Origin: Dysgonomonas hofstadii
GTDB lineage: Bacteria; Bacteroidota; Bacteroidia; Bacteroidales; Dysgonomonadaceae
DNA length: 64,000 nucleotides
Direction: 5' to 3'
Assembly (NCBI RefSeq): GCF_014196915.1
Contig: NZ_JACIEP010000006.1
Location: forward strand, 62,001-126,000
The notes beneath the pieces were generated by a model. The model was not told the origin of the DNA and searched no databases. It was given only the letters and a program-made list of their open reading frames with translations. A program made the position numbers and the translations under genes. Positions 1 to 64,000 of this stretch are shown piece by piece (the stretch's first letter is position 1; each line of letters starts with the position of its first letter).

Positions 1-106
1 AACTTCCTTTTTGTTCATTCTTTGAAAAGAAGAATCCGTATATTTTATATGTAACAATCAGAAGTACAATGACTCCGATCACTCCTACTATTATTTCCTG
101 AAACAT
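1..106 (-). CDS. Small membrane protein, 5' part only (possible FeoB-associated Cys-rich membrane protein)
   Basis: An open frame on the minus strand starts with ATG at 106 and runs off the left edge after 35 codons. A purine-rich GAGGA ribosome site lies about 8 bases upstream. The visible part is a short N-terminus (MFQEIIVG), one membrane segment of about 18 residues, then a basic/polar stretch. That is the layout of the FeoB-associated Cys-rich membrane protein family (PF12669), whose Cys cluster would lie beyond the edge. The family call is an inference from the N-terminal pattern and from feoB lying upstream on the same strand, with a SusCD pair between them. A generic small membrane protein is equally possible. 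Confidence 0.5.
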   Translation of the reverse strand, partial: MFQEIIVGVIGVIVLLIVTYKIYGFFFSKNEQKGS

Positions 107-133
107 TTTATTTTTCCTCTTTCTTTCTGTATT

Positions 134-141
134 CAAAGTTA
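134..141 (-). promoter_or_regulatory. -7 box for the small membrane protein gene
   Basis: The minus strand reads TAACTTTG, which fits the Bacteroidota -7 consensus TAnnTTTG, about 28 bases before the ATG at 106. No TTTG is seen at the -33 position, so this is a partial match. It lies after the terminator at 187-224, so the small gene probably has its own promoter. Confidence 0.4.
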
Positions 142-186
142 TATAACATGTAGAAAAGAAAGAGTTAATAAGGGGTTAAAAGAAAT

Positions 187-224
187 AAAAAAAACCTCCA
201 GAAGACTTCTGGAGGTTTTTTTAT
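187..224 (-). terminator. Terminator after the susD-like gene
   Basis: A perfect 11-bp stem (ACCTCCAGAAG / CTTCTGGAGGT) is flanked by an A-run and a T-run, so it could work in both directions. It lies just after the stop codon of the SusD-like gene and separates it from the partial gene at the left edge. Confidence 0.9.
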
Positions 225-225
225 T

Positions 226-1686
226 TTAACTACCGTATCCCGGATTTTGTTCCATATTCGGATTAGCATCCATTTCCGCCTGAGGAATTGGCAATGCTAA
301 TCTGTCATCACCTACATTTATTGTTGCTCCAATAGCACCTGTACCGGTTGTTGCCCCAATTATAGTTTGCTGCAAACGTTTCAGATCATGGAAGTAATGT
401 CCCTCGAATGCCAGCTCTTTACGCTTTTCGAGAAGGATATCGTCTATCAGATCCTGACCTGTTGCGGTAGAGGCAGCTGCTGTCGGAATAGCTCTTTGTC
501 TGATCGCATCCAGATATCCTCTTGCTGTTTCTTCGTTTGCTGCACCTCCTATTCTGGCTGCAGCTTCAGCAGCGATCAGATACATTTCAGATACTCTGAA
601 TATATTATAATTATCCAGACCCGGCTTACCTAAACGTCCAGGATATTTACCAGAGACATAGTCAAAATTCGCCTTGGAAGCAGCAACTCCTTTTTTATAC
701 CATTTCAATCGGATATCAGTTGGTTCTTCATTCATTAATGTCATGAATGTAGGGCTGGCAAATAAGTCTCCATATCCGGCTTCAACATATATATAGCCTA
801 ATGCTGCTGTTTGGTTATAATCTATATCACTATATGATAATGTAAGGATAGATTCTGTTGTATAGACCTCAGCCCATGAATCAAGATATTTATCATCATT
901 TGGCACCAGAGTATAAGCCGGAATCAATTGCTCCGCATATTCTTTTGCTTTTGCATAGTTACCCATAAACAGATATACTCTTGCATACAAAGCCTTCAAT
1001 GCATTAGGTGAGAAAAAGTAAGGGCCACCGGTTGTTGATCTCATAGTAGTAATCAACTTAGCAGCTTCTTCCAGATCCGCCAACACATTTGTATATACAT
1101 CACTCACTTTGTCGCGAGCAGGAGTATTCGCCGGATTATGCACTTTTACATAAGGAATACCTAAGTGAGAATGGTCTGCTGTGAAATTGTAATTCTGAGC
1201 AAACAAACGAACTAAGTCAAAATGCAGCATAGCCCGTATAGCATAAGCTTCACCGACAATCTGATTTTTCAATTTTTCTTGTGTTGCCTGATTCTTTGTC
1301 GCATCTAGAGCAATAGACGGGGCGTTGATTATATTATTCACATCGTTTATTATAGCATAGGTCTTTGCCCAGTAATTCGAATAATCGGCATTAGACGGAG
1401 TCCACGACCAAGCGGCCTCACCTGTAAACCTGTTAGAGTTAGTAGGGCTTATACGAACATTATTTGTCAGCACATCACCAAATACTACAAATTCTCTTCC
1501 ATATGAATAATAATGCTGAATCGCATCATACGCTCCAATCAAAGAAGCTTCGGCGTTAGTGGTATTAGTTATCGCTTTGTCAGCGTCTATACCTGAGTAT
1601 GGAGCTGTTTCAAGAAAGCCATCGCACGAGGACAAAAACATGGCACTTAAAACCACCAGTATATTTATTTTAATTTTATTCTTCAT
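226..1686 (-). CDS. SusD/RagB-family outer-membrane lipoprotein
   Basis: A 486-residue surface lipoprotein of the SusD/RagB family, which caps a SusC-type TonB-dependent transporter and binds its glycan or peptide ligand. Residues 1-21 form a lipoprotein signal ending in LSSC, with C21 as the lipidated cysteine. The body has the family's alpha-helical (TPR-like) fold, including a central ALYARVYLFMGNY segment and the C-terminal EKRKELAFEGHYFHDLKR stretch typical of the family. It starts 51 bases after the SusC-like gene and is surely co-transcribed with it. No glycoside hydrolase or peptidase lies beside the pair in the window, so the substrate cannot be inferred. Confidence 0.95.
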   Translation of the reverse strand: MKNKIKINILVVLSAMFLSSCDGFLETAPYSGIDADKAITNTTNAEASLIGAYDAIQHYYSYGREFVVFGDVLTNNVRISPTNSNRFTGEAAWSWTPSNADYSNYWAKTYAIINDVNNIINAPSIALDATKNQATQEKLKNQIVGEAYAIRAMLHFDLVRLFAQNYNFTADHSHLGIPYVKVHNPANTPARDKVSDVYTNVLADLEEAAKLITTMRSTTGGPYFFSPNALKALYARVYLFMGNYAKAKEYAEQLIPAYTLVPNDDKYLDSWAEVYTTESILTLSYSDIDYNQTAALGYIYVEAGYGDLFASPTFMTLMNEEPTDIRLKWYKKGVAASKANFDYVSGKYPGRLGKPGLDNYNIFRVSEMYLIAAEAAARIGGAANEETARGYLDAIRQRAIPTAAASTATGQDLIDDILLEKRKELAFEGHYFHDLKRLQQTIIGATTGTGAIGATINVGDDRLALPIPQAEMDANPNMEQNPGYGS

Positions 1687-1737
1687 ATTTATTTTTTTTA
1701 TTAAGATGGATTTTTATTAACCTTTAATCACACGCTA

Positions 1738-4700
1738 TTAAAAATTGTAATTAAATCCAAAAGTAATGGTTTTACTTACAGGGTAACCAAACCATGGGTC
1801 TCCTGCGATGCCGACTTCCGGATCAAGTCCTTTATAATCAGTGATTGTAAATAAATTTGTACCCTGGAAGTAAATTCTCATTCCCGGTAATACAGAATCA
1901 GGAAGGGTGTATCCGATATTTAAGTTTCTCAAACGGATAAATGATCCATCATATACATATCTTGTCGACATAGGTGCATATGTTGCTGAACTGGCTCCAT
2001 ACATAGCTTTTGGAACGTCTGTCACATCCCCTGGTTTCTGCCAACGGTCAAGAAGGTCTACTGATTGGTTGAATAATCCACGAGCACCATCCGCATTGAT
2101 CATAGCCAAAGTCTGGTCTGTAATCTTATTTCCCTGATTGAAATATATCAAAGCCGAAACATCAAAGCCTTTATATTTAAAAGTATTGGTTAATCCACCA
2201 AAATATTTTGGAGCAGCGGAACCTACTATACGTCTGTTAGCCTTGCTGATCTGTTTCACTTTCGAACCATCTTCTGCATACCACATTGGTGCTCCATCTT
2301 CAGGGTCAACGCCAGCCCACTCATAAGTATAGATTGACTGTATATCTTCTCCTTCTCTTGTAATTCTTGTACCGGTTACTATATCTTGTTTATTATATAA
2401 TTCCAATACTTTATTCTTATTATGGCTTATATTAAAGCTTACTGTCCATTCAAAGTCCTTAGTTACAACAGGCACACCTGTAATAGTCAACTCTATACCA
2501 CGGTTTTGCATTGAACCTACATTTTTGATAGTTTGCAAAAACCCGGTTGTTCTGGATAGAGGTACACGTTGCAATAAGTCGTTAGTCTTTTTATTATAGA
2601 ATTCAATTGTTGTATTCAGTCTGTTGTTGAAGAACGCAGCATCTACCCCGACATTGAATGCAGCACTTGATTCCCATTTCAGATTATCATTAACAACCTG
2701 ATACGGAGCTATACCCGGATAACCGTCATAATTGTATCCGGCTCTGTATAATCCCATATATGGATAACGGCCATCTATACCTGTTTCATTCTTAATATCA
2801 GCATTACCTGTGGTACCATAGCTGGCTCTCAGACCTAAGTTAGACAACCAGTCTGTTGTTGATGCCATAAAGTCTTCCCTGCTGATTCTCCATTGTCCAC
2901 CTACTGACCAGAAATTGGCGTATCTGTTGTCTTCGGAAAAACGTGAAGATCCATCACGACGTAAGCTGGCTGACAATATATATTTATTATCATATGCATA
3001 ATTTACTCTGGACAAGACAGATGCTAACTTCACATTATCATGAGAACTTTCTGTTGCTACCGGAGTAGAACCTGAAGTCAGTTCCTGAAATTCTGATGTA
3101 GGGAATTGTTCTGCCTGTGCGTAATTGTAACGATAGGTATCGCTAAAGAATTCTAACCCTACCATTGCATCCAGATTATGTACTTCATTGAATGTTTTGT
3201 TATAAGACAAAGTATTCGTGTTATTCCACACTAAGCTTTCACCAGAAGTACGTGTTCCACGACCTTTAGTATTCATCGCAGTGTTACCACCTACACGAGG
3301 ATCATCCCACTGAGACTCATTTACCTGCATAAAGTCTACACCCCATTGGGTTTTCAAAGTCAGCCCGCTTATAATATCATATTCTGCATAAGCGCTTTCT
3401 ACGACACGGAATATCCTTTGTTTAGCATAGTTATAAGCAACGTTACCATAGTAGTTGGTACTAAGAATAGTAGTTCTTTGTCTTATTTCCCCATCTATAA
3501 AAGCCGGGTCGATATTAGGCTGAATAGCTGCCTGTAAAACAGGGTTAGCATAGTAAGAACTCGTTGTCAGCGGTGTATCTTGTTTTGTGAAAGACAAGGT
3601 ACTATTCACACCAAATCTAAAATTATCAGAATAATTATGTACTACATTAATCTTATTGGATATACGGTCCATACTTGAAGACTCCAGAATACCTTCCTGA
3701 TTGAAGTATCCTACAGATGTGTAAAACTTAGTTTTAGCATTTCCACCACTGGCTGATGCATCAAATGAATATGTAGGAGAAGTATGATAAGCTTCTTTCA
3801 ACCAGTTAAAGTTATAAAACTCACCGTTTGACTGCAACGGGAATGTATCAGACAAGTCATCAATCGCCTCATCTGTAGAAGCATAGCCTCCACTATTATA
3901 CAAAGCTTCCGACATATACTCAAGGTATTGATCTTTATCCATTACCTTGAACTTATTAACCGCTCTGCTTGACCATCCGTACGATGCAGAAACATTAAAT
4001 TTAGTTTTTCCTTCGCTACCCGATTTTGTAGTAACAAGTACAACTCCATTAGCTGCACGTGCTCCATAAATAGATGTAGCAGATGCATCTTTCAACACTG
4101 TAATATTCGCGATATCGTTAGGATTAATACCAGCTAAAGCATTCGAGTTGTCAGAATAAGTAGTTTCTCCTGTATTTGTTAATTGACCGAAGTTACCTGT
4201 TGCTACAGGCACACCATCAATAATCCATAAAGGTTCGGTACCTGCCATAATGGAACCAATACCACGTATAACAATCCGTTGTCCGGCTCCCGGCTGTCCT
4301 GACGACGCCTGAGTTAGTAGCCCCGGCGCATTTCCCTGCAAGGCTTTATCCATTGATGTTACAGTAACATCTGTCACAACTTTATTAGATAAAGTAGAAG
4401 CCGAACCGGTAAACGTAGCCCTTCTGGTTACACCGTATCCTGTTACAACAACCTCATCCAACACCTTGTCATCCTCTTGCATCACAACTTTCATATTCGG
4501 AGACACTCTTGCTTCTACGGTTTTCATACCTACCAGGGTGAAAACAAGTGTATTCCTTCCTTCTGGAACATTCAGCGTAAATTTACCATCCAAGTCGGTA
4601 ATTGTTCCTGTTGTAGTACCTTTCACCACAACCGACGCACTAATAACAGGCTCCCCGTTACCATCTGTAACAGTACCTGTCACTCTTGTTGTCTGCGCAA

Positions 4701-4758
4701 CAATAAATCCTACGCTTAATAGCAAGCAGGATAAAATTAACATCACTCTTTTCTTCAT
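1738..4758 (-). CDS. SusC/RagA-family TonB-linked outer-membrane transporter
   Basis: A full-length (1006 aa) SusC-type receptor. A signal peptide (1-21) is followed by a carboxypeptidase-D-regulatory-like domain (about 25-95), a TonB-box-like DEVVVTGYG at 101-109, the plug domain with IVIRG and the SIYGARAANGVVLVTTKSG signature, and then a long beta-barrel ending in phenylalanine (GFNYNF). It imports a ligand across the outer membrane together with the SusD-like lipoprotein, using TonB/ExbBD energy. It is the first gene of the pair and has an exact Bacteroidota promoter at 4864-4894. There is no anti-sigma/sigma pair or hybrid two-component regulator beside it, so its control is not visible here. 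Confidence 0.97.
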   Translation of the reverse strand: MKKRVMLILSCLLLSVGFIVAQTTRVTGTVTDGNGEPVISASVVVKGTTTGTITDLDGKFTLNVPEGRNTLVFTLVGMKTVEARVSPNMKVVMQEDDKVLDEVVVTGYGVTRRATFTGSASTLSNKVVTDVTVTSMDKALQGNAPGLLTQASSGQPGAGQRIVIRGIGSIMAGTEPLWIIDGVPVATGNFGQLTNTGETTYSDNSNALAGINPNDIANITVLKDASATSIYGARAANGVVLVTTKSGSEGKTKFNVSASYGWSSRAVNKFKVMDKDQYLEYMSEALYNSGGYASTDEAIDDLSDTFPLQSNGEFYNFNWLKEAYHTSPTYSFDASASGGNAKTKFYTSVGYFNQEGILESSSMDRISNKINVVHNYSDNFRFGVNSTLSFTKQDTPLTTSSYYANPVLQAAIQPNIDPAFIDGEIRQRTTILSTNYYGNVAYNYAKQRIFRVVESAYAEYDIISGLTLKTQWGVDFMQVNESQWDDPRVGGNTAMNTKGRGTRTSGESLVWNNTNTLSYNKTFNEVHNLDAMVGLEFFSDTYRYNYAQAEQFPTSEFQELTSGSTPVATESSHDNVKLASVLSRVNYAYDNKYILSASLRRDGSSRFSEDNRYANFWSVGGQWRISREDFMASTTDWLSNLGLRASYGTTGNADIKNETGIDGRYPYMGLYRAGYNYDGYPGIAPYQVVNDNLKWESSAAFNVGVDAAFFNNRLNTTIEFYNKKTNDLLQRVPLSRTTGFLQTIKNVGSMQNRGIELTITGVPVVTKDFEWTVSFNISHNKNKVLELYNKQDIVTGTRITREGEDIQSIYTYEWAGVDPEDGAPMWYAEDGSKVKQISKANRRIVGSAAPKYFGGLTNTFKYKGFDVSALIYFNQGNKITDQTLAMINADGARGLFNQSVDLLDRWQKPGDVTDVPKAMYGASSATYAPMSTRYVYDGSFIRLRNLNIGYTLPDSVLPGMRIYFQGTNLFTITDYKGLDPEVGIAGDPWFGYPVSKTITFGFNYNF

Positions 4759-5194
4759 ACAAACACTACTTTATTAAAATTAAAACAATCTCTATCAAAA
4801 ACAATCTTTTTATCACAATGATGCATTTTATGGGCTTTTAGCATCAGTTTGTTTTATGACGTGCAAATTTATATATTTTTTATGAAAAAACAAAGATTAG
4901 ATTAATTTATATAAATTTTGACACAATGAAAGCTTCCTGAGGGTAAAACAAATAAAATCATCGTTAAATAATGGGAATGTTTGTTAAATAAAAAGATTAT
5001 TGAAAGAAAAAGTTCTCTTTATGAGATAATAAGAGAGTATAAAAAACTAATTATGATTGGGGAAAGCATCCATTTTAACATAAAAATTCACATTTAAACA
5101 AACTAAAACATATGCGCATCTTCAAAAGTTAATCCATTTCTTAAAAAATATCACAAATAACAGGAAAAACATTTTGAAAGCATAAAGGCCAAAT
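4759..5194. other. 436-base gap between feoB and the SusC-like gene
   Basis: An AT-rich spacer that holds the SusC promoter near its left side and otherwise no supported gene. The leader between the -7 box and the SusC ATG is about 105 bases. No strong terminator is seen directly after feoB, so some read-through from feoB into susCD is possible. Confidence 0.6.
4864..4894 (-). promoter_or_regulatory. Promoter of the susC/susD-like operon
   Basis: Read on the minus strand this is TTTG (4894-4891), exactly 19 bases, then TAAATTTG (4871-4864). It matches the Bacteroidota primary-sigma consensus TTTG-N19-TAnnTTTG without a mismatch and lies about 105 bases upstream of the SusC ATG. Confidence 0.8.
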
Positions 5195-7684
5195 TTAAAA
5201 CAAATTTCCAATTTGATAAACCAAAAAGGCAACTACCCAGGCCAGCATTGTAGTATAGACAATACTGAAAACACCCCATTTCCACGATCCCGATTCCTCT
5301 TTAATTGCAGCAATGGTTGCTACACAAGGGAAATAAATAAGTACAAACAGGAGTAAACTAATGACAACCAATGGCGTAAACGTTGGGGCTCCATCAGCTT
5401 GAGTATCACTGACCAGACGGGTTTCGAGAGATTCCTGATTTTCGGGATCCCCTGTATACAAGACACCCAATGTACTAACAACCACTTCCTTTGCTGCCAT
5501 CCCCGATAATAAACTCACACTTATCTTCCAGTCGAAGCCGAGAGGTCTCATTACGGGTTCTATAGTTTTCCCTATACGGCCTATATATGAATCTTCCTGA
5601 TGTGCAATATTTCGCTGATCTTCTATTTCTTCTATCTGATCTTCTTTCTGCTGCTCAGAAATAAGACTATTATCAAAAGAAGATTCGACCTGCGTTATTT
5701 TATTATCAAAAGCCTCTTCTCTTTCTTCATTAAGGGGAAAATATCCTAAAAACCATATAATTATGGAGGCAATAAGGATCACCCCTCCCATTTTACGCAA
5801 ATATTGCCGCGATTTATCCCACATATGAATTAGTACTGCCCGGAGAGTAGGCATCCTGTAGGGAGGCAGCTCCATTACAAAAGGCGTATCTTCTTTCGGG
5901 AACAAAAACCGTTTAAATAAACGGGCTGAAACAATAGCGATCAATATTCCTGTAAAATAAAGTCCAAACAGCACAAAACTGGCATAAGACTTAAAAAATA
6001 TACCTACAAACAGAAGATAAACGGGTAGCCTGGCGCTACACGACATAAAAGGATTGATAAGCATTGTAATCATCCGGCTGTTGCGGCTCTCTATAGTACG
6101 TGTTGCCAGAATCGCAGGCACATTACAACCGAACCCCATCACCAACGGGATAAACGATTTACCATGCAGCCCCATCTTGTGCATCACCTTATCCATAATG
6201 AAAGCAGCCCGGGCCATATAGCCCGAATCTTCCATAAAAGATATAAAAGCATATAATATCAAAATATTAGGCAGGAAGACAATAACACCTCCTACCCCTC
6301 CGATAACACCATCGACCAACAGGTCTTTGAGCATACCTTCGGCCATATTACCCCTTATGAAATCACCAAGGAGAGCAACGCCGTTCTCGATCCACTCCAT
6401 TGGATAAGCTCCAAGGCGGAAAGTACACTCGAACATAACCCACATAAAGAAGAAAAACAGTGGGAAACCTAAATATTTATTAGTTACAACAGAGTCTATT
6501 ATACGGGTCTTCTCCGATTCACTCTTTTTTTCTTTCAGTGTTTCACGCAGACCTCCGGCAATGAAGCCATAACGGGCATTGGTAAGTGCCGATTCCGTAT
6601 CTTCATTCAGTGTTTCCTCGATAGATTTCACTTCGGCATTTCTCAACTCAAACACTTCTTTACTGCCCGGCAATGTTTTCACATAATCTTCTATATCCCC
6701 GTCTTTCTCGAGCAGTTTTATAGAAATATAGCGGCGGGGGAAAGACAACTGGAAATCTTTTTGCCTTTCCAGCTTAATATTGAGTTTACTTATAGAATTC
6801 TCTATCGTATTACCATAATATATGTGTACCCTGCGTACTGTTGGTTCTTTATTTTCGTGAATACGGATAACAGCATCGAATAACTCCTTTATCCCGGCTC
6901 CTGATTTAGCTACTGTAGGCACCATCGGTATACCGATCATCTTCGACAACATCTGATGGTCGAACTTGCTACCGCTTCCCTTCAGTTCGTCATACATATT
7001 CAGCGCCATCACCACAGGGACTTCCATATCGATAAGTTCTGTAGTAAGATACAAGTTACGCTCCAGATTGGAGGCAGCAACAATATTAATGATAACATCA
7101 GGCTTATCGTCTACGATGTGACGCCTTACAAACAATTCTTCCGGAGTATATGCAGACAGGGAATAAGTACCCGGCAAATCTACAATGCGGAATACATAAT
7201 CTCCATATTTATATTTTCCTTCTTTCGAATCGACAGTAACTCCACTATAGTTACCAACATGCTCGTGTGCCCCGGATGCGATATTGAAGAATGAAGTTTT
7301 ACCGGCATTGGGATTGCCAACTAACGCAACACTGATTATTTTTTTTCCGTCATGGGTTAATTTGTCTACAGATGACCGGTTTTCGATATAGTCCTGATCT
7401 ACTGACGAAACAGGTTCGTTATTATTATTTAAAGGTACGACTTCAGAGTTTATAGACAAATCAGGATATACGACTTCGATAAGCCTGGCCTCGCTACGCC
7501 GGAGCGAAACTTCATAATCCATGATCTTATACTTGATAGGATCTTTAAGAGGGGCGTTCAATATAACTTTTATAGATTTTCCTCTTATAAAACCCATTTC
7601 CAAAATACGTTTACGAAAAGCACCACTACCATTAACTTTTACAATGATACCTTTTTCTCCCGTTTTCAGATCCGATAACAACAT
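5195..7684 (-). CDS. feoB: FeoA-FeoB fusion ferrous iron transporter
   Basis: An 829-residue Fe(II) uptake permease of the inner membrane. Residues 1-75 are a FeoA (SH3-like) domain, which in many bacteria is a separate protein. A linker leads to the G domain with G1 GNPNAGKT at 123-130, a G3 DLPG and a G4 NMYD. The C-terminal half has the two Gate motifs and about ten membrane segments, including the FMSCSARLPVY signature. An acidic, coiled-coil-like insert lies before the last membrane segments. The fusion is common in Bacteroidota. A hairpin with a T-run lies about 90 bases upstream in the leader (7774-7800). Confidence 0.97.
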   Translation of the reverse strand: MLLSDLKTGEKGIIVKVNGSGAFRKRILEMGFIRGKSIKVILNAPLKDPIKYKIMDYEVSLRRSEARLIEVVYPDLSINSEVVPLNNNNEPVSSVDQDYIENRSSVDKLTHDGKKIISVALVGNPNAGKTSFFNIASGAHEHVGNYSGVTVDSKEGKYKYGDYVFRIVDLPGTYSLSAYTPEELFVRRHIVDDKPDVIINIVAASNLERNLYLTTELIDMEVPVVMALNMYDELKGSGSKFDHQMLSKMIGIPMVPTVAKSGAGIKELFDAVIRIHENKEPTVRRVHIYYGNTIENSISKLNIKLERQKDFQLSFPRRYISIKLLEKDGDIEDYVKTLPGSKEVFELRNAEVKSIEETLNEDTESALTNARYGFIAGGLRETLKEKKSESEKTRIIDSVVTNKYLGFPLFFFFMWVMFECTFRLGAYPMEWIENGVALLGDFIRGNMAEGMLKDLLVDGVIGGVGGVIVFLPNILILYAFISFMEDSGYMARAAFIMDKVMHKMGLHGKSFIPLVMGFGCNVPAILATRTIESRNSRMITMLINPFMSCSARLPVYLLFVGIFFKSYASFVLFGLYFTGILIAIVSARLFKRFLFPKEDTPFVMELPPYRMPTLRAVLIHMWDKSRQYLRKMGGVILIASIIIWFLGYFPLNEEREEAFDNKITQVESSFDNSLISEQQKEDQIEEIEDQRNIAHQEDSYIGRIGKTIEPVMRPLGFDWKISVSLLSGMAAKEVVVSTLGVLYTGDPENQESLETRLVSDTQADGAPTFTPLVVISLLLFVLIYFPCVATIAAIKEESGSWKWGVFSIVYTTMLAWVVAFLVYQIGNLF

Positions 7685-7773
7685 AATTTATCCTAATTTA
7701 TTCAGGCTACAAAGATGCACATTTTTTATTACATAAGTACAACTATTTAGAATGAATATAAAGAAGAAAGGCA

Positions 7774-7800
7774 CAAAAAAAACACCATTCCGGTGTTCCA
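7774..7800 (-). terminator. Terminator-like hairpin in the feoB leader
   Basis: On the minus strand AACACC-GGAAT-GGTGTT is followed at once by eight T residues. The hairpin lies about 90 bases before the feoB ATG. No minus-strand gene lies upstream for it to terminate, so it may be an attenuator or end a short leader RNA. Confidence 0.55.
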
Positions 7801-8202
7801 AAAAAAACCAACGCTTCAAGGTTATATTTCAATGACCATACCTATATATTACTTTCACAAGCAACAATACAAGAATGCTTATCTAAAAAAGTCATTGTCG
7901 GAGTAATAAATGCCCAATATATCCGATATTTACCCTTGTCGCATTGGTTTTTATACGATTATAAAATCTATATATTATAATTTTATTTATCTGGTTTACT
8001 TAATATTTTCTATATAATAGCGTAGTTATCCCTGATTTGGTAGTTTAATAATATACACAATTTATAGTTAAGGAATTGACAATCAGCACAAAATACTGTA
8101 TCAATGATTTTATTTGTTTTTATTTACGATGTAAAATTACAATTTTGTTTTTATTATGCAAATATTAAAGGCTGTAAATACAAAAAACATCTATTTATCA
8201 AA

Positions 8203-8297
8203 TTAAGAATTAATTATCTATAGGGGAAAACGGCCCCCTAACCCCGAAGGGGAAATTAGCCTCCCTTGAGGAGGTGGGAGGGGCTCTTAATTCTTAA
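8203..8297. repeat. Nested-hairpin palindromic element, copy 1
   Basis: An outer 11-bp inverted repeat (TTAAGAATTAA at 8203-8213 and TTAATTCTTAA at 8287-8297) encloses a GC-rich core in AT-rich DNA. The core has a second stem, GCCCC (8233-8237) with GGGGC (8280-8284), around two hairpins: CCCC-GAA-GGGG (8242-8252) and CCTCC-CTTGA-GGAGG (8260-8274). That gives a three-way-junction plan. It ends 6 bases before the ATG of the HTH gene. A second element with the same order of parts lies at the gene's 3' end. Confidence 0.75.
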
Positions 8298-8302
8298 TCA
8301 TT

Positions 8303-8914
8303 ATGGCAAAATACAACGAAAAATTAGTTTCACGCATCGAAAGGCTCATAGAAGCCGACCTGTACACAATCTCCGAGATCTGCACGGCTATGAAGATCAG
8401 CCGTAATACGTTTTACTATTGGAAAGAAAAGAATCCCGATTTCAGACGCAGGGTAGACGAAGCCGAAGAACGCCGCGACGATGAACTGGTGAAAATAGCC
8501 CGCTCGTCACTGAAGAAAAAACTGACGGGATATACAACAATCGAAGAGCATTGCACCTATCAGCCTGCGGTTAGCAACCCGTCGGTTATGATCCTGAAAA
8601 AGAAAGTGGTGAAAACCAAACAGAAAGACCCCGACCTGAGGGCGATAAACTATGTGCTGGAACGGGAAGAAAAACGCAAAGAAAAGGAAAAACAGGAAAA
8701 GCCGAAGCTACGGCAGCAAATTATCTATGTGCGCAACCAGCATGAGGCCGACTTATTTATTAAACTGGATAAGCACCTGAACGGGGAAGATAGCCAGGTC
8801 ATCAGGATGGCAACGAAGGAAGAAAGGGAGAGAATTGAAAATGAAGAGCCCCCTTTAGTTCCCCCGGCGGGGGAAAACAGGTCCTCCCCTGCGGGGAGGT
8901 CAGGAGGAGCTTGA
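8303..8914 (+). CDS. Orphan HTH protein resembling a phage terminase small subunit
   Basis: A basic 203-residue protein. Residues 1-50 form a helix-turn-helix of the kind in phage terminase small subunits and the HTH_Tnp/phBC6A51 group (ISEICTAMKISRNTFYYWK). A central segment (about 60-130) has the SLKKKLTGY and DLRAINYVLERE features seen in such terminase proteins, and about 130-150 is lysine/glutamate-rich. The last 20 or so residues (PPLVPPAGE onward) are encoded by palindromic repeat DNA and are probably not original protein. No large terminase, portal or integrase lies nearby, so it is a lone relic or a domesticated DNA-binding protein. Base composition is richer in GC than the flanks. 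Confidence 0.75.
   Translation: MAKYNEKLVSRIERLIEADLYTISEICTAMKISRNTFYYWKEKNPDFRRRVDEAEERRDDELVKIARSSLKKKLTGYTTIEEHCTYQPAVSNPSVMILKKKVVKTKQKDPDLRAINYVLEREEKRKEKEKQEKPKLRQQIIYVRNQHEADLFIKLDKHLNGEDSQVIRMATKEERERIENEEPPLVPPAGENRSSPAGRSGGA
8846..8912. repeat. Nested-hairpin palindromic element, copy 2
   Basis: It has the same order of parts as the copy at 8203-8297: a GAGCCCCC start, hairpin CCCCC-GGC-GGGGG (8861-8873), hairpin CCTCCCC-TGC-GGGGAGG (8883-8899), then GGAGGAGCT. The inner hairpins are longer than in copy 1, and the outer stem is weaker. It is read through as the last codons of the HTH gene, whose stop codon lies at its right end. Confidence 0.7.
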
Positions 8915-8915
8915 T

Positions 8916-8947
8916 TTTGTAAGGTTTGTCAGGTTTTTGTTAAAATG
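8916..8947 (+). repeat. Recurrent intergenic motif of the TTTGTAAGG/GTTAAAA type, copy a
   Basis: A TTTGTAAGG half is followed by TGTCAGGTTTTTGTTAAAA. Related copies lie at 20014-20035, 20148-20167, 48241-48262, 48396-48418 and, more loosely, 62061-62082. All are intergenic and lie beside other repeats. The function is unknown. Confidence 0.6.
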
Positions 8948-9104
8948 ATTTCACGTAAAGAAGCAAAGCTAAATACGAATCTTATGCCTGAGCTCGGACA
9001 GCTTTTTGTTCTACGCCTCCACTGCAGGATTGGGTGCCCCGCCTGCGGAATGGATGCCGGAGTCGCAATGCGATGACAAGTGCTACCCGGTCTTGTCAGG
9101 CGTC

Positions 9105-9335
9105 CGCCTGGTGGCATTAGTCCGTAGTGCGGGCGAAAGGGGCGTGAAATGGGAAGCGTCCGCAGGACAATCTTTCCATTTAGCCCGTGAGCCTGTAACG
9201 GGTCGCACGAAGGATGAGCCACCAAAGCGTTTTTGGTTCCTTTTGGGGATTTGGCCAAAAGGAACACAAGCAATCTTCGATTGCGCGTAGCACAAAAAAA
9301 TGAACGATTAGATTTAACTACCAATTCATATTATT
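9105..9335 (+). repeat. Structured dispersed repeat, copy 1
   Basis: Nearly identical to 61612-61856. The closing stem is GGTGGC (9110-9115) with GCCACC (9218-9223), continued by TCC/GGA and GTGCG/CGCAC (9127-9131 with 9204-9208). Inside are two hairpins: AATGGGAA..TTTCCATT, capped by GTCC-GCA-GGAC (9148-9180), and CCCGT..ACGGG (9184-9202). Downstream are a 10-bp hairpin (TTCCTTTTGG 9237-9246 with CCAAAAGGAA 9255-9264) and GCAATC-TTC-GATTGC (9270-9284). The tail carries TGAACGATTA (9301-9310). It could be a non-coding RNA or a small non-autonomous mobile element. The strand given is arbitrary. Confidence 0.8.
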
Positions 9336-9348
9336 AACTATAAACTAC

Positions 9349-9356
9349 TATCTTTG
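9349..9356 (+). promoter_or_regulatory. -7 box of mutS2
   Basis: TATCTTTG, a perfect -7 box, lies 24 bases before the GTG start of mutS2. The -33 position has no clear TTTG. It comes straight after the repeat tail, so the repeat forms the upstream border of this promoter. Confidence 0.55.
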
Positions 9357-9379
9357 CAGTCTGAAAAATAAAACAGAAC

Positions 9380-11839
9380 GTGATTTATCCTGAAAATTTT
9401 GAGCTGAAAATTGGCTTTGACAAAATACGACAATTTCTCACGGCAAGATGCCTGAGTCCGTTGGGTGAAGAAATGGTTTCGGAAATGACCTTTTCTTCCC
9501 AATACACATATATAATAGAGGCACTCTCTCAAACCGACGAATTTATAAGAATAGTGCAGGAAGAAGATAATTTTCCGACTAACTTTTTCCTTGATGTACG
9601 CCCTGCATTACGCAGTATAAGAATAGAAGGCACATGGATAGAAGAATCGTCCTTGTTTGACCTGCGACGATCCTTGCAGACGATACGTGACATTGTCAGT
9701 TTCTTCAAAAAAGAGGAAGAAGAAAATACTCCCTACCCTCACTTGTATGCACTGGCAGGCAATGTGATAGTATTTCCTCAACTTATAAGTAAGATAGACA
9801 ATATACTCGATAAATTCGGACGGATAAAAGACAATGCATCTCCCGAACTGAGCAAGATACGCAGGGAAATTGCCCATATATCGGGCGGGATATCAAAAAG
9901 CCTGAATGCGATTCTGCGTATGGCGCAGAACGAGGGACTTGTAGAAAAAGACGTGACTCCGACAATGCGCGACGGAAGGCTGGTTATACCTGTCGCTCCC
10001 GCCTTTAAGCGTAAGATAAAAGGTATTGTGCATGACGAATCAGCTTCGGGGAAGACCGTTTTTATAGAACCGGCCGAAGTTGTTGAGTCCAACAACAGGA
10101 TACGGGAACTGGAGAGTGAAGAGCGCAGGGAGATAATTAAGATACTGGTGGCATTTACTGATCTGTTGCGACCACTGACTCCTGATATCATCCAGTCATA
10201 CGAATTTCTTGCGATGATCGACTTTATAAGAGCAAAAGCCACATTTTCTATCGATCTGGGCGCAATAAAGCCTCCAATGGAAGATAAGCAGATCGTCCGC
10301 TGGTACAGGGCTATACACCCTCTGCTCTTCATCTCGCATCGCAAACAGAAAAAGGAAGTTGTACCTCTAAATATAGAGCTGGAAGAGGACAGCCGGCTCC
10401 TGATAATATCGGGACCGAATGCAGGAGGGAAATCAGTATGCCTGAAAACGGTGGGATTACTCCAATATATGGTACAATGCGGATTACCGATACCTGTAGA
10501 CGAAAGCTCTATAGTAGGTGTTTTCGAGCATATATTTATCGATATAGGCGATGAGCAATCCATAGAAAATGACCTGAGTACCTACAGTTCGCATCTGACG
10601 AATATGAAATTTTTCGTCCGGAACTGTGATAAGAAAACAATATTACTGATCGATGAGTTCGGTGGAGGTACAGAGCCACAGATAGGTGGCGCTATCGCCG
10701 AATCTTTGCTCAAAAGGTTTAATGAAAGAGGTTCGTTCGGGGTAATTACTACCCACTACCAAAACCTGAAGCATTTTGCCAATGAGAATAAAGGTGTTGT
10801 GAACGGAGCCATGCTTTACGACCGCCACATGATGCAGCCATTGTTTACGCTGGCAATCGGAAATCCGGGAAGCTCGTTCGCCATAGAGATAGCACGCAAA
10901 ATAGGCCTGCCGGAAGATGTGATCGCCGATGCGTCGGATATTGTCGGCAGCGACTATATCAATATGGATAAATACCTGCAGGATATTGTCCGCGACAAAC
11001 GCTACTGGGAGAGTAAGCGCCAGAATATCCGCCAGAAAGAAAAACGGCTGGAAGAAATCACCGAGACTTACGAAACCGATCTGCTGGCAGTAGAAAAGCA
11101 ACGGAAAGAAATCATACGACAGGCGAAAACAGAGGCGGAAAGATTACTGGCGGAAGCGAATGCGAAAATAGAGAATACCATACGTACAATAAAGGAATCT
11201 CAGGCCGAGAAGGAGAAAACGAAACAGGCACGCCAGTCCCTGAGTGAATTCAAAACCTCGCTGGAGAATGAAAATCCTGTGGATGATAAGATTGCACGCA
11301 AGATACAGAAGCTAAAGAGTAAAGAAAAGAACAGGAAGCAAAAAGACAAGCAACCGGAGAAAGACAAGCAAATAACGATCTCTGTCGGCGATAATGTACG
11401 CATCAAAGGGCAAACATCTATCGGACAAGTGCTGGACATACAAAAGAGCAATGCCACTGTCGCTTTTGGCATGATAAAGTCAAGCGTAAAACTTGATTCG
11501 CTGGAATATGTTAGTAAAAACCAAACCAAGCGTGAGACGAAAAGCAACCTTGTCAGCGCCGCGGCCAGTGACAGTGTAAGAGAGAGGAAGCTAAACTTCA
11601 AACAGGATATCGATGTGCGGGGAATGCGTGGCGACGAGGCTTTGCAAGCTGTTATGTATTTCATCGACGATGCTATTTTAGTGGGCATGTCCCGGGTACG
11701 TATATTACACGGTACGGGCACAGGCATCCTGCGGCAACTTATACGTGACTATCTGCGGACTGTATCAGGAATTAAGAGTTATCAGGATGAACACGTGCAA
11801 TTTGGAGGAACAGGTATTACCGTTGTAGATTTAGAATAA
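9380..11839 (+). CDS. mutS2: MutS2-family ATPase with Smr domain
   Basis: An 819-residue MutS2, a DNA- or ribosome-acting ATPase known for suppressing recombination and, in some bacteria, rescuing collided ribosomes. It has a helical core, Walker A GPNAGGKS at 345-352, a Walker B LLIDEFGGGTEP, a long charged coiled coil (about 530-660), and a C-terminal Smr nuclease domain with DVRGMRG and LHGTGTG. There is no mismatch-binding domain, as expected for MutS2. The start is GTG at 9380, because the N-terminus MIYPENFELKIGFDKIR is that of the family and no ATG lies in the right place. It is transcribed alone and followed by a palindromic repeat. Confidence 0.95.
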   Translation: MIYPENFELKIGFDKIRQFLTARCLSPLGEEMVSEMTFSSQYTYIIEALSQTDEFIRIVQEEDNFPTNFFLDVRPALRSIRIEGTWIEESSLFDLRRSLQTIRDIVSFFKKEEEENTPYPHLYALAGNVIVFPQLISKIDNILDKFGRIKDNASPELSKIRREIAHISGGISKSLNAILRMAQNEGLVEKDVTPTMRDGRLVIPVAPAFKRKIKGIVHDESASGKTVFIEPAEVVESNNRIRELESEERREIIKILVAFTDLLRPLTPDIIQSYEFLAMIDFIRAKATFSIDLGAIKPPMEDKQIVRWYRAIHPLLFISHRKQKKEVVPLNIELEEDSRLLIISGPNAGGKSVCLKTVGLLQYMVQCGLPIPVDESSIVGVFEHIFIDIGDEQSIENDLSTYSSHLTNMKFFVRNCDKKTILLIDEFGGGTEPQIGGAIAESLLKRFNERGSFGVITTHYQNLKHFANENKGVVNGAMLYDRHMMQPLFTLAIGNPGSSFAIEIARKIGLPEDVIADASDIVGSDYINMDKYLQDIVRDKRYWESKRQNIRQKEKRLEEITETYETDLLAVEKQRKEIIRQAKTEAERLLAEANAKIENTIRTIKESQAEKEKTKQARQSLSEFKTSLENENPVDDKIARKIQKLKSKEKNRKQKDKQPEKDKQITISVGDNVRIKGQTSIGQVLDIQKSNATVAFGMIKSSVKLDSLEYVSKNQTKRETKSNLVSAAASDSVRERKLNFKQDIDVRGMRGDEALQAVMYFIDDAILVGMSRVRILHGTGTGILRQLIRDYLRTVSGIKSYQDEHVQFGGTGITVVDLE

Positions 11840-11845
11840 AACAAA

Positions 11846-12001
11846 AAGAGGCTGTCTAAAAAGTAATTTTTATTATCTCTTTGTCATGTTGAACGGAGTC
11901 AAACATCTCGTTTCCGGAGAGTCGGGATTCTTCGTTGCACTCAGAATGACAAAGGGAAGTAACACTTTGATAGTGTAATCTTACTTTTGGGACAGCCTCT
12001 T
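11846..12001. repeat. Long palindromic repeat of the GTCATGTTGAACGGAGT type
   Basis: The outer arms are AAGAGGCTGTC (11846-11856) and GACAGCCTCTT (11991-12001), extended by AAAAGTAA/TTACTTTT. An inner 9-bp stem CTTTGTCAT/ATGACAAAG encloses a variable centre, and a small ACACT/AGTGT hairpin lies on the right side. This type of repeat (GTCAT...AAACATCTC...TTCTTCG...ATGAC) is widespread between genes in Bacteroidota; a shorter relative lies at 62087-62144. Here it sits between mutS2 and the convergent META gene and probably serves as terminator for both. Confidence 0.75.
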
Positions 12002-12022
12002 TAATATCAATATATTGACGGA

Positions 12023-12835
12023 TTATTTATTTTCAGTATCTTTCACAAATTCGAGCACCACATTTCCCTCTTTTGAGAAAACCAGTTTATCGCCATTAAT
12101 CGCTGCTTGCAGCGGTGTTGTCAACAGCCCGGTAAACAGGGTTTCACCTTGCAGGCTGGGACAAGCCATCATAGTAGATGCTACAGGCTTGAATGTAATA
12201 GTATCACCGCTTAATTCGTATGCAGTGCGGTAGTTATTGCAACCCGCATTACCGAACACACCGTTATTTTCGGCAAATTCCATAGTCGGTTTGTTTTCGG
12301 CGAACAAGGTAGCGATATCACCTCCGGCAATAGAAGTAAGATTCCATTTTCCGGTCAGGCTTTCTGTATTAAGGGTTACATCATTACTTACAGGAACTTC
12401 TCCTTTTACAAACTGAAGCACAACTGTTTCTCCATCTTTGAATACCAGTTCCCCTTTATCATCAAGGGCAATGGTCATATTAGGAGCAGAAAGAGCAGCC
12501 AGATATTGAGACTCCTTGTTTTCCTGAAAGCACATTTTCATTGTTGCCGCAAGGTTAGGAGCCGAGAATTCGTTTGCTTCGCTAAGAGTGAACGCTCCGC
12601 TGAAAGTATTACAGCCTCCGCTGCCGGATACTATGCTGTCTCCGAAATTGAACTGTAAACTGGGGTTGGGTCCTTTGAATGCATCCTGGGCATTTTCGCC
12701 CTGCAATGTTTTCAATGACCAGAAGCCTTCAAGTTTAGCTTTATCGATAGGCTTCGTCGAATTGCAACTCTGCAACCCGAATACGATTGTGAGTGCTGTG
12801 GCTACCATTGCCACTGACATTAACATCTTCTTCAT
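12023..12835 (-). CDS. Lipoprotein with two META (HslJ-like) domains
   Basis: A 270-residue lipoprotein; the signal ends in LQSC with C24 lipidated. Two tandem META domains follow (about 35-145 and 155-265). Each starts LxGxW and carries a GGCNxF/GCNNY motif, then a methionine-rich stretch ending in a cysteine (ATMKMC and STMMAC). META domains occur in HslJ, which in E. coli is linked to novobiocin resistance and heat shock; the molecular function is unknown. The duplication inside one chain is clear from the repeated motifs. It lies 20 bases after the nitrilase gene on the same strand and is probably last in that transcript. Confidence 0.9.
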   Translation of the reverse strand: MKKMLMSVAMVATALTIVFGLQSCNSTKPIDKAKLEGFWSLKTLQGENAQDAFKGPNPSLQFNFGDSIVSGSGGCNTFSGAFTLSEANEFSAPNLAATMKMCFQENKESQYLAALSAPNMTIALDDKGELVFKDGETVVLQFVKGEVPVSNDVTLNTESLTGKWNLTSIAGGDIATLFAENKPTMEFAENNGVFGNAGCNNYRTAYELSGDTITFKPVASTMMACPSLQGETLFTGLLTTPLQAAINGDKLVFSKEGNVVLEFVKDTENK

Positions 12836-12855
12836 AATTCTTTGGATTTGTATTA

Positions 12856-13638
12856 TTATATTATATCGAATTTATCCGCGTCTTTCCATACAGGAAACTT
12901 TGCCCTGAATTTATCCAGATCTGTCTTAGAGATATTTACAGTCTCTATATCTTCTTCTTTCACCATCGAAGTCATTTCTTCTCCCCGGGCGTTTATCATC
13001 TTCGATCCGCCGATGTATTCCAGTCCGTTGCCATCCTCCCCAAAACGGTTTACCCCACATACATAACTCATATTTTCTATAGCCCGTGCAGTCAGGAGGG
13101 CATCCCAGACTTTAGAACGTGAAGCCGGCCAGTTGGCAACATAGATAAGCAGATCGTATTCATTGTTTACATTACGTGCCCACACAGGAAAACGAAGATC
13201 ATAGCATACCAGCAGGCAGATATTAAATCCTTTGTATTCGAATACCAGCCTTTGATTCCCTGCCGAAAAATACTCAGGTTCACTCCCCATTCTGAACAAA
13301 TGACGTTTGTCGTAATAGTATTCTTTGTCGGGAGTGATAAAAAAAGCCCGGTTATAGCAGTTGCCATTATCAGATGCGATAAAACTACCACAAATAGCGA
13401 TATTATAAAGCTTTGCCCATTGTTTTATAGAGGAAATTGTATTACCATCATTTGATTCCGCCAGATTCCGACTGTTCATCGTAAACCCGGTAGAAAACAT
13501 CTCAGGCAGAACAAACACATCGGTTTGCCCGGCTCTGAAATTGATGTAGTCATGCACACGTTCCAGATTATTCTGCTTGTCTTCCCAGACAATATCCAAC
13601 TGCACAAGACTTATCCTGAGTAAATTATCTTGTTCCAT
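12856..13638 (-). CDS. Carbon-nitrogen hydrolase, omega-amidase (Nit2/YafV) type
   Basis: A 260-residue cytosolic nitrilase-superfamily enzyme. The catalytic triad is visible as E46 (LPEMF), K111 (DKRHLF) and C145 (VCYDLRFP). Length and motifs fit the omega-amidase branch (YafV, Nit2), which hydrolyses alpha-ketoglutaramate or alpha-ketosuccinamate, by-products of glutamine and asparagine transamination. That substrate is inferred from family likeness. It lies 15 bases after the acyltransferase gene and 20 before the META gene, all on the minus strand. Confidence 0.9.
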   Translation of the reverse strand: MEQDNLLRISLVQLDIVWEDKQNNLERVHDYINFRAGQTDVFVLPEMFSTGFTMNSRNLAESNDGNTISSIKQWAKLYNIAICGSFIASDNGNCYNRAFFITPDKEYYYDKRHLFRMGSEPEYFSAGNQRLVFEYKGFNICLLVCYDLRFPVWARNVNNEYDLLIYVANWPASRSKVWDALLTARAIENMSYVCGVNRFGEDGNGLEYIGGSKMINARGEEMTSMVKEEDIETVNISKTDLDKFRAKFPVWKDADKFDII

Positions 13639-13653
13639 ACAATAGTAAACGCT

Positions 13654-14193
13654 TTAGAGAGAGAAATGTTTCGGATATTTGGCTGTTACATCCTTGTAGT
13701 ACGATTTGATCTCTTCTATATCTGCATCTACATTACCGGTAGGTTTGAATACTGCTTTAAACTCCACTTCTTTTTTACCATAATCAAGCGAAACTACAAC
13801 GATGGGGACATTTGCAGCCTGTGCTATAAAATAGAATCCTTTCTTCCATTCTGTATTCAGCTTACGTGTGGCTTCGGGAGTAATTGCCAGTTGAAAATTC
13901 TCTCTTCTGGCATATTCTTCAGCCATCTGTTCGGTCAGGGATGTTTTCCTCGAACGATCAACAGGTATTCCTCCCAAGGCTCTAAAGATAAGATTCATTG
14001 GAAAAAAGAACCAGTCTTTCTTTATTAAGAATGAAGCCTTTCTACCCATGGACTTATATATGATAAGCCCTAAAAACAAGTCCCAGTTACTAGTATGTGG
14101 AGCGACACAAATGACACATTTATCGGGGAGACTTGTTCTCACAAGTATTTTCCAGCCGATAAGTTTTATAATAAACTTACAGATTTTCTTCAT
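13654..14193 (-). CDS. PlsC-like glycerolipid acyltransferase
   Basis: A 179-residue acyltransferase of the 1-acylglycerol-3-phosphate type. It has the HX4D catalytic motif HTSNWD at 33-38 and the GGIPVDRS motif that binds the glycerol phosphate. It is short for the family, with one hydrophobic N-terminal helix as membrane anchor. Its ATG overlaps the TAA of the upstream 93-codon gene by one base (TAATG), so the two are translationally coupled. The acyl acceptor cannot be told from sequence; lysophosphatidate or an ornithine lipid precursor would both fit. Confidence 0.88.
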   Translation of the reverse strand: MKKICKFIIKLIGWKILVRTSLPDKCVICVAPHTSNWDLFLGLIIYKSMGRKASFLIKKDWFFFPMNLIFRALGGIPVDRSRKTSLTEQMAEEYARRENFQLAITPEATRKLNTEWKKGFYFIAQAANVPIVVVSLDYGKKEVEFKAVFKPTGNVDADIEEIKSYYKDVTAKYPKHFSL

Positions 14194-14474
14194 TAACCTA
14201 ATACTGCTATTTCTTTAGCGATGATGTCGGCCTGCACTTTGATGTCGGCTCTCAATTTTTTATAATATGCTTTAACCCGTCCCTTTACTTCTTTTCCTTC
14301 GTTCACGTTCACACGCTTCAGCAGGTCGTCATGGATTTCATTTATCTTTATCATTAGTTTGTCGGCTGCTTCCTGATCGGCGTCTATGACGAACATTTTG
14401 TAAAACAAACAGTCAACAAATAATAAATTCATAACTTCATTTATGTTTTTTTTCAACTTTCTTCTGCTACTCAT
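14193..14474 (-). CDS. Uncharacterised small protein (93 aa)
   Basis: A small, charged, mostly helical protein with no signal peptide and no recognised motif. Codon use is normal, and its stop overlaps the start of the acyltransferase gene by one base, which supports it as a real gene. It is the first gene of the minus-strand run (this gene, acyltransferase, nitrilase, META lipoprotein). The function is unknown. Confidence 0.7.
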   Translation of the reverse strand: MSSRRKLKKNINEVMNLLFVDCLFYKMFVIDADQEAADKLMIKINEIHDDLLKRVNVNEGKEVKGRVKAYYKKLRADIKVQADIIAKEIAVLG

Positions 14475-14508
14475 AATGAAAATATTTTCAAGAAGTTCTT
14501 ATCTTTAC

Positions 14509-14547
14509 TATCTTTGTCATCCTAATTTGAACGACGCGGCAAAGGTA
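14509..14547. promoter_or_regulatory. Divergent promoter region
   Basis: It holds a plus-strand -7 box TATCTTTG (14509-14516) facing the glycogen synthase gene and a minus-strand -7 box TACCTTTG (14547-14540) facing the 93-codon gene. Neither has a perfect TTTG at -33. The plus-strand leader would be about 115 bases long. Confidence 0.5.
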
Positions 14548-14637
14548 CTAAAAAAAGATATTGATAAGGGGAAATATCTTATAGTATTTAATAAGTATTC
14601 ACTATAGCGCGTCGGACAAATAGAAAATATATCGTAT

Positions 14638-16287
14638 ATGATTAAAGATAATTATAATCCTGATTACATTTTCGAGACAAGCTGGGAAGTGTGTAACAAG
14701 GTCGGCGGAATTTATACTGTTTTATCAACCAGAGCAAAGACAATGCAAGATCTTTACAAAGATAAAGTGGTATTTATAGGCCCCGATATTTGGAAAAGTT
14801 CGGAAAGTCCCTGGTTCAAAGAAGATAAAAAGCTTCTCTCGGATTGGAAAAAAACAGCGGTTTTGCATGATCGGTTAAATATAAGAATAGGGCGATGGCT
14901 TGTTCCCGGAGAACCTATTGTTGTACTGGTGAATTTTGATCAGTTCTACCCTGTGAAAGATATTATTTATGGCGACATGTGGAATAAATTCAGTGTGGAC
15001 TCACTTAACGCGTATGGAGACTACGATGAATCATGCATGTTTGCCTATGCGACAGGAGCTGTTATAGAAAGTTTCTATAAATACTATAAGCTGGAAACAA
15101 AGAAAGTTATAGCCCATTTCAATGAATGGATGCTGGGTATGGGTGCTTTGTATATAAAAGACCGGCTTCCCAAAATAGGAACATTGTTTACCACGCATGC
15201 CACGTCTATCGGACGCTCGATTGCCGGAAACAACAAACCGTTATACAACTACCTGGATGCTTACGACAGCGACCAGATGGCCCGTGAACTAAATATGGAA
15301 GCTAAACATTCTGTAGAAAAAACCGCCGCCCGTCATGTCGATTGTTTTACGACTGTGAGTGATATCACTGCCCATGAATGTAAATATCTGCTCCAACGTG
15401 ATCCGCTGGTAACCCCAAATGGGTTTGAGAAGGATTTTATCCCTGTGGGCAAAGAGCATGAGAAAAAGCGCATTTCTGCACGCAGGAAACTGATAAATGT
15501 AGCTGAAAAACTTCTGGGATACGACATACAGCAGGATGCGCTCCTTGTGGTAACCAGTGGAAGATACGAATACAGGAATAAAGGGCTGGATGTGTTTGTT
15601 GATGCCATGCATCGCTTAAGTCAGATAAAGCAACTGGAGAAAGACGTTGTGGCATTTATAATGGTGCCCGCATGGATTGATACGGCACGAACCGATCTGC
15701 AGGAACGCCTGAAATTGACCAAAACGCCCGATAGCCCGTTAAGTCACCCTCATATAACACATTGGTTGCGTAATATGAATCATGACTCTATTCTCAACCA
15801 GGTAGATTATCTGAAATTGGGGAATAAAAAAGAAGATAAAGTGAAAATCATATTTGTACCATCTTATCTGAATGGAAACGATGGTATTTTTGACATGCCG
15901 TATTACGATCTGCTCATTGGTATGGATGTGAGTGTTTTTGCTTCGTATTACGAGCCTTGGGGCTATACACCTCATGAAAGTATTGCTTTTTCAGTTCCAA
16001 CTATTACTACCACCCTGGCCGGATTTGGGCTATGGATGAAGAAAATGGGGGATGAGAAAGGTATGGATGACGGGGCAGAGGTGCTGCGACGCGACGATTA
16101 TAATTTCATAGAAGTATCAGAAGATATCTGCAACCGTGTGTTTGAGATGACTACCAAAAGTGCGGAAGAAGAAAGGATATTGCGCCAGGCTGCTCTCGAC
16201 AGAGCCGGATTAGCCGATTGGTCTCATTTCTTCAAGTATTATCAGGAAGCATATACAATCGCATTAAAAAAAGCAGGAACCAGATAA
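14638..16287 (+). CDS. GT3-type glycogen synthase
   Basis: A 549-residue glycosyltransferase of family GT3, the eukaryote-like glycogen synthase type, rather than the usual bacterial GT5 GlgA. It elongates alpha-1,4-glucan from a nucleotide sugar. The N-terminus has the family's ETSWEVCNKVGGIYTVLSTRA segment with the donor-binding KVGGIY. A NEWM segment and the C-terminal EPWGYTPHES region, with the glutamate pair of the retaining site, are also visible. The next gene, 166 bases on, is alpha-glucan phosphorylase, so synthesis and breakdown of storage glucan are encoded side by side. No branching enzyme or GlgC lies nearby. Confidence 0.92.
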   Translation: MIKDNYNPDYIFETSWEVCNKVGGIYTVLSTRAKTMQDLYKDKVVFIGPDIWKSSESPWFKEDKKLLSDWKKTAVLHDRLNIRIGRWLVPGEPIVVLVNFDQFYPVKDIIYGDMWNKFSVDSLNAYGDYDESCMFAYATGAVIESFYKYYKLETKKVIAHFNEWMLGMGALYIKDRLPKIGTLFTTHATSIGRSIAGNNKPLYNYLDAYDSDQMARELNMEAKHSVEKTAARHVDCFTTVSDITAHECKYLLQRDPLVTPNGFEKDFIPVGKEHEKKRISARRKLINVAEKLLGYDIQQDALLVVTSGRYEYRNKGLDVFVDAMHRLSQIKQLEKDVVAFIMVPAWIDTARTDLQERLKLTKTPDSPLSHPHITHWLRNMNHDSILNQVDYLKLGNKKEDKVKIIFVPSYLNGNDGIFDMPYYDLLIGMDVSVFASYYEPWGYTPHESIAFSVPTITTTLAGFGLWMKKMGDEKGMDDGAEVLRRDDYNFIEVSEDICNRVFEMTTKSAEEERILRQAALDRAGLADWSHFFKYYQEAYTIALKKAGTR

Positions 16288-16369
16288 TGCCCTCTTATTA
16301 TTGCAATCGTTTGCGACTTATATAACGGAGGTTACATAAAAGATAAACAATCAAATACATTAGATTTGT

Positions 16370-16377
16370 TATATTTG
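16370..16377 (+). promoter_or_regulatory. -7 box of the glucan phosphorylase gene
   Basis: TATATTTG fits TAnnTTTG, 77 bases before the ATG at 16454; no TTTG lies at -33. It suggests the phosphorylase can be transcribed apart from the synthase. Confidence 0.4.
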
Positions 16378-16453
16378 TAACTCTAAAAATCAGAACAAAT
16401 AACTAACGAAGTTAGATAAATACAAGGAATATTAGGTTTTAAATAAAATATTT

Positions 16454-19039
16454 ATGAGAATTAAAGCAAGTTATTCGAACACTCCATCGTGGAGAAATGC
16501 GTACACTCAGGTTAATCTTCCCAAGGAGCTGCTTCCGCTGGAGAAAATTTCCCGCAATTTATGGTGGGTGTGGAACAATGATGCGACAGATCTTTTTGCC
16601 GAATTTGACCCTCAACTATGGAAAGCATCAGGACATAATCCGGTTGTTTTTCTACAAAAACTATCTTATGAAAGAATAGACCAGATCATTAAGGATCAGG
16701 CCTTGATGGACAAGGTAAAAAGCGTTGTAAAGAATTTTGAAACATACATGTCTAAGAAGTACGACACTTCAAAGCCTTCTGTTGCATACTTCAGTATGGA
16801 ATATGGTTTTACACATGTATTGAAAATATATTCAGGAGGTTTAGGCGTTCTGGCCGGTGACTATCTGAAAGAAGCCAGCGACAGCCATGTAGACCTGACA
16901 GGTGTAGGGTTTCTATATCGCTATGGTTATTTCACCCAATCCATATCTCCTGACGGACAGCAGGTTGCCAATTATGAACCTCAGAATTTCGGGGAACTGC
17001 CAATCGAGCCTGTACTGAATGAAGACGGTAACCAGATGATACTGGCTGTGCCATATCCCGACAGAGATATTTACGCAAATGTATGGCGGGTGAATGTAGG
17101 CCGTATAAGCCTTTACCTGTTGGATACCGATATGGATCTGAACAGCGAATGGGATCGTCCTATCACACACCAGTTATATGGAGGCGACTGGGAAAACCGC
17201 CTGAAACAGGAATATCTGCTTGGTATTGGTGGCATTATGCTATTAAACAAACTGGGTATAAAGAAAGAAATATATCACTGTAACGAAGGACATGCAGCAT
17301 TTATCAACCTGCAACGTTTACTTGACCTTATCGAAGGACAAGGATTAACATTCAACCAGGCGTTAGAAGTTGTACGTGCATCAGGCTTATATACAGTACA
17401 TACTCCGGTTCCGGCAGGACATGACTATTTTGACGAAGGACTTCTTGGAAAATATATGGGAAGCTTCCCTTCCCGTCTGGGAATCTCTTGGCAAGAATTT
17501 GTGGATATGGGACGTGAACATCCGGGTAGCGGGGAAAAATTCAGCATGAGCGTGTTTGCTCTGAATACTTGTCTCGAAGCAAACGGAGTAAGCTACCTGC
17601 ACGGTATTGTATCCCGTAAAATGTTCCAGCCTGTATGGCCGGGATATTTCTCTGAAGAACTCCACGTAGGGCACGTTACCAACGGTGTGCATCTACCTAC
17701 ATGGACTGCTAAGGAAATGAAGGGGTTATATGAAAAGACATTCGATAAGAATTTCTACGAAGACCAGTCGAATCATGAAATCTGGGATAATATTTACAGT
17801 GTTCCCGATGCTGAAGTATGGAAACTCAGACTGGCTATGAAGAAACGTCTTATCAGCTATGTGCAGGAACAAATGAAAGAAGGATGGATCAAAAGCCAGC
17901 AAGCACCTTCTGCGATCTTCTCGATTGTAGATAAGATCAACCCTGACGCATTGCTCGTTGGTTTCGGCCGCCGCTTTGCCACATACAAACGCGCACATCT
18001 TTTGTTCCAGGATCTGGACCGTTTGGCAAAACTTGTAAACAACGAAAAATACCCTATTCAATTCTTATATACAGGTAAAGCCCACCCAGCCGATGGTGCC
18101 GGACAAGGTCTGATCAAACAGATTGTTGAGATTTCGCGCCGTCCGGAATTTTTAGGAAAAATCATTTTCCTCGAAAATTATGATATGCGTCTGGCAAAAC
18201 GTCTGATTTCCGGAGTCGATATCTGGCTGAATACGCCTACACGTCCATTGGAGGCATCAGGAACATCAGGAGAAAAAGCCCTGATGAATGGTGTGTTGAA
18301 CTTCTCGGTACTCGATGGCTGGTGGTATGAAGGTTATAAAAAAGAAGCCGGCTGGAACCTGACTGACAAACGGACTTATTCAAACCAGGCTTATCAGGAC
18401 GAATTGGATGCGGCAGAAATATACGCAACATTCGAGAATGATATATTACCATTGTACTATGCGCGCAATTCGAAAGGCTACTCTCCGGAATGGATACAAT
18501 ACATAAAGAACTCCATAGCTCATATTGCTCCGGAATACACGACCAAGCGCATGATAGACGACTATATCAAGAACTTCTATAAACCCGAACAAACCCGCGC
18601 TAAGTTTGTAATGGCCAATAACTATGCAAAAGCGAAAGAACTAGCTGCATGGAAAGAAGATACTGCTGCTAACTGGGATAAATTTGTAGTTGAAAAACTA
18701 CTGTTCAACGGACAGGATATAAACAATGGCGCGCAATTGGCATCACCTAATTTTACTGAAGGAGAAACGATCAAAGTTGAAGTAGTCATAGACAAAAAGG
18801 CTATGAAAGGAGATCTTGGCATTGATGCTGTAATGACAGAATATGATGCAGATAACCATGAAGCTAAGTTTGACAGAACAATGGAATTCAAGAAAGTGAA
18901 AGAGGAAGGCTCCAAGATTTATTTTGAGCTGACTACAGCTGCGAGAATACCGGGTATTAGTAACTTCTCTTACCGCGTATATCCAAAGCATCCTGATATG
19001 GCACATCGCCAGGACTTTGCGTTTGTCCGCTGGATCTAA
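16454..19039 (+). CDS. glgP: Alpha-glucan (glycogen) phosphorylase
   Basis: An 861-residue GT35 phosphorylase that releases glucose 1-phosphate from glycogen or maltodextrin. It belongs to the shorter type with a DUF3417-like N-terminal domain (residues 1-110, with SRNLWWVWN). The pyridoxal-phosphate lysine is K608 in the SGEKALMNG motif, within EASGTSG..VLDGWW. The last 110 residues form an extra beta-rich domain. It lies downstream of the GT3 glycogen synthase in the same direction and ends at a strong bidirectional terminator. Confidence 0.95.
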   Translation: MRIKASYSNTPSWRNAYTQVNLPKELLPLEKISRNLWWVWNNDATDLFAEFDPQLWKASGHNPVVFLQKLSYERIDQIIKDQALMDKVKSVVKNFETYMSKKYDTSKPSVAYFSMEYGFTHVLKIYSGGLGVLAGDYLKEASDSHVDLTGVGFLYRYGYFTQSISPDGQQVANYEPQNFGELPIEPVLNEDGNQMILAVPYPDRDIYANVWRVNVGRISLYLLDTDMDLNSEWDRPITHQLYGGDWENRLKQEYLLGIGGIMLLNKLGIKKEIYHCNEGHAAFINLQRLLDLIEGQGLTFNQALEVVRASGLYTVHTPVPAGHDYFDEGLLGKYMGSFPSRLGISWQEFVDMGREHPGSGEKFSMSVFALNTCLEANGVSYLHGIVSRKMFQPVWPGYFSEELHVGHVTNGVHLPTWTAKEMKGLYEKTFDKNFYEDQSNHEIWDNIYSVPDAEVWKLRLAMKKRLISYVQEQMKEGWIKSQQAPSAIFSIVDKINPDALLVGFGRRFATYKRAHLLFQDLDRLAKLVNNEKYPIQFLYTGKAHPADGAGQGLIKQIVEISRRPEFLGKIIFLENYDMRLAKRLISGVDIWLNTPTRPLEASGTSGEKALMNGVLNFSVLDGWWYEGYKKEAGWNLTDKRTYSNQAYQDELDAAEIYATFENDILPLYYARNSKGYSPEWIQYIKNSIAHIAPEYTTKRMIDDYIKNFYKPEQTRAKFVMANNYAKAKELAAWKEDTAANWDKFVVEKLLFNGQDINNGAQLASPNFTEGETIKVEVVIDKKAMKGDLGIDAVMTEYDADNHEAKFDRTMEFKKVKEEGSKIYFELTTAARIPGISNFSYRVYPKHPDMAHRQDFAFVRWI

Positions 19040-19060
19040 TCACACGGGATAATAAATATA

Positions 19061-19094
19061 AAATGAGCTATTCGTTTGAATAGCTCATTTTTTT
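19061..19094. terminator. Bidirectional terminator
   Basis: AAATGAGCTATTC - GTTT - GAATAGCTCATTT is a perfect 13-bp stem with a T-run on the plus strand and A-rich DNA on the left. It lies between the convergent phosphorylase and SDR genes and overlaps the last two bases of the latter. Confidence 0.9.
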
Positions 19095-19758
19095 ATGAGT
19101 CTTTTACAATCTGCCTTATTTCATCCGATTCATATACATGATATCCGACTGTACCCAGCTGTGCCACACGACACATGGCCTGCGCCACATCTTTCGCCTT
19201 TATTGCCTTGTATTTCCGTAATGAACCGATAAAGAAGACCGAGAATATTTTCATGGCATATTCACTTATTCTTTCACCTAACCGAAATTCCTTTCTGTTC
19301 CCCAGCAACAGGGATGGCCGGAATATAGAGATCGATTGAAAAGCCAGTTTCCGTAAACCTTCTTCACATTTCCCTTTCGTTCTCAGATAGAAGTTACCCG
19401 ATTCAGGATTAGCCCCGATTGATGAAATGATAGAGAATTGCTTAACTCCTCTGCTTGCTGCCGTTTTCGCAAATTGTAAGGAATATGTGAGATCAACTTT
19501 TTCAAAAGCCTCCTGACTTCCCGCTTTCTTAATAGTAGTACCCAGGCAGCAAAACATATCGTTGCCTTCTATAAGATCTTTATAAGATCCGGGATCGTCG
19601 AAATCCACAATGTGCTGCATAAGTTTTGGATGAGATATCTTCATTTCTCTTCTTACAAAGCTGATCACCTTATTATATTCGTTACTTGTTAACAATATCT
19701 TTAGCAGGTGCGAACCTGTAAGCCCTGTGCTACCTATTATGATCGCCGTTTTCTCCAT
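19093..19758 (-). CDS. NAD(P)-binding atypical SDR (HTATIP2/NmrA-like)
   Basis: A 221-residue Rossmann-fold protein. The nucleotide-binding motif GSTGLTG lies at 9-15. Later come a CCLGTT segment and ISSIGANPESGNFYLRTKGKCE, where the YxxxK pair (YLRTK) is kept. The length and the KRGVKQ-like segment fit the TIP30/HTATIP2-like oxidoreductases common in Bacteroidota, whose substrate is unknown. It is a single gene with no partner in the same direction. Confidence 0.85.
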   Translation of the reverse strand: MEKTAIIIGSTGLTGSHLLKILLTSNEYNKVISFVRREMKISHPKLMQHIVDFDDPGSYKDLIEGNDMFCCLGTTIKKAGSQEAFEKVDLTYSLQFAKTAASRGVKQFSIISSIGANPESGNFYLRTKGKCEEGLRKLAFQSISIFRPSLLLGNRKEFRLGERISEYAMKIFSVFFIGSLRKYKAIKAKDVAQAMCRVAQLGTVGYHVYESDEIRQIVKDS

Positions 19759-20013
19759 ATCTTAAAATTTCAGTTATTGACAACAGTTTTCCAAAACATC
19801 TATGAATAGAAGTGTAAATTAAATCTTTAATTTCAAATATCAAGCATCTCTTATCAACTAATTTTTCTAAGATTATTTTTGCACGCTTATCTATAATAAC
19901 AGAATCTGCATTTTATTTCAGAAACTTTATCTATAGGTTAAAGGAGCAAGAGGAGCTAAAGCATTTAAGAATAAATAAAAAGCGATCTTTGAAAAAATGA
20001 AAAAAGTGTATGG

Positions 20014-20035
20014 TTTGTAAGATTTTGGTTAAAAT
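20014..20035 (+). repeat. Recurrent TTTGTAAGG/GTTAAAA-type motif, copy b
   Basis: TTTGTAAGATTTTGGTTAAAA follows the AAGCGATCTTTGAAA module at 19979-19993. The same two parts occur in the same order at 48195-48262. Confidence 0.6.
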
Positions 20036-20040
20036 ATTAA

Positions 20041-20117
20041 TTGCCTCCTGCTTTAGCTGGAGGGTACAAATAATAAAAAAATCTCATTAGTATTCCTCCA
20101 GCTAAAGCAGGAGGCAA
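20041..20117. repeat. Perfect 23-bp inverted repeat
   Basis: The left arm (20041-20063) and right arm (20095-20117) are exact reverse complements, built around CTCCTGCTTTAGCTGGAG, with a 31-base AT-rich loop. No T-run follows, so it is not a standard terminator. It may be an intergenic palindromic repeat or a small non-autonomous mobile element. Confidence 0.85.
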
Positions 20118-20147
20118 GTGATCAAAGAGGAAAGAATCTGTCAGAAA

Positions 20148-20167
20148 TGTCAGGTTTTAGTTAAAAA
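20148..20167 (+). repeat. Recurrent TTTGTAAGG/GTTAAAA-type motif, copy c
   Basis: TGTCAGGTTTTAGTTAAAAA lies 30 bases after the 23-bp inverted repeat. It uses the TGTCAGG variant also seen at 8928-8945 and 62061-62082. Confidence 0.55.
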
Positions 20168-20263
20168 CGAACGACTATAATCTAGCAATTATAGAGCCCT
20201 TACCTGATTTTCACAAGCTCTGCAACTGGTTTTCATTAATTTCAAAAAATATATATGTTTTGT

Positions 20264-20290
20264 TGTAACAAATTTTTCACCTGCTCCGTC
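20264..20290 (+). promoter_or_regulatory. Candidate ECF-type promoter of the DUF4252/sigma operon
   Basis: TGTAAC (20264-20269), 17 bases, then CGTC (20287-20290, continuing CGTCTTA). The AAC core and CGTC element at this spacing are typical of ECF sigma promoters, and the site lies 60 bases before the first gene of an operon that itself encodes an ECF sigma factor. Autoregulation is inferred. No TAnnTTTG box is seen in this spacer. Confidence 0.55.
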
Positions 20291-20349
20291 TTATCATTAG
20301 AAAACCAATTTACTTGAAATAATTATTAACCGATACAATATAAACTATT

Positions 20350-20823
20350 ATGAAAAAGTATGTATTTCCTCTGATATTAGCTTTATCTTTGAGTACTGTG
20401 GCTTATGGCCAAAATGTAGATAATTTGCTTAAAAAGGCAGCAAGAGCCGAAAGAGTAGAAAAAGTAAAAGTGGGAGGTTTCCTGATGTCTCTGGCAAAAA
20501 TGTGCGGAGGATTTAATGATGCTCCCGAACTAAGAAGCCTCAGTGGGGTTGAAGTGTATGACCTGTCTGATTGTGACCAGAAGTATAAGCAAGATCTGAA
20601 GAAAGAATTTGATAAGATCAAAGACGGAAATGGTTATGAAACTCTCATGTATGTGAAAGATGGTCAGGAAGGTGTACGCATTATGATAAAGAAAGATAAA
20701 AAGAACTATATCCGCGAAATGGTTTTCTTATGCATGGACAAAGACGATCCGGCAATTATAAAACTATCGGGGAAAATAAAGGAGGATTATATAGCTGAAT
20801 TAGTAAATGAATATTCAAAATAA
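20350..20823 (+). CDS. DUF4252 exported protein 1
   Basis: A 157-residue exported protein; the signal peptide ends near AYGQ (residues 1-21) and has no lipobox cysteine. The body is a DUF4252 domain with the shared core YETLMYVKDGxxxVRIMIKKD and a C-terminal KLSGKIKEDYIAELV. Unlike its two paralogues in the operon, the mature part has three cysteines (KMCGG, SDCDQ, FLCMD). It is first in a five-gene operon with an ECF sigma factor. DUF4252 has no established biochemical function; an envelope-stress role is only an inference from context. Confidence 0.9.
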   Translation: MKKYVFPLILALSLSTVAYGQNVDNLLKKAARAERVEKVKVGGFLMSLAKMCGGFNDAPELRSLSGVEVYDLSDCDQKYKQDLKKEFDKIKDGNGYETLMYVKDGQEGVRIMIKKDKKNYIREMVFLCMDKDDPAIIKLSGKIKEDYIAELVNEYSK

Positions 20824-20830
20824 AACGACA

Positions 20831-21307
20831 ATGAAGAAATTTATACTCTTATTAGTACTGGTAGCAGGAATAAGCCTGACAACTTCTGCTCAGGATCTGA
20901 ATAAAATAATGGCTGATCTGGCTAAAATAGAAGGAGCTGTTCACCAGGTTGTGAATAAAGAAACCCTTGATACTTCATTAAAAGGCCAGAAGGAAAATTT
21001 ACCATCCGTAGTGGAGAAGTTAACCAGCGTCGAAGTTGTCGTCTTAGAAAATGGCCCGGTGGAATTGAGTGACAGTCTGGCAAACGAGTTATCAAACTTT
21101 AAAGATGGCAATGGTTTTGCAACATTACTCACTGTAAAGGACGGAACAGACAAAGTACGTATCATATCGCATAAAGAGGACGATTCCACTACATCCGTTT
21201 ATGTCATTGTCATAGATGAAGAAGATATTGTCTTCGTCAAAATGACAGGTAACCTTACAGAAGAAGATATTGCTGAAATTGTAAAAGAACAACAAAAGAA
21301 GAAATAA
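20831..21307 (+). CDS. DUF4252 exported protein 2
   Basis: A 158-residue DUF4252 protein. The ATG at 20831 is chosen because it starts directly with a signal peptide (MKKFILLLVLVAGISLTTSAQ); an in-frame ATG at 20807 lies inside the preceding gene. The core is FATLLTVKDGTDKVRIISHK, and the end is VKMTGNLTEEDIAEIVKEQ, matching its neighbour. The mature part has no cysteine. The gap to the upstream gene is 7 bases, and the sigma gene follows after one base, so all are one transcript. Confidence 0.9.
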   Translation: MKKFILLLVLVAGISLTTSAQDLNKIMADLAKIEGAVHQVVNKETLDTSLKGQKENLPSVVEKLTSVEVVVLENGPVELSDSLANELSNFKDGNGFATLLTVKDGTDKVRIISHKEDDSTTSVYVIVIDEEDIVFVKMTGNLTEEDIAEIVKEQQKKK

Positions 21308-21308
21308 G

Positions 21309-21821
21309 ATGGATGCAGAAACTTTTAAAAAAGTTTTTCTCCCATATCATCAGAAATTATACAGAATTGCTTATCGCATGGTGCAAAACGTTGCCAATGC
21401 AGAAGATATAGTCCAGGAGACTTTTATTAAACTTTGGAATAAAAGGGACGATCTGGAAAATGTGGAAAATCCCGAAGCTTTTTCTATCATCATACTTCGA
21501 AACACATGTTTAGATCATCTGAGAAAAACAAAACATGAATTTCAAACATCGTATGATATGGATATTCCCGAAAAAGAATCCCTAGCTCATCAGATAGAGC
21601 TACAGGACAACGCAAAACAAATAAAGACACTGATACATAAACTACCAGATCAGCAAAGGCAGGTAATGATGATGAAACATTGGGACGGATACTCTGACGA
21701 GGAAATAGAACAGATAACAGGACTAAGTGCCGGAAATATTAGGGTAATCTTATCGAGAGCGCGAAAAATGGTACGGGAACAATTCTTAAAAATGGAACAA
21801 CAATGGACACTGGCGAAATAA
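21309..21821 (+). CDS. ECF-family RNA polymerase sigma factor
   Basis: A 170-residue group 4 sigma factor. Region 2 (about 10-75) has NAEDIVQETFIKLW, and region 4 (about 105-160) has LPDQQRQVMMMKHWDGYSDEEIEQITGLSAGNIRVILSRARK, an HTH that would read the -35 element. There is no region 1.1 or 3. It starts one base after the second DUF4252 gene and overlaps the next gene, a probable anti-sigma factor, by 19 bases. The candidate ECF promoter at 20264-20290 suggests that it activates its own operon. Confidence 0.95.
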   Translation: MDAETFKKVFLPYHQKLYRIAYRMVQNVANAEDIVQETFIKLWNKRDDLENVENPEAFSIIILRNTCLDHLRKTKHEFQTSYDMDIPEKESLAHQIELQDNAKQIKTLIHKLPDQQRQVMMMKHWDGYSDEEIEQITGLSAGNIRVILSRARKMVREQFLKMEQQWTLAK

Positions 21822-22324
21822 AAAAACTGATCGAGGCTTTCTACAACGGGGAAACAAGCCCTGAGGAAGAACAAATACTGTCTGATTACTTCAATGGCAA
21901 GGATGTTTCCGATGATTTACTGGACGAAAAAGAACTCTTTCTGAATATGTACAAGAATGATCCCATTGAAGTCCCTGAAAAGCTCGAGAGCAAGCTAAAT
22001 ATCCTGATAGACAAACTGGATGATGAAGAAAAAATCAAACAGAAAAGAAAAAAACTATGGATACAGGTAGGTAGTATAGCTGCCGGAATAGCTCTACTTA
22101 TTACCGCAGGATTATACTTCAACAAAGGACAGGAAACAATCAATCCGGACAAACCGTCTCTTACAAGTCAGGTTTCGGTAGAAGATCAGGCAAAAATAAA
22201 AGAAGCGCAGGAAGCACTTATGCTGTTATCTGCTAATTTCAACAAAGGGGTGGAACAAGTCGAATTTGCATCGGCTAATCTAAACAAAGCCAACGAAATA
22301 CTAAATAAAACTTTCAAACAATAA
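21803..22324 (+). CDS. Probable anti-sigma factor, single-pass membrane protein
   Basis: A 173-residue protein that starts inside the end of the sigma gene. Residues 1-70 are acidic and cytosolic (IKKLIEAFYNGETSPEEEQILSDYF, an anti-sigma-like N-terminus common in Bacteroidota). A membrane segment (about 88-106) is followed by a periplasmic tail with a predicted coiled coil (about 125-170). The 19-base overlap and gene order argue that it binds the sigma factor. It has no recognisable zinc-binding anti-sigma motif. Confidence 0.8.
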   Translation: MDTGEIKKLIEAFYNGETSPEEEQILSDYFNGKDVSDDLLDEKELFLNMYKNDPIEVPEKLESKLNILIDKLDDEEKIKQKRKKLWIQVGSIAAGIALLITAGLYFNKGQETINPDKPSLTSQVSVEDQAKIKEAQEALMLLSANFNKGVEQVEFASANLNKANEILNKTFKQ

Positions 22325-22336
22325 AAAGAAAAAGTC

Positions 22337-22807
22337 ATGAAAACAAAGATAATACTCACTTCATTATTGCTTATGTTAGGCCTGATGGCCGCGCAGGCAC
22401 AAAACAGCGACATGTTCGAAAAGCTATCGAATCATAAAGATGTAACAACTGTATATATATCCAAATCTCTCCTTAACATGATGCCCAACCTGGATACAGG
22501 AGGAGCGGATATAAAGAGCCTTGCCGGGAAACTGGAACAACTGGAGATATATAACACCAACGGTAACAAAGAAGCGAATAACATCATCAGAAAAGAAGTG
22601 GAAGCCTTAACAAAATCAAAAACGTATGAAACGCTGATGAAAATAAAAGACGGAACCGATAATGTTACATTCTACGCTCACAAAGAGAAAGACCGCTTCA
22701 AAGACCTGATCATGTTTGTCAACGAGCCGGACGATTGCACCATAATCCGTATCATGGGTAACTTTACGGCAGAAGACATACAAAAAGTGATGGACAGCAA
22801 GAAATAA
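22337..22807 (+). CDS. DUF4252 exported protein 3
   Basis: A 156-residue third DUF4252 paralogue. A signal peptide ends near MAAQAQ. The core is YETLMKIKDGTDNVTFYAHKEKD, and the end is IIRIMGNFTAEDIQKVM. It follows the anti-sigma gene by 12 bases and closes the operon. Three diverged paralogues around one sigma/anti-sigma pair suggest a shared envelope job, but what they bind or sense is unknown. Confidence 0.9.
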   Translation: MKTKIILTSLLLMLGLMAAQAQNSDMFEKLSNHKDVTTVYISKSLLNMMPNLDTGGADIKSLAGKLEQLEIYNTNGNKEANNIIRKEVEALTKSKTYETLMKIKDGTDNVTFYAHKEKDRFKDLIMFVNEPDDCTIIRIMGNFTAEDIQKVMDSKK

Positions 22808-22842
22808 ACCCGCTACTTATTCTTTTAAACAAAACGGTAACG

Positions 22843-22873
22843 AAAAGGCTTCGGATCATTCCGGAGCTTTTTC
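22843..22873. terminator. Probable terminator of the DUF4252 operon
   Basis: AAAAGGCTTCGGA - TCAT - TCCGGAGCTTTTT forms a stem with one bulge and a wobble, then a T-run. It overlaps the last codons of the convergent membrane protein gene. Confidence 0.6.
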
Positions 22874-23941
22874 ATCATTAGCCAGTCTTCTTATTCGTTG
22901 CTTCTTTGCCAGATCCACAAGCCATGCAACAAGGAAATACACCAGAAATATAATAGGATACATAAAGAATATAAGGAAAGTATATCCATGCCTGCGTGAG
23001 GCATAATCTCCGATAACCCAGTCTACAACTTCGGGAAGCAGCATAAAGAGAACGCAAAAGACAAATGGAACCGCAAGGCTACCGGCGATCACTGCCCATG
23101 AGTATTTCTTCTTTGGATTTTCGTTACGATAACGAAGTATCCACCAGATATGCACGACAGCAAGTAAAGCTGCGAAAATCAGGGCCAGCCCACCCCCTTC
23201 AATAGCTATCAACAAAGAGGCAAATTTACTTACTTCAGGCGTATACGATAATGTAAATGTATCCTGAGGGAGTTTGGTAAAATGCCATTCCTTCAAGGTT
23301 TCGAAAGACGGGGAGTCCGGCAGATCGGTTTCTATCACAGTTCCTATTTCCGATGCATCTACCTTAATATGCAAGTCACCGAATGAGCGCCAGTAACGTG
23401 CTGGTTCCAGGTTATAGTTATAAATAAACTCAGTGACAGCACCTCCTAAATACCTGGTTGCTTCGGCTATATACTCTACCCGTATTTTATTAACCCCTTC
23501 GGGAATATCCACTTCAAAGTATTTAAGCCCGATAAGGTTGGGTATCTCTTTTCTCGAGTAATTGAGATAGCCATCTATCGAATCTATCCAGCGTAAAGCA
23601 TTTGGATTCTCGTAAGTAGAAGGTATTGAGTGAACTGACGTCTCCTCATCATTTATCCATACCTTAAATTCGCCCTGATCAGATGTATAGTGGTCAGTCA
23701 TTGTATCAAAGATCAAAGGTATCTGAACTCCCCTCCTATCCGACCGGATAGTATAGATAATGGAAAACTTCGCCTGCCCCATTTTATACAGTACTATTTC
23801 GATACGTTCGTTCAGAATATCTATATCCTTACTGGAATATGCTTCCGACGTACGGTTGCCATCTCTATAGGGTGAAGACATATTGGAAAAAGCCGAAAGG
23901 CAAGCGATGATGAAAAGTATAAAGGCAAGTAAACGTTTCAT
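22856..23941 (-). CDS. Uncharacterised membrane protein with a large exported N-terminal domain
   Basis: A 361-residue protein not recognised by name. The ATG at 23941 is preferred over a TTG three codons upstream. A signal peptide (about 1-20) is followed by a beta-rich exported domain of about 210 residues (IEIVLYKMGQAKFSIIYTIRSDRRGVQIPL and an EYIAEATRYLGG segment), then three membrane segments (about 240-265, 280-300, 320-345) and a basic cytosolic end. The plan resembles DUF2207-like membrane proteins, but this is only a likeness of layout. It is followed by recA on the same strand's upstream side, with a terminator between. Confidence 0.75.
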   Translation of the reverse strand: MKRLLAFILFIIACLSAFSNMSSPYRDGNRTSEAYSSKDIDILNERIEIVLYKMGQAKFSIIYTIRSDRRGVQIPLIFDTMTDHYTSDQGEFKVWINDEETSVHSIPSTYENPNALRWIDSIDGYLNYSRKEIPNLIGLKYFEVDIPEGVNKIRVEYIAEATRYLGGAVTEFIYNYNLEPARYWRSFGDLHIKVDASEIGTVIETDLPDSPSFETLKEWHFTKLPQDTFTLSYTPEVSKFASLLIAIEGGGLALIFAALLAVVHIWWILRYRNENPKKKYSWAVIAGSLAVPFVFCVLFMLLPEVVDWVIGDYASRRHGYTFLIFFMYPIIFLVYFLVAWLVDLAKKQRIRRLANDEKAPE

Positions 23942-23976
23942 AGCCGGCAAATATTGTATTAACGTAAAGATAAAGA

Positions 23977-24010
23977 AAAAGCCCCGAAGACAATCTCTTC
24001 AGGGCTTTTA
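23977..24010 (-). terminator. Terminator of recA
   Basis: AAAAGCCC-C-GAAGA / TCTTC-A-GGGCTTTT is a stem with one internal mismatch and A/T runs on both sides. It lies 18 bases after the recA stop codon. Confidence 0.85.
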
Positions 24011-24027
24011 TCTGATTGCTGTTAATA

Positions 24028-25050
24028 TTATTTCTTATCTTTTAATGCTGCGAATATCAAAGCTTCCAGTTCCTCGGCCAGTTCAGGATTATCCTTCACT
24101 GTATCTTTTGCCGCTTCGCGTCCCTGTCCGAGTTTCGTATCATTGTAGCTGTACCATGAACCACTTTTTTTGATAATACCCAGATCTGAACCCAAGTCGA
24201 TGATCTCGCCCGAACGGGAGATACCTTCTCCGTACATAATATCGAATTCGGCCTTACGGAAAGGAGGCGCCACTTTATTCTTTGCTACTTTCACACGTGT
24301 CTGGCTTCCTTTCACTTCATCTCCGTCTTTCAGCTGTCCTATGCGACGAATATCAAGACGTACCGATGAGTAATATTTAAGGGCATTACCACCGGTTGTT
24401 GTTTCGGGCGAACCGAACATTACGCCGATCTTATCGCGCAACTGGTTGATGAATATACAGGTAGTGCTTGTTTTGTTAATAGCTGCTGTTAGTTTACGTA
24501 GTGCCTGCGACATCAGGCGGGCTTGCAATCCCATTTTGGAATCACCCATTTCACCTTCGAGTTCGGCTTTTGGAGTCAGCGCTGCCACTGAGTCGATCAC
24601 AATAATATCTATGGCCGATGACCGTATCAATTGTTCGGCTATTTCCAAAGCCTGCTCTCCACTATCAGGCTGTGAGATGTAAAGATTCTCTATATCAACC
24701 CCCAGTTTTTCTGCATAGAATCGGTCGAACGCATGTTCTGCATCGATAAAGGCAGCAATACCCCCGGCTTTCTGGGCTTCTGCTATCGCATGAATAGCCA
24801 ATGTTGTTTTACCAGACGATTCCGGGCCATATATTTCGATTACCCTGCCACGAGGGTAACCACCTACACCTAGTGCTGCATTCAATGCGATAGATCCGGT
24901 GGGGATAACTGCAATTTCATCCACTTTGTCATCACCCATCTTCATTATCGAGCCTTTTCCGTAGCTCTTTTCTATTTTGTCCATCGCCGCCTGCAAAGCC
25001 TTCAGCTTTTCGGTGTTAGGCGCTGCTTTCTTTTCTTTTTCTTCTGCCAT
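24028..25050 (-). CDS. recA: Recombinase RecA
   Basis: A 340-residue RecA, the ATP-dependent strand-exchange protein of homologous recombination and trigger of the SOS response. Walker A GPESSGKT lies at 75-82. The L1/L2 DNA-binding loops ([15 protein letters not shown] and [29 protein letters not shown]) are intact. The length is standard and there is no intein. It lies 22 bases after bcp and may be co-transcribed with it. No clear SOS box was recognised upstream. Confidence 0.99.
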
Positions 25051-25072
25051 TATTTTTCTTCCGTTTATTAGT

Positions 25073-25534
25073 TTATTTCTTATTCAGTATTTGTTCTGCA
25101 TGCTGCTTTGTCTTTATCTGCTTAGGCCCAATAATGTCTTCTATCAGTCCATATTCGTCTACGAGGAAAGTAGTACGTATAGTACCCATAAATTTCCGCC
25201 CCATAAATGCTTTTTCTCCCCATACACCAAAAGCTTCGACCAGCTTTTTACCGGTATCGGCTATAAGAGGAAATGGCAATTGTTGCTTCTCTATAAATTT
25301 TTTATGAGAAGCCTCACTATCCACACTCACACCTAGTATTTGATAGCCGGCTTTCCGCAATTCCGAAAAATTATCCCTGAAACTACAGGCCTCAGCCGTA
25401 CACCCGGGTGTACTGTCTTTCGGATAAAAGTACAGTACAAGCTTGCTTCCCGCATAATCTGAAGCTTTCACTTCTTTTCCTTCCTGGTTTACACCTAATA
25501 TTTCAGGTATTTTATCTCCTATATTTAATGCCAT
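25073..25534 (-). CDS. bcp: Thiol peroxidase Bcp (peroxiredoxin)
   Basis: A 153-residue AhpC/TSA-family peroxiredoxin of the BCP/PrxQ type, which reduces hydroperoxides with thioredoxin. The active site is [10 protein letters not shown], with peroxidatic C45 and resolving C50 five residues on, as in the atypical two-cysteine group. No signal peptide, so cytosolic. It lies directly upstream of recA. Confidence 0.96.
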
Positions 25535-25610
25535 AATTTGTTCTGTAAACAGTTACCAGTAAATAGTTAATATAATATTCAATCTCATAACTTATAATTC
25601 ATAATTCTTC

Positions 25611-26141
25611 TCAGTCCATATACACGGTTTTCTCATATTCGTTCTTCTTACGCCTGACAATATTCCGGGCATCTATCCCTTCGTTAGTCGCTTCATTAAA
25701 TGCCATAGCCGCATCGTTATATTCCTTGACGTCCGATTTGGAATCTGCTCCCAGAATACCATATTTTTCAAGCAGAACGATCTTTTTCCTTACTACATCT
25801 ATATATGTCAACACAGATTCCTGATATTCAATTCCACCTTTAAAGACCGGCATATCAATCACTGTCTGTTTTATTTTATCCAGCTTTTTGAGAGGTTGCA
25901 CCGAAGTTCCGTTTAAGTTGAGATTCACTTTCTTGTCCCACACCCTTTGTATCAATTCCTCATATTCGGTATAAACAACGTCTGTATCCTTAATCATGTC
26001 CAACAAAAAATAATTATATCCTTTTTTGTTGTCTATCTTTTTATTCATTTCCACGTTGCGAGTTGTCACTTTCCCCGTGCTCTGTGCATATCCCGCTCCT
26101 GCCAAGCAGAGTATAAAGGATATAATAAGTATTGTTTTCAT
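25611..26141 (-). CDS. Uncharacterised exported protein (176 aa)
   Basis: A signal peptide (MKTILIISFILCLAGAGYAQ) is followed by a charged, mainly helical protein with a coiled-coil-like tail (VVRKKIVLLEKYG, IVRRKKNEYEKTVYMD). No domain is recognised. The family appears confined to Bacteroidota, by style rather than by any search. It lies alone between bcp and the LOG-family gene on the same strand. Confidence 0.75.
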   Translation of the reverse strand: MKTILIISFILCLAGAGYAQSTGKVTTRNVEMNKKIDNKKGYNYFLLDMIKDTDVVYTEYEELIQRVWDKKVNLNLNGTSVQPLKKLDKIKQTVIDMPVFKGGIEYQESVLTYIDVVRKKIVLLEKYGILGADSKSDVKEYNDAAMAFNEATNEGIDARNIVRRKKNEYEKTVYMD

Positions 26142-26182
26142 CTTCAGTAGAATTTGTGTTAGTCCTTAATTTTGTGTGCTAT

Positions 26183-26758
26183 TTATGTTACTTCAAACCA
26201 CTTATCATTAATGAGAGGAACGAATGCTTCCATTTTTTTCAATAATAGATCTATTTTATCATCTACAATCAGAAGATCACGGTATTCTTCTTTTAAGAAG
26301 CCTTTTTCTATCATCTTTTCTGACATGGCTATCAGTGGCTCGTAAAACCCATCTATATCCAACAAACCCACAGGCTTGCGATGTAAAGCAAGCTGTCCCC
26401 ATGTCAGTATTTCAAAAAGTTCTTCCATAGTACCGTACCCTCCCGGAAGAGCAATAACAGCATCACTCAACTCGTTCATCTTCGCCTTTCGTTCATGCAT
26501 TGTATCAACCACATACATCTGCGTTAAATTTTTGTATTCCAGTTCTTTCTTTTTCAGAAACTCCGGAATTACACCAATTACCTCGCCACCTTCGGATAAT
26601 GCTCCGCTGGCAACCGCTCCCATCAATCCGACATGGGCTCCACCATATACAACTCCATACCCCCTACGGGCTATTGTTTGTCCCAGTAATCTGGCCTGCT
26701 CAGTAAACACCTTCTCATTTCCGGAAGATGAACCGCAAAAAACCGATATGTATTTCAT
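26183..26758 (-). CDS. LOG-family nucleotide 5'-monophosphate phosphoribohydrolase (TIGR00730)
   Basis: A 191-residue Rossmann-fold protein of the LOG family, which removes the base from cytokinin riboside or related nucleotide monophosphates. In bacteria this is usually a nucleotide-cleaning enzyme and is often misnamed lysine decarboxylase. The motif PGGYGTMEE at 105-113 and the catalytic arginine in MHERKAKM (R90) are present. It is cytosolic, monocistronic and diverges from the lipoprotein gene at 26897. Confidence 0.93.
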   Translation of the reverse strand: MKYISVFCGSSSGNEKVFTEQARLLGQTIARRGYGVVYGGAHVGLMGAVASGALSEGGEVIGVIPEFLKKKELEYKNLTQMYVVDTMHERKAKMNELSDAVIALPGGYGTMEELFEILTWGQLALHRKPVGLLDIDGFYEPLIAMSEKMIEKGFLKEEYRDLLIVDDKIDLLLKKMEAFVPLINDKWFEVT

Positions 26759-26788
26759 CTAATAAAATATACTCTCAAATATGCATAA

Positions 26789-26796
26789 CAAAGATA
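26789..26796 (-). promoter_or_regulatory. -7 box of the LOG-family gene
   Basis: The minus strand reads TATCTTTG, 30 bases before the ATG at 26758; the -33 region has a TTTG, but at 15 rather than 19 bases. Confidence 0.5.
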
Positions 26797-26855
26797 ATAA
26801 TTTATTGCATACAAATTTTAGTATTAAAAAATGCTGTTGAAAACTTTTGATAATT

Positions 26856-26863
26856 TATCTTTG
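26856..26863 (+). promoter_or_regulatory. -7 box of the lipoprotein gene
   Basis: TATCTTTG lies 33 bases before the ATG at 26897, with no good -33 box. It supports the downstream start, because the ATG at 26831 would lie before the promoter. Confidence 0.5.
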
Positions 26864-26896
26864 TTTATCAAACAAATAAGTAAACAAATCTACAAA

Positions 26897-27379
26897 ATGA
26901 GATATTTATCCATTATAATTCTATTTTTCTTTACCCTGCTATCAGGGTGTAAGAGTACACAAATAGCTAATAAACAGGAAAAACCTGAAGATTGGTTCAA
27001 TGTTGCTGTTGTTCCGGAAAGCGTTGATATTTATACTGATACTACCAGTATCAGATTTGAAAACGGGCGCGCTTATGCCTATGAAAAACGAGTCTACACA
27101 ACTTCTGAAAGCAGGAAATTATATACAGACAAAATACGGGACCGAATGGACAAACCTGAAAAAGCAAAAAAATGGAGCGATTTCAGTTATTGCATTTACG
27201 AACGGGAATACGACTGTGTAAACCAGCAATCAAGAACACTTAGTGTTGAAGATTTTGATTCAACTGGAAAAAGTATATTGAAGACTACAACAGCCAAAAA
27301 GAATCTGAAATGGGTGCCGATAGCAAAAGAAACAATAGGTGACTATACTTTTTTCTTTGTATGTGACTATCAGCAATAA
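26897..27379 (+). CDS. Small uncharacterised lipoprotein
   Basis: A 160-residue lipoprotein. The ATG at 26897 is chosen because it starts directly with MRYLSIIILFFFTLLSGC, a lipoprotein signal with C18 lipidated, and because the -7 box lies between it and the upstream ATG at 26831. The mature part is beta-rich with a repeated aspartate/threonine character (VDIYTDTTSIRFENGRAYAY); the pattern suggests a small beta-sandwich, but no family is recognised. Confidence 0.8.
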   Translation: MRYLSIIILFFFTLLSGCKSTQIANKQEKPEDWFNVAVVPESVDIYTDTTSIRFENGRAYAYEKRVYTTSESRKLYTDKIRDRMDKPEKAKKWSDFSYCIYEREYDCVNQQSRTLSVEDFDSTGKSILKTTTAKKNLKWVPIAKETIGDYTFFFVCDYQQ

Positions 27380-27401
27380 AAAGCTTTTGTAATTTTTTTC
27401 G

Positions 27402-27409
27402 TATCTTTG
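27402..27409 (+). promoter_or_regulatory. -7 box of the large membrane protein gene
   Basis: TATCTTTG lies 25 bases before the ATG at 27435; the -33 position is not matched. Confidence 0.5.
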
Positions 27410-27434
27410 CATTCTAATTCGATTCAATAGAAAA

Positions 27435-29195
27435 ATGATCGCTGTTATCATCTCCTGGATTGCTATTTCGATAGTATTTCTGTCATTCGGAGACTTTCTT
27501 ATTTTACTATACAACAAACTTTGCCGGCTGAACGAACAATACGGACTAACCGACACGCTCCTTCTGGGAATGTGCTTTATGCTTATACCACTCTCGCTCA
27601 CTTCTTTTTGGCTGCCATCTAACCAGTATATATTATTTTCTTTTCTGATTTTGAGCGTTATTTACTGGATATGCAGACAAAAACGCTTCGAGATGATGCT
27701 CAAAAACATGAAAGCAGGCATCAAAAAATATTCCTTATGGCAACTTCTTGCATTTATCGTGCCTATCATCGGTTTTATGGTTGTAATACTATGGCAGGTG
27801 GGTATTTTCGATTCGCTGTACTACCATCATCAGAATATCCGGTGGAACGAAGAATATGCAACAATACCCGGCCTGGGCAATATAGAATACAGATTCGGTT
27901 TTAATTCGAATTATATGTTGCTTGCACCCATCTTCGGATTACGATTCTTATTTGGAGAAGCTGTATATGGGGTGCAGGTACTAATTCTTCTCTATATCCT
28001 CTGCTGGATATTTAAAGAAATAATACAATCGGGCTACGAGGTAAAGAGAGTATTACTGCTGGTCGTTTTTACCGGATATATCTTTGCTTTTGCCTATAGT
28101 TTTGCAGCGACATCTACCGATGCCATCCCTAATGTGGTCGCTTTTTACCTGATAGCGAGATTATTGCTATATCCTGCCGAACTAAAGAATAAGCTGTTAC
28201 TTTGTATATTACTACCGATATCACTAGTTACCTTTAAATTATCTATAGCTCCACTATGCCTCATTTCCTTATACTCACTCATTCTGCTAATAAGAGGAAA
28301 AGGATGGCGCAGTATCTCTTTTCTGTTATCAACAGGAAGTATTATAGTTGCATTGTGGATGATCAGAAATGTTATATTAACGGGGTATTTGGTTTTTCCG
28401 TTCTACGAAATAGACATATTCAATGTGGAATGGAAAATTCCGAAAGAAATAGCTATGCAGGAACGCGAGTTTATCTATACTTGTGGAGTAAACGTATTTA
28501 ACAGTATGATATGGTTCCTGAAAAATTGGGACTTTGATATTTCTAATTTACCAAACTGGCTCTTCTATAACGCTTATATAAGCTCGTTCATTCTGGCACC
28601 TTTAATTACGGTGTATTGCCTAATAAAGAAAAAGTTCCTGAATCGTATAACATATTTTCTATTTCTGGTACTGGTGGCTATTTTACTATTTTGGGTGACC
28701 GGAGGACCGGATCCCCGCTTTGCCGGAGGTATATTGTTTGCCTTGATGTATTATGTTGTTTTCATGCTTTTTTCCACACGGGAAGAGAAAAGATATCCGG
28801 TAATAGGTAAAACTATACTGATTATGTTTACTGCGATAATGATATACTGGCCTGTCAACCGCACTATCAGATTCTCGAATATATATAATCTCAATAACAG
28901 CGGAATATCGGCGCGACCTGTATACTCTGCTATTTACAAACCTTTCTCGTACAAGGAAATGCTTAAATCCTGGGGAGCTTTTGTCAATGAATTCTATCCT
29001 TACCGGTTCGACGAAAACCTCACTTTTTATGTCAGCAACTCGCCTGAAATACCTAATGGCCGCTTTGTCTGTTTCGATGCCCCGTTCCCATGCATTATAT
29101 TGCAAGAAGATGATCCGATGAAATATCAAAATATCAAAGATATAGAAGCACGGGGGGCTACTTTTCAGGAAGGATTCAGACCAAAAAGAAAATAA
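27435..29195 (+). CDS. Large polytopic membrane protein (LIC_10190-like)
   Basis: A 586-residue inner-membrane protein with about 12 hydrophobic segments spread over residues 1-460 and a soluble C-terminal part of about 120 residues. The layout resembles glycosyltransferase-C-like or polymerase-type membrane proteins, and in wording it resembles the LIC_10190 family. That name is a recollection, not a search result. A WRTGGPDPR-like motif (FWVTGGPDPRFAGG) after the ninth segment may be functional. No surface-polysaccharide genes lie beside it, so its role is unknown. Confidence 0.8.
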   Translation: MIAVIISWIAISIVFLSFGDFLILLYNKLCRLNEQYGLTDTLLLGMCFMLIPLSLTSFWLPSNQYILFSFLILSVIYWICRQKRFEMMLKNMKAGIKKYSLWQLLAFIVPIIGFMVVILWQVGIFDSLYYHHQNIRWNEEYATIPGLGNIEYRFGFNSNYMLLAPIFGLRFLFGEAVYGVQVLILLYILCWIFKEIIQSGYEVKRVLLLVVFTGYIFAFAYSFAATSTDAIPNVVAFYLIARLLLYPAELKNKLLLCILLPISLVTFKLSIAPLCLISLYSLILLIRGKGWRSISFLLSTGSIIVALWMIRNVILTGYLVFPFYEIDIFNVEWKIPKEIAMQEREFIYTCGVNVFNSMIWFLKNWDFDISNLPNWLFYNAYISSFILAPLITVYCLIKKKFLNRITYFLFLVLVAILLFWVTGGPDPRFAGGILFALMYYVVFMLFSTREEKRYPVIGKTILIMFTAIMIYWPVNRTIRFSNIYNLNNSGISARPVYSAIYKPFSYKEMLKSWGAFVNEFYPYRFDENLTFYVSNSPEIPNGRFVCFDAPFPCIILQEDDPMKYQNIKDIEARGATFQEGFRPKRK

Positions 29196-29312
29196 TAACA
29201 AAAGGCTTTATCACCATTTGACGCCCTTCATTTATCTATCATAACAGACATTCTCTGATATCCATTTTATAATAGCAGTTCGTAATTTTCCTTATATGTG
29301 GTAAAATTTAGA

Positions 29313-29681
29313 TTATTCTATTCTTTTACCAAAAGGCACAAGGGCAAGATGAATCAGTTTGAAATGCTGCATTCCGAACGGAATGCCGACTATAGTAATA
29401 CAAAATAAAACACCCCAGAATAAATGGGTGAGTGCAATCCAGAAACCGCCAATAATTATCCAGATAACATTCATTACAAAGCTGAGACACCCCGATGAGC
29501 TTTCGTCCGTTACCACTTTACTTCCAAAAGGCCACAGTGCCAGCATCCCCATTTTAAAGGCCTGGATACCAAATGGAATCCCGATAATAGTTATCATCAT
29601 AAGGAAGCCTGCAATAAAATATTCAATAGCGATCATAAACCCGCCAAATAGTACCCAGATAATATTTCCAAGAGTTTTCAT
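29313..29681 (-). CDS. yccF: YccF-family inner membrane protein
   Basis: A 122-residue membrane protein made of two similar halves, each with a W(V/I)xxGGFxIA start and an ITI(I/V)GIPFGxQxFK motif. This internal repeat is diagnostic of the YccF domain. About four membrane segments. The function of the family is unknown. It is monocistronic. Confidence 0.92.
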   Translation of the reverse strand: MKTLGNIIWVLFGGFMIAIEYFIAGFLMMITIIGIPFGIQAFKMGMLALWPFGSKVVTDESSSGCLSFVMNVIWIIIGGFWIALTHLFWGVLFCITIVGIPFGMQHFKLIHLALVPFGKRIE

Positions 29682-29816
29682 ATGTTTTTCAATTTCATCA
29701 TCTTCGACAAATATAGCTGTAAAATACAGAATTAAGAATCACTGCCGGATATTTTTTCAGACATACAAATTCTTATAATAAAAAATTCTTCGTTATTTTG
29801 TGATAAATATCATAGA

Positions 29817-30212
29817 ATGAAAAGATCCATATATATCATATCCGCCATATCCGGCATCCTGTTCCTCTTCTCGGTGTGCACACCATATAACAGTAACAAG
29901 GTAAACCATGAAATGATACAGGGTAAATGGATGCTCGTTGATGCTCACCATGCCGAGGAAAGGGTAGATACAGCGTTCATGGATTATGAGACAGAACAAA
30001 CCATCCTGTCATTTGAGGACAACAAGTGTACTCAATATATGTTGTACCTGAATGACACTCTTACTTTCGCATTTTATATAAACGATTATAAACTGACATT
30101 ATATACAGACAGCATCCCGGTCAATACCTTCGGCATAGTAGCTCTCACACAGGACTCTCTTATTTTACTGAATAATACTACTTTGCGTAAATATAAAAAA
30201 ACAGAGCAATAG
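29817..30212 (+). CDS. Small lipocalin-like lipoprotein
   Basis: A 131-residue protein with a hydrophobic N-terminus ending in FSVC (C21), a probable lipobox. The mature part begins IQGKWMLVDAHH, the GxW start of lipocalin-like small beta-barrels in Bacteroidota, and continues with alternating strands. The family is not identified. The same GxW start recurs in the lipoproteins at 31399-31818 and 36344-36727. Confidence 0.75.
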   Translation: MKRSIYIISAISGILFLFSVCTPYNSNKVNHEMIQGKWMLVDAHHAEERVDTAFMDYETEQTILSFEDNKCTQYMLYLNDTLTFAFYINDYKLTLYTDSIPVNTFGIVALTQDSLILLNNTTLRKYKKTEQ

Positions 30213-30257
30213 ACGTTTTCACTTTACTGCTCTGATTCTTACATATCTGTTATTCTT

Positions 30258-31226
30258 CTAAATTTCGCGGTCGAAACGGAAAATAGTTTCGGCAACGACT
30301 TTTAAATCCCCATCGTAACGTGCCGATTTGGTATCTTCAAAAGTATTACCTTCATTATAAAACTTTTTTATCCATGTTCCAAAGGAGGCTTTCTCTCCAT
30401 CATCATCAGTATAAATATAGTTTATTATATCGTCTGTAATATATACCGGATATTCTGTCTCTTTGCCTGTAATTCCATCAGTCAATGTCATTATTTTTTC
30501 ACCTTTATCATTAACGGAGAAATCATAAATAGTTCCCCTGAGAGTCTTCTGTGCTTCGGCAGAAGCCACCGGTTGAAGAACGTTGTCATAATATATATAA
30601 ACTTCAGTGATTACCCATCTGCCACGGCATAAATCATCATAATCGATCTTCACTTTAGCCGGATTTACGCCATCATTAGCAGTAGGACTAACATTAACAT
30701 CCCTGTTTGCATAAACATCAGTCACGCTATATTTCGTTTTTCCGTCTTTAGCAACCCTCATATAGGTATTATCCCACTTTATAACACCATTTTTAGGCTC
30801 CCCGAGCACTCTACGGCCTTGCCGTTCTCCTAGTGGAATAACTTCCTTACTGGGGCTTATACTATCCATATAGAAAATAATGCTGTCTTTATCTTTAATT
30901 TCATACCACCCCTGGCTTGTCTGTACGCCAATTCCATTATATCCTTTAACAAGGTACTCTCCATTTTCGGTATACATTTCGAAAGTAAACCCGTCCAGAT
31001 CAATAGCGCGGAAAGTCTTATATATCTGGGAACTCCCCGTACCCGGATTCTCCGTGATCAACTTGGTTGAATAATAAGTCTCCCATTTGCCGTAGACATC
31101 CTCCGGTTCAAGATCAACTATGGTTTCACCGCCATCGCCCCCTCCATCATCTATTTCATCGCTGTTTGTTGCACACGAATATAACCCCATCAGGGTGATA
31201 AGTAATATATATAAGATTTTTTTCAT
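30258..31226 (-). CDS. Lipocalin-like lipoprotein, possibly two-domain (322 aa)
   Basis: The ATG at 31226 is preferred, because MKKILYILLITLMGLYSC is a lipoprotein signal with C18 lipidated; an upstream ATG at 31253 adds nine residues. An acidic glycine linker (DDGGGDGG) is followed by VYGKWETYY and, 160 residues on, by LCRGRWVITEVYIY. These two GxW-type starts suggest two lipocalin-like domains in tandem. Such proteins are common Bacteroidota surface or periplasmic lipoproteins of unknown function. Confidence 0.8.
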   Translation of the reverse strand: MKKILYILLITLMGLYSCATNSDEIDDGGGDGGETIVDLEPEDVYGKWETYYSTKLITENPGTGSSQIYKTFRAIDLDGFTFEMYTENGEYLVKGYNGIGVQTSQGWYEIKDKDSIIFYMDSISPSKEVIPLGERQGRRVLGEPKNGVIKWDNTYMRVAKDGKTKYSVTDVYANRDVNVSPTANDGVNPAKVKIDYDDLCRGRWVITEVYIYYDNVLQPVASAEAQKTLRGTIYDFSVNDKGEKIMTLTDGITGKETEYPVYITDDIINYIYTDDDGEKASFGTWIKKFYNEGNTFEDTKSARYDGDLKVVAETIFRFDREI

Positions 31227-31398
31227 CGTTTTGTAGAATGAAGTATTGTGCATAAATATGTTACAAAGATATATAATTATCTCTCAATTAGATAGTGATG
31301 TAATTATTTTTTCCTGATTTTAACTCATAAGTTGTTTGTAGCAACAGCCTGATAAACATTTAACGAAGAATGCAATGCAATATTATTTATTCTATATT

Positions 31399-31818
31399 TT
31401 ATTTTTTCAAGATCATTTTATATTCGTAATCGTAGTCGGCTACCTGTACCAGCATTTCGTCACCAGAACGCGACAGCACTTTCAGTATTAACTTTTTAGC
31501 CTCTTGTTTACTTGCATTTTTCTCTATATAATTGCGATAAGATATAACAATAGAATCGCCTTCTATTGTATACCGGCCGGCTATATTGAACAATATAATA
31601 CCTTCTGAGGCCTCTCCCTTATGAAAAACCATATTCTCGCGAAATATATATGTGTCGGCATATTCGCCAATTTGTCTCTCAACATCTCCCTCTATCCGCT
31701 TATATTCAGTCCACCGTCCTTCTATATCATCTTTTGTCAGAGGACGGTTATCCTGAGATCTGGCAGCTGGGGGAAATAATAGAGCTAACAAAATTATGAT
31801 TCCGATATTTTTCTTCAT
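31399..31818 (-). CDS. Small exported lipocalin-like protein (139 aa)
   Basis: A signal peptide ends near AARSQ without a lipobox. The mature domain starts IEGRWTEYKRIEGD, another GxW start, and runs through a set of predicted strands to YEYKMILKK. It is the same strand as, and 173 bases upstream of, the two-domain lipoprotein. The function is unknown. Confidence 0.75.
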   Translation of the reverse strand: MKKNIGIIILLALLFPPAARSQDNRPLTKDDIEGRWTEYKRIEGDVERQIGEYADTYIFRENMVFHKGEASEGIILFNIAGRYTIEGDSIVISYRNYIEKNASKQEAKKLILKVLSRSGDEMLVQVADYDYEYKMILKK

Positions 31819-31955
31819 ACCTGTTTGTGTTATAGACCATATACAAAGATAGCGAAATTTCAGATAACTAAACTTCGTACCTAAAAAGATGAAGGTGTAT
31901 ATCTTTCCGAAACATACACCCCCTCCTCTGATTCACCAAAACTTAACTTAATTAT

Positions 31956-32750
31956 TTAACGGGTACGCCCCCCTCTTTCAGAATTAGAAGCCAGGCGATA
32001 ATTACTATTTGACCGGGAAGATGAATTATCCTGCTTTACCCGTTCGTTTTTCGAATTATCCCTGTTTGACTTAGCAGGAGAGCTGTTGTTTTTATCGCTT
32101 CTGCTTCTGTCCTGACGGGAGCTATAGTTATTATTCGATTTATTATTATCTCTTCCTGAATTATAGTTTTTGCTGGAACCACTATTCTTGCTATTATCCC
32201 TTCTGTTATCGGAACGATAGTTGTCATTTCGATTCTGACGATCATTCGTTTTTTTATCATTAGAATAATACCTGTTATTATGGTTGTTATAATCCCTTCG
32301 ATTATCATATTTCTTATCGGAATACCACACCACCCTGTTGTTGCGGCTGTCACGATAACGGGCTTCGCGACTATCACGGATTACCAGTACGCTTTTATGC
32401 CCTCTGTATCTTGCATAATCTCTATAGTGATTGTGATGATATCTCCACGGCTGATTAACGTTCAATACAACTTTATACAAACGATACAAATCATAATTCC
32501 GGTAAGCATAAGGTAAATAATGAGCCGATACCCACCTCCCCCTGTCGAGGAAATAGAATAAACCTACGTTTACATCGTAATAGATATCAATATCCGGGAA
32601 ATAATAATATCCCGCATAATCATATCCTACCGGGCCCCACGCAGGTTGACGGCCTATATTTATATTTATGCTTATATTTTGAGCTTCTGCTGTATTATAG
32701 AATGATGTTACTCCCATCAATAATGCAAATACTAATACTAACTTTTTCAT
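31956..32750 (-). CDS. Exported protein with a long Asn/Arg/Ser/Asp-rich tail
   Basis: A 264-residue protein, start ATG at 32750 (signal peptide MKKLVLVFALLMGVTSFYNTAEAQ); an in-frame ATG 30 bases upstream adds residues before the signal and is rejected. Residues 25-135 are tyrosine- and arginine-rich (IDIYYDVNVGLFYFLDRGRWVSA), like a small folded domain. Residues 140-264 are a low-complexity tail of Asn, Arg, Asp, Ser and Lys, very basic and probably disordered. It may bind envelope polyanions. No family is recognised beyond this layout. Confidence 0.8.
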   Translation of the reverse strand: MKKLVLVFALLMGVTSFYNTAEAQNISININIGRQPAWGPVGYDYAGYYYFPDIDIYYDVNVGLFYFLDRGRWVSAHYLPYAYRNYDLYRLYKVVLNVNQPWRYHHNHYRDYARYRGHKSVLVIRDSREARYRDSRNNRVVWYSDKKYDNRRDYNNHNNRYYSNDKKTNDRQNRNDNYRSDNRRDNSKNSGSSKNYNSGRDNNKSNNNYSSRQDRSRSDKNNSSPAKSNRDNSKNERVKQDNSSSRSNSNYRLASNSERGGRTR

Positions 32751-33014
32751 AACCTCAAGTATTAAAATGTGAATACTCAATTTTCATCTCTTTGTATCTT
32801 TGATGTTTTCAATCCCGAAAAGATTAATCGTTAACAAATTCTTTAACCTTTATTAACCGAAACATCTTCCAGAAGTCAAACAAACATCTAATTAACAGAT
32901 ATATACGATCAACAATATAAAAATAGCAAAAATGGATAACTATCATTTACTTTAAAATACTTTTATTTGCATATCGGATGTGATAAAATAATACGAACAC
33001 TAAAAATTTATATT

Positions 33015-33290
33015 ATGGATCAAAAGTTTTGTCAAAGTTGCGGTATGCCGCTGAATGTAAGTGATGATTTCGGCACTAATGCGGATAAAAGTAAAAATGA
33101 AGATTATTGCACGTATTGTTTTGCCGACGGAAATTTCACCAGTGATTGCACTATGGATGAGATGATAGACCATTGCCTCGAATATCTGGATGAATTCAAC
33201 AAAGATTCTGAAAAGCAGTATTCGAAAGAGGAAGCCCGTGCGACTATGAGGGAATACTTTCCTAATCTGAAACGCTGGGCAAAAGCATAA
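33015..33290 (+). CDS. Small zinc-ribbon protein
   Basis: A 91-residue cytosolic protein; the ATG at 33015 gives the usual start MDQKFCQSCGMPL of the putative zinc-ribbon family. The metal ligands are CxxC at 6-9 and CxxC at 32-35, with a further C45. The C-terminal half is helical and acidic, ending LKRWAKA. It lies 6 bases before an AraC-type regulator, and the pair is followed by a GNAT gene with a 4-base overlap, so it is first in a three-gene operon. Confidence 0.88.
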   Translation: MDQKFCQSCGMPLNVSDDFGTNADKSKNEDYCTYCFADGNFTSDCTMDEMIDHCLEYLDEFNKDSEKQYSKEEARATMREYFPNLKRWAKA

Positions 33291-33296
33291 TCGCTG

Positions 33297-34172
33297 ATGA
33301 AAGAATCGACACAGAACGATTACGAAAAAGCCGTGAACAAGGTGATTGATTATATCAATCACCATTTGTTCGAAACTCCCGGTATACAAACCCTGGCCGA
33401 AGTGGCTAATATATCGGGATTTCATTTCCACCGGATATTTAAAGTGATTATCGGGGAAAATATCGGTGAATACATCAATCGTATCCGTCTCGAATATATT
33501 GCCGAACGCTTGCAGATGAGTAACCGAAGCCTGGAAGATATTGCCACTTCGACAGGATATGGTAGCCAACACGCCCTCTCCAAAGCATTTAAAAAGCACT
33601 TTGGACTTTCTCCTTCAGCATTCAGAAAACAGGAAAAGGATCCTTTCAATTTTTTTGGGAAAGACGAACGAAAAATAATAGAACTTACACCCGAAATAAG
33701 AAAAATAGAATCAAAAAAAATAGTCTATATACGGATCATCGACTGGTATGGAGCACCCGAATCATACCGTATTGCATGGAAAAGACTGGGACAATTTGCC
33801 CATCAGCATGATCTGATAAACAAAAACACGGAATTCATAGGCCTTAGCTTCGACAATCCAACGATCACTCCTCCAAAGAATTGTCGATTTTATGCCTGTT
33901 TCACTACAGAAAAGGAGATAAAACCTTTCGGAGCTTTTGGTGTGCAGGAAATCGGAGGAGGATTGTATGCGATATTCACTCTTAAAGGTTCGTATAGCAA
34001 ATTGCTTGATATGTATTATAATATTTACATGAGATGGTTGCCTGCGAGTGGATATAAGCTGCGAAAAGGCTGTGGTTTTGAAAAGTACCTCAACAGTCCC
34101 GACCAAGTAGAAGAGAAAGACATCTTAACTGAAATCTATGTACCTGTAAAAAAAGCCAATAGAAATTTATGA
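33297..34172 (+). CDS. AraC-family regulator with GyrI-like effector domain
   Basis: A 291-residue regulator. Two HTH motifs of an AraC DNA-binding domain are at the N-terminus (about 10-110; VANISGFHFHRIFKVIIGE and IATSTGYGSQHALSKAFKKHFG). Residues 125-290 are a GyrI-like/effector-binding domain like that of Rob or BmrR, which binds small hydrophobic or cationic compounds. It sits between a zinc-ribbon gene and a GNAT gene, so the operon may be a small detoxification or resistance unit. The ligand is unknown. Confidence 0.93.
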   Translation: MKESTQNDYEKAVNKVIDYINHHLFETPGIQTLAEVANISGFHFHRIFKVIIGENIGEYINRIRLEYIAERLQMSNRSLEDIATSTGYGSQHALSKAFKKHFGLSPSAFRKQEKDPFNFFGKDERKIIELTPEIRKIESKKIVYIRIIDWYGAPESYRIAWKRLGQFAHQHDLINKNTEFIGLSFDNPTITPPKNCRFYACFTTEKEIKPFGAFGVQEIGGGLYAIFTLKGSYSKLLDMYYNIYMRWLPASGYKLRKGCGFEKYLNSPDQVEEKDILTEIYVPVKKANRNL

Positions 34173-34933
34173 ACATCATTACTTTAACCGACAAGAACTT
34201 ACAAAACGAGCACCTTTGTTGCGCTATGAGCAGTAAGTCTACAGAAATGGGTATCGCTGCAAAAAAAGAATGGCTTGCATGCCGTATACAAGAGGGATTA
34301 AAGTTTAAGAAACTGGATGCCCGGGGCAAAGTTTTCATTGAATACCTCCCGGCTGAAAATGCATGGATACCTATCGAAGCCAACGGGTATATGTATATTA
34401 ATTGTTTCTGGGTATCAGGCTCATTCAAAGGTAAAGGATATGGCAAGCAACTGTTGGCCGAGTGTGAGGCCGACGCCTTATCTCAAGGAATGAAAGGTAT
34501 CGTATTGATCACCGGTAATAAGAAGAAACCCTATTTGTCGGACAAAGCTTTTATGCTAAAACAAGGTTATGAGGTTTGCGATAACTGCCTACCCTACTTC
34601 GAATTAGTGGTAAAATGTTTCGATAAAAACGTAGTTCTGCCCCGATTTAAAAATTCTGCACGGCAAGGCATGGGAGAAGGTATACATGGTATCGATATTT
34701 TTTATACTGCCCAGTGCCCGTTTACAATACCTTATACAAAAATGCTGGAGCCTGTGATCATGTCATATGATTATCCTGTACGCCTGCATCAGATAACAAC
34801 AAAAGAAATGGCCCGGGAACATGTAGCTCCTGTAACTACATATTGTGTATTTCTGGATGGCAAATATTATTCTAATGAAATATTTACCCCCGACAAATTA
34901 AAGAAATTAATAGAGAAAACCGGTAACAGTTAA
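34169..34933 (+). CDS. GNAT N-acetyltransferase with YoaP domain
   Basis: A 254-residue protein. Residues 1-150 are a GNAT fold with the acetyl-CoA loop GSFKGKGYGKQLL, and residues about 190-250 are the YoaP domain (ending YYSNEIFTPDKLKKLIEK) found only with such acetyltransferases. Its ATG overlaps the AraC stop by 4 bases (ATGA), so the two are coupled. Its 3' end overlaps that of the convergent GNAT gene by 4 bases. The substrate is unknown. Confidence 0.9.
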   Translation: MNIITLTDKNLQNEHLCCAMSSKSTEMGIAAKKEWLACRIQEGLKFKKLDARGKVFIEYLPAENAWIPIEANGYMYINCFWVSGSFKGKGYGKQLLAECEADALSQGMKGIVLITGNKKKPYLSDKAFMLKQGYEVCDNCLPYFELVVKCFDKNVVLPRFKNSARQGMGEGIHGIDIFYTAQCPFTIPYTKMLEPVIMSYDYPVRLHQITTKEMAREHVAPVTTYCVFLDGKYYSNEIFTPDKLKKLIEKTGNS

Positions 34934-35463
34934 ATATCTTCGAACTCCCGGGCGTATCTGACTGTTCCCCTTACACCCGAAAATCCACCTTCGACCAGTT
35001 CCATCCCCATAAAACTGTTTTCAGGGACATTGAAAGGTGGCTTTATCAGCCAGCGACTGGTAGGAACAAATCCGCATTTGGCATAATAATCAGGATGTCC
35101 CAGCACAATTACAGATTTGTAACCAAGTTCACGGGCTCTGTCCAGCCCATGCTTAATCAGACGGCTTCCTACACGACGGCGCTGCATTTCAGGCGTCACA
35201 GCCATAGGAGCCAGAGCCAGGCTATCAAACTCCCTATCTCCGTCGATTATTTTAATCTTACTGAAGAGAATATGTCCTATAGCCTTATTATCTATTGTAG
35301 CTACAAGCGATAACTCCGGAATGAAAGCATCGCTCAATCGTAACCTATCCACCAGGAGAGCCTCCTCTTTCCTTTTAAAAGCTTTTGAATTCAGATTATA
35401 AACAGCAGGAAAATCACGGGCCTCTTCTTGCCGTATCCCTACCGCTAAAATTTTATTATCCAT
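34930..35463 (-). CDS. GNAT N-acetyltransferase (YhbS-like)
   Basis: A 177-residue acetyltransferase. The acetyl-CoA loop RRRVGSRLIKHGLD is present, followed by VIVLGHPDYYAKCGF, which is the signature of the YhbS-like group. It is cytosolic and monocistronic. It is convergent with the YoaP-type GNAT gene, and their coding regions overlap by 4 bases, so no terminator separates them. Confidence 0.92.
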   Translation of the reverse strand: MDNKILAVGIRQEEARDFPAVYNLNSKAFKRKEEALLVDRLRLSDAFIPELSLVATIDNKAIGHILFSKIKIIDGDREFDSLALAPMAVTPEMQRRRVGSRLIKHGLDRARELGYKSVIVLGHPDYYAKCGFVPTSRWLIKPPFNVPENSFMGMELVEGGFSGVRGTVRYAREFEDI

Positions 35464-35926
35464 GGTAATAAATGGTTATAAGGTCTTTAAAGGTAACAAA
35501 TTAAGTTTAAACGAACAGCAATAATAATGAAATATTGCACCGAATTCAGAAAGAATAACTTTATTTTTCTTAAAAGAACCCTTTTCACCTCAGTTTTATT
35601 CAGAAGAATCAGATATACATCATGTTACACTAAAACAAACAGTCCCGGAATAACAGAGGCTTCAATCTGTCAATATCATTGAATACCTTCTCTTTATTAC
35701 CGTTATCTGTATAACAAAATCAATGATCAGGTTTTCAGCCTATATTTTATTTTTTCACCAAAAAGAATAAAGTTTGAACATTTCCGATACTCTTTTGTTA
35801 TAAATAGTGAATATAAAATTACATATAGACAGATACAAAGAATACCATGAATTAGTCTGGGTATTCTTTGTTTTTTTATGTCTGTCCAGTTTATAAAGAT
35901 TGTTTTATCAAAAAAAGTATTAGGTT
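35464..35926. other. 463-base gap before a small exported protein gene
   Basis: AT-rich with no credible reading frame. The only clear element is a terminator-like hairpin at 35836-35877, oriented rightward with no plus-strand gene upstream of it. No exact promoter was found; a small RNA in about 35560-35877 is possible but unproven. Confidence 0.55.
35836..35877 (+). terminator. Orphan rightward terminator-like hairpin
   Basis: CAAAGAATACC (35836-35846) pairs perfectly with GGTATTCTTTG (35860-35870), and seven T residues follow. It ends 49 bases before the ATG of the next gene. The nearest upstream plus-strand gene ends at 34933, beyond a minus-strand gene, so this is either a leader attenuator or the end of an unannotated short RNA. 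Confidence 0.75.
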
Positions 35927-36301
35927 ATGAAAAGGTTATCAATTTTATTAGTGGCAATAGTAGCATTTAGTATCAGCAGCTTTGCCCAACAGGGAATCGG
36001 AGAGCAGTACAATGTATTATGGGTATTGAACAATACATCTACAGCCAATGATATTGCAAAATATGTGAACGCAAGTCCAGAACAAGCTCAGGAAATGAAT
36101 AATATATATTATGCTTCGGTGCAAAGGCTGACCGAGGCCCTGACCAGCAATAGTAAAGAAAAAGCTGAGAATGCATTATACTTCAATATTGCAAATGTAA
36201 AGGCTGTGTTAACTCCTACACAATACAGAAAGTATCTTGCCATCTTAAACAAGACATTCTATAGCCAACAAGTTAAATTTGAATCTGTTGCAGATAAATA
36301 A
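35927..36301 (+). CDS. Small exported protein of unknown function (124 aa)
   Basis: A signal peptide (MKRLSILLVAIVAFSISSFAQ) is followed by a helical protein of about 100 residues (NTSTANDIAKYVNASPEQAQEMNNIYYASVQRL and VKAVLTPTQYRKYLAILNKTF). The pattern, with LTPxQYRKYL near the end, recalls the small Spy-like or DUF3347-like helical periplasmic proteins, without a firm match. It is a single gene with a terminator-like hairpin upstream and a perfect bidirectional terminator downstream. Confidence 0.8.
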   Translation: MKRLSILLVAIVAFSISSFAQQGIGEQYNVLWVLNNTSTANDIAKYVNASPEQAQEMNNIYYASVQRLTEALTSNSKEKAENALYFNIANVKAVLTPTQYRKYLAILNKTFYSQQVKFESVADK

Positions 36302-36324
36302 ACATTATACTGCTTGTTTATAAT

Positions 36325-36360
36325 AAAAGAGGACTGAAATATTTCAGTCCTCTTTTATTT
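36325..36360. terminator. Bidirectional terminator
   Basis: A perfect 16-bp palindromic stem (AAAAGAGGACTGAAAT with its complement) lies between convergent genes. It overlaps the last codons of the minus-strand lipoprotein gene. Confidence 0.9.
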
Positions 36361-36727
36361 TCCGTAACCGCATTACTATCTTATCCGGCTCCGACAAATA
36401 TGATATAAGCATTGTATCTCCATCTACTATTTTAAATTTGCATAGCCGTTCCTCTCCTAAGCGGCCTACAATTTTGATCTCATCGTTTTTCATACTGTAA
36501 ATCCCTACGAAATCGTTTCTGGCAATCTGTCCGTCAACTTGTACTTCCAAATAAATAGTATCATTAAAGAAATGTAGTTCCGGGGCACAGATAGAATCGT
36601 TTGGCAAGAGAAAGGCTGTATCATTAGTTCCTTCCATTTCCATAGCCCAGCGACCAGTAACACCACTGCTTTCGCCACAGGCCATGAATACCAATACACA
36701 CAAACAGCAAAATATTAGTTTTTTCAT
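36344..36727 (-). CDS. Small lipocalin-like lipoprotein (127 aa)
   Basis: The ATG at 36727 gives a lipoprotein signal, MKKLIFCCLCVLVFMAC, with C17 lipidated; the more distal ATG at 36769 adds 14 residues before it. The mature part begins VTGRWAMEMEG, a GxW start, and has a strand-rich pattern ending in KIVMRLRKIKED. It is related in style to the lipoproteins at 29817, 30258 and 31399. The function is unknown. Confidence 0.78.
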   Translation of the reverse strand: MKKLIFCCLCVLVFMACGESSGVTGRWAMEMEGTNDTAFLLPNDSICAPELHFFNDTIYLEVQVDGQIARNDFVGIYSMKNDEIKIVGRLGEERLCKFKIVDGDTMLISYLSEPDKIVMRLRKIKED

Positions 36728-36819
36728 CGTATATTTTACAAATAACACTGCAATATATAAAATTATCAAATATCTTTTGTTAATTTTAAGCAGATATTAT
36801 CTCAAAATAATCATATATA

Positions 36820-38112
36820 ATGAAAAGAGTAAGCCTGTTTTTAATCTTGATTCCTCTCATCCTTAACTCTCGCCTGTATGCCCAGTCTCCTGATGAAAAA
36901 ATAGGTACACTGATAAACAACAGTGATTATTTCGAACTAGATGAACAATATGCGTTGTTAAAGGACAGCATACATCCTATGTTGACAATATTCTCGGAAG
37001 TAATGCTGAATTTTTCATTCAACAACCCTAAGGAGACATGTATATACGCAGATAGCCTTATCAGAAATTTCCAACAGGAAATAGGCTTCGGAAATGTGGT
37101 TTCGATGATAATGATAAAAAGCCAGAGCCTTGCCGAAATGGAAGAATACGCACTTGCGGCAGACAATATAAAAGCTTTTACGGATGCCGCCTCTATACAT
37201 ATGGATTCTGCCACAACAAAATCATTATATGACACATATCGATATTATGACAGGTTAAGATCCATCCCTAAAAGTCAACTTTTACGTCCATCAGCCGACA
37301 CGGAGATACCTATTGATATAGATACCCTGAAAGTTGGTGGCAATATGATGTATATACCCGTAAGAATAAACGGCAAAGAGGAACGGTTTATCCTCGATTC
37401 AGGCTGCCCTACCTCCGCATTCTTCTCCGAAAGAATGGCTCAAAAGTATAACGTCAGAACTGTTTTCGATTCTTTAATAGTAAATGGAACGGGTACAGGA
37501 TATGGGCGGTTAGGCTTTCTGGACAGCATAAAAGTGGGCGATATGACATTAAAAAATCTTCTGATAACGGTAGTTCCGTCCAATCCTTCTGTGGATAGTA
37601 TATTCAGGGTAGACGCTGTACTTGGGCAACCGATAATGAAACTGGCCGGAGAGATACAAATATATCCTCAAAAGAAAAAAGTAATATTTCCGATACACCA
37701 CACACCACTACCTCAGAGTGGCAGAAACATGATCATCCATGCCAGCCATCCGTATATTAAAACATATCATCTCGACGAAAGGCTAATCATGCACTTCGAT
37801 ACAGGCAACTCATCTTCCAACTTACATTATAATTTCTATGAGAAAAACAAAAATGAAATAGAAAAACTGGGGACAAAATATTCCCGGTTAAGCGGGGGAT
37901 ACGGGTCTGTAGGAATGAAAGAATTCTATAGACTACCATCATTTGAATTAAAAATTGGGAATACTGTTTTCAATATGAAAAATATGGAAATAAGTACAGA
38001 ACCTGTTTTCGTATCACAGGGAAATGAAAACGGTGCTTTGGGTATGGCATTTATAAAACTGTTTGATAAAGTTACGGTCAATTTTGACCAGATGTTTGTT
38101 GATGTTGAATAA
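36820..38112 (+). CDS. Exported two-motif aspartyl protease-like protein
   Basis: A 430-residue protein with a signal peptide (1-21). A helical N-terminal part (about 25-150) may be TPR-like. Two retropepsin-like motifs follow: FILDSG with D193 and MHFDTG with D327, each with downstream hydrophobic glycine segments (VDAVLGQPIMKLAG and NGALGMAFIKLFDKV). Two D(S/T)G motifs in one chain would allow a pepsin-like bilobal site instead of the homodimer of retropepsins. Which of these forms is active is inferred. It is the first gene of a five-gene operon with two barrel-like and two PD40 proteins. Confidence 0.85.
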   Translation: MKRVSLFLILIPLILNSRLYAQSPDEKIGTLINNSDYFELDEQYALLKDSIHPMLTIFSEVMLNFSFNNPKETCIYADSLIRNFQQEIGFGNVVSMIMIKSQSLAEMEEYALAADNIKAFTDAASIHMDSATTKSLYDTYRYYDRLRSIPKSQLLRPSADTEIPIDIDTLKVGGNMMYIPVRINGKEERFILDSGCPTSAFFSERMAQKYNVRTVFDSLIVNGTGTGYGRLGFLDSIKVGDMTLKNLLITVVPSNPSVDSIFRVDAVLGQPIMKLAGEIQIYPQKKKVIFPIHHTPLPQSGRNMIIHASHPYIKTYHLDERLIMHFDTGNSSSNLHYNFYEKNKNEIEKLGTKYSRLSGGYGSVGMKEFYRLPSFELKIGNTVFNMKNMEISTEPVFVSQGNENGALGMAFIKLFDKVTVNFDQMFVDVE

Positions 38113-38124
38113 AATAACAAGAAC

Positions 38125-38781
38125 ATGAAAGCACGTATAATATTTTTAGTTTTACTGCTCGGATCTATTCAAATTAACGCTCAGGAGGGGCATAAGTTGA
38201 ATACAGGAATAGATATGTCTTTCGGGCTACATTATTTCAACAGTGAAAAAAATAATCCTGTAGTAGCCGGATTTAGCGTGGGATATGAATATGATTTTGT
38301 TTTCTTTTTTGGTATAGAAGCCGGATTTCGTTTTGGAGGGTTCAACCAGAAAGTGAACTATCCCGATCCGAATCTGGGTGTTAACGAACTGGATGATCCT
38401 AATAAAAATGTTCATTCAAAGGATATTTACCGGGGCACATATTGGGCACCGTATATAGCACCTAAGATATATTTGCCGATAGGTTATGATGAAAGTAAAG
38501 ACCGTCCCCGGTTTGTATACATTGAAAACAGGCTTTCCTACGGACGGATGAACCTCAACCTCGATAAAATAGAAGATATGCAGGGTTCTGCTCATAAATA
38601 CCGCCTTCAATATGAAATCAGGGCAGGATATCAGTTCCCCGTCAGCGACCGGTGGGCTATCAACTGCTGGCTGGGATACAATACCTTCGATTTTTCGAGA
38701 ATAAAACCCGAAGTAATGAAGTTCAAAAATACAACGCCTATTCAGGTAGGTATAGGATTTAATTACATTATCAAGCAATAA
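38125..38781 (+). CDS. Outer-membrane beta-barrel-like protein
   Basis: A 218-residue protein with a signal peptide (MKARIIFLVLLLGSIQINAQ). The mature part has alternating aromatic/polar strands (DFVFFFGIEAGFRFGG, YRLQYEIRAGYQFPVSDRWAINCWLGYN) and a C-terminal strand, typical of small outer-membrane barrels. It starts 12 bases after the protease-like gene and 3 bases before the first PD40 gene, so it is in the same operon. No specific family is recognised. Confidence 0.8.
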   Translation: MKARIIFLVLLLGSIQINAQEGHKLNTGIDMSFGLHYFNSEKNNPVVAGFSVGYEYDFVFFFGIEAGFRFGGFNQKVNYPDPNLGVNELDDPNKNVHSKDIYRGTYWAPYIAPKIYLPIGYDESKDRPRFVYIENRLSYGRMNLNLDKIEDMQGSAHKYRLQYEIRAGYQFPVSDRWAINCWLGYNTFDFSRIKPEVMKFKNTTPIQVGIGFNYIIKQ

Positions 38782-38784
38782 GGC

Positions 38785-39702
38785 ATGAGAAGAAAAAGTC
38801 TGCTTTTGGTTTTTAGTATGATCTGGCTATGCATTGTGCAGGCACAGCAGAGCAATGTTACCAGCATATTGGAGATACTTGAAGTATCCACAGGACAACG
38901 AACTACAATTAAAGAATTTCCTTACCTGATCGAGGCTCCGAACTGGACATACGACGGAAAATGGCTAATTTACAATAGTAGCGGCCAGCTCTACAAAATA
39001 TCTCCATCAAATCCTGATAAACCAGACAAGATTTATACTGGCTTCGCCACCAATTGCAACAATGACCATGTGCTTTCATCCGATGGAAAACAAATAGCTG
39101 TCAGCCACGGAACAAAAGAAGACGGTCAATCGCGGATATATACCTTACCTATCGAAGGTGGAGACCCTCAACTGATAACCCCGATGGCTCCCAGTTATTT
39201 ACACGGATGGAGTCCTGATGGTAAATATTTGTCTTATTGTGCCGATCGAAATGGAAATTATGATGTATATACGGTTCCGGCCAAAGGTGGTGAAGAAAAA
39301 CGCCTGACCTCTACCGAAGGACTCGATGATGGCCCCGAATATTCTCCATGTGGAAAATATATCTGGTTCAATTCGGTACGGACAGGACTGATGCAGATAT
39401 GGAGGATGAAAGCCGACGGCTCGGAACAAACACAGATGACATTTGATGAAACACGAAATTCGTGGTTTCCTCATATATCGCCCGATGGGAAACAGGTCGT
39501 ATTTCTCACCTATTATAAAGGTGATCTGGAGCCAGGCCAGCACCTGCCAAATAAAAATGTGGAATTACGGGTGATGTCCACCGAAGGCGGTGAATCCAGA
39601 AATCTCATAAAATTATTCGGCGGCCAGGGAACGGTCAATGTTAACTCATGGTCACCCGATAGTAAATATATCGCTTTTGTCAGTTATCGTTTAAATAATT
39701 AA
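38785..39702 (+). CDS. Exported PD40/TolB-like beta-propeller protein
   Basis: A 305-residue protein with a signal peptide (MRRKSLLLVFSMIWLCIVQAQ) and a series of PD40 blades (APNWTYDGKWLIYNS, SSDGKQIAVSHG, SPDGKYLSYCADRNG, SPCGKYIWFNSVRTG, SPDGKQVVFLTYYKG, SPDSKYIAFVSYR). Such propellers occur in TolB and in the N-terminal domains of prolyl oligopeptidases. It lies 3 bases after a barrel gene. The next gene is a close paralogue with the same blade order but no signal peptide. Confidence 0.92.
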   Translation: MRRKSLLLVFSMIWLCIVQAQQSNVTSILEILEVSTGQRTTIKEFPYLIEAPNWTYDGKWLIYNSSGQLYKISPSNPDKPDKIYTGFATNCNNDHVLSSDGKQIAVSHGTKEDGQSRIYTLPIEGGDPQLITPMAPSYLHGWSPDGKYLSYCADRNGNYDVYTVPAKGGEEKRLTSTEGLDDGPEYSPCGKYIWFNSVRTGLMQIWRMKADGSEQTQMTFDETRNSWFPHISPDGKQVVFLTYYKGDLEPGQHLPNKNVELRVMSTEGGESRNLIKLFGGQGTVNVNSWSPDSKYIAFVSYRLNN

Positions 39703-39713
39703 TTCCCCATTTA

Positions 39714-40583
39714 ATGGATACCCAACAACCAGAAAAAGTAACAAGTATTCTCGAAATATTTGATATCGAAACCAATGAAAGAAGAATTATCAGAGAATTC
39801 CACTATCTGATAGAAGCTCCGGATTGGACACCCGATGGCAAATATCTGATATATAACAGTGATGGATTGATTTACAAGCTTTCTGTTGCATCACCCGAAA
39901 AGGAAGAATTAATAGATACGGGATTTGCCAGTAAATGCAACAATGATCACCTTGTGTCTCCCGACGGAAAATGGCTGGCCGTAAGCCACCGCTCGCTACC
40001 ACATGGCAGGCCTACCATCTTTGTTCTCCCGGCCGAAGGAGGGATACCCGAACAGGTTACTCCATCAGAGCCCAGCTACCTGCACGGATGGAGTCCGGAT
40101 AACAAAAAACTAACCTATTGTGCCAATCGTGATGGAGAAATGGATGTATATACTATCAATCTGGATGGCACAGATGAAACCCGTCTCACGACATCCGAAG
40201 GTTTGAACGATGGCCCTGAATATTCTCCTGATGGAAAGTATATCTGGTTCAATTCGGTACGGACGGGACTGATGCAGGTATGGCGGATGAGAACAGACGG
40301 GACAGAACAAATTCAAATGACCTTTGATGGAGACCGCAATTCTTGGTTTCCTCATATTTCGCCCGATGGAGAACACGTTATATATATCGCCTATAAGAAA
40401 GGGGATCTCGAACCACATGAACATCTGCGATATAAGAACGTAGAGATTCGGGCGATTTCTCAAAATGGGGGTCACCCCAAAACACTCATAAATTTATTCG
40501 GAGGACAGGGTAGCCTGAATGTGAACTCATGGTCACCCGATGGTAAACAATTTGCCTTTGTATGTTTCAGATTAGAACAATAG
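39714..40583 (+). CDS. PD40/TolB-like beta-propeller protein without a signal peptide
   Basis: A 289-residue paralogue of the upstream gene, sharing segments such as SNSWSPDGK-like blades, GPEYSPDGKYIWFNSVRTGLMQ and NLFGGQG. It starts MDTQQPEKVTSILEIF, directly in the propeller, so it seems to be cytosolic. The ATG at 39714 lies 11 bases after the previous stop. Recent tandem duplication is clear from the long near-identical runs, and the loss (or gain) of export by one copy is the odd feature. The substrate or partner is unknown. Confidence 0.9.
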   Translation: MDTQQPEKVTSILEIFDIETNERRIIREFHYLIEAPDWTPDGKYLIYNSDGLIYKLSVASPEKEELIDTGFASKCNNDHLVSPDGKWLAVSHRSLPHGRPTIFVLPAEGGIPEQVTPSEPSYLHGWSPDNKKLTYCANRDGEMDVYTINLDGTDETRLTTSEGLNDGPEYSPDGKYIWFNSVRTGLMQVWRMRTDGTEQIQMTFDGDRNSWFPHISPDGEHVIYIAYKKGDLEPHEHLRYKNVEIRAISQNGGHPKTLINLFGGQGSLNVNSWSPDGKQFAFVCFRLEQ

Positions 40584-40597
40584 TAAAAACACAGAAT

Positions 40598-41353
40598 ATG
40601 AGAACAATCACAACATCAATTATCTTTCTTTTCCTTCTACTTATGGGTGGAAAATCGTTTGCTCAGGGTTTGCCTTTCTCCATGACAGCAAATGCCGGTA
40701 TAAATGTTTCGGACATGGATATACAACATCTGGGGACAAATGTAAAAGTAGGTTATAACTTCAATGTGACATTAGAATACAATCTACCAAAGAAATTCTT
40801 TTTGCAAACGGGACTTGAGTTCTCCAGTAAGGGAGCAAAGGTAAAAGACAAAGAATCCGGAACAATGTTGGGAAAAGAAGTTCTTGAATATTTCGATAAT
40901 AGTGATATCGATCCGGATAAAAGATATTATTACGCCACTGAAATCAGAGGGAAATATAATACGCGGTATTTCACTATACCTGTTATGGGAGGATATCGGC
41001 TTGCCGTAGCTGACAAAATTAGAATGAATTTATCCATAGGGCCATATTTCAGCTATGGAGTGGGAGGAAATTCATCATTATCTCAAGTAATAGCACTGGC
41101 TACATCCTTGGAAGGAGGAGTGATACTAGATGATCCGGTCAATAGACATCTTATGAGTATCAGTACGGCTGGAAAATCATTCGATATGTTTAAGCGCTTC
41201 GATATGGGGTTGAAAGGAAATGTAGGAATAGAATATTACAGATGCCTGCTGAATATAGGCTACGAATACGGTTTTATCGACCAGTTTAAAGCAGACGGAA
41301 TTTCATCATACAATATGAATATGTTTGTAACGGTCGGATTCCGGCTCTTTTAA
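40598..41353 (+). CDS. Outer-membrane beta-barrel (PorT-like) protein
   Basis: A 251-residue protein; the ATG at 40598 gives a signal peptide (MRTITTSIIFLFLLLMGGKSFAQ), while an upstream start would overlap the previous gene. The mature part resembles outer-membrane barrel family PF13568: MTANAGINVSDMDI, LEYNLPKKFFLQTGLEFSSKGAK and MNLSIGPYFSYGVGG. It closes the five-gene operon and is followed by a strong terminator. Confidence 0.88.
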   Translation: MRTITTSIIFLFLLLMGGKSFAQGLPFSMTANAGINVSDMDIQHLGTNVKVGYNFNVTLEYNLPKKFFLQTGLEFSSKGAKVKDKESGTMLGKEVLEYFDNSDIDPDKRYYYATEIRGKYNTRYFTIPVMGGYRLAVADKIRMNLSIGPYFSYGVGGNSSLSQVIALATSLEGGVILDDPVNRHLMSISTAGKSFDMFKRFDMGLKGNVGIEYYRCLLNIGYEYGFIDQFKADGISSYNMNMFVTVGFRLF

Positions 41354-41375
41354 CCAGTATTTTATCATAAAACAA

Positions 41376-41417
41376 AAAGCACGAATTAATTTAATGTTAA
41401 TTCGTGCTTTCTTATTT
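41376..41417. terminator. Terminator of the protease/barrel/PD40 operon
   Basis: AAAGCACGAATTAA and TTAATTCGTGCTTT form a perfect 14-bp stem with a 7-base loop. A T-rich tail follows, and A-rich DNA lies on the other side, so it can serve the convergent threonine dehydrogenase gene too. Confidence 0.9.
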
Positions 41418-41428
41418 TCAGATTTATT

Positions 41429-42388
41429 TTAAACTACATGTATCTCTCTTTCCTTCAATACTTTTATCATATCGGCAGTCACTTTCTCCAGATCGTATTC
41501 GGGACACCATCCCCATTCCTGACGGGCGCAGGTGTCATCCAAAGAATTCGGCCAAGAATCAGCGATCGCCTGTTTCAACGGATCCACATCATATTCCATG
41601 ACAAAATCAGGATAATGTTTCTTTATAGCCGCATAGATCATTTCGGGATCGAAACTCATAGCCGCTATGTTGAATGAATTACGATGGATCAGTTTTGCCG
41701 GATCGGCTTCCATGATGTTGACCGCCGCATTCAGCGCATCGGGCATATACATCATATCCATAAAAGTACCTGCTTTGATCGGGCAGATAAATTTCTCTCC
41801 TTTCACTGCATTATAATAGATCTCTACTGCATAATCGGTAGTTCCTCCTCCCGGATGGGTCAGATTGGATATGATACCCGGGAAACGTACCGAACGGGTA
41901 TCGACCCCCCATCGAGTATAATAATAATCGCTTAGCAATTCGCCCATTACTTTTGTAATACCATAAACTGTATTCGGACGCTGAACAGTATCCTGTGGCG
42001 TTTTATCTTTCGGTGTTTCAGGCCCGAATGCCCCGATCGAGCTCGGAGTGAAAACCGCACAATTCAGATCACGTGCCACATCCAGGCAATTCATCAGGCT
42101 ACCGACACCCACATCCCAACCCAGTTTCGGGTACTTTTCTGCGGTTGCAGATAAAATAGCCGCCAAATTGTAAATAGTGTCTATTTTATACTTCTTCACT
42201 GCGTCGGCAATCTGGTTTATATCTGTCGCATCTATTTCCACAGTAGGCCCCCAATCAAAGAAACCTTCAGGGAAAGGTGGTTTGTAATAACCACAGATTA
42301 CATTACTATCGCCATAAATAGAGCGCAATTTTATACTTAATTCCGAGCCTATCTGGCCCGTACTACCTACAATAAGTATATTTTTCAT
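41429..42388 (-). CDS. L-threonine 3-dehydrogenase, SDR type
   Basis: A 319-residue NAD-dependent extended SDR. GSTGQIG at 8-14 binds NAD, and the catalytic YxxxK is Y142/K146. This is the short-chain (epimerase-like) threonine dehydrogenase found in Bacteroidota and animals, not the zinc-dependent Tdh of E. coli. It makes 2-amino-3-ketobutyrate, which the KBL enzyme encoded just upstream splits to glycine and acetyl-CoA. The five-base gap shows a two-gene operon; the pairing is the main support for the substrate. Confidence 0.93.
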   Translation of the reverse strand: MKNILIVGSTGQIGSELSIKLRSIYGDSNVICGYYKPPFPEGFFDWGPTVEIDATDINQIADAVKKYKIDTIYNLAAILSATAEKYPKLGWDVGVGSLMNCLDVARDLNCAVFTPSSIGAFGPETPKDKTPQDTVQRPNTVYGITKVMGELLSDYYYTRWGVDTRSVRFPGIISNLTHPGGGTTDYAVEIYYNAVKGEKFICPIKAGTFMDMMYMPDALNAAVNIMEADPAKLIHRNSFNIAAMSFDPEMIYAAIKKHYPDFVMEYDVDPLKQAIADSWPNSLDDTCARQEWGWCPEYDLEKVTADMIKVLKEREIHVV

Positions 42389-42393
42389 AGAGA

Positions 42394-43590
42394 TTATTTA
42401 ATTACACCTAGTTCTTTTCCTATTTTAGTAAATGCAGCCACGCATTTGTCGAGATGCTCCGTCTCATGGCCGGCCGAAATCTGAACACGTATACGTGCCA
42501 GGTCTTTAGGTACTACAGGATAATAAAATCCGGTAACATATATCCCCTCTTCCAGTAGACGGGTAGCCATATCCTGCGACAGTTTCGCATCATACAACAT
42601 CACAGCGCAAATAGAGGATTGCGTAGGTTTGATATCGAATCCGGCAGCTTTCATTTTCGCAACGAAATAATCGGTATTGGCATGTAATTTATCCTGTAAA
42701 TCATTCGTCCTGTCCATTAGTTCGAACATCTTTATTCCCGCAGCGGTAATCATCGGAGGAATAGAATTTGAGAACAGGTAAGGACGGGAACGCTGACGAA
42801 GCATATCTATAATCTCTTTTTTGCCGGTAGTAAATCCGCCGATAGCTCCTCCGAAAGATTTGCCAAGAGTTCCGGTAATGATCTCTACTTTTCCCCGCAA
42901 ATTAAATAACTCGGTAGTACCTCTGCCTGTATGTCCTACGACCCCGGCCGAATGCGATTCATCTACCATTATCATGGCGTCATATTTCTGAGCCAGTTCA
43001 TAAATCTTATCTAATGGCGCCACATTTCCATCCATAGAAAATACACCGTCTGTAACGATCACACGGAAACGCTGCGACTGTGCCAGCTTCAATTGTTTTT
43101 CCAGATCTTCCATATCGGCATTCACATAACGGTATCTTACCGCCTTGCAAAGACGCACACCATCAATTATGGAAGCATGGTTCAACGAATCGGAAATGAT
43201 CGCATCCTGATCGGTCAGTAAAGGTTCGAAAACACCTCCGTTAGCGTCGAAACAGGCAGCATAAAGGATAGAATCCTCAGTTCCGAAGAATTTGGCAATC
43301 GCAGCTTCCAGCTCTTTATGCAAATCCTGAGTCCCGCAAATAAACCTCACCGAAGACATACCAAATCCACGGGAATCCATCGCTTCTTTTGCAGCTTCTA
43401 TCAGTTCTTTATTGTCTGATAAACCCAGATAATTATTCGCACAGAAGTTCAATACCTGCTGGCCTGTACTCACTCGTATTTCCGCACCCTGAGGCGAAAC
43501 TATAATACGTTCATTTTTGTAAAGTCCTGCCGATTGTATATCAGCAAGCTCATTTTTTAGATAATTTTGAAAGGTAGTGTATGTATCCAT
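42394..43590 (-). CDS. kbl: 2-amino-3-ketobutyrate CoA ligase (glycine C-acetyltransferase)
   Basis: A 398-residue PLP enzyme of the alpha-oxoamine synthase family. The PLP lysine is K244 in TGTLGKSFGG, with DESHSAG (from D210) and NHASIIDG also kept. It cleaves 2-amino-3-ketobutyrate with CoA to glycine and acetyl-CoA. Related enzymes (BioF, serine palmitoyltransferase) are possible by family, but the adjacent threonine dehydrogenase gene settles the call. Confidence 0.95.
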   Translation of the reverse strand: MDTYTTFQNYLKNELADIQSAGLYKNERIIVSPQGAEIRVSTGQQVLNFCANNYLGLSDNKELIEAAKEAMDSRGFGMSSVRFICGTQDLHKELEAAIAKFFGTEDSILYAACFDANGGVFEPLLTDQDAIISDSLNHASIIDGVRLCKAVRYRYVNADMEDLEKQLKLAQSQRFRVIVTDGVFSMDGNVAPLDKIYELAQKYDAMIMVDESHSAGVVGHTGRGTTELFNLRGKVEIITGTLGKSFGGAIGGFTTGKKEIIDMLRQRSRPYLFSNSIPPMITAAGIKMFELMDRTNDLQDKLHANTDYFVAKMKAAGFDIKPTQSSICAVMLYDAKLSQDMATRLLEEGIYVTGFYYPVVPKDLARIRVQISAGHETEHLDKCVAAFTKIGKELGVIK

Positions 43591-43852
43591 AGCTTAAAAT
43601 TTGAGGTAAAGGTAGTAAAATGTCAATATATAAAACATCATAGATCAAAAATATTTTAACGAAAAACAAAAAAGAAAAACAATTGGCAAAAAGAGCAAAT
43701 ACTCAAAGCAAAATTCTCATTTGAGTTAAGAAAAATCATGAAATAAAAAGAAGCTTTAATCCTATATAGTATCTTTTTGCTGACCGCATTATTTAAGAAA
43801 ATAATTACTTACCTTTACACACCCAGAAATAAATGTCAAATTAATACTAATC

Positions 43853-44875
43853 ATGAAAAAACTTATTTTTTTATTCCTGTTATTAAATTCGTTCATTATG
43901 GTATTCGCTCAATCCGGAAAAGAATTACTGGTACTGGATAATTATCTGATACCTGTTGGAGAGAAAGGTGCTACAATAGGGAAATTCGTAGTCCGCCCTA
44001 ATGAAAAGCTGTCGCTTGTAAGCGACACGGCCAAATTATTTAGCCTGGATAAACAGGGTTATATAAAATTGAAAAAAGATGCCGTATTAACCGATGCATC
44101 GCCCATTCGTTTCGAAATAAAGATCAAAAGCAATCATGAAGTAAAATCATTTGAACTGGTTAAAGATAATTTTATCCGCAATGGTGTGATCGCCCACCGT
44201 GGCGCATGGAAAAACCAGGATGCCAGCCAGAATTCTTTAAAAGCACTGAAGAAAGCGATAGAAATAGGATGCGAAGGTTCGGAATTTGATGTTTGGTTGT
44301 CATCAGACGATAAAGTCGTATTATCGCATGACCCTGTTATAGGCGGTAAGACTGTCGAAGAAACTACTGCCGAAGAATTATTTGCCATACCGTTAAAGGA
44401 TGGGGATTTTTTACCAAGCCTTGAAGATTATATATCTCTTGCTAAAGGGCAAAATAAAACCCGGTTGGTATTGGAAGTGAAAGCTTCGCAAAAAGGAAAA
44501 GAACGCAGCGAAGCCGTAGCCGAAAAATCGGTAAAGATAGTGCATGACATGAAAGCCCAGGCATGGACCGATTATATAACATTCAGTTTCGATGCAGCCA
44601 AACGGATTCGGGAATTAGATCCTACAGCAAGAGTACTCTATCTGGAAGCAGACAAAACGCTTGAGGAGCTGAAAGATGCAAAAATAACAGGAATAGATTA
44701 TCATCGTAATCATTTCGTCAAAGATACCGAACTGGTAAACAAGGCCAAATCGATAGGATTGATAACCAACGTATGGACAATAAATAAAGAAGAGGACATG
44801 AAAATCATGATGGGACAAGGAGTGGATCTCATCACGACAGATGAGCCGGAACTGCTTCTGAAACTGAAGAAGTAA
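43853..44875 (+). CDS. Exported glycerophosphodiester phosphodiesterase
   Basis: A 340-residue protein with a signal peptide (ending VFAQ at 20). Residues about 20-105 are a beta-sandwich-like N-terminal domain. The rest is a GDPD TIM barrel with HRG at 115-117, the E144/D146 pair (EFDVW) and H159 (SHD), the metal and catalytic residues of the family. It hydrolyses glycerophosphodiesters from phospholipid breakdown to glycerol 3-phosphate and an alcohol. It is monocistronic with its own terminator. Confidence 0.93.
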   Translation: MKKLIFLFLLLNSFIMVFAQSGKELLVLDNYLIPVGEKGATIGKFVVRPNEKLSLVSDTAKLFSLDKQGYIKLKKDAVLTDASPIRFEIKIKSNHEVKSFELVKDNFIRNGVIAHRGAWKNQDASQNSLKALKKAIEIGCEGSEFDVWLSSDDKVVLSHDPVIGGKTVEETTAEELFAIPLKDGDFLPSLEDYISLAKGQNKTRLVLEVKASQKGKERSEAVAEKSVKIVHDMKAQAWTDYITFSFDAAKRIRELDPTARVLYLEADKTLEELKDAKITGIDYHRNHFVKDTELVNKAKSIGLITNVWTINKEEDMKIMMGQGVDLITTDEPELLLKLKK

Positions 44876-44897
44876 CAGATTTATGATAAAATTATAG

Positions 44898-44933
44898 AGC
44901 CTTAAAAGTATATCAAACTTTTAAGGCTTATTT
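44898..44933. terminator. Terminator of the GDPD gene
   Basis: AGCCTTAAAAGT and ACTTTTAAGGCT form a perfect 12-bp stem followed by TATTTC. It lies between convergent genes. Confidence 0.82.
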
Positions 44934-44952
44934 CATTAATTCTCCAGGCTTA

Positions 44953-45768
44953 TTATTTACAGGCCTTATAATTATCGTTAAGCTTTTTTATTTTGCCCAT
45001 TTCCAGAGTGGCGTCGTGACAGTAAACGAGCGTATAACCGTTTTCTTCTGCCTCTTTCATAAACCGCAACTTTTCGCTGGCTGAGGTAAGTGCACAGATA
45101 TCATAGGCTGATATCCATTCCACAGGCACATGAACCGAAGTGGGAATAAGATCGCCGGGAAAGGTATATTTTCCCGCATCAGTTTCTATATATACGACAA
45201 TCTGTCCTTTCGAATGTCCGTCAAAGAGCCTGATATTGAAACCGTCGGTTAGTGAGATATCACCATCAATCAGATTCAACTGGCCGGCATCATAAACAGG
45301 TTGAATATTATCAGCAAATATGGAATCAGCTTCGAGCCGGTTGGGGTTCTTATAATTCTCCCATTGTGCCCTGCTCAGCCAGTAACGGGCATTGGGAAAA
45401 GACGGAACTGTTTTTCCGTCTTCATTCTTTCGGGTTGCACCACCACAATGATCGAAATGCAGGTGAGTGAGTATTACATCGGTAATTTCTTCCGGCCGGT
45501 AACCGGATGATTGTATAGCCTTATTTATATCCACCAAGTCTTTTGGCTGGTAATAAGAAACTTTTCTCAGATGCTTACTGCCCATACCTGTGTCTATCAA
45601 TATCTTCCTGTCCCGGGATACGGCCAGTATGCACCGCATTGCCAAAGGACACAGGTTTTCTTCGTCATATGGATATTTACGTTTCCATGCCCTTTTGGGA
45701 ATGGCCCCGAACATGGCACCTCCATCAGCCATGATATATCCGCTGTTTATTATCTTTATTTCAAACAT
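44953..45768 (-). CDS. MBL-fold metallo-hydrolase
   Basis: A 271-residue metallo-beta-lactamase-fold enzyme without a signal peptide. The metal-binding HLHFDH motif is at 102-107 (H102, H104, D106, H107), with the later DGHSKGQ and YCHDA histidines. Layout and the DTGMGSK segment fit the quorum-quenching lactonase/AttM-like branch, but this branch also holds many uncharacterised hydrolases. A terminator-like hairpin lies 14-50 bases before its ATG, which may control expression. Confidence 0.9.
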   Translation of the reverse strand: MFEIKIINSGYIMADGGAMFGAIPKRAWKRKYPYDEENLCPLAMRCILAVSRDRKILIDTGMGSKHLRKVSYYQPKDLVDINKAIQSSGYRPEEITDVILTHLHFDHCGGATRKNEDGKTVPSFPNARYWLSRAQWENYKNPNRLEADSIFADNIQPVYDAGQLNLIDGDISLTDGFNIRLFDGHSKGQIVVYIETDAGKYTFPGDLIPTSVHVPVEWISAYDICALTSASEKLRFMKEAEENGYTLVYCHDATLEMGKIKKLNDNYKACK

Positions 45769-45781
45769 GATGCTAATATAA

Positions 45782-45817
45782 TAAAAAAAGAAGAGACGGT
45801 TCTCACAACCATCTCTT
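45782..45817 (-). terminator. Terminator-like hairpin in the leader of the MBL-fold gene
   Basis: On the minus strand GAGATGGTT - GTGAG - AACCGTCTC (one mismatch) is followed by TTCTTTTTTT. It ends 14 bases before the ATG at 45768, and no minus-strand gene lies directly upstream. An inverted repeat AAACAGGTAT (45861-45870) / ATACCTGTTT (45915-45924) lies further up the same leader, so alternative pairings are conceivable. Confidence 0.6.
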
Positions 45818-46064
45818 CCCGGACCTTAACACTAATATAAAACTAACATATACTATGATAAAACAGGTATAAATCAACTAAACAATCTATCTAACACACT
45901 ATGAAAAAAGTAAGATACCTGTTTATTATCTAAACACACTATAGAGTGGTTTTGTTCATACTAAAATAAGATTTCACATATTTGAAGAAATATCGCTATA
46001 TTTATGGATGTGATGGATAATGCTTATTTTTGTATCTTGTTTATATAACAAACAACCAGAGAAA

Positions 46065-46607
46065 ATGCTCATTGCAAAAAGATTAAAAAAAGAAAATATA
46101 AGTGAATATCTGCTCTACATGTGGCAGGTAGAGGATATGATACGTGCAAACGGACTCGATATAGAGAAAATAAACAGCCGGATAGTTTCCCAGTATGACC
46201 AGCCCGAAGAGGTGAGGAAAGAAATACGGGAATGGTACGGAAACCTTATTGACATGATGCGCAGTGAAGATATTGTTGAAAAAGGCCATCTCATAATCAA
46301 TAAGAATGTCATATCCGAGCTGACCGATCTGCACAATCGCCTGTTAAATAATTCAGCAGAACAGGATTATTCTTCGGCATATTATAAAACTTTGCCTTTT
46401 ATTGTCGAATTAAGAGCCAAATCTCCGGAAAAAGATACTCCTGAACTGGAAACCTGTTTTTCTGCTTTGTATGGTTATTTATTAATGAGGCTGCAAAAGA
46501 AAGAAGTCTCGGGAGAAACGCAGGCGGCTATATCGCAGATATCATCTTTCCTTCGTCTGCTTTCGCAGAAATATAAAGAAGCACAGGACAGTAGACTAGA
46601 TGTCTGA
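46065..46607 (+). CDS. DUF4924 protein
   Basis: A 180-residue cytosolic protein of family DUF4924. The ATG at 46065 starts with MLIAKRLKKENISEYLLYMWQVEDMIRA, the usual family start; an upstream in-frame ATG at 46020 is unlikely. The protein is almost all helical. No function is known. It ends 5 bases from the convergent anti-sigma gene, with no terminator between. Confidence 0.85.
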   Translation: MLIAKRLKKENISEYLLYMWQVEDMIRANGLDIEKINSRIVSQYDQPEEVRKEIREWYGNLIDMMRSEDIVEKGHLIINKNVISELTDLHNRLLNNSAEQDYSSAYYKTLPFIVELRAKSPEKDTPELETCFSALYGYLLMRLQKKEVSGETQAAISQISSFLRLLSQKYKEAQDSRLDV

Positions 46608-46612
46608 CAGTC

Positions 46613-46981
46613 TCAGTTCTTATGTTTCCTCTCCCAGATACGTTTGCGGATCAATAAGTCGCCGACTAATAGCAAAAGAATTGTTCCTGCAATACTTAGC
46701 ATCAGAGGATCGAATTGCAAGTGCGGTATAGTATAATCGACGGCAAAAGAGTCTTTGTCTATCGTAAGGCCATATAAATGGAATATAAGAACAGGAATGC
46801 CAATCGCTGCGACGACACCTCCGATAATGGAAAATACGGAGATAACACGAATTCTGCGCTTCTGTCTGGCTGCGACATGGTGAACCTGTAACATCAGCCG
46901 GTCTTCGAAGCCGGCAGATGGTTCATCCAGGTTTATACCCTGAAATAAACTCTTCAATTTATCATTATCCTGCGCATTCAT
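46613..46981 (-). CDS. Probable anti-sigma factor, two membrane segments
   Basis: A 122-residue protein. A cytosolic N-terminus of about 45 residues (QGINLDEPSAGFEDRLMLQVHHVAARQKR) is followed by two membrane segments (about 45-66 and 88-110) and a basic end. The start ATG overlaps the sigma TGA by 4 bases. Short proteins like this beside Bacteroidota ECF sigma genes are presumed anti-sigma factors. There is no zinc motif (the histidine pair in QVHHVAA is not a full HxxxCxxC). Confidence 0.75.
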   Translation of the reverse strand: MNAQDNDKLKSLFQGINLDEPSAGFEDRLMLQVHHVAARQKRRIRVISVFSIIGGVVAAIGIPVLIFHLYGLTIDKDSFAVDYTIPHLQFDPLMLSIAGTILLLLVGDLLIRKRIWERKHKN

Positions 46982-47532
46982 TGTTGTATGAGTTTATTTA
47001 TTTCAAAGTTCATAAATTTTCTTATCCTGTGCAACTTTACTTTCACATTTGCTACACTTATGCTTGTTATATTACTTATATCCTGTATGCTGTGATTATT
47101 CATATAGAACATGGTTATCATCAGGGCATCATCCGGAGAGAGCTTTTTGAGCACAATATCCAGGCATTTCAATTTATCTTCCGTGTTTATACGGTCTATA
47201 CTTTCTGGCAGATTTTCATCCGGTATGTTTGCAAAATTGTCTTCAATGGCTGTAAATTCATATTTTCGCTTACGGATCTCCGAGATTGCCGTATTATATG
47301 CTATGCGATAGAGCCATGTTGCAAATTCAGATTCTTCGCGGAACTTATCAAGTGACTGGAATACTTTTATAAATATTTCCTGAGTAATGTCTTCAGCGTC
47401 CTCCCTTCTGGCGATAATTTTACAGACAATGGTAAATACCATTCTCTGATAACGCCTTGCTATGTATATAAAATCATCGGTATGACCGTGTTTTATACGG
47501 CGTATATAATATATATCGTCGAAATCAGCCAT
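46978..47532 (-). CDS. ECF-family RNA polymerase sigma factor
   Basis: A 184-residue sigma factor. Region 2 includes AEDITQEIFIKVFQSLDKFREESEFATWLYRIAYNTAI, and region 4 includes LSPDDALMITMFYMNNHSIQDISNITSISVANVKVKLHRIRK. The ATG at 47532 is preferred over an in-frame TTG at 47547. The candidate ECF promoter (47541-47566) then leaves almost no leader, so the mRNA may be nearly leaderless. The divergent gene at 47691 carries the same type of promoter, so it is a likely target. Confidence 0.93.
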   Translation of the reverse strand: MADFDDIYYIRRIKHGHTDDFIYIARRYQRMVFTIVCKIIARREDAEDITQEIFIKVFQSLDKFREESEFATWLYRIAYNTAISEIRKRKYEFTAIEDNFANIPDENLPESIDRINTEDKLKCLDIVLKKLSPDDALMITMFYMNNHSIQDISNITSISVANVKVKLHRIRKFMNFEINKLIQQ

Positions 47533-47540
47533 ATCCGTAT

Positions 47541-47566
47541 GACGCAACAGGGTGCAATAGGTTACA
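47541..47566 (-). promoter_or_regulatory. Candidate ECF promoter facing the sigma gene
   Basis: On the minus strand TGTAAC (47566-47561), 16 bases, then CGTC (47544-47541), in the context TGTAACCT ... GCGTCA. It is matched by the copy facing the other way at 47611-47636. A TATTTTTG -7-like box overlaps it (47572-47565), so a primary-sigma start is also possible. Confidence 0.6.
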
Positions 47567-47610
47567 AAAATAAACTGAAAAATATATCTGAAAAATATTT
47601 TCCTATAATT

Positions 47611-47636
47611 TGTAACCTTTAATTATACCCTGCGTC
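47611..47636 (+). promoter_or_regulatory. Candidate ECF promoter facing the DUF6249 gene
   Basis: TGTAAC (47611-47616), 16 bases, then CGTC (47633-47636), in the context TGTAACCT ... GCGTCA. The ATG at 47691 lies 54 bases on. Both the -35-like TGTAACCT and the -10-like GCGTCA are the same as in the minus-strand copy. Confidence 0.65.
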
Positions 47637-47690
47637 AAAATGAGCAAACGATAAATAAAATAAATGTATAACAAATAAAAAATTAATATT

Positions 47691-48116
47691 ATGAACGATT
47701 TAGCTCCTGTTTTGGTTGTAGCTATAATTTTTATTGTAGTATACAAAATATTTGAACTTTTTGTAAGGCGGAATGAGCGATTGGCGATGATTGATAAATT
47801 GTCAGGCGGAATAGATCCGCAAATTTTGAAAACACAATTGAGCTTACCTGCTTACAAAAACGAGAACTATAATGCCTGGTCGATACGCATAGGCTTATTA
47901 TTAGTCGGTATTGGCTTAGGTGTAGCCACCGCTGTTATTATAGATTTATTTGCGGTACCACCAGCTGCGGATGGAAAGTTGTTTTATGAATTCAGAAATA
48001 CTATATCGGCTCTGTATCCGGCGTTGGCTGCTGTTTTTGGAGGAATAGGGCTGGTGATAGCATATTTTGTAGAAAGAAAAGACGGAAAATCGAAAGATAA
48101 TTCGGAATCCCTGTAA
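47691..48116 (+). CDS. DUF6249-like membrane protein
   Basis: A 141-residue inner-membrane protein with three segments (about 7-22, 68-92, 106-128) and short cytosolic loops. The layout, with an RRNERLAMIDKLSGG loop after the first segment, matches the DUF6249-type proteins often found next to ECF sigma genes in Bacteroidota. The name is from layout recall. It is divergent from the sigma gene and carries a matching ECF promoter, so it is probably in that regulon. Confidence 0.82.
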   Translation: MNDLAPVLVVAIIFIVVYKIFELFVRRNERLAMIDKLSGGIDPQILKTQLSLPAYKNENYNAWSIRIGLLLVGIGLGVATAVIIDLFAVPPAADGKLFYEFRNTISALYPALAAVFGGIGLVIAYFVERKDGKSKDNSESL

Positions 48117-48139
48117 CAATACCACAATTTTAAATATAG

Positions 48140-48173
48140 AATGCCGGATTGTTATCAATCCGGCATTTCTTTA
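48140..48173 (+). terminator. Terminator of the DUF6249-like gene
   Basis: AATGCCGGATT - GTTATC - AATCCGGCATT is a perfect 11-bp stem followed by TCTTT, 24 bases after the stop codon. Confidence 0.88.
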
Positions 48174-48194
48174 TCTATAAGAAAAAGGAGTCAA

Positions 48195-48262
48195 AAGCGG
48201 TCTTTGAAACAAGAGAATAAATATTAGAGCCTGTTTAAATTTTTGTAAGGTTTTAGTTAAAA
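48195..48262 (+). repeat. AAGCGRTCTTTGAAA module plus TTTGTAAGG/GTTAAAA motif, copy d
   Basis: AAGCGGTCTTTGAAA (48195-48209) is followed 31 bases later by TTTTGTAAGGTTTTAGTTAA and three more A. The same pair in the same order lies at 19979-20035, with a 20-base spacer. The two-part arrangement is what makes it a repeat unit. Confidence 0.6.
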
Positions 48263-48395
48263 AGCTAATGGCCATTAGCTAATAGTTAACAGCTAAAACG
48301 TGTCATGTTTTGATTGAAAAAGCTGCAAAAGTGTAACTTTTGTAACTTTTTTGTTAACTGAACAACTGTTGACTGTTAATAGAAAAGTCTGTCCG

Positions 48396-48418
48396 TTTTG
48401 TAAGTTTTTAGTTAAAAC
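48396..48418 (+). repeat. Recurrent TTTGTAAGG/GTTAAAA-type motif, copy e
   Basis: TTTTGTAAGTTTTTAGTTAA followed by AAC; the last copy in this gap, 70 bases before the 3' end of the NhaC gene. Confidence 0.55.
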
Positions 48419-48487
48419 CATATAAGGTATACCAGATGACTTAACTATCCGGACAGCTAATTACAAATATCATCACAGATATAAGAT

Positions 48488-49795
48488 TTATGCATACTTC
48501 CTCGGGTAACGAAACAAAATAGATGCAATAGCAGCTATACCGATAAGGAAAGGATAATATAAGTTTGGTATTATCTCGATAGGATTTACCTTAGCCAGTC
48601 CTGCTGCAATCAGTAGCTGGGCGCCATACGGGATGAGCCCTTGTATAAAACACGAGAATGTATCGAGCAAACTGGCAATTTTCCGCCCGTCGAGGCCGAA
48701 TTTATCACTTATATTCTTAGCAATCGGGCCGCAGATAATAAGTGCGATCGTATTATTCGCCGTACAAAGGTTAGTAAAAGAGATCAAGCCTGCGATTGAA
48801 AACTCGGCTGACCGTTTAGAGCGGATATTGCGTGTCATTTTTTCTATAAGCCAGTCGATGCCCCCATTGAACCTTACCAGTTCGAACATGCCACCAGCCA
48901 GGAGAGTAACAATAATGAGTTCTCCCATATCGACAACAATTCCGTTGCTGATTGCCGAAGTCCATTCCCACACACCGAAGCCGCCGGTATATAGTCCAAC
49001 GATTCCCGACAATATGATGCCAAGAGCCAGTACCACCATTACATTAGCCCCGGTAAGAGCCGTGATCAGTACTACTAGGTATGGGACTACTTTCAGCCAT
49101 TCTACCTGATCGGCTGTAACAGATGTTCCTCCCATTAATTCCAAACCCTGATATATGTAGATACCCAATACTATAAGCACTACCGGAAAGACGATCCGGA
49201 TATTTACTTTAAACTTGTCCTGCATCTTACAACCTTGTGTGCGGGTCGCGACAATAGTTGTATCTGATATAAAGGATAAATTGTCTCCGAACATAGCACC
49301 ACCAACAACGATACCCAGCATCAATGGCAGATCTATTCCGGCCTGCGAAGACACCCCGACCGCGATGGGAGCTAATGCCGCAATTGTCCCGGTAGAGGTT
49401 CCCATTGACATGGAAATGAAGCAGGCTGCTATAAAAATACTGGCCAATATTGTTTTTTGAGGCAGCAGATATAACATCATGTTTACTGTAGCGTCCACTG
49501 CTCCCATCGCTTTGGCTGTCCCGGCAAAAGCTCCGGCAAGAATGAAGATGACGACCATCAGCATAATAGTTTCGTTGGCGGCTCCCCGGCAAAACTGGGT
49601 AATACGGTTCGAGAGTTTTCCTCCCTTCGAATACAGTACGGCAACTACCGAAGCGGTGAGAAAAGCAACAGAGACAGGCATTTTGTACAGATCGCCTGTA
49701 AATATAAAAGTTAAGACGTATAACAGGAAGAAAACAGCTAAAGGCATCAAAGCCCAAGCCTTCGAATTATACCATCGTCTGTATTTATTATCCAT
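48488..49795 (-). CDS. nhaC: Na+/H+ antiporter, NhaC family
   Basis: A 435-residue inner-membrane antiporter with 11-12 membrane segments. Family landmarks include ACFISMSMGTSTGTIAALAPIAVG, GGAMFGDNLSFISDTTIVATRTQGC and the later FTNLCTANNTIALIICGP. It exchanges sodium for protons, or possibly a malate/lactate pair as in the MleN branch; this cannot be told from sequence. It is a single gene. Confidence 0.93.
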   Translation of the reverse strand: MDNKYRRWYNSKAWALMPLAVFFLLYVLTFIFTGDLYKMPVSVAFLTASVVAVLYSKGGKLSNRITQFCRGAANETIMLMVVIFILAGAFAGTAKAMGAVDATVNMMLYLLPQKTILASIFIAACFISMSMGTSTGTIAALAPIAVGVSSQAGIDLPLMLGIVVGGAMFGDNLSFISDTTIVATRTQGCKMQDKFKVNIRIVFPVVLIVLGIYIYQGLELMGGTSVTADQVEWLKVVPYLVVLITALTGANVMVVLALGIILSGIVGLYTGGFGVWEWTSAISNGIVVDMGELIIVTLLAGGMFELVRFNGGIDWLIEKMTRNIRSKRSAEFSIAGLISFTNLCTANNTIALIICGPIAKNISDKFGLDGRKIASLLDTFSCFIQGLIPYGAQLLIAAGLAKVNPIEIIPNLYYPFLIGIAAIASILFRYPRKYA

Positions 49796-49870
49796 TCAGT
49801 AAATCAATATTATAAGTGGCAAAGGTAATACTATTTGGAATATTTTTTAACAGAGAACATGGCAATAACA

Positions 49871-49902
49871 TTTAATAATGTGAATCAATATTTGTATTTT
49901 TG
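49871..49902 (+). promoter_or_regulatory. Likely promoter of the gene at 49926
   Basis: TTTA (49871-49874), 20 bases, then TATTTTTG (49895-49902). The -7 box is perfect, and the -33 box has one mismatch. It lies 24 bases before the ATG. Confidence 0.5.
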
Positions 49903-49925
49903 GCATCTCAAAGAACAATAAGCTT

Positions 49926-50852
49926 ATGAAAAAGATATATTTTACCATATTTACTATATTAATGGCATGTAGTATGACTGCTCAGGAAAATAACAGGCAA
50001 CAGACTGATGCACTCCCATACGACAGCTTGTCTAATTTTTTGGGGCGAAATGCCATGGCGTATACAGGGCAAGAACTATTTCTTAAAGGATTGAGTAAAG
50101 TTGATCAGGCATACGGATACAGTGGCTTTATACTGAAGTATAGAAAAGATGACGGAGTGTTGAACGATGAAAAGAACATCTACAAGCCTAATGAAAATTA
50201 CAACTCACGTTATGAAGACCTTGCTCATAAATACTTCCATGTGCAAGCAGTTATAACGCATCCCCGCACTGATAAAAGTGAGACTGATTTCTATCTGAAG
50301 TTACAGGAATTATCAAGCGGAGATATTGTGTATTATCAGTATGATGTCAATTCAGAATTCACCTTCCCTTTTATCGTCAGGGGGTATTTTGAAAAACAGA
50401 GGGAGTTGAAGACAGGAAAGAAATATATCTTGCAGGATAATGTATTGAAGATGTCGCGTAATCTCGTTACCGGAAATGCTATACCTGTTACAACGGGAGA
50501 AGTATGGAAATGTACGGATGTGAATATCGATAACTCAAACAATGAATTATCTATGGTTTTCCGGAATCCACAAGGTGTAACCACAGCGATTGCCTATTCT
50601 TTACTGGATGACAACGATGGCATAAAGAAAATATACACAGAGGAAGAAGCTAAAGAATTAACCAGGAAATACAACAGCAACAATTTCCGCCGTATTCTCC
50701 AGAATAAAATCAGAACAGGGATGACAAAAGAAATGACTCGTCTTGCATGGGGCGAGCCTACTGAGAAAAAGACTGTAGGGAAAACCGAGCAATGGTTTTA
50801 TCCGGCAGGGAAGTTAACATTTACAGGAAATACTATAACCAGTACAAAATAA
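49926..50852 (+). CDS. Exported protein with SmpA/OmlA-like C-terminus
   Basis: A 308-residue exported protein with a signal peptide (MKKIYFTIFTILMACSMTAQ). The main part (about 25-240) is not recognised. The C-terminal 55 residues read IRTGMTKEMTRLAWGEPTEKKT...EQWFYPAGKLTFTGNTI, the pattern of the SmpA/OmlA fold (small lipoprotein domain of BamE). Whether it has any BamE-like role is unknown. It is monocistronic between a promoter and a perfect terminator. Confidence 0.82.
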   Translation: MKKIYFTIFTILMACSMTAQENNRQQTDALPYDSLSNFLGRNAMAYTGQELFLKGLSKVDQAYGYSGFILKYRKDDGVLNDEKNIYKPNENYNSRYEDLAHKYFHVQAVITHPRTDKSETDFYLKLQELSSGDIVYYQYDVNSEFTFPFIVRGYFEKQRELKTGKKYILQDNVLKMSRNLVTGNAIPVTTGEVWKCTDVNIDNSNNELSMVFRNPQGVTTAIAYSLLDDNDGIKKIYTEEEAKELTRKYNSNNFRRILQNKIRTGMTKEMTRLAWGEPTEKKTVGKTEQWFYPAGKLTFTGNTITSTK

Positions 50853-50856
50853 TAGA

Positions 50857-50892
50857 AACGGGCTCTGCCAGAAGGCAGAGCCCGTTTTTATT
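50857..50892 (+). terminator. Terminator of the gene at 49926
   Basis: AACGGGCTCTGCC - AGAA - GGCAGAGCCCGTT is a perfect 13-bp stem followed by a T-run, 5 bases after the stop codon. It could also serve the convergent YceI gene. Confidence 0.95.
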
Positions 50893-50916
50893 ATATACTG
50901 ATACTATTTGAAAAAA

Positions 50917-51576
50917 TCACTTCTTATCTTTAGCAACAATCGTAATCTGTAGTTCGATATTGTCGTCTACGATATTATCTTTCAAATTGGCGAACAATGT
51001 TTTTGAGCCATAAGTTACATTCCATTGTGTACGGTCGATAGTGAACGGAACTGTTACCGCCTTATAAAGATCTCCCTCTTTTGTTATCTTAGCGCCGAAA
51101 GTAATATTCTTTTCCACATCTTTCAGTTTCAGATTGCCACTTACCAGATGGGTAACACTGTCTGTTGTATTTGTTCCGGCTTCTATTTTTGTGATGGTGA
51201 ATGTGCTTTCAGGATATTTAGCAACATCAAAGAATTCTTCACTCTTCAGGTGATTGACCAGCATTTCATTCATATTTTTTTGAGTAAGGTCTTCATCGAC
51301 AATCCTGTTCATGTCAATAACAAAAGAGCCGGAAGCCAGACTTTCACCGTTTATTGAAAGGTTTCCACTTTTCAGGGCGATTGTTCCATGATGTGAACCT
51401 CCTACTTTTGATCCCTTCCACTTGATAACCGAAGCTGTTGTATCTACTACCAATTCCTGACCGGCCCCTGCTGCTGCCGTTTGTGCGTCTGTGCCTTCCA
51501 CTTTATTTTTTACGGCATTGCCTCCACATGATGCTGTAAATACCAATGCTGCTATAGCTGCTAAATAAACTTTCAT
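50917..51576 (-). CDS. YceI-family lipoprotein
   Basis: A 219-residue lipoprotein (signal ending TASC, C17). The YceI domain begins at about 43 with the typical LVVDTTASVIKWKGSKVGGSHHGTIALKSG and continues with MNEMLVNHLKSEEFFDVAKYPESTFTIT and FTIDRTQWNVTYGSK. YceI proteins form a lipocalin-like barrel that binds isoprenoid (ubiquinone-like) lipids; the ligand here is inferred. It is one gene, divergent from the LysR gene. Confidence 0.95.
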   Translation of the reverse strand: MKVYLAAIAALVFTASCGGNAVKNKVEGTDAQTAAAGAGQELVVDTTASVIKWKGSKVGGSHHGTIALKSGNLSINGESLASGSFVIDMNRIVDEDLTQKNMNEMLVNHLKSEEFFDVAKYPESTFTITKIEAGTNTTDSVTHLVSGNLKLKDVEKNITFGAKITKEGDLYKAVTVPFTIDRTQWNVTYGSKTLFANLKDNIVDDNIELQITIVAKDKK

Positions 51577-51627
51577 TTTCTTACTGTTTTAAATTATTCA
51601 TTAAAATTCACGTTTCATACATTAACA

Positions 51628-51635
51628 CAAAAGTA
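51628..51635 (-). promoter_or_regulatory. -7 box of the YceI gene
   Basis: The minus strand reads TACTTTTG (TAnnTTTG), 52 bases before the ATG; no TTTG is seen at -33. Confidence 0.45.
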
Positions 51636-51693
51636 TGCCGCTTTGTTCTATTTTCATAATAGTAATTTTAATGCTTTATTATAAAAAAAATTA

Positions 51694-51701
51694 TAGATTT
51701 G
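51694..51701 (+). promoter_or_regulatory. -7 box of the LysR gene
   Basis: TAGATTTG fits TAnnTTTG, 28 bases before the ATG at 51730; the -33 region is AT-rich without a clear TTTG. Confidence 0.45.
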
Positions 51702-51729
51702 TAGTTTCCGATCAAAAAACAAAAGAACT

Positions 51730-52644
51730 ATGGTGAATCTGGAATGGTACAGGACATTTAAGGCTATTTATCAATATGGCACATTAACCCGGGCTTCACA
51801 GGAGTTGATGATATCACAGCCCAATATGAGCATACAGCTGGCATCACTCGAAAGTTATATAGGGCAACAGCTATTTGTTAGAATGCCCCGCAAAATGATG
51901 CCGACTGAATACGGCAAGCGACTTTATACACAAATCGTGGAATCGATAGATAATCTGGAGCGTGTAGAGGCAGAATTTAAAAGGACTGTATTGAATAAGG
52001 CCCCGAATATCCGCTTCGGAACACCTTCTGAGCTATTCAACAATTATCTGGCAGAACATATCGGAGAAAATGCAGAACTTAATCTTTCTGTCGAATACGG
52101 ACTGGCTGACAAGCTAACCGAAAAACTGATCAATAACGATCTGGATATAGCTATTATAACACGGCAGAGTAAATCGGAAGATGTACTTACATACGAACCT
52201 TTGTTTACAGAATCGTTTATGATAGTATGTAATCCGGAATTTGACACCAAGGAATTTGATTATTGTTTAGCCAACGATGATCTTCCCGGTACAGAAAAGT
52301 GGCTGAAGAGTCAAAAGTGGTATGCATATAGTAGCGATTTGGCTTTGATAAGGCGATTTTGGCGCGAAAACTTCAAAAGGCGCCCCATCCTGAAACTATA
52401 TGCCACTGTACCCGATAATGATGCGATCTTAAAAGCTGTGGAAAAAAGCGACGGACTGGCTGTGTCGTCCGACCTGATAGCAGGCAGGCATCTTGAATCG
52501 GGGAAAGTAAAAATTTTGTGGGAAGGTAATGCTCCTGCAACTAATACTTTGTACCTTGCTTATAATAAGAATAAGATACAGCCTCAATATATTGATTTAA
52601 TGAGAATCTTTATTACAACACATATAAAAACCGGAAATAAATAA
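51730..52644 (+). CDS. LysR-family transcriptional regulator
   Basis: A 304-residue LysR-type regulator. The N-terminal winged HTH (residues 1-62: TFKAIYQYGTLTRASQELMISQPNMSIQLASLE) binds DNA, and residues about 90-295 form the substrate-binding domain. It is divergent from the YceI gene (153-base gap) and starts 6 bases before the TPR gene, so it may control either. The effector is unknown. Confidence 0.93.
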   Translation: MVNLEWYRTFKAIYQYGTLTRASQELMISQPNMSIQLASLESYIGQQLFVRMPRKMMPTEYGKRLYTQIVESIDNLERVEAEFKRTVLNKAPNIRFGTPSELFNNYLAEHIGENAELNLSVEYGLADKLTEKLINNDLDIAIITRQSKSEDVLTYEPLFTESFMIVCNPEFDTKEFDYCLANDDLPGTEKWLKSQKWYAYSSDLALIRRFWRENFKRRPILKLYATVPDNDAILKAVEKSDGLAVSSDLIAGRHLESGKVKILWEGNAPATNTLYLAYNKNKIQPQYIDLMRIFITTHIKTGNK

Positions 52645-52650
52645 TTACCT

Positions 52651-53448
52651 ATGAGATATATTTATATTCTTCTTTTACCTCTTTTGTTTACCTCATGTAG
52701 TGCCCAAATCGCAGGTTATGGGATGGTTGCTGTCATAGGACTTTTTGTCCTTATGTTTATTTTGTTCGCTTTGATGTTCTATCTGATAGCACGAAGGAAA
52801 AAACAAGGAGAAAAAAGTCTTGTGAAATTCAACAATGATGTATATATCGCACTTAATCAGCTTAGCACACCTCAGCAAAAAGTAAATATGCTGAATAACC
52901 TTATCGAGCGTATTAATAATGATGAAAAATACAAGAAAGATACTGAATGGCGAGACAAGGTTCTGCTGAAAACTTATTCTCATCTGGCTACGGTCTACTA
53001 TCAGATGGGTGATGAGATGCAGACACTTCAAGCCAGCTCCAGGATTATAGAACTCGATCCGAATGACGGTATGGCATATTATAACCGGGGATCGATATAC
53101 AGTAATATGGGAATGCTGGATAAAGCACTGGCTGACTTGAACCGTACAACCGAATTGTTGCCGGATTATGCGAGTGCATATAATAACCGGGGACTTGTAC
53201 ACGAAAAAATGGAACACTATGACGAGGCAATAAACGATTTTAACCGGGCAATAGAGCTTGAAGATTCGCCAATTGCATATTATAACCGGGGAAATACTTA
53301 TTATGAACAAGGTGATTATAAAAATGCACTGGAAGATTATCACAATGCGTTGACAGGCGTTGACGATATAAATCAGGCAAACCTGAGGTCAGAAATAGAA
53401 GCAAGTATAAAGATCACAGAAGAGAAGAATAAAGAAACGCCTTCGTAA
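52651..53448 (+). CDS. TPR-repeat membrane protein
   Basis: A 265-residue protein. The N-terminus has LLFTSC (C16), which could be a lipobox, followed by a second hydrophobic segment (about 22-45), then a basic stop RRKKQ. Residues about 75-240 hold four or five TPR units: YSHLATVYYQMGDEMQTLQ, AYYNRGSIYSNMGMLDKAL, AYNNRGLVHEKMEHYDEAI and AYYNRGNTYYEQGDYKNAL. These normally scaffold protein complexes. It lies 6 bases after the LysR gene. Its stop codon is in the loop of the terminator. Confidence 0.88.
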   Translation: MRYIYILLLPLLFTSCSAQIAGYGMVAVIGLFVLMFILFALMFYLIARRKKQGEKSLVKFNNDVYIALNQLSTPQQKVNMLNNLIERINNDEKYKKDTEWRDKVLLKTYSHLATVYYQMGDEMQTLQASSRIIELDPNDGMAYYNRGSIYSNMGMLDKALADLNRTTELLPDYASAYNNRGLVHEKMEHYDEAINDFNRAIELEDSPIAYYNRGNTYYEQGDYKNALEDYHNALTGVDDINQANLRSEIEASIKITEEKNKETPS

Positions 53449-53462
53449 TGAAGGCGTTTTCT
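53436..53462. terminator. Terminator overlapping the TPR gene's stop codon
   Basis: AACGCCTTC - GTAAT - GAAGGCGTT is a 9-bp stem followed by TTC. The left arm encodes the last codons of the TPR gene, and the TAA lies in the loop. Confidence 0.88.
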
Positions 53463-53463
53463 G

Positions 53464-54252
53464 TTATTTAGCAAATGTGAGGTCTTTAACTGAGTATTTG
53501 AAATAGCCCGATTCGAATTGCACCATTATCACGTCTGCCATCTTTATCGGTTGCTTGATGGAGATAGAACCGGCTATAGGAGTTTTTGATGGAAATGTCA
53601 CTGCATCTTTCAGTGTTAATGCCGCTTCATAAATATTGCCATCCTTGTCAATTATTTTACCATTGCTATAACTCCTGAAACTCATTTCCTGATCTTTATT
53701 CGCCTTATTCTCAACAACGAAGTTTATTTTCAGCCCTGAGGCCGACTCTTCGGCTTTTACCCATTTCAGGTAAATGTCCTTTCCTATTTCCATGACTCCC
53801 GGTTTTAAATTAGGATCGGCCTTTACCGGTACAGGAATATCCTTGAACTGCATTTTTATATCTGCACTATGTGTCCAGTCTCTTATATTAAGGAGTATAG
53901 CTGTTATGGGATTCATGTTTTTACTCTGGGTTTCGATACTAAAATCGAAACTGTAAGGAATGCCGGGCTGAAGTTCTTTATCGAATGATATGATAGAAGA
54001 CTCCTTTTTTCCTCCCCACCAGATCACTTTCAGATCGTGTCCGTCGCCATCACTGTCGATCACACTTAATTTTAGATTCATAGCACGGATAACTTTGTCT
54101 GCTGTCATTTTTCCTGAGATCAGTAAACGATCTCCTATCACACGGGTAGATTCCAGACTGACAGATATTCCTCCCGAAGTTTGCACCTGTTGTGCAATAA
54201 GACTCAATGTGAATGATACAATGAGTAATGCGGTTAATAATAATTTTTTCAT
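53464..54252 (-). CDS. Uncharacterised exported protein (262 aa)
   Basis: The ATG at 54252 is chosen, as it gives the signal peptide MKKLLLTALLIVSFTLSLIAQQ; the frame extends 96 bases upstream without a likely start. The mature part is beta-rich with two DUF-like halves (VSLESTRVIGDRLLISGKMTADKVIRAMNLKLSVID and WVKAEESASGLKINFVVENKANKDQEM), suggesting an immunoglobulin-like or DUF4352-like sandwich, but no family is certain. It is monocistronic and convergent with the TPR gene. Confidence 0.78.
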   Translation of the reverse strand: MKKLLLTALLIVSFTLSLIAQQVQTSGGISVSLESTRVIGDRLLISGKMTADKVIRAMNLKLSVIDSDGDGHDLKVIWWGGKKESSIISFDKELQPGIPYSFDFSIETQSKNMNPITAILLNIRDWTHSADIKMQFKDIPVPVKADPNLKPGVMEIGKDIYLKWVKAEESASGLKINFVVENKANKDQEMSFRSYSNGKIIDKDGNIYEAALTLKDAVTFPSKTPIAGSISIKQPIKMADVIMVQFESGYFKYSVKDLTFAK

Positions 54253-54601
54253 AGTGTCAGATTTTTGTAACAAAATGTGTAAAATAAAATAATTGATTCT
54301 TTTGTTTTCCTGGGTTCTAAAGATATGAAAGTATTCATAACGATGCAATAGTTTGAAACCCTGAAAAATAGAAGATTCATATTTTTATGACATTTAATTA
54401 ATATTTGCTCCATATTCATCATTATTCTGCTTATCATTTGTTTCGTTTATACATAAATATATTTATACATATCTATCATTTTTATTATTTTGACAATACA
54501 TATAATGGCATTATCTTTGTCATATAAAAAACAAGAACATTCTGATAATAAGAGGTGTTTATAAAAGTATAATCCAATAAAAAAAGAAAGGAAAAACAAT
54601 T
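54253..54601. other. 349-base gap between divergent genes
   Basis: AT-rich with no reading frame of note. The right side holds the exact promoter of the pirin gene (54489-54519); the left side shows no clear promoter for the exported protein. Confidence 0.6.
54489..54519 (+). promoter_or_regulatory. Promoter of the pirin gene
   Basis: TTTG (54489-54492), exactly 19 bases, then TATCTTTG (54512-54519). It is a full match to the Bacteroidota primary-sigma consensus. The leader is about 75 bases, ending in a purine-rich ribosome site (AAAGGAAAAA). Confidence 0.82.
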
Positions 54602-55324
54602 ATGAAAACAACTTTATACCGTGCATCTTCGAGAGGCCATGCTTATCATGGATGGCTGGATACTCATCATACTTTCAGCTTTGCCAATTATTATAATCCT
54701 GACCGGATAAATTTTGGTGCCCTGCGAGTGGTTAATGATGATATCGTGGAAGCCGGAGAAGGTTTTGGCACACATCCTCACGATAATATGGAGATAGTAT
54801 CCATACCATTATACGGAGATCTGGAACATAAGGACAGTATGGGACATACCGAAGTGGTTAGACCGGGAGAGATACAGGTGATGAGTGCCGGAAGTGGCAT
54901 CACTCACAGTGAGTATAATTCAAGCGATGAAAATCCTTTAAATTTCTTCCAGATATGGGTGTTCCCCGACACAAAGAATGTGAAACCGCGCTATGATCAA
55001 AGGGCTTTTGATTTTTTGGAAAAGAAAAATGAACTTGTCCAAATAGTGGGGCCAAAAGACGACCCAGACAACCAAGCCTTATGGATACATCAAAGTGCAT
55101 GGTTTAGCCTTGGCAGCTTCGATAAAGGTTCGGAGGTGGATTATAAGGTAAAGAAAAAAGGAAATGGAGTATTTGCTATGGTCATCGAAGGTGAATTTAC
55201 GGTTGGAGGTCAAAAACTGCATCACCGGGACGCCCTGGGTGTTTCTGATATAGATGAACTGAAAATAACTACCGACTCGGAACATGGACGTATCTTACTG
55301 ATAGATGTACCAATGGTATTTTGA
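54602..55324 (+). CDS. Pirin-family (bicupin) protein
   Basis: A 240-residue cytosolic cupin protein of the pirin family. The N-terminal cupin has GFGTHPHDNMEIVSIPLYG and later SGITHSEYN, whose histidines and glutamate bind a metal in pirins. The HHTFSFANYYNPDRINFGALRVVNDD segment is diagnostic. E. coli YhhW-like relatives show quercetin 2,3-dioxygenase activity, but the natural substrate is unknown. It is a single gene with an exact promoter and a strong terminator. Confidence 0.95.
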   Translation: MKTTLYRASSRGHAYHGWLDTHHTFSFANYYNPDRINFGALRVVNDDIVEAGEGFGTHPHDNMEIVSIPLYGDLEHKDSMGHTEVVRPGEIQVMSAGSGITHSEYNSSDENPLNFFQIWVFPDTKNVKPRYDQRAFDFLEKKNELVQIVGPKDDPDNQALWIHQSAWFSLGSFDKGSEVDYKVKKKGNGVFAMVIEGEFTVGGQKLHHRDALGVSDIDELKITTDSEHGRILLIDVPMVF

Positions 55325-55345
55325 ATATAAAGAGATATGAATCAG

Positions 55346-55384
55346 AGAGTCCGGAGTATTAAATACTCCGGACTCTTTATTTTA
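55346..55384 (+). terminator. Terminator of the pirin gene
   Basis: AGAGTCCGGAGTATT pairs with AATACTCCGGACTCT (55362-55376) as a near-perfect palindrome, followed by a T-rich tail. Confidence 0.92.
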
Positions 55385-55488
55385 TTAAAAATAATACAAT
55401 TTTAATTATGGAATATATAATGAATTTTCATCTATATATTGAATTTAAAATTGCGCTTCTGTAAAATAGGCTATTCCCCTTTAGCCTT

Positions 55489-55557
55489 CCCGATCTGACC
55501 GAATAATAAAGTCTCTCAAATCTTCCTTTATTATAAAATCAGGTCGGGTTTTATTTT
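55489..55557 (+). terminator. Second, long-loop terminator-like structure
   Basis: CCCGATCTGA (55489-55498) pairs with TCAGGTCGGG (55539-55548) with one wobble over a 40-base loop, followed by TTTTATTTT. It lies after the pirin terminator and just before the convergent lipoprotein gene's stop, so it may be a back-up terminator or the 3' end of a short RNA. Confidence 0.5.
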
Positions 55558-55561
55558 ACAC

Positions 55562-56512
55562 TTATTCTTTATTTTCTATTTCTTTTTCCATATAATGGAA
55601 CGAAGTTACATACCCTACCGGTAAGGTTCCCTCATTAACTGTGCCTGTTATGGTTGTCTGTATCAGCAAACCGGTTTCTTCATCAAAAGTATACTGATAA
55701 GCGATGCTGGCATATTCAGTTGTCACATTTTTTACGGTCTTGGAAATAGTCAATCCCAATATATTATTTTTATTAGGTTTACCTAAATAATCAGAAAAAT
55801 ACACCAGATTGGCTACCATTATACAGCTTGCTAACGTCTGGCTATGTGTATTAAATGGCATTTCATAGTTATACCTGCCCACAGGATTATAATCTGTATT
55901 GTCATAAGTATAGCTATACTCGTGTACAATTCCCGTAGAAGTTTGGGTAACTTTTATCCCTGTCCTGTTACCATTTACTATTGTATATTCTTCTGTATAA
56001 CGCGGGCTTGTACCCCCAGTCACAGAGAAACTCTCCATTTTTATCAAATAACCGGCTCCGTCGTATGTAAAATGTATAGAATCGTTTTGTGATCTGCGAG
56101 GAGGATCTTCACTACTTACAGATTTTGAATATGTAACATGACGTGAATGCAATGCATTTCCTGTATTATCTAGCTGTATCAATAAACTATCAAATGTAAT
56201 GGTCGAGCCGCTTTCCCTGATTCTGGAATAAGCAATCAGATTGTTCTCCAGACTGTCCACATTATATGTTTCCGTGTTTATTGTCTCTATGACTTTCATT
56301 ACATTATCGTCATCATACTCAAAAGCAAGGTCTCCTCTGTCTATCAGCCCGTATTTACCTTCGGGATAATCAACCGTATCAAGAAGGTACATGAATGTAG
56401 GCGGCACAGGCTCGGGCTCGGGGTGATATAACTTAATATCATCATCAGAACATGAAATCCATAATACCGATAATAGTAAAGTAGCAACAAGATAGTGTAT
56501 TGTAAGTTTCAT
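55562..56512 (-). CDS. Uncharacterised lipoprotein (316 aa)
   Basis: A lipoprotein with a signal ending in LWISC (C20), followed by an acidic linker (DDDIKLYHPEPEPVPP). The mature part is rich in strand-and-turn repeats (FEYDDDNVMKVIET, VTYSKSVSSED, FTYDGAGYLIKMESF, YSYTYDNTDYNP, YQYTFDEETGLLIQTTIT), like YD/RHS-type repeats of Bacteroidota cell-surface lipoproteins (DUF4595-like). This is a style-based call. A -7 box TATCTTTG lies at 56550-56543, 31 bases before the ATG. Confidence 0.78.
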   Translation of the reverse strand: MKLTIHYLVATLLLSVLWISCSDDDIKLYHPEPEPVPPTFMYLLDTVDYPEGKYGLIDRGDLAFEYDDDNVMKVIETINTETYNVDSLENNLIAYSRIRESGSTITFDSLLIQLDNTGNALHSRHVTYSKSVSSEDPPRRSQNDSIHFTYDGAGYLIKMESFSVTGGTSPRYTEEYTIVNGNRTGIKVTQTSTGIVHEYSYTYDNTDYNPVGRYNYEMPFNTHSQTLASCIMVANLVYFSDYLGKPNKNNILGLTISKTVKNVTTEYASIAYQYTFDEETGLLIQTTITGTVNEGTLPVGYVTSFHYMEKEIENKE

Positions 56513-56542
56513 CAGGTCTTATATTAGTATACTTTTAACACC

Positions 56543-56550
56543 CAAAGATA
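56543..56550 (-). promoter_or_regulatory. -7 box of the lipoprotein gene
   Basis: The minus strand reads TATCTTTG, 31 bases before the ATG at 56512; no TTTG lies at -33. Confidence 0.5.
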
Positions 56551-56683
56551 ACATTTTATCTAATAAGTGCTCGTTAAAAGCCTTAAAACATTATACATAA
56601 CATTAGATTTTTTTAATCCGGAAACCGTCTGTACTTCCACGCAAGTATGTATCTTTACACACCTAAATCTAAAAATATAAAGC

Positions 56684-59236
56684 ATGATGAATTTACGGAT
56701 ACTTTTCATTTTCTTTTTCCTGATTTCGTATTCAGCAATCTTCTCACAGAAGGAACAGCGATTGAATCAAATTTATACAATGGCTCCGGTCAAAGTACAA
56801 AACCCTGTCATGATGGATTCTGTAAATATGAAAGGTAAAAAATTTACGGAAGACGATTTACTGAAAATGAGTTTAACTATTCCGGAACAAACAGCTTTTG
56901 TAAGACCTTTGAAATCTGACACTGCAGGCTACTTCTATCCAACTAAACCTGAAACAGGAACAGAGTTCCAATTATTTTCTTTCTATGTGTACTCTGACAG
57001 GTATGCAAAAGGAAATATAAAAGTAACGTCTCCAAATATGCTTGAGATATATGTAGATGGCAAACTCAGCGCATCGAAGACGACTAAAGAAGACCTTCTC
57101 CGGTCAGAAAAAAGCGTAACTGCGGCGTTTGGCCCTTCCTATCCGGCCGGAACCCGGATAGTTATTAAATTATTAACTACATCCGAAGAGAAATCGACAG
57201 CCCTGAAGATAACTGTTGAGAACGAAAAAAAGGATGACCGCACTATTTTTACTACAGAAAATACAAGCAAGAGATTTATAACTTTCCCCGACACATTCCT
57301 CGGTAAAAGAATAACCGGCACCAGCATTTCACCTAATGGCGGATATATACTGATCTCTTACAGGAATATGGTAAAAGAAAAAGCTGTTTCCACGACTGAA
57401 CTATACGAAGTAAAAACCGGGAAACAAGTACTTATAAACAGCGGGAATACCCGACATCAGCTTGCATGGATGCCCGTGAGCGAAAAATTATACTACACAG
57501 AGATAACCGACAACGGCACTAACCTGATAACCATCGATCCTGCAACGCTGGAGGAAACGGTATTGGCAAAGAATATCCCCAACCAATATATAAGATTCTC
57601 TCCCGATGAAAGAACTCTGTACTACTCGAAAACAGAAAAAGCCGACGAGTCTAAAAGCGATTTGAAATTATGGAAATCGGCAATGGACCGTCAGCCGCAA
57701 CCGTCAGGTTTTAACAACCGTTCGTACATTTATAAATACGATATTCACACAGGTCTTAGCCAGCAACTCACATACGGATCACTCTCTACACGCCTGAACG
57801 ATATCAGTCCCGATTCTAAACAGTTATTATTTTCAATGTCTGAAGAAAATCCAACTGAACGGCCTTTCTATAAAAGTTCGATGTTCAGGCTCGACCTCGC
57901 TACAATGCAAATCGATACACTGTGGGTAAATGACGGCTTTACCGGTAGTGCAACATTTTCTCCTGATGGAAAAAAAATATTGATACAAGGTTCTGCCGAG
58001 GCCTTTGGTGGGATAGGGCAAAATATTGATCCGGGACAAATTGCCAACAGCTACAATAAGCTTGCATTCATCATGGATCTGGATACTAAAAAAGTCGATC
58101 CTTTCACAAAGGATTTCGATCCTAGCATCAATAGTTGTTTCTGGAATAAAAAGGATAATCTCATATACCTTGTCTCTACAGATATGGATTATGTAAATAT
58201 TTACAAATATAATCCTTCAAACAGAACATTCAGCAAGCTTCCGCTCAACGAGGATGTGATACAAGCATTTTCTGCCGCAGACAACGGTGAAATCGCCGTT
58301 TATTATGGTCTGGGGCAAAGGAATTCAACACGGGGATATATATTCGACCTGAAGAGCCAGAAATCGACACTAATCTCCGACCCTTTCCAGGAAAGGCTGG
58401 CAAACATAACACTGGGAAAAACGGAAGACTGGAATTTCACCAGTTCGGCTGGAGTAGAAATAAAAGGAAGTTACTTCCTTCCACCTGATTTCGACGCCTC
58501 AAAAAAATATCCGATGATTGTCTATTATTATGGAGGAACCAATCCGACTTCACGCCGCTTCGAGGGGCATTATCCACCAAATGTATTTGCCGCACAGGGG
58601 TATGTAGTTTATGTAATACAACCGAGTGGTGCAATCGGATTTGGCCAGAAATTCGCAGCACTCCATGTAAATGCATGGGGTAAACGCACAGCGGAAGATA
58701 TCATTGAAGGAACAAAACAGTTCTTACAGGAACACCCTTATGTAAATAAAGATAAAATAGGCTGTATAGGAGCATCTTATGGTGGCTTTATGACCATGTA
58801 CCTGCAAACTCAAACGGATATGTTTGCCGCTGCGGTATCTCACGCCGGAATCAGTTCGATCAGCAGCTACTGGGGTGAAGGTTATTCAGGATATACATAC
58901 AGCGCAGGAGCAAGCGCAAATAGTTATCCATGGAATAATCCAGACTTATATGTAAAACAAAGCCCTTTATTCAGCGCAGATAAAGTGAAAACCCCTATCC
59001 TGTTTACACATGGAGCTGTCGACACCAATGTGCCTGTTGGAGAAAGTATTCAGATGTATACCGCATTGAAAATACTTGGGAAACCTGCTGAATTTATACA
59101 GATTAAAGATGAAAATCACGGGATAATGGATTACAAGCGACGTGTGGAATGGAACAACTCCATCATGGCCTGGTTCTCCAAATGGCTGAAAGACGACAAT
59201 GGCTGGTGGAAAACATTATATCCGGACAGTAAATAA
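56684..59236 (+). CDS. S9-family serine peptidase (dipeptidyl-peptidase IV type)
   Basis: An 850-residue exported peptidase. A signal peptide (about 1-21) is followed by an extra N-terminal beta domain (about 60-190), a beta-propeller with several WD40/PD40-like blades (about 200-580), and the alpha/beta-hydrolase catalytic domain. The triad is S698 (GASYGGF), D780 (GAVDTNVP) and H812 (DENHG). It removes N-terminal dipeptides, often after proline, from peptides in the periplasm or outside. It is monocistronic. The start is the first of two ATGs in tandem. Confidence 0.94.
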   Translation: MMNLRILFIFFFLISYSAIFSQKEQRLNQIYTMAPVKVQNPVMMDSVNMKGKKFTEDDLLKMSLTIPEQTAFVRPLKSDTAGYFYPTKPETGTEFQLFSFYVYSDRYAKGNIKVTSPNMLEIYVDGKLSASKTTKEDLLRSEKSVTAAFGPSYPAGTRIVIKLLTTSEEKSTALKITVENEKKDDRTIFTTENTSKRFITFPDTFLGKRITGTSISPNGGYILISYRNMVKEKAVSTTELYEVKTGKQVLINSGNTRHQLAWMPVSEKLYYTEITDNGTNLITIDPATLEETVLAKNIPNQYIRFSPDERTLYYSKTEKADESKSDLKLWKSAMDRQPQPSGFNNRSYIYKYDIHTGLSQQLTYGSLSTRLNDISPDSKQLLFSMSEENPTERPFYKSSMFRLDLATMQIDTLWVNDGFTGSATFSPDGKKILIQGSAEAFGGIGQNIDPGQIANSYNKLAFIMDLDTKKVDPFTKDFDPSINSCFWNKKDNLIYLVSTDMDYVNIYKYNPSNRTFSKLPLNEDVIQAFSAADNGEIAVYYGLGQRNSTRGYIFDLKSQKSTLISDPFQERLANITLGKTEDWNFTSSAGVEIKGSYFLPPDFDASKKYPMIVYYYGGTNPTSRRFEGHYPPNVFAAQGYVVYVIQPSGAIGFGQKFAALHVNAWGKRTAEDIIEGTKQFLQEHPYVNKDKIGCIGASYGGFMTMYLQTQTDMFAAAVSHAGISSISSYWGEGYSGYTYSAGASANSYPWNNPDLYVKQSPLFSADKVKTPILFTHGAVDTNVPVGESIQMYTALKILGKPAEFIQIKDENHGIMDYKRRVEWNNSIMAWFSKWLKDDNGWWKTLYPDSK

Positions 59237-59253
59237 AAGAATTTTTTGAAAAG

Positions 59254-59296
59254 AAACAGAGGGGATATTGATAAAATATCCTCTTTCTGTTTTAGA
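59254..59296. terminator. Terminator of the S9 peptidase gene
   Basis: AAACAGA..GGATATT pairs with AATATCC..TCTGTTT with a small internal loop, followed by T-rich DNA. It lies 18 bases after the stop codon, between convergent genes. Confidence 0.8.
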
Positions 59297-59299
59297 TTT

Positions 59300-60214
59300 T
59301 TATTCCCTCACTAAAGGCAATGTCGAGCAACGAAGCAATCCTCCCATTTTTGATATTTCATAATACGGGATAGCTTCTACAGTAAGCCCCCAACTATCCC
59401 TCATGTAATTATTCAAACGCAAAAACCGTTCTTCACTGACGACAACAGAAGGCGATATTGAAAATACATTCGTATTCATATAATACATTTCCTCCCGTGT
59501 AATTTCAAACATATTCTCTTTGCCAAATATATCGACAAGCTGGTGATAATCCTTTATATTCCTGAATCCGTCTCTGTAAATAATAGCTTTGCCATTACCG
59601 ACAGGCATAAAAGTACAATCGAGATGAAGAATTCCTTTGTATGGATCAGTATCGTTCTTTTTCAGTTCCAGTGCTATAAAGTTTTTATCAGGAAACAATT
59701 CTTTCAAAAATGCAATCGCATAAGCATTCGTCCGGGCTGTCTTATATTCCGGATAATCACGCTCCATATATGTGCCAATAAAAATAATATCATTATAAAG
59801 AACCACATCCCCACCCTCAACATGCGCTTTCTCCGGCAGATTATATATTTTATTAAAAGCAATATCACTATATATAGGAGCATAGGCTTCCTGTTCGTCA
59901 GCCCTGTCAGGAATTATATTGGATGTTATTATCTTATCATCGATAACAAATGCTACATCCCGGGCATATACCTGATTACAGTTAGGCAGGATAAGAGGCC
60001 GGCGAACCTCTACACCGTATTTCAGAAATACGTTCTCAAAAGCAGTCATCTCATTGGCGATAGCTTCTTCGGTAGGATACTCCCCTTTCTTTACTGTTTC
60101 ATACGACTTAGCATCATATGTTTCATCCAGTGTGGGAATTTTCCCTAATGAATATGGCTGTCCCAATACGACTGTTTTCAATTGTGCTGTTTCGTTCTGT
60201 ATATTTAAAATCAT
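59300..60214 (-). CDS. Arginine-deiminase/amidinotransferase-fold protein
   Basis: A 304-residue enzyme of the guanidine-modifying superfamily. Catalytic residues are visible: R85/D86 (YARDVAF), EGGD at 133-136, H197/D199 (LHLDCTFM), and C296 (RCSTLPL), the nucleophile near the C-terminus. Candidate activities are arginine or peptidyl-arginine deiminase, dimethylargininase, or transfer of an amidino group. The length (304) and order fit the DDAH/ADI-like branch. No arginine-pathway genes lie beside it to decide. Confidence 0.9.
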   Translation of the reverse strand: MILNIQNETAQLKTVVLGQPYSLGKIPTLDETYDAKSYETVKKGEYPTEEAIANEMTAFENVFLKYGVEVRRPLILPNCNQVYARDVAFVIDDKIITSNIIPDRADEQEAYAPIYSDIAFNKIYNLPEKAHVEGGDVVLYNDIIFIGTYMERDYPEYKTARTNAYAIAFLKELFPDKNFIALELKKNDTDPYKGILHLDCTFMPVGNGKAIIYRDGFRNIKDYHQLVDIFGKENMFEITREEMYYMNTNVFSISPSVVVSEERFLRLNNYMRDSWGLTVEAIPYYEISKMGGLLRCSTLPLVRE

Positions 60215-60348
60215 AATATAATTGTTTTATATCTATAAAGATAACGTTTCCCGTTCAAAATAGTTGAGCAGAAAAAAGCAGTATTCTTCCCACAATGAGA
60301 AAACAAAAAATATTTTCCTATATTTACACAGATTAAAAAGCAGATAAG

Positions 60349-61299
60349 ATGAAACAAGTAGCAATCACAGGTGCAGCAGGTAATCTAGGTAATTTACTGG
60401 CTCAGGGACTGAAAGATACGGATATACATCTAAGCTTACTTATCCACAAGAAGGATGTATCTGAGGACTTAAAGAAAAAAGAAAACGTATCTGTCCATAC
60501 TATCAATCTGGCCGAGAAAGAGACTTTGTTCCCGGCATTCAAAGGAGTAGACACGATTGTTCATTTTGCAGGTGTCCTATTCAAAGCCAATCCCGAAAAA
60601 TTCTTACCTACTACCAATACTTTGTATTTCAATAATCTGTTGACAGTAGCTGTCCGGCAAAAAGTAAAACGCATCATACTGATTAGCTTTCCTCACGTAG
60701 AAGGAGAATCTACACCCGAAAACCCCGCAAAAGGCATTTTATCGGGCAACCCTGAATCGGCGCACGCCAGAACCCGCCTCGAAGAAGAAAAACTTTTGTT
60801 CCAATATGGAGACAAATATCAGTTTGAAGCAGTATCTTTGCGTGTAGGGATGGTTTATGGGAAAGGCATACTAATGATAGATGCCGGCCAGTGGTTTGCC
60901 CGGCATTGGCTGTTAGGCGTGTGGAAAAAGCCGACATATATACATCTTATATCTAAAACAGATTTTGTAAATGCAACGATAGCCGCCATACTGAAGCCCG
61001 GCATCAGGGGAATATACCATATAGGTGACGAAGGTGAGCAGACGTTGCAGCAATTCCTTGATGATATAACAACATACAGAGGCTACCATAAACCCTGGCG
61101 TATGCCCGTCTGGATGATAATGACCGCGGCCCGGGGCTTCGAACTGTTTTCATCCGTTTTCGGGACAAGAAGTCCTTTGACTGTAGATTTTATCAAAATT
61201 GGCATAGTATCCTATTATGGGAATACGAGCCGGATGAGAAAAGAATTATTGCCCAATTTAAAATACAGGACATATAAAGACGGAATATCCCTTTTTTAG
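60349..61299 (+). CDS. NAD-dependent epimerase/dehydratase-family protein
   Basis: A 316-residue extended SDR. Residues 8-14 read GAAGNLG, a nucleotide-binding motif. The substrate part (about 150-316) is hydrophobic and basic. The catalytic YxxxK is not evident (SAHARTRLEEEK stands near its place), so it may be an atypical, perhaps inactive or non-redox, member. It is divergent from the arginine-deiminase-like gene. Confidence 0.85.
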   Translation: MKQVAITGAAGNLGNLLAQGLKDTDIHLSLLIHKKDVSEDLKKKENVSVHTINLAEKETLFPAFKGVDTIVHFAGVLFKANPEKFLPTTNTLYFNNLLTVAVRQKVKRIILISFPHVEGESTPENPAKGILSGNPESAHARTRLEEEKLLFQYGDKYQFEAVSLRVGMVYGKGILMIDAGQWFARHWLLGVWKKPTYIHLISKTDFVNATIAAILKPGIRGIYHIGDEGEQTLQQFLDDITTYRGYHKPWRMPVWMIMTAARGFELFSSVFGTRSPLTVDFIKIGIVSYYGNTSRMRKELLPNLKYRTYKDGISLF

Positions 61300-61360
61300 A
61301 GAGGATATATCTTTCTTATTTATGCCAGTCAGTGGTTAAAATTATTATGATTATAATGAG

Positions 61361-61830
61361 TAATCGTTCAATTATTCTAACGCGCCCTTCGGGTTTGTTT
61401 TTCATTTTGGCATTGCCCAAAACGAAACAAAAGGCTAGTGCTTTGTTCCCCGCCGACCTGTCATCGGCTTGCCGGCTAAACCAAATAAACTCGCCTTCGG
61501 CTCAAACAGAATTTGGTTTCACGCCGTCTTCACCGGACAGGTGCCCGTCGTAGGAACCTATGCACGGAAAGCTGGCGCACGATAGGGAATTACCCTACCT
61601 TGAGGTGGCTTCGCCCGGTGGCATTTGTCCGTAGTGCGGGGTACCCGTCAGGCGAGAGGGGCGTGAAATGGGAAGCGTCCGCAGGACAATCTTTCCATTT
61701 AGCCCGTGAGCCTGTAACGGGTCGCACGGAGGATGAGCCACCAAAGAGTTTTTGGTTCCTTTTGGGGATTTGGGCAAAAGGAACACAAGCAATCTTCGAT
61801 TGCGCGTAGTATAAGAGAAATGAACGATTA
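61361..61830. mobile_element. 470-bp element with 10-bp inverted ends, carrying structured repeat copy 2
   Basis: The ends are exact inverted copies: TAATCGTTCA (61361-61370) and TGAACGATTA (61821-61830), and the match goes on for two of the next three bases. The left 250 bases hold a long imperfect hairpin (around TTTTGGCATTGCCCAAAA, about 61404-61421) and GC-rich DNA; the right part is the structured repeat. No transposase is inside, so it would be non-autonomous (MITE-like). No clear target-site duplication was found at the outer edges. Confidence 0.65.
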
Positions 61831-61856
61831 AATCTAACTCCTGATTCGCATTATTT
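61612..61856 (+). repeat. Structured dispersed repeat, copy 2
   Basis: It matches 9105-9335 with a run of about 70 identical bases in the core. The closing stem is GGTGGC (61617-61622) with GCCACC (61737-61742), and TCC/GGA and GTGCG/CGCAC are kept. It has a 12-base insert after GTGCGGG that itself makes a small hairpin (CGGG-GTA-CCCG). The downstream hairpin TTCCTTTTG/CAAAAGGAA has lost one pair, and GCAATC-TTC-GATTGC (61789-61803) is kept. The repeat runs through the right end of the inverted-end element and on to about 61856. Confidence 0.8.
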
Positions 61857-62060
61857 AGATTGAGTAGACGACAGCTTTAGTATATTATGTCCACAAACAT
61901 GTATTTTTTTAGAAAAACTTTATCTATGTAAATAAAGAGTTATAAATGATGAATTCGAAGAATTGGCAAGGCCAATTATATAAGTTATGAAATATTATTC
62001 GACAGAGCAAAAAAGAGCCAATCATGAAGTAATCGGCAAAATCAACGAGACGCATAAAAT

Positions 62061-62082
62061 TTGTCAGGTTTGTCAGGTTTTT
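62061..62082 (+). repeat. Tandem GTCAGGTTT motif, relative of the TTTGTAAGG type
   Basis: TTGTCAGGTTTGTCAGGTTTTT is a tandem pair of TTGTCAGG that lacks the GTTAAAA half. A similar tandem occurs at 8916-8947, and GTCAACTTTGTCAACTTTT follows at 62173-62191. Confidence 0.45.
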
Positions 62083-62086
62083 CTCT

Positions 62087-62144
62087 ATGTCATGCCGGAG
62101 CGAAGCAAAACATCTATAAAGGATATCCTTCATTCTTCAGGATG
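62087..62144. repeat. Short GTCAT...ATGAC palindromic repeat
   Basis: A GTCATGCC start and a GGATGAC end enclose an AAACATCT segment and a TTCATTCTTCAGG segment, the same order as the inner part of the repeat at 11846-12001. It lacks the outer AAGAGGCTGTC arms of that copy. Confidence 0.6.
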
Positions 62145-62248
62145 ACAAGAAAGGATTGAAAATTAAATTATGCGTCAACTTTGTCAACTTTTCATATTAT
62201 ATGCCGTTTAATTTTATTGATTAAAATCTGTTTATTTTTTATCAATGA

Positions 62249-62275
62249 TGCAACTAATTTCAATGGTTCTGCATC
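62249..62275 (+). promoter_or_regulatory. Candidate ECF promoter or palindromic operator of the third sigma gene
   Basis: TGCAAC (62249-62254), 16 bases, then GCATC (62271-62275). It resembles the TGTAAC-N16-CGTC pair of the other two loci with A in place of G in the -10-like part. TGATGCA and TGCATCA also form an inverted repeat here, so an operator is the other reading. The ATG lies 27 bases on. Confidence 0.45.
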
Positions 62276-62301
62276 AATACAAAAGAGAGTATAGTTAGCC
62301 G

Positions 62302-62862
62302 ATGGAGGAACAATTGCTTATTGAGGGATGCAAACGTGGCGAATCATGGGCTCGTAAACAACTTTACGAGCAGTATACTCCTGTCATGATGGGAGTTTGC
62401 ATGCGATACGTAAGCAACAGAGAGACAGCAAAGGATCTGCTTCAGGATGGTTTTATCAAAGTTTTCACCAAGATAGACATGTATTCCGGAACAGGTTCGT
62501 TAGGCGGTTGGATGCGACGCATATTCGCAACCACTGCCCTTGAATATCTCAGGCGAAACGATACGCTTAGAATGAGTGTAAATATTGACGACTATAACGA
62601 TGCGACAGAAAATGTCGATTATTCGGCATTGGAACGTCTTTCCGCCGATGAGCTGATGGCGTGTATAGCAGAATTGCCAAATGGATTCAGAACCGTGTTC
62701 AACCTTTTTGCAATTGAAGGCTATACGCATAGCGAAATAGCCGAAATGCTCAATATTAAGGAAAGTACCTCTCGTTCACAATTTATAAGAGCCCGCAAGG
62801 CCTTACAAAAGAATGTGCAATTATTAATAATGGAAGAAAATGCCAGACTGGAAAGATCATAA
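62302..62862 (+). CDS. ECF-family RNA polymerase sigma factor
   Basis: A 186-residue sigma factor. Region 2 has ETAKDLLQDGFIKVFTKIDMYSGTGSLGGWMRRIFATTALEYLRR, and region 4 has LPNGFRTVFNLFAIEGYTHSEIAEMLNIKESTSRSQFIRARK. It overlaps the next gene by 23 bases in a different frame. It differs from the other two sigma factors of the window in both regions, so it is not a recent duplicate. Confidence 0.95.
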   Translation: MEEQLLIEGCKRGESWARKQLYEQYTPVMMGVCMRYVSNRETAKDLLQDGFIKVFTKIDMYSGTGSLGGWMRRIFATTALEYLRRNDTLRMSVNIDDYNDATENVDYSALERLSADELMACIAELPNGFRTVFNLFAIEGYTHSEIAEMLNIKESTSRSQFIRARKALQKNVQLLIMEENARLERS

Positions 62863-64000
62863 TAAATTACCTGACGAATTCAGTAATCTTATAAGGCAAA
62901 AAATAGAAGATTACCGGGTACCTGTCGACAGTGAATGCTGGAGCGGGATAGAGCAGCGTTTGCAGCCGAAAGGCGGCAAAAAATCGTTGTGGTGGGTTGG
63001 TGGTATTGCGGCATCGATAGCTATTCTTGTTGCGGTTCTTCTGTTTCGCCCTGCAGACCAAGGAGGAATAGTATCACCAATGATATCGACAGTAGAGCAC
63101 CTGAATATATCCCTTCCTGAAAAACAAATCGAACAAGAAACAGAAGAAGCGATTGAAACAATATATCCTACATCAGCAAAAAAAACCCGGATTGCCGAGA
63201 ACAAGCAAAGCCGGACTGAAGACAAGGACAAAGACAATACGGATGCAATAGAAAAAGAAATAAAAGAAACAATTAATTTAATAGATACAGTAAGCCTGGC
63301 CAGCATACCAGACAATACTCTCAACAACGCCTCTGACAATGAACCCGATGGAAAGAAGACTGATTCTACTTCTGACCAAAATAAGACAGAAAACAAGGGT
63401 TCTAAAAAAGTCTCTCAACCCGAAAAAATCTTACTCCCGAAAAAGAGTGCAAACTCTAGCAACTGGTTGTTGGCCGCTTCTGTATCCTCAGGTGGTAATA
63501 ACGCTGCATCGCAAGCACAAACAATTAACAATATGCCGATGCGCGACTATTCCAACGCAACAGACATGACAAAAGAGCCTGTATACATGCTATCGAACAG
63601 TCAGATACCCGAAAATGAGTTTTCCGACTTCGATTACTCCCTGCCTCTATCATTTGGTGTCACAGTAAGAAAAGACATAAATAATATATTAGGAATAGAA
63701 ACCGGATTAACGTACACATACTTGTCTACGACTATGAAGAAGGCGGGAACTCCTCAATATCAGGCAAAACAGGAAATACACTATCTGGGAGTACCCCTCA
63801 ACCTTGTGGTTTACCTTTGGAATAACCCGAAATGGAATGTCTACCTGTCTGCCGGAGGAATGCTGGAAAAAGGACTAAAAGGTATTTATACCCAAGATAT
63901 GTATCTGAACGGACAAAAGGCAGACGATACACGTATCAAAGGCAGTGTAGACGGAGTGCAATGGTCACTGAATGCTTCTGCCGGAGCATCATACTCTTTC
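62840..64000 (+). CDS. Trans-envelope protein: cytosolic N-terminus, membrane segment, beta-barrel-like domain (3' end missing)
   Basis: An open frame from ATG 62840 to the window edge, 387 codons without a stop, starting inside the sigma gene. Residues 1-48 are cytosolic (MPDWKDHNKLPDEFSNLI), about 50-69 is a membrane segment, and about 75-260 is a long, charged, probably disordered linker. From about 265 there are strand-rich segments typical of outer-membrane barrels (LPLSFGVTVRKDINNILGIETGLTYTYLS, VPLNLVVYLW, VYLSAGGMLEKG). The overlap suggests it is the sigma factor's membrane-bound partner. The missing C-terminus prevents a firmer call. Confidence 0.82.
   Translation, partial: MPDWKDHNKLPDEFSNLIRQKIEDYRVPVDSECWSGIEQRLQPKGGKKSLWWVGGIAASIAILVAVLLFRPADQGGIVSPMISTVEHLNISLPEKQIEQETEEAIETIYPTSAKKTRIAENKQSRTEDKDKDNTDAIEKEIKETINLIDTVSLASIPDNTLNNASDNEPDGKKTDSTSDQNKTENKGSKKVSQPEKILLPKKSANSSNWLLAASVSSGGNNAASQAQTINNMPMRDYSNATDMTKEPVYMLSNSQIPENEFSDFDYSLPLSFGVTVRKDINNILGIETGLTYTYLSTTMKKAGTPQYQAKQEIHYLGVPLNLVVYLWNNPKWNVYLSAGGMLEKGLKGIYTQDMYLNGQKADDTRIKGSVDGVQWSLNASAGASYSF

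Follow-up and report, generated by a model that had tools for sequence, protein, structure and literature searches.

Within the window (the whole stretch of 64,000 nucleotides from Dysgonomonas hofstadii analysed here), a structured repeat occurs twice, and the question raised by this locus is whether these copies represent a small RNA, a regulatory structure or a mobile element. The original prediction left these options side by side. The mobile element, combined with a structured nucleic acid, is upheld by terminal inverted repeats, a 7-bp target duplication and compensatory changes; regulation has been neither demonstrated nor ruled out, and the insertion contexts look neutral. Our preferred reading, to which we give a probability of roughly 0.72, is a mobile element, MITE- or REPIN-like and non-autonomous, which carries two structured modules and relies on an unidentified transposase acting in trans.

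Extent and state of the two copies

Both copies are found where they had been placed, together with the stem GGTGGC/GCCACC, its continuations TCC/GGA and GTGCG/CGCAC, and the hairpins further downstream. The repeat is confirmed, and it exceeds the claimed size: the limits proposed for copy 2 (61612-61856) do not stand, and correspond to one end of a complete element whose true unit is 61323-61850 (528 bp), with its two ends intact, imperfect terminal inverted repeats at both of them and TTATTTA on either side as a perfect 7-bp target duplication. In an alignment of 41 loci with their flanks (two of which are one and the same place), similarity extends upstream of the earlier start, reaching the terminal inverted repeats. 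Copy 1 is a decayed copy of the element, with the right end only: the left terminal repeat is gone, as is the left module as far as about 8962, and the 12 nt (GTACCCGTCAGG in copy 2) that make up the 5' strand of two helices in the rod have been deleted. Because of this loss, the branched part, whose pairs had been described as all kept in copy 2, is in fact fuller there than in copy 1. The features, in window coordinates, are as follows:

61316 to 61322, no strand: left target-site duplication (TTATTTA), identical to 61851-61857
61323 to 61373, plus strand: left terminal inverted repeat of copy 2, from terminal-repeat comparison
61376 to 61547, minus strand (outward is minus): left module of copy 2 (end hairpin, pseudoknotted hairpin, rod), from covariance model R1
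61547 to 61637, no strand: central spacer of copy 2 between the rods, including the 5' strand of the basal stem, with GGTGGC at 61617
61638 to 61811, plus strand (outward is plus): right module of copy 2 (rod, pseudoknotted hairpin, end hairpin), R1 189.9 bits
61749 to 61784, plus strand: pseudoknotted hairpin of the right module (U-rich linker and hairpin), from the alignment
61785 to 61809, plus strand: end hairpin ACAAGC-N-TTC-N'-GCGCGTAG with conserved internal loop, from the alignment of 33 modules
61822 to 61850, minus strand: right terminal inverted repeat of copy 2, from terminal-repeat comparison
61851 to 61857, no strand: right target-site duplication (TTATTTA), identical to 61316-61322
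8962 to 9109, no strand: copy 1 remnant of left module and central spacer, left terminal repeat absent
9115 to 9292, plus strand: right module of copy 1, with the 12-nt deletion in the rod, R1 (L001:1511-1688) 156.2 bits
9302 to 9330, minus strand: right terminal inverted repeat of copy 1, degenerate, 3 mismatches

The left module of copy 2 is matched by R1 at L003:1265-1436, minus strand, with 92.6 bits (E 4.9e-20); the right module (L003:1527-1700, 189.9 bits) was among the sequences on which the model was trained. The remnant of copy 1 (C6:70962-71108) is an 86% match to positions 164-311 of another copy's left half.

The three substitutions in the frame shared by both copies (K-E, R-S and P-A) are confirmed, and 3/3 change the amino acid. 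A translated product under purifying selection would have refuted the original prediction; no frame shows such selection, there is no synonymous excess, and the protein-coding reading is ruled out. Module lengths of 174, 175, 178, 181, 183 and 205 nt break any shared frame, and between 0 and 20 of the 39 right modules in this genome are open in any one frame. Across the six frames of 22 copies of 174 nt, synonymous changes number 24, 16, 22, 18, 23 and 22, where neutrality would predict 21.4, 19.0, 21.0, 20.5, 23.7 and 20.9.

Mirror-image modules and their fold

R1, a covariance model for which right modules alone were used, was searched in 66 loci and finds 122 modules, 63 of right type and 59 lower-scoring, the latter mostly of left type, on the other strand and in the expected place, with E down to 3e-21 (the split is by score rank, and the lower rows include a few from more distant genomes). 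Neighbouring matches run minus-then-plus in 54 of 55 pairs, that is, head-to-head with both modules facing outward, and the remaining pair is plus-plus; the element thus meets the inverted-doublet criterion of REPINs/BIMEs. In non-overlapping head-to-head pairs (the module matches overlap in L086 and L117) the central spacer measures 69-148 nt, mostly 83-109, which is too short for the interior to hold a transposase. Judged from these matches, the element is composed of two homologous modules in mirror-image orientation around a short spacer.

A test for compensatory changes had been called for, their absence being the other outcome that would have refuted the original prediction; they are abundant. 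From 46 right modules extracted, 36 were aligned and 33 retained in alignment A1 (plain MAFFT), three near-duplicates being excluded. In A1, two-sided changes are seen in 23 of 47 pairs, with 96.0% of cells paired; 0/500 shuffles attain the observed value on any of five measures, and a one-column shift of the partner lowers pairing to about 50%. Over the 122 modules, 39 of 42 pairs have changed on both sides (920 cells vs 243 shuffled, 0/500), and the sliding controls collapse. The 122-module alignment was fitted to the model, A1 being the cleaner evidence, and copies from one genome are not independent of each other. This covariation shows that each outward strand forms a rod with bulges, a hairpin and an end hairpin whose internal loop is fixed; the outer pair of the end hairpin is A-T in 21/33 sequences and G-C in 11/33.

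The rod contains a recurrent asymmetric bulge (GTR opposite A) beside GGC/GCC; many modules also carry the apical internal loop CTGTYTGA/GAGTT, with GC/GC as its closing pairs. This apical motif is present in its exact form in 10/39 right and 19/36 left modules of the genome under study, and in 5/24 right and 4/23 left modules of relatives; when up to two substitutions are allowed in TGTTTGAGC..GCGAGTT, the corresponding numbers are 11 right and 35 left in the genome itself, and 18 right and 5 left in relatives. Since the exact form is absent from most right modules of the genome, the motif is not obligatory.

In paired columns of the outward strand, G-U prevails over A-C by 76:14 in right and 98:16 in left modules, by 32:10 and 74:8 after dropping rows at least 90% alike, and by 41:11 on A1 (R1 favours G-U, and alignment to it may slightly raise the left figure). 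Genome-wide mutation bias fails to explain this excess, since the modules sit on opposite strands. The figures point to the outward strand of each module acting single-stranded; RNA and single-stranded DNA are not separated, and there are no expression data. Given the mirror layout and the outward-strand fold, a read-through transcript from either flank would end in one intact outward-folding module.

The segment upstream of the second hairpin is complementary to the hairpin loop, with AAAGC facing GCTTT in the consensus of the window family (in copy 2 itself the segment at 61743 pairs with the loop only partly), and variant loops come with variant complements (CTTGAT with ATCAAG, CTTGAC with GTCAAG, ATGCC with GGCAT). 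Within A1 these positions are 87.9% paired, and 0/5 pairs show a two-sided change. The cross-phylum sample consists of the 43 modules with a fitting hairpin out of 86 stem-flanked ones among the matches listed; there, the complement averages 4.72 nt vs 3.66 with swapped loops (0/1000) and reaches at least 5 nt in 23/43 modules, the swapped-loop maximum being 16. A first version of the test, also among the matches listed, gave 3.45, which is above the swapped maximum of 3.23 and below the shuffled-loop maximum of 3.48; the redefined test also counted loop-closing pairs. The putative H-type pseudoknot is therefore supported across variants and phyla, not by A1 covariation. In the same 43 modules among the matches listed, the linker follows a U.A-U / C+.G-C rule against the purine arm over a run of 5.12, vs 3.81 for shuffled linkers (0/500), and a triple helix of the U-rich linker with the pseudoknot stem is predicted, not shown. 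In the telomerase RNA pseudoknot, a U-rich linker forms a major-groove triple helix in an H-type pseudoknot; the element, with its U-rich linker beside a U/A-rich stem, may be compared with it as an analogy of fold only, and no homology is claimed.

Insertion, dispersal and relatives

With the 231-bp copy 1 as query, 42 matches (73-100% identical, two of them second pieces of one place) are found in its own 5.0-Mb genome, a repetition far above chance; merged with left-half queries, they give about 50 element places, counted from 42/42, 40/54 and 30/63 match rows of the three queries. The outer terminal repeat, with up to 3 mismatches, has 94 matches vs 4 for a reversed control. A wide terminal-repeat search produced noise, and a tightened search yielded 38 terminal-repeat pairs, which include chance or internal pairs that weaken rather than create a duplication signal. 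In these pairs, flank identity at k=7 is 0.673 vs 0.505 shuffled (0/2000), the next best among the other lengths from 3 to 11 being k=9 (53/2000 shuffles as high); at least 5 of 7 sites match in 25/38 pairs, and the duplication is perfect in 6. As far as sequence alone can tell, and with target duplication examined solely in this genome, the insertion site is shown to be A/T-rich, near TWAWTWA, with a constant 7-bp duplication, which implies a transposase with a 7-bp stagger. Variants of the inner terminal repeat agree within a copy at 4.91 vs 4.25 of 6 sites (1/5000 permutations, 23 copies), and the outer 16 nt agree below chance (4999/5000 permutations as high or higher); from these variants, elements tend to combine one end of each of two types.

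Some loci depart from the usual form. L025, L026, L027 and L040 make up a sub-family without the usual terminal repeats, in which each copy has complementary ends of its own; these ends (GGTCATTTT/AAAATGACC, GGTCGTTTT/AAAACGACC, GGTCTATTTAT/ATAAATAGACC) change together, with one mismatch in L040. Tiny elements of 63-111 bp (L121:100-162, L122:92-168 and L095:2002-2112) are barely more than two terminal repeats, and their target duplications match at 6/7 sites in L095, 5/7 in L122 and only 3/7 in L121. In longer composites of 791-1046 bp (L088:594-1492, L112 and L113:133-923), a different repeat (ACTAATTAAGATTGAATACACTACGTTCGG) replaces the interior beside the left hairpin.

With terminal inverted repeats, a constant-length target duplication and no protein of its own, the element meets three criteria for a MITE. 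As for an autonomous parent with the same ends, a far from complete survey of 20 loci of the genome and 22 of relatives (ORF starts inspected by eye) revealed no transposase between terminal repeats; around the terminal repeats of the former 20 lie ordinary cell genes and one helix-turn-helix gene (in L088), the profile search in these loci having been limited to an IS110 gene and two small packaging/HTH genes. The IS110 transposase (DEDD_Tnp_IS110, Transposase_20; L356:2015-3004) stands about 490 bp outside a relative's element, and the IS110 start motif occurs in 1/171 loci scanned, namely that one. We tentatively take this gene as a neighbour and not the mover, since IS110 elements are not known to produce such a target duplication. 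The transposase ORFs of an autonomous parent, we propose, would be flanked by TGCSAATCAGTAGTTRNATT.

Beside copy 1, the window carries at 8303-8914 an orphan helix-turn-helix / small-terminase-like gene (Pfam HTH_Tnp_1_2, Phage_term_sma), with 20 matches in its own genome, some of them fragments, and matches in 16/31 genomes, own included. Copies at C6:70303, C6:4260 and C16:78889 are within about 350 bp of an element, the copy at C5:88048 adjoins a hairpin remnant, and the leaders of several copies have palindromic repeats of their own.

In the mechanism that we propose, an element of about 0.53 kb would insert with a 7-bp duplication and become dispersed to about 50 places, moved by a transposase acting in trans (inferred, as none was found). 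Transcription from either flank would then give RNA ending in one intact outward module, whatever the orientation of the insertion, and the fold would be maintained because the element can spread or be tolerated only if a protein or RNA partner recognises that fold.

Copies are detected by DNA similarity in 15/61 genomes; R1 finds modules in 5/395 phylum-wide genomes (six candidates scored per genome), and the exact apical motif is present in 14/296 sampled genomes of the phylum, with 69 matches vs 6 in the reversed control and 34/69 in the genome under study, which is included in all three genome counts. On these counts, the family is patchy in the phylum. More widely, an exact apical scan of one genome per species (84,980 bacterial and archaeal species) gives at least 119 stretches; as the pattern is short, with about 1250 chance matches expected across the whole genome collection by our own arithmetic, only stem-flanked matches were counted. 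Among the matches listed, at least 8/10 flanking positions are paired in 78/126 cellular matches (115 loci; random-offset mean 3.7) vs 14/122 in viral contigs (Fisher p 4e-17), and the viral ones among them look mostly like chance. On 80 of the at least 119 apical loci, R1 gives E <1e-3 for a Petrimonas MAG, two Flavobacteriaceae, Perlabentimonas and a Burkholderiales MAG. Among the 80 titled loci of the matches listed, those with stem-flanked matches include Burkholderiales, Gammaproteobacteria, Nitrospirae, Desulfobacterales, Clostridium, Lachnospiraceae and several Bacteroidota. An opposite-strand partner lies upstream in 13/56 stem-flanked modules among the matches listed (9 loci; the 56 are those with 900 nt available on both sides) and downstream in 0, with a same-strand partner in 1; by eye, the Variovorax, Zoogloea, Comamonas and Pasteurella copies have their parts ordered as in the window element. 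Judging from such resemblance, other phyla share the apical motif, the pseudoknot and the head-to-head arrangement; similar sequences are presumably common between proteobacterial genes.

A second flank class, with GCGAGGA before and CCGCAG after the apical motif (e.g. L180, L181, L233, L284), may be a distinct sub-family. No match was found to the window element in plasmid records, to the Pasteurella relative in E. coli, or to the Zoogloea relative in phage records. Phage or plasmid carriage was considered and rejected, with one Microvirus record showing no more than a short hairpin match: in MT135430.1 (L287:29-72), a 44-nt stretch is 93.5% like the left pseudoknotted hairpin, with no rod in the following 420 nt.

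Alternative readings and meaning

A broader claim, for the present tentative and unlikely, would be that of a class of mobile elements in several bacterial phyla, with head-to-head RNA modules bearing a triple-helix pseudoknot, in which the RNA (as guide, template or transposase co-factor) aids its own spread and is supplied by read-through from either flank.

We also consider it rather improbable that the modules are two divergent small RNAs with a cellular job (e.g. sponges or base-pairing regulators), passively spread by a MITE. Covariation that is strand-specific in both modules, a pseudoknot with a predicted triple helix as in known RNAs, and a structure kept across phyla would all suit such RNAs; nevertheless, the roughly 50 diverged places per genome, the patchy occurrence (15/61 genomes, 14/296 for the exact motif) and the neutral contexts are unlike a housekeeping sRNA, and no promoter has been established.

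Doubtful as well is a single-stranded DNA element, whose rods and hairpins an HUH/Y1 enzyme would recognise, as RAYTs do in moving REPINs. G-T pairs are also tolerated in DNA hairpins, and GTAG or GCAG follows the end hairpin in most copies. However, Y1_Tnp is found in 9/15 element-bearing vs 28/46 element-free genomes and modules in 0/30 fetched Y1 loci, so that mobilisation by Y1/RAYT was rejected; additionally, a 7-bp target duplication is not a known product of Y1 enzymes, and REPIN/BIME insertion is not known to bring a target duplication. According to the accessible part of PMC3116915, the element resembles REPINs/BIMEs, in favour of single-stranded DNA, in being a pair of inverted palindromic units around a short spacer and in its extragenic, high-copy, dispersed and non-autonomous nature, and the hairpins of REP doublets (with RAYT) are predicted in ssDNA or mRNA. 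Within the same limits, it differs from them in that modules of about 170-210 nt, comprising rod, pseudoknot and end hairpin, take the place of the short REP palindrome, in the 7-bp target duplication, and in having no association with Y1/RAYT genes (PMC3116915).

Very little speaks for a domesticated intergenic element acting as a bidirectional transcription attenuator or as a 3' stabiliser, apart from the distal module of any read-through transcript being the folded one. The contexts of 58 loci (tandem 27, divergent 19, convergent 12, genes being open frames of at least 90 aa) look neutral, as for intergenic insertion, with no enrichment downstream of genes, and the sequence after the end hairpin, in the direction of the module, is A-rich, not T-rich. 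A terminator or 5'-leader role was rejected on the same neutral contexts. An ordinary MITE whose palindromes are kept by DNA template switching (quasipalindrome correction), without a functional fold, is scarcely tenable, for although the inner terminal-repeat variants match within a copy above chance, correction would erase the conserved mismatched internal loops and the pseudoknot, and G-U is favoured on a single strand that is opposite in the two modules.

The non-autonomous mobile element that we prefer has several known counterparts. The BOX, RUP and SPRITE repeats of Streptococcus pneumoniae are likewise modular, structured, dispersed and non-autonomous. As described in the available portion of PMC4596501, the Porphyromonas gingivalis MITEs BrickBuilt, MITE239 and MITE464 are similar in being sub-kilobase, non-coding and dispersed, with terminal inverted repeats; these repeats, as printed there, differ in sequence from those of the element, whose interior is a covarying module pair and not tandem repeats, and whose target duplication is, in contrast to theirs, constant at 7 bp. 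Candidate structured RNAs from comparative genomics (PMC2864571), such as Bacteroidales-1, Flavo-1 and GUCCY-hairpin, are also covarying structured sequences in Bacteroidota; for some motifs the table of that paper gives no Rfam entry, and these fall outside our Rfam comparison. The original prediction recognised no named RNA family, and this holds in Rfam 15, where the window and 22 loci give 0 matches at the gathering threshold, with two miRNA models below it. No description of the element was found in the full-text literature, by topic or by sequence (subscription papers and preprints being outside its scope), nor in the accessible portions of PMC2267715, PMC9723704, PMC2864571, PMC3116915 and PMC4596501. 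A non-autonomous inverted-repeat element is of a known kind; the paired structured modules and the spread across phyla are new.

If the cross-phylum homology is true, a structured, mobile, high-copy element of several bacterial phyla is missing from Rfam. It would provide a well-defined system in which to ask whether folded RNA or folded DNA is the route by which bacterial miniature elements spread, and would account for many intergenic palindromes that lack annotation and many spurious small ORFs.
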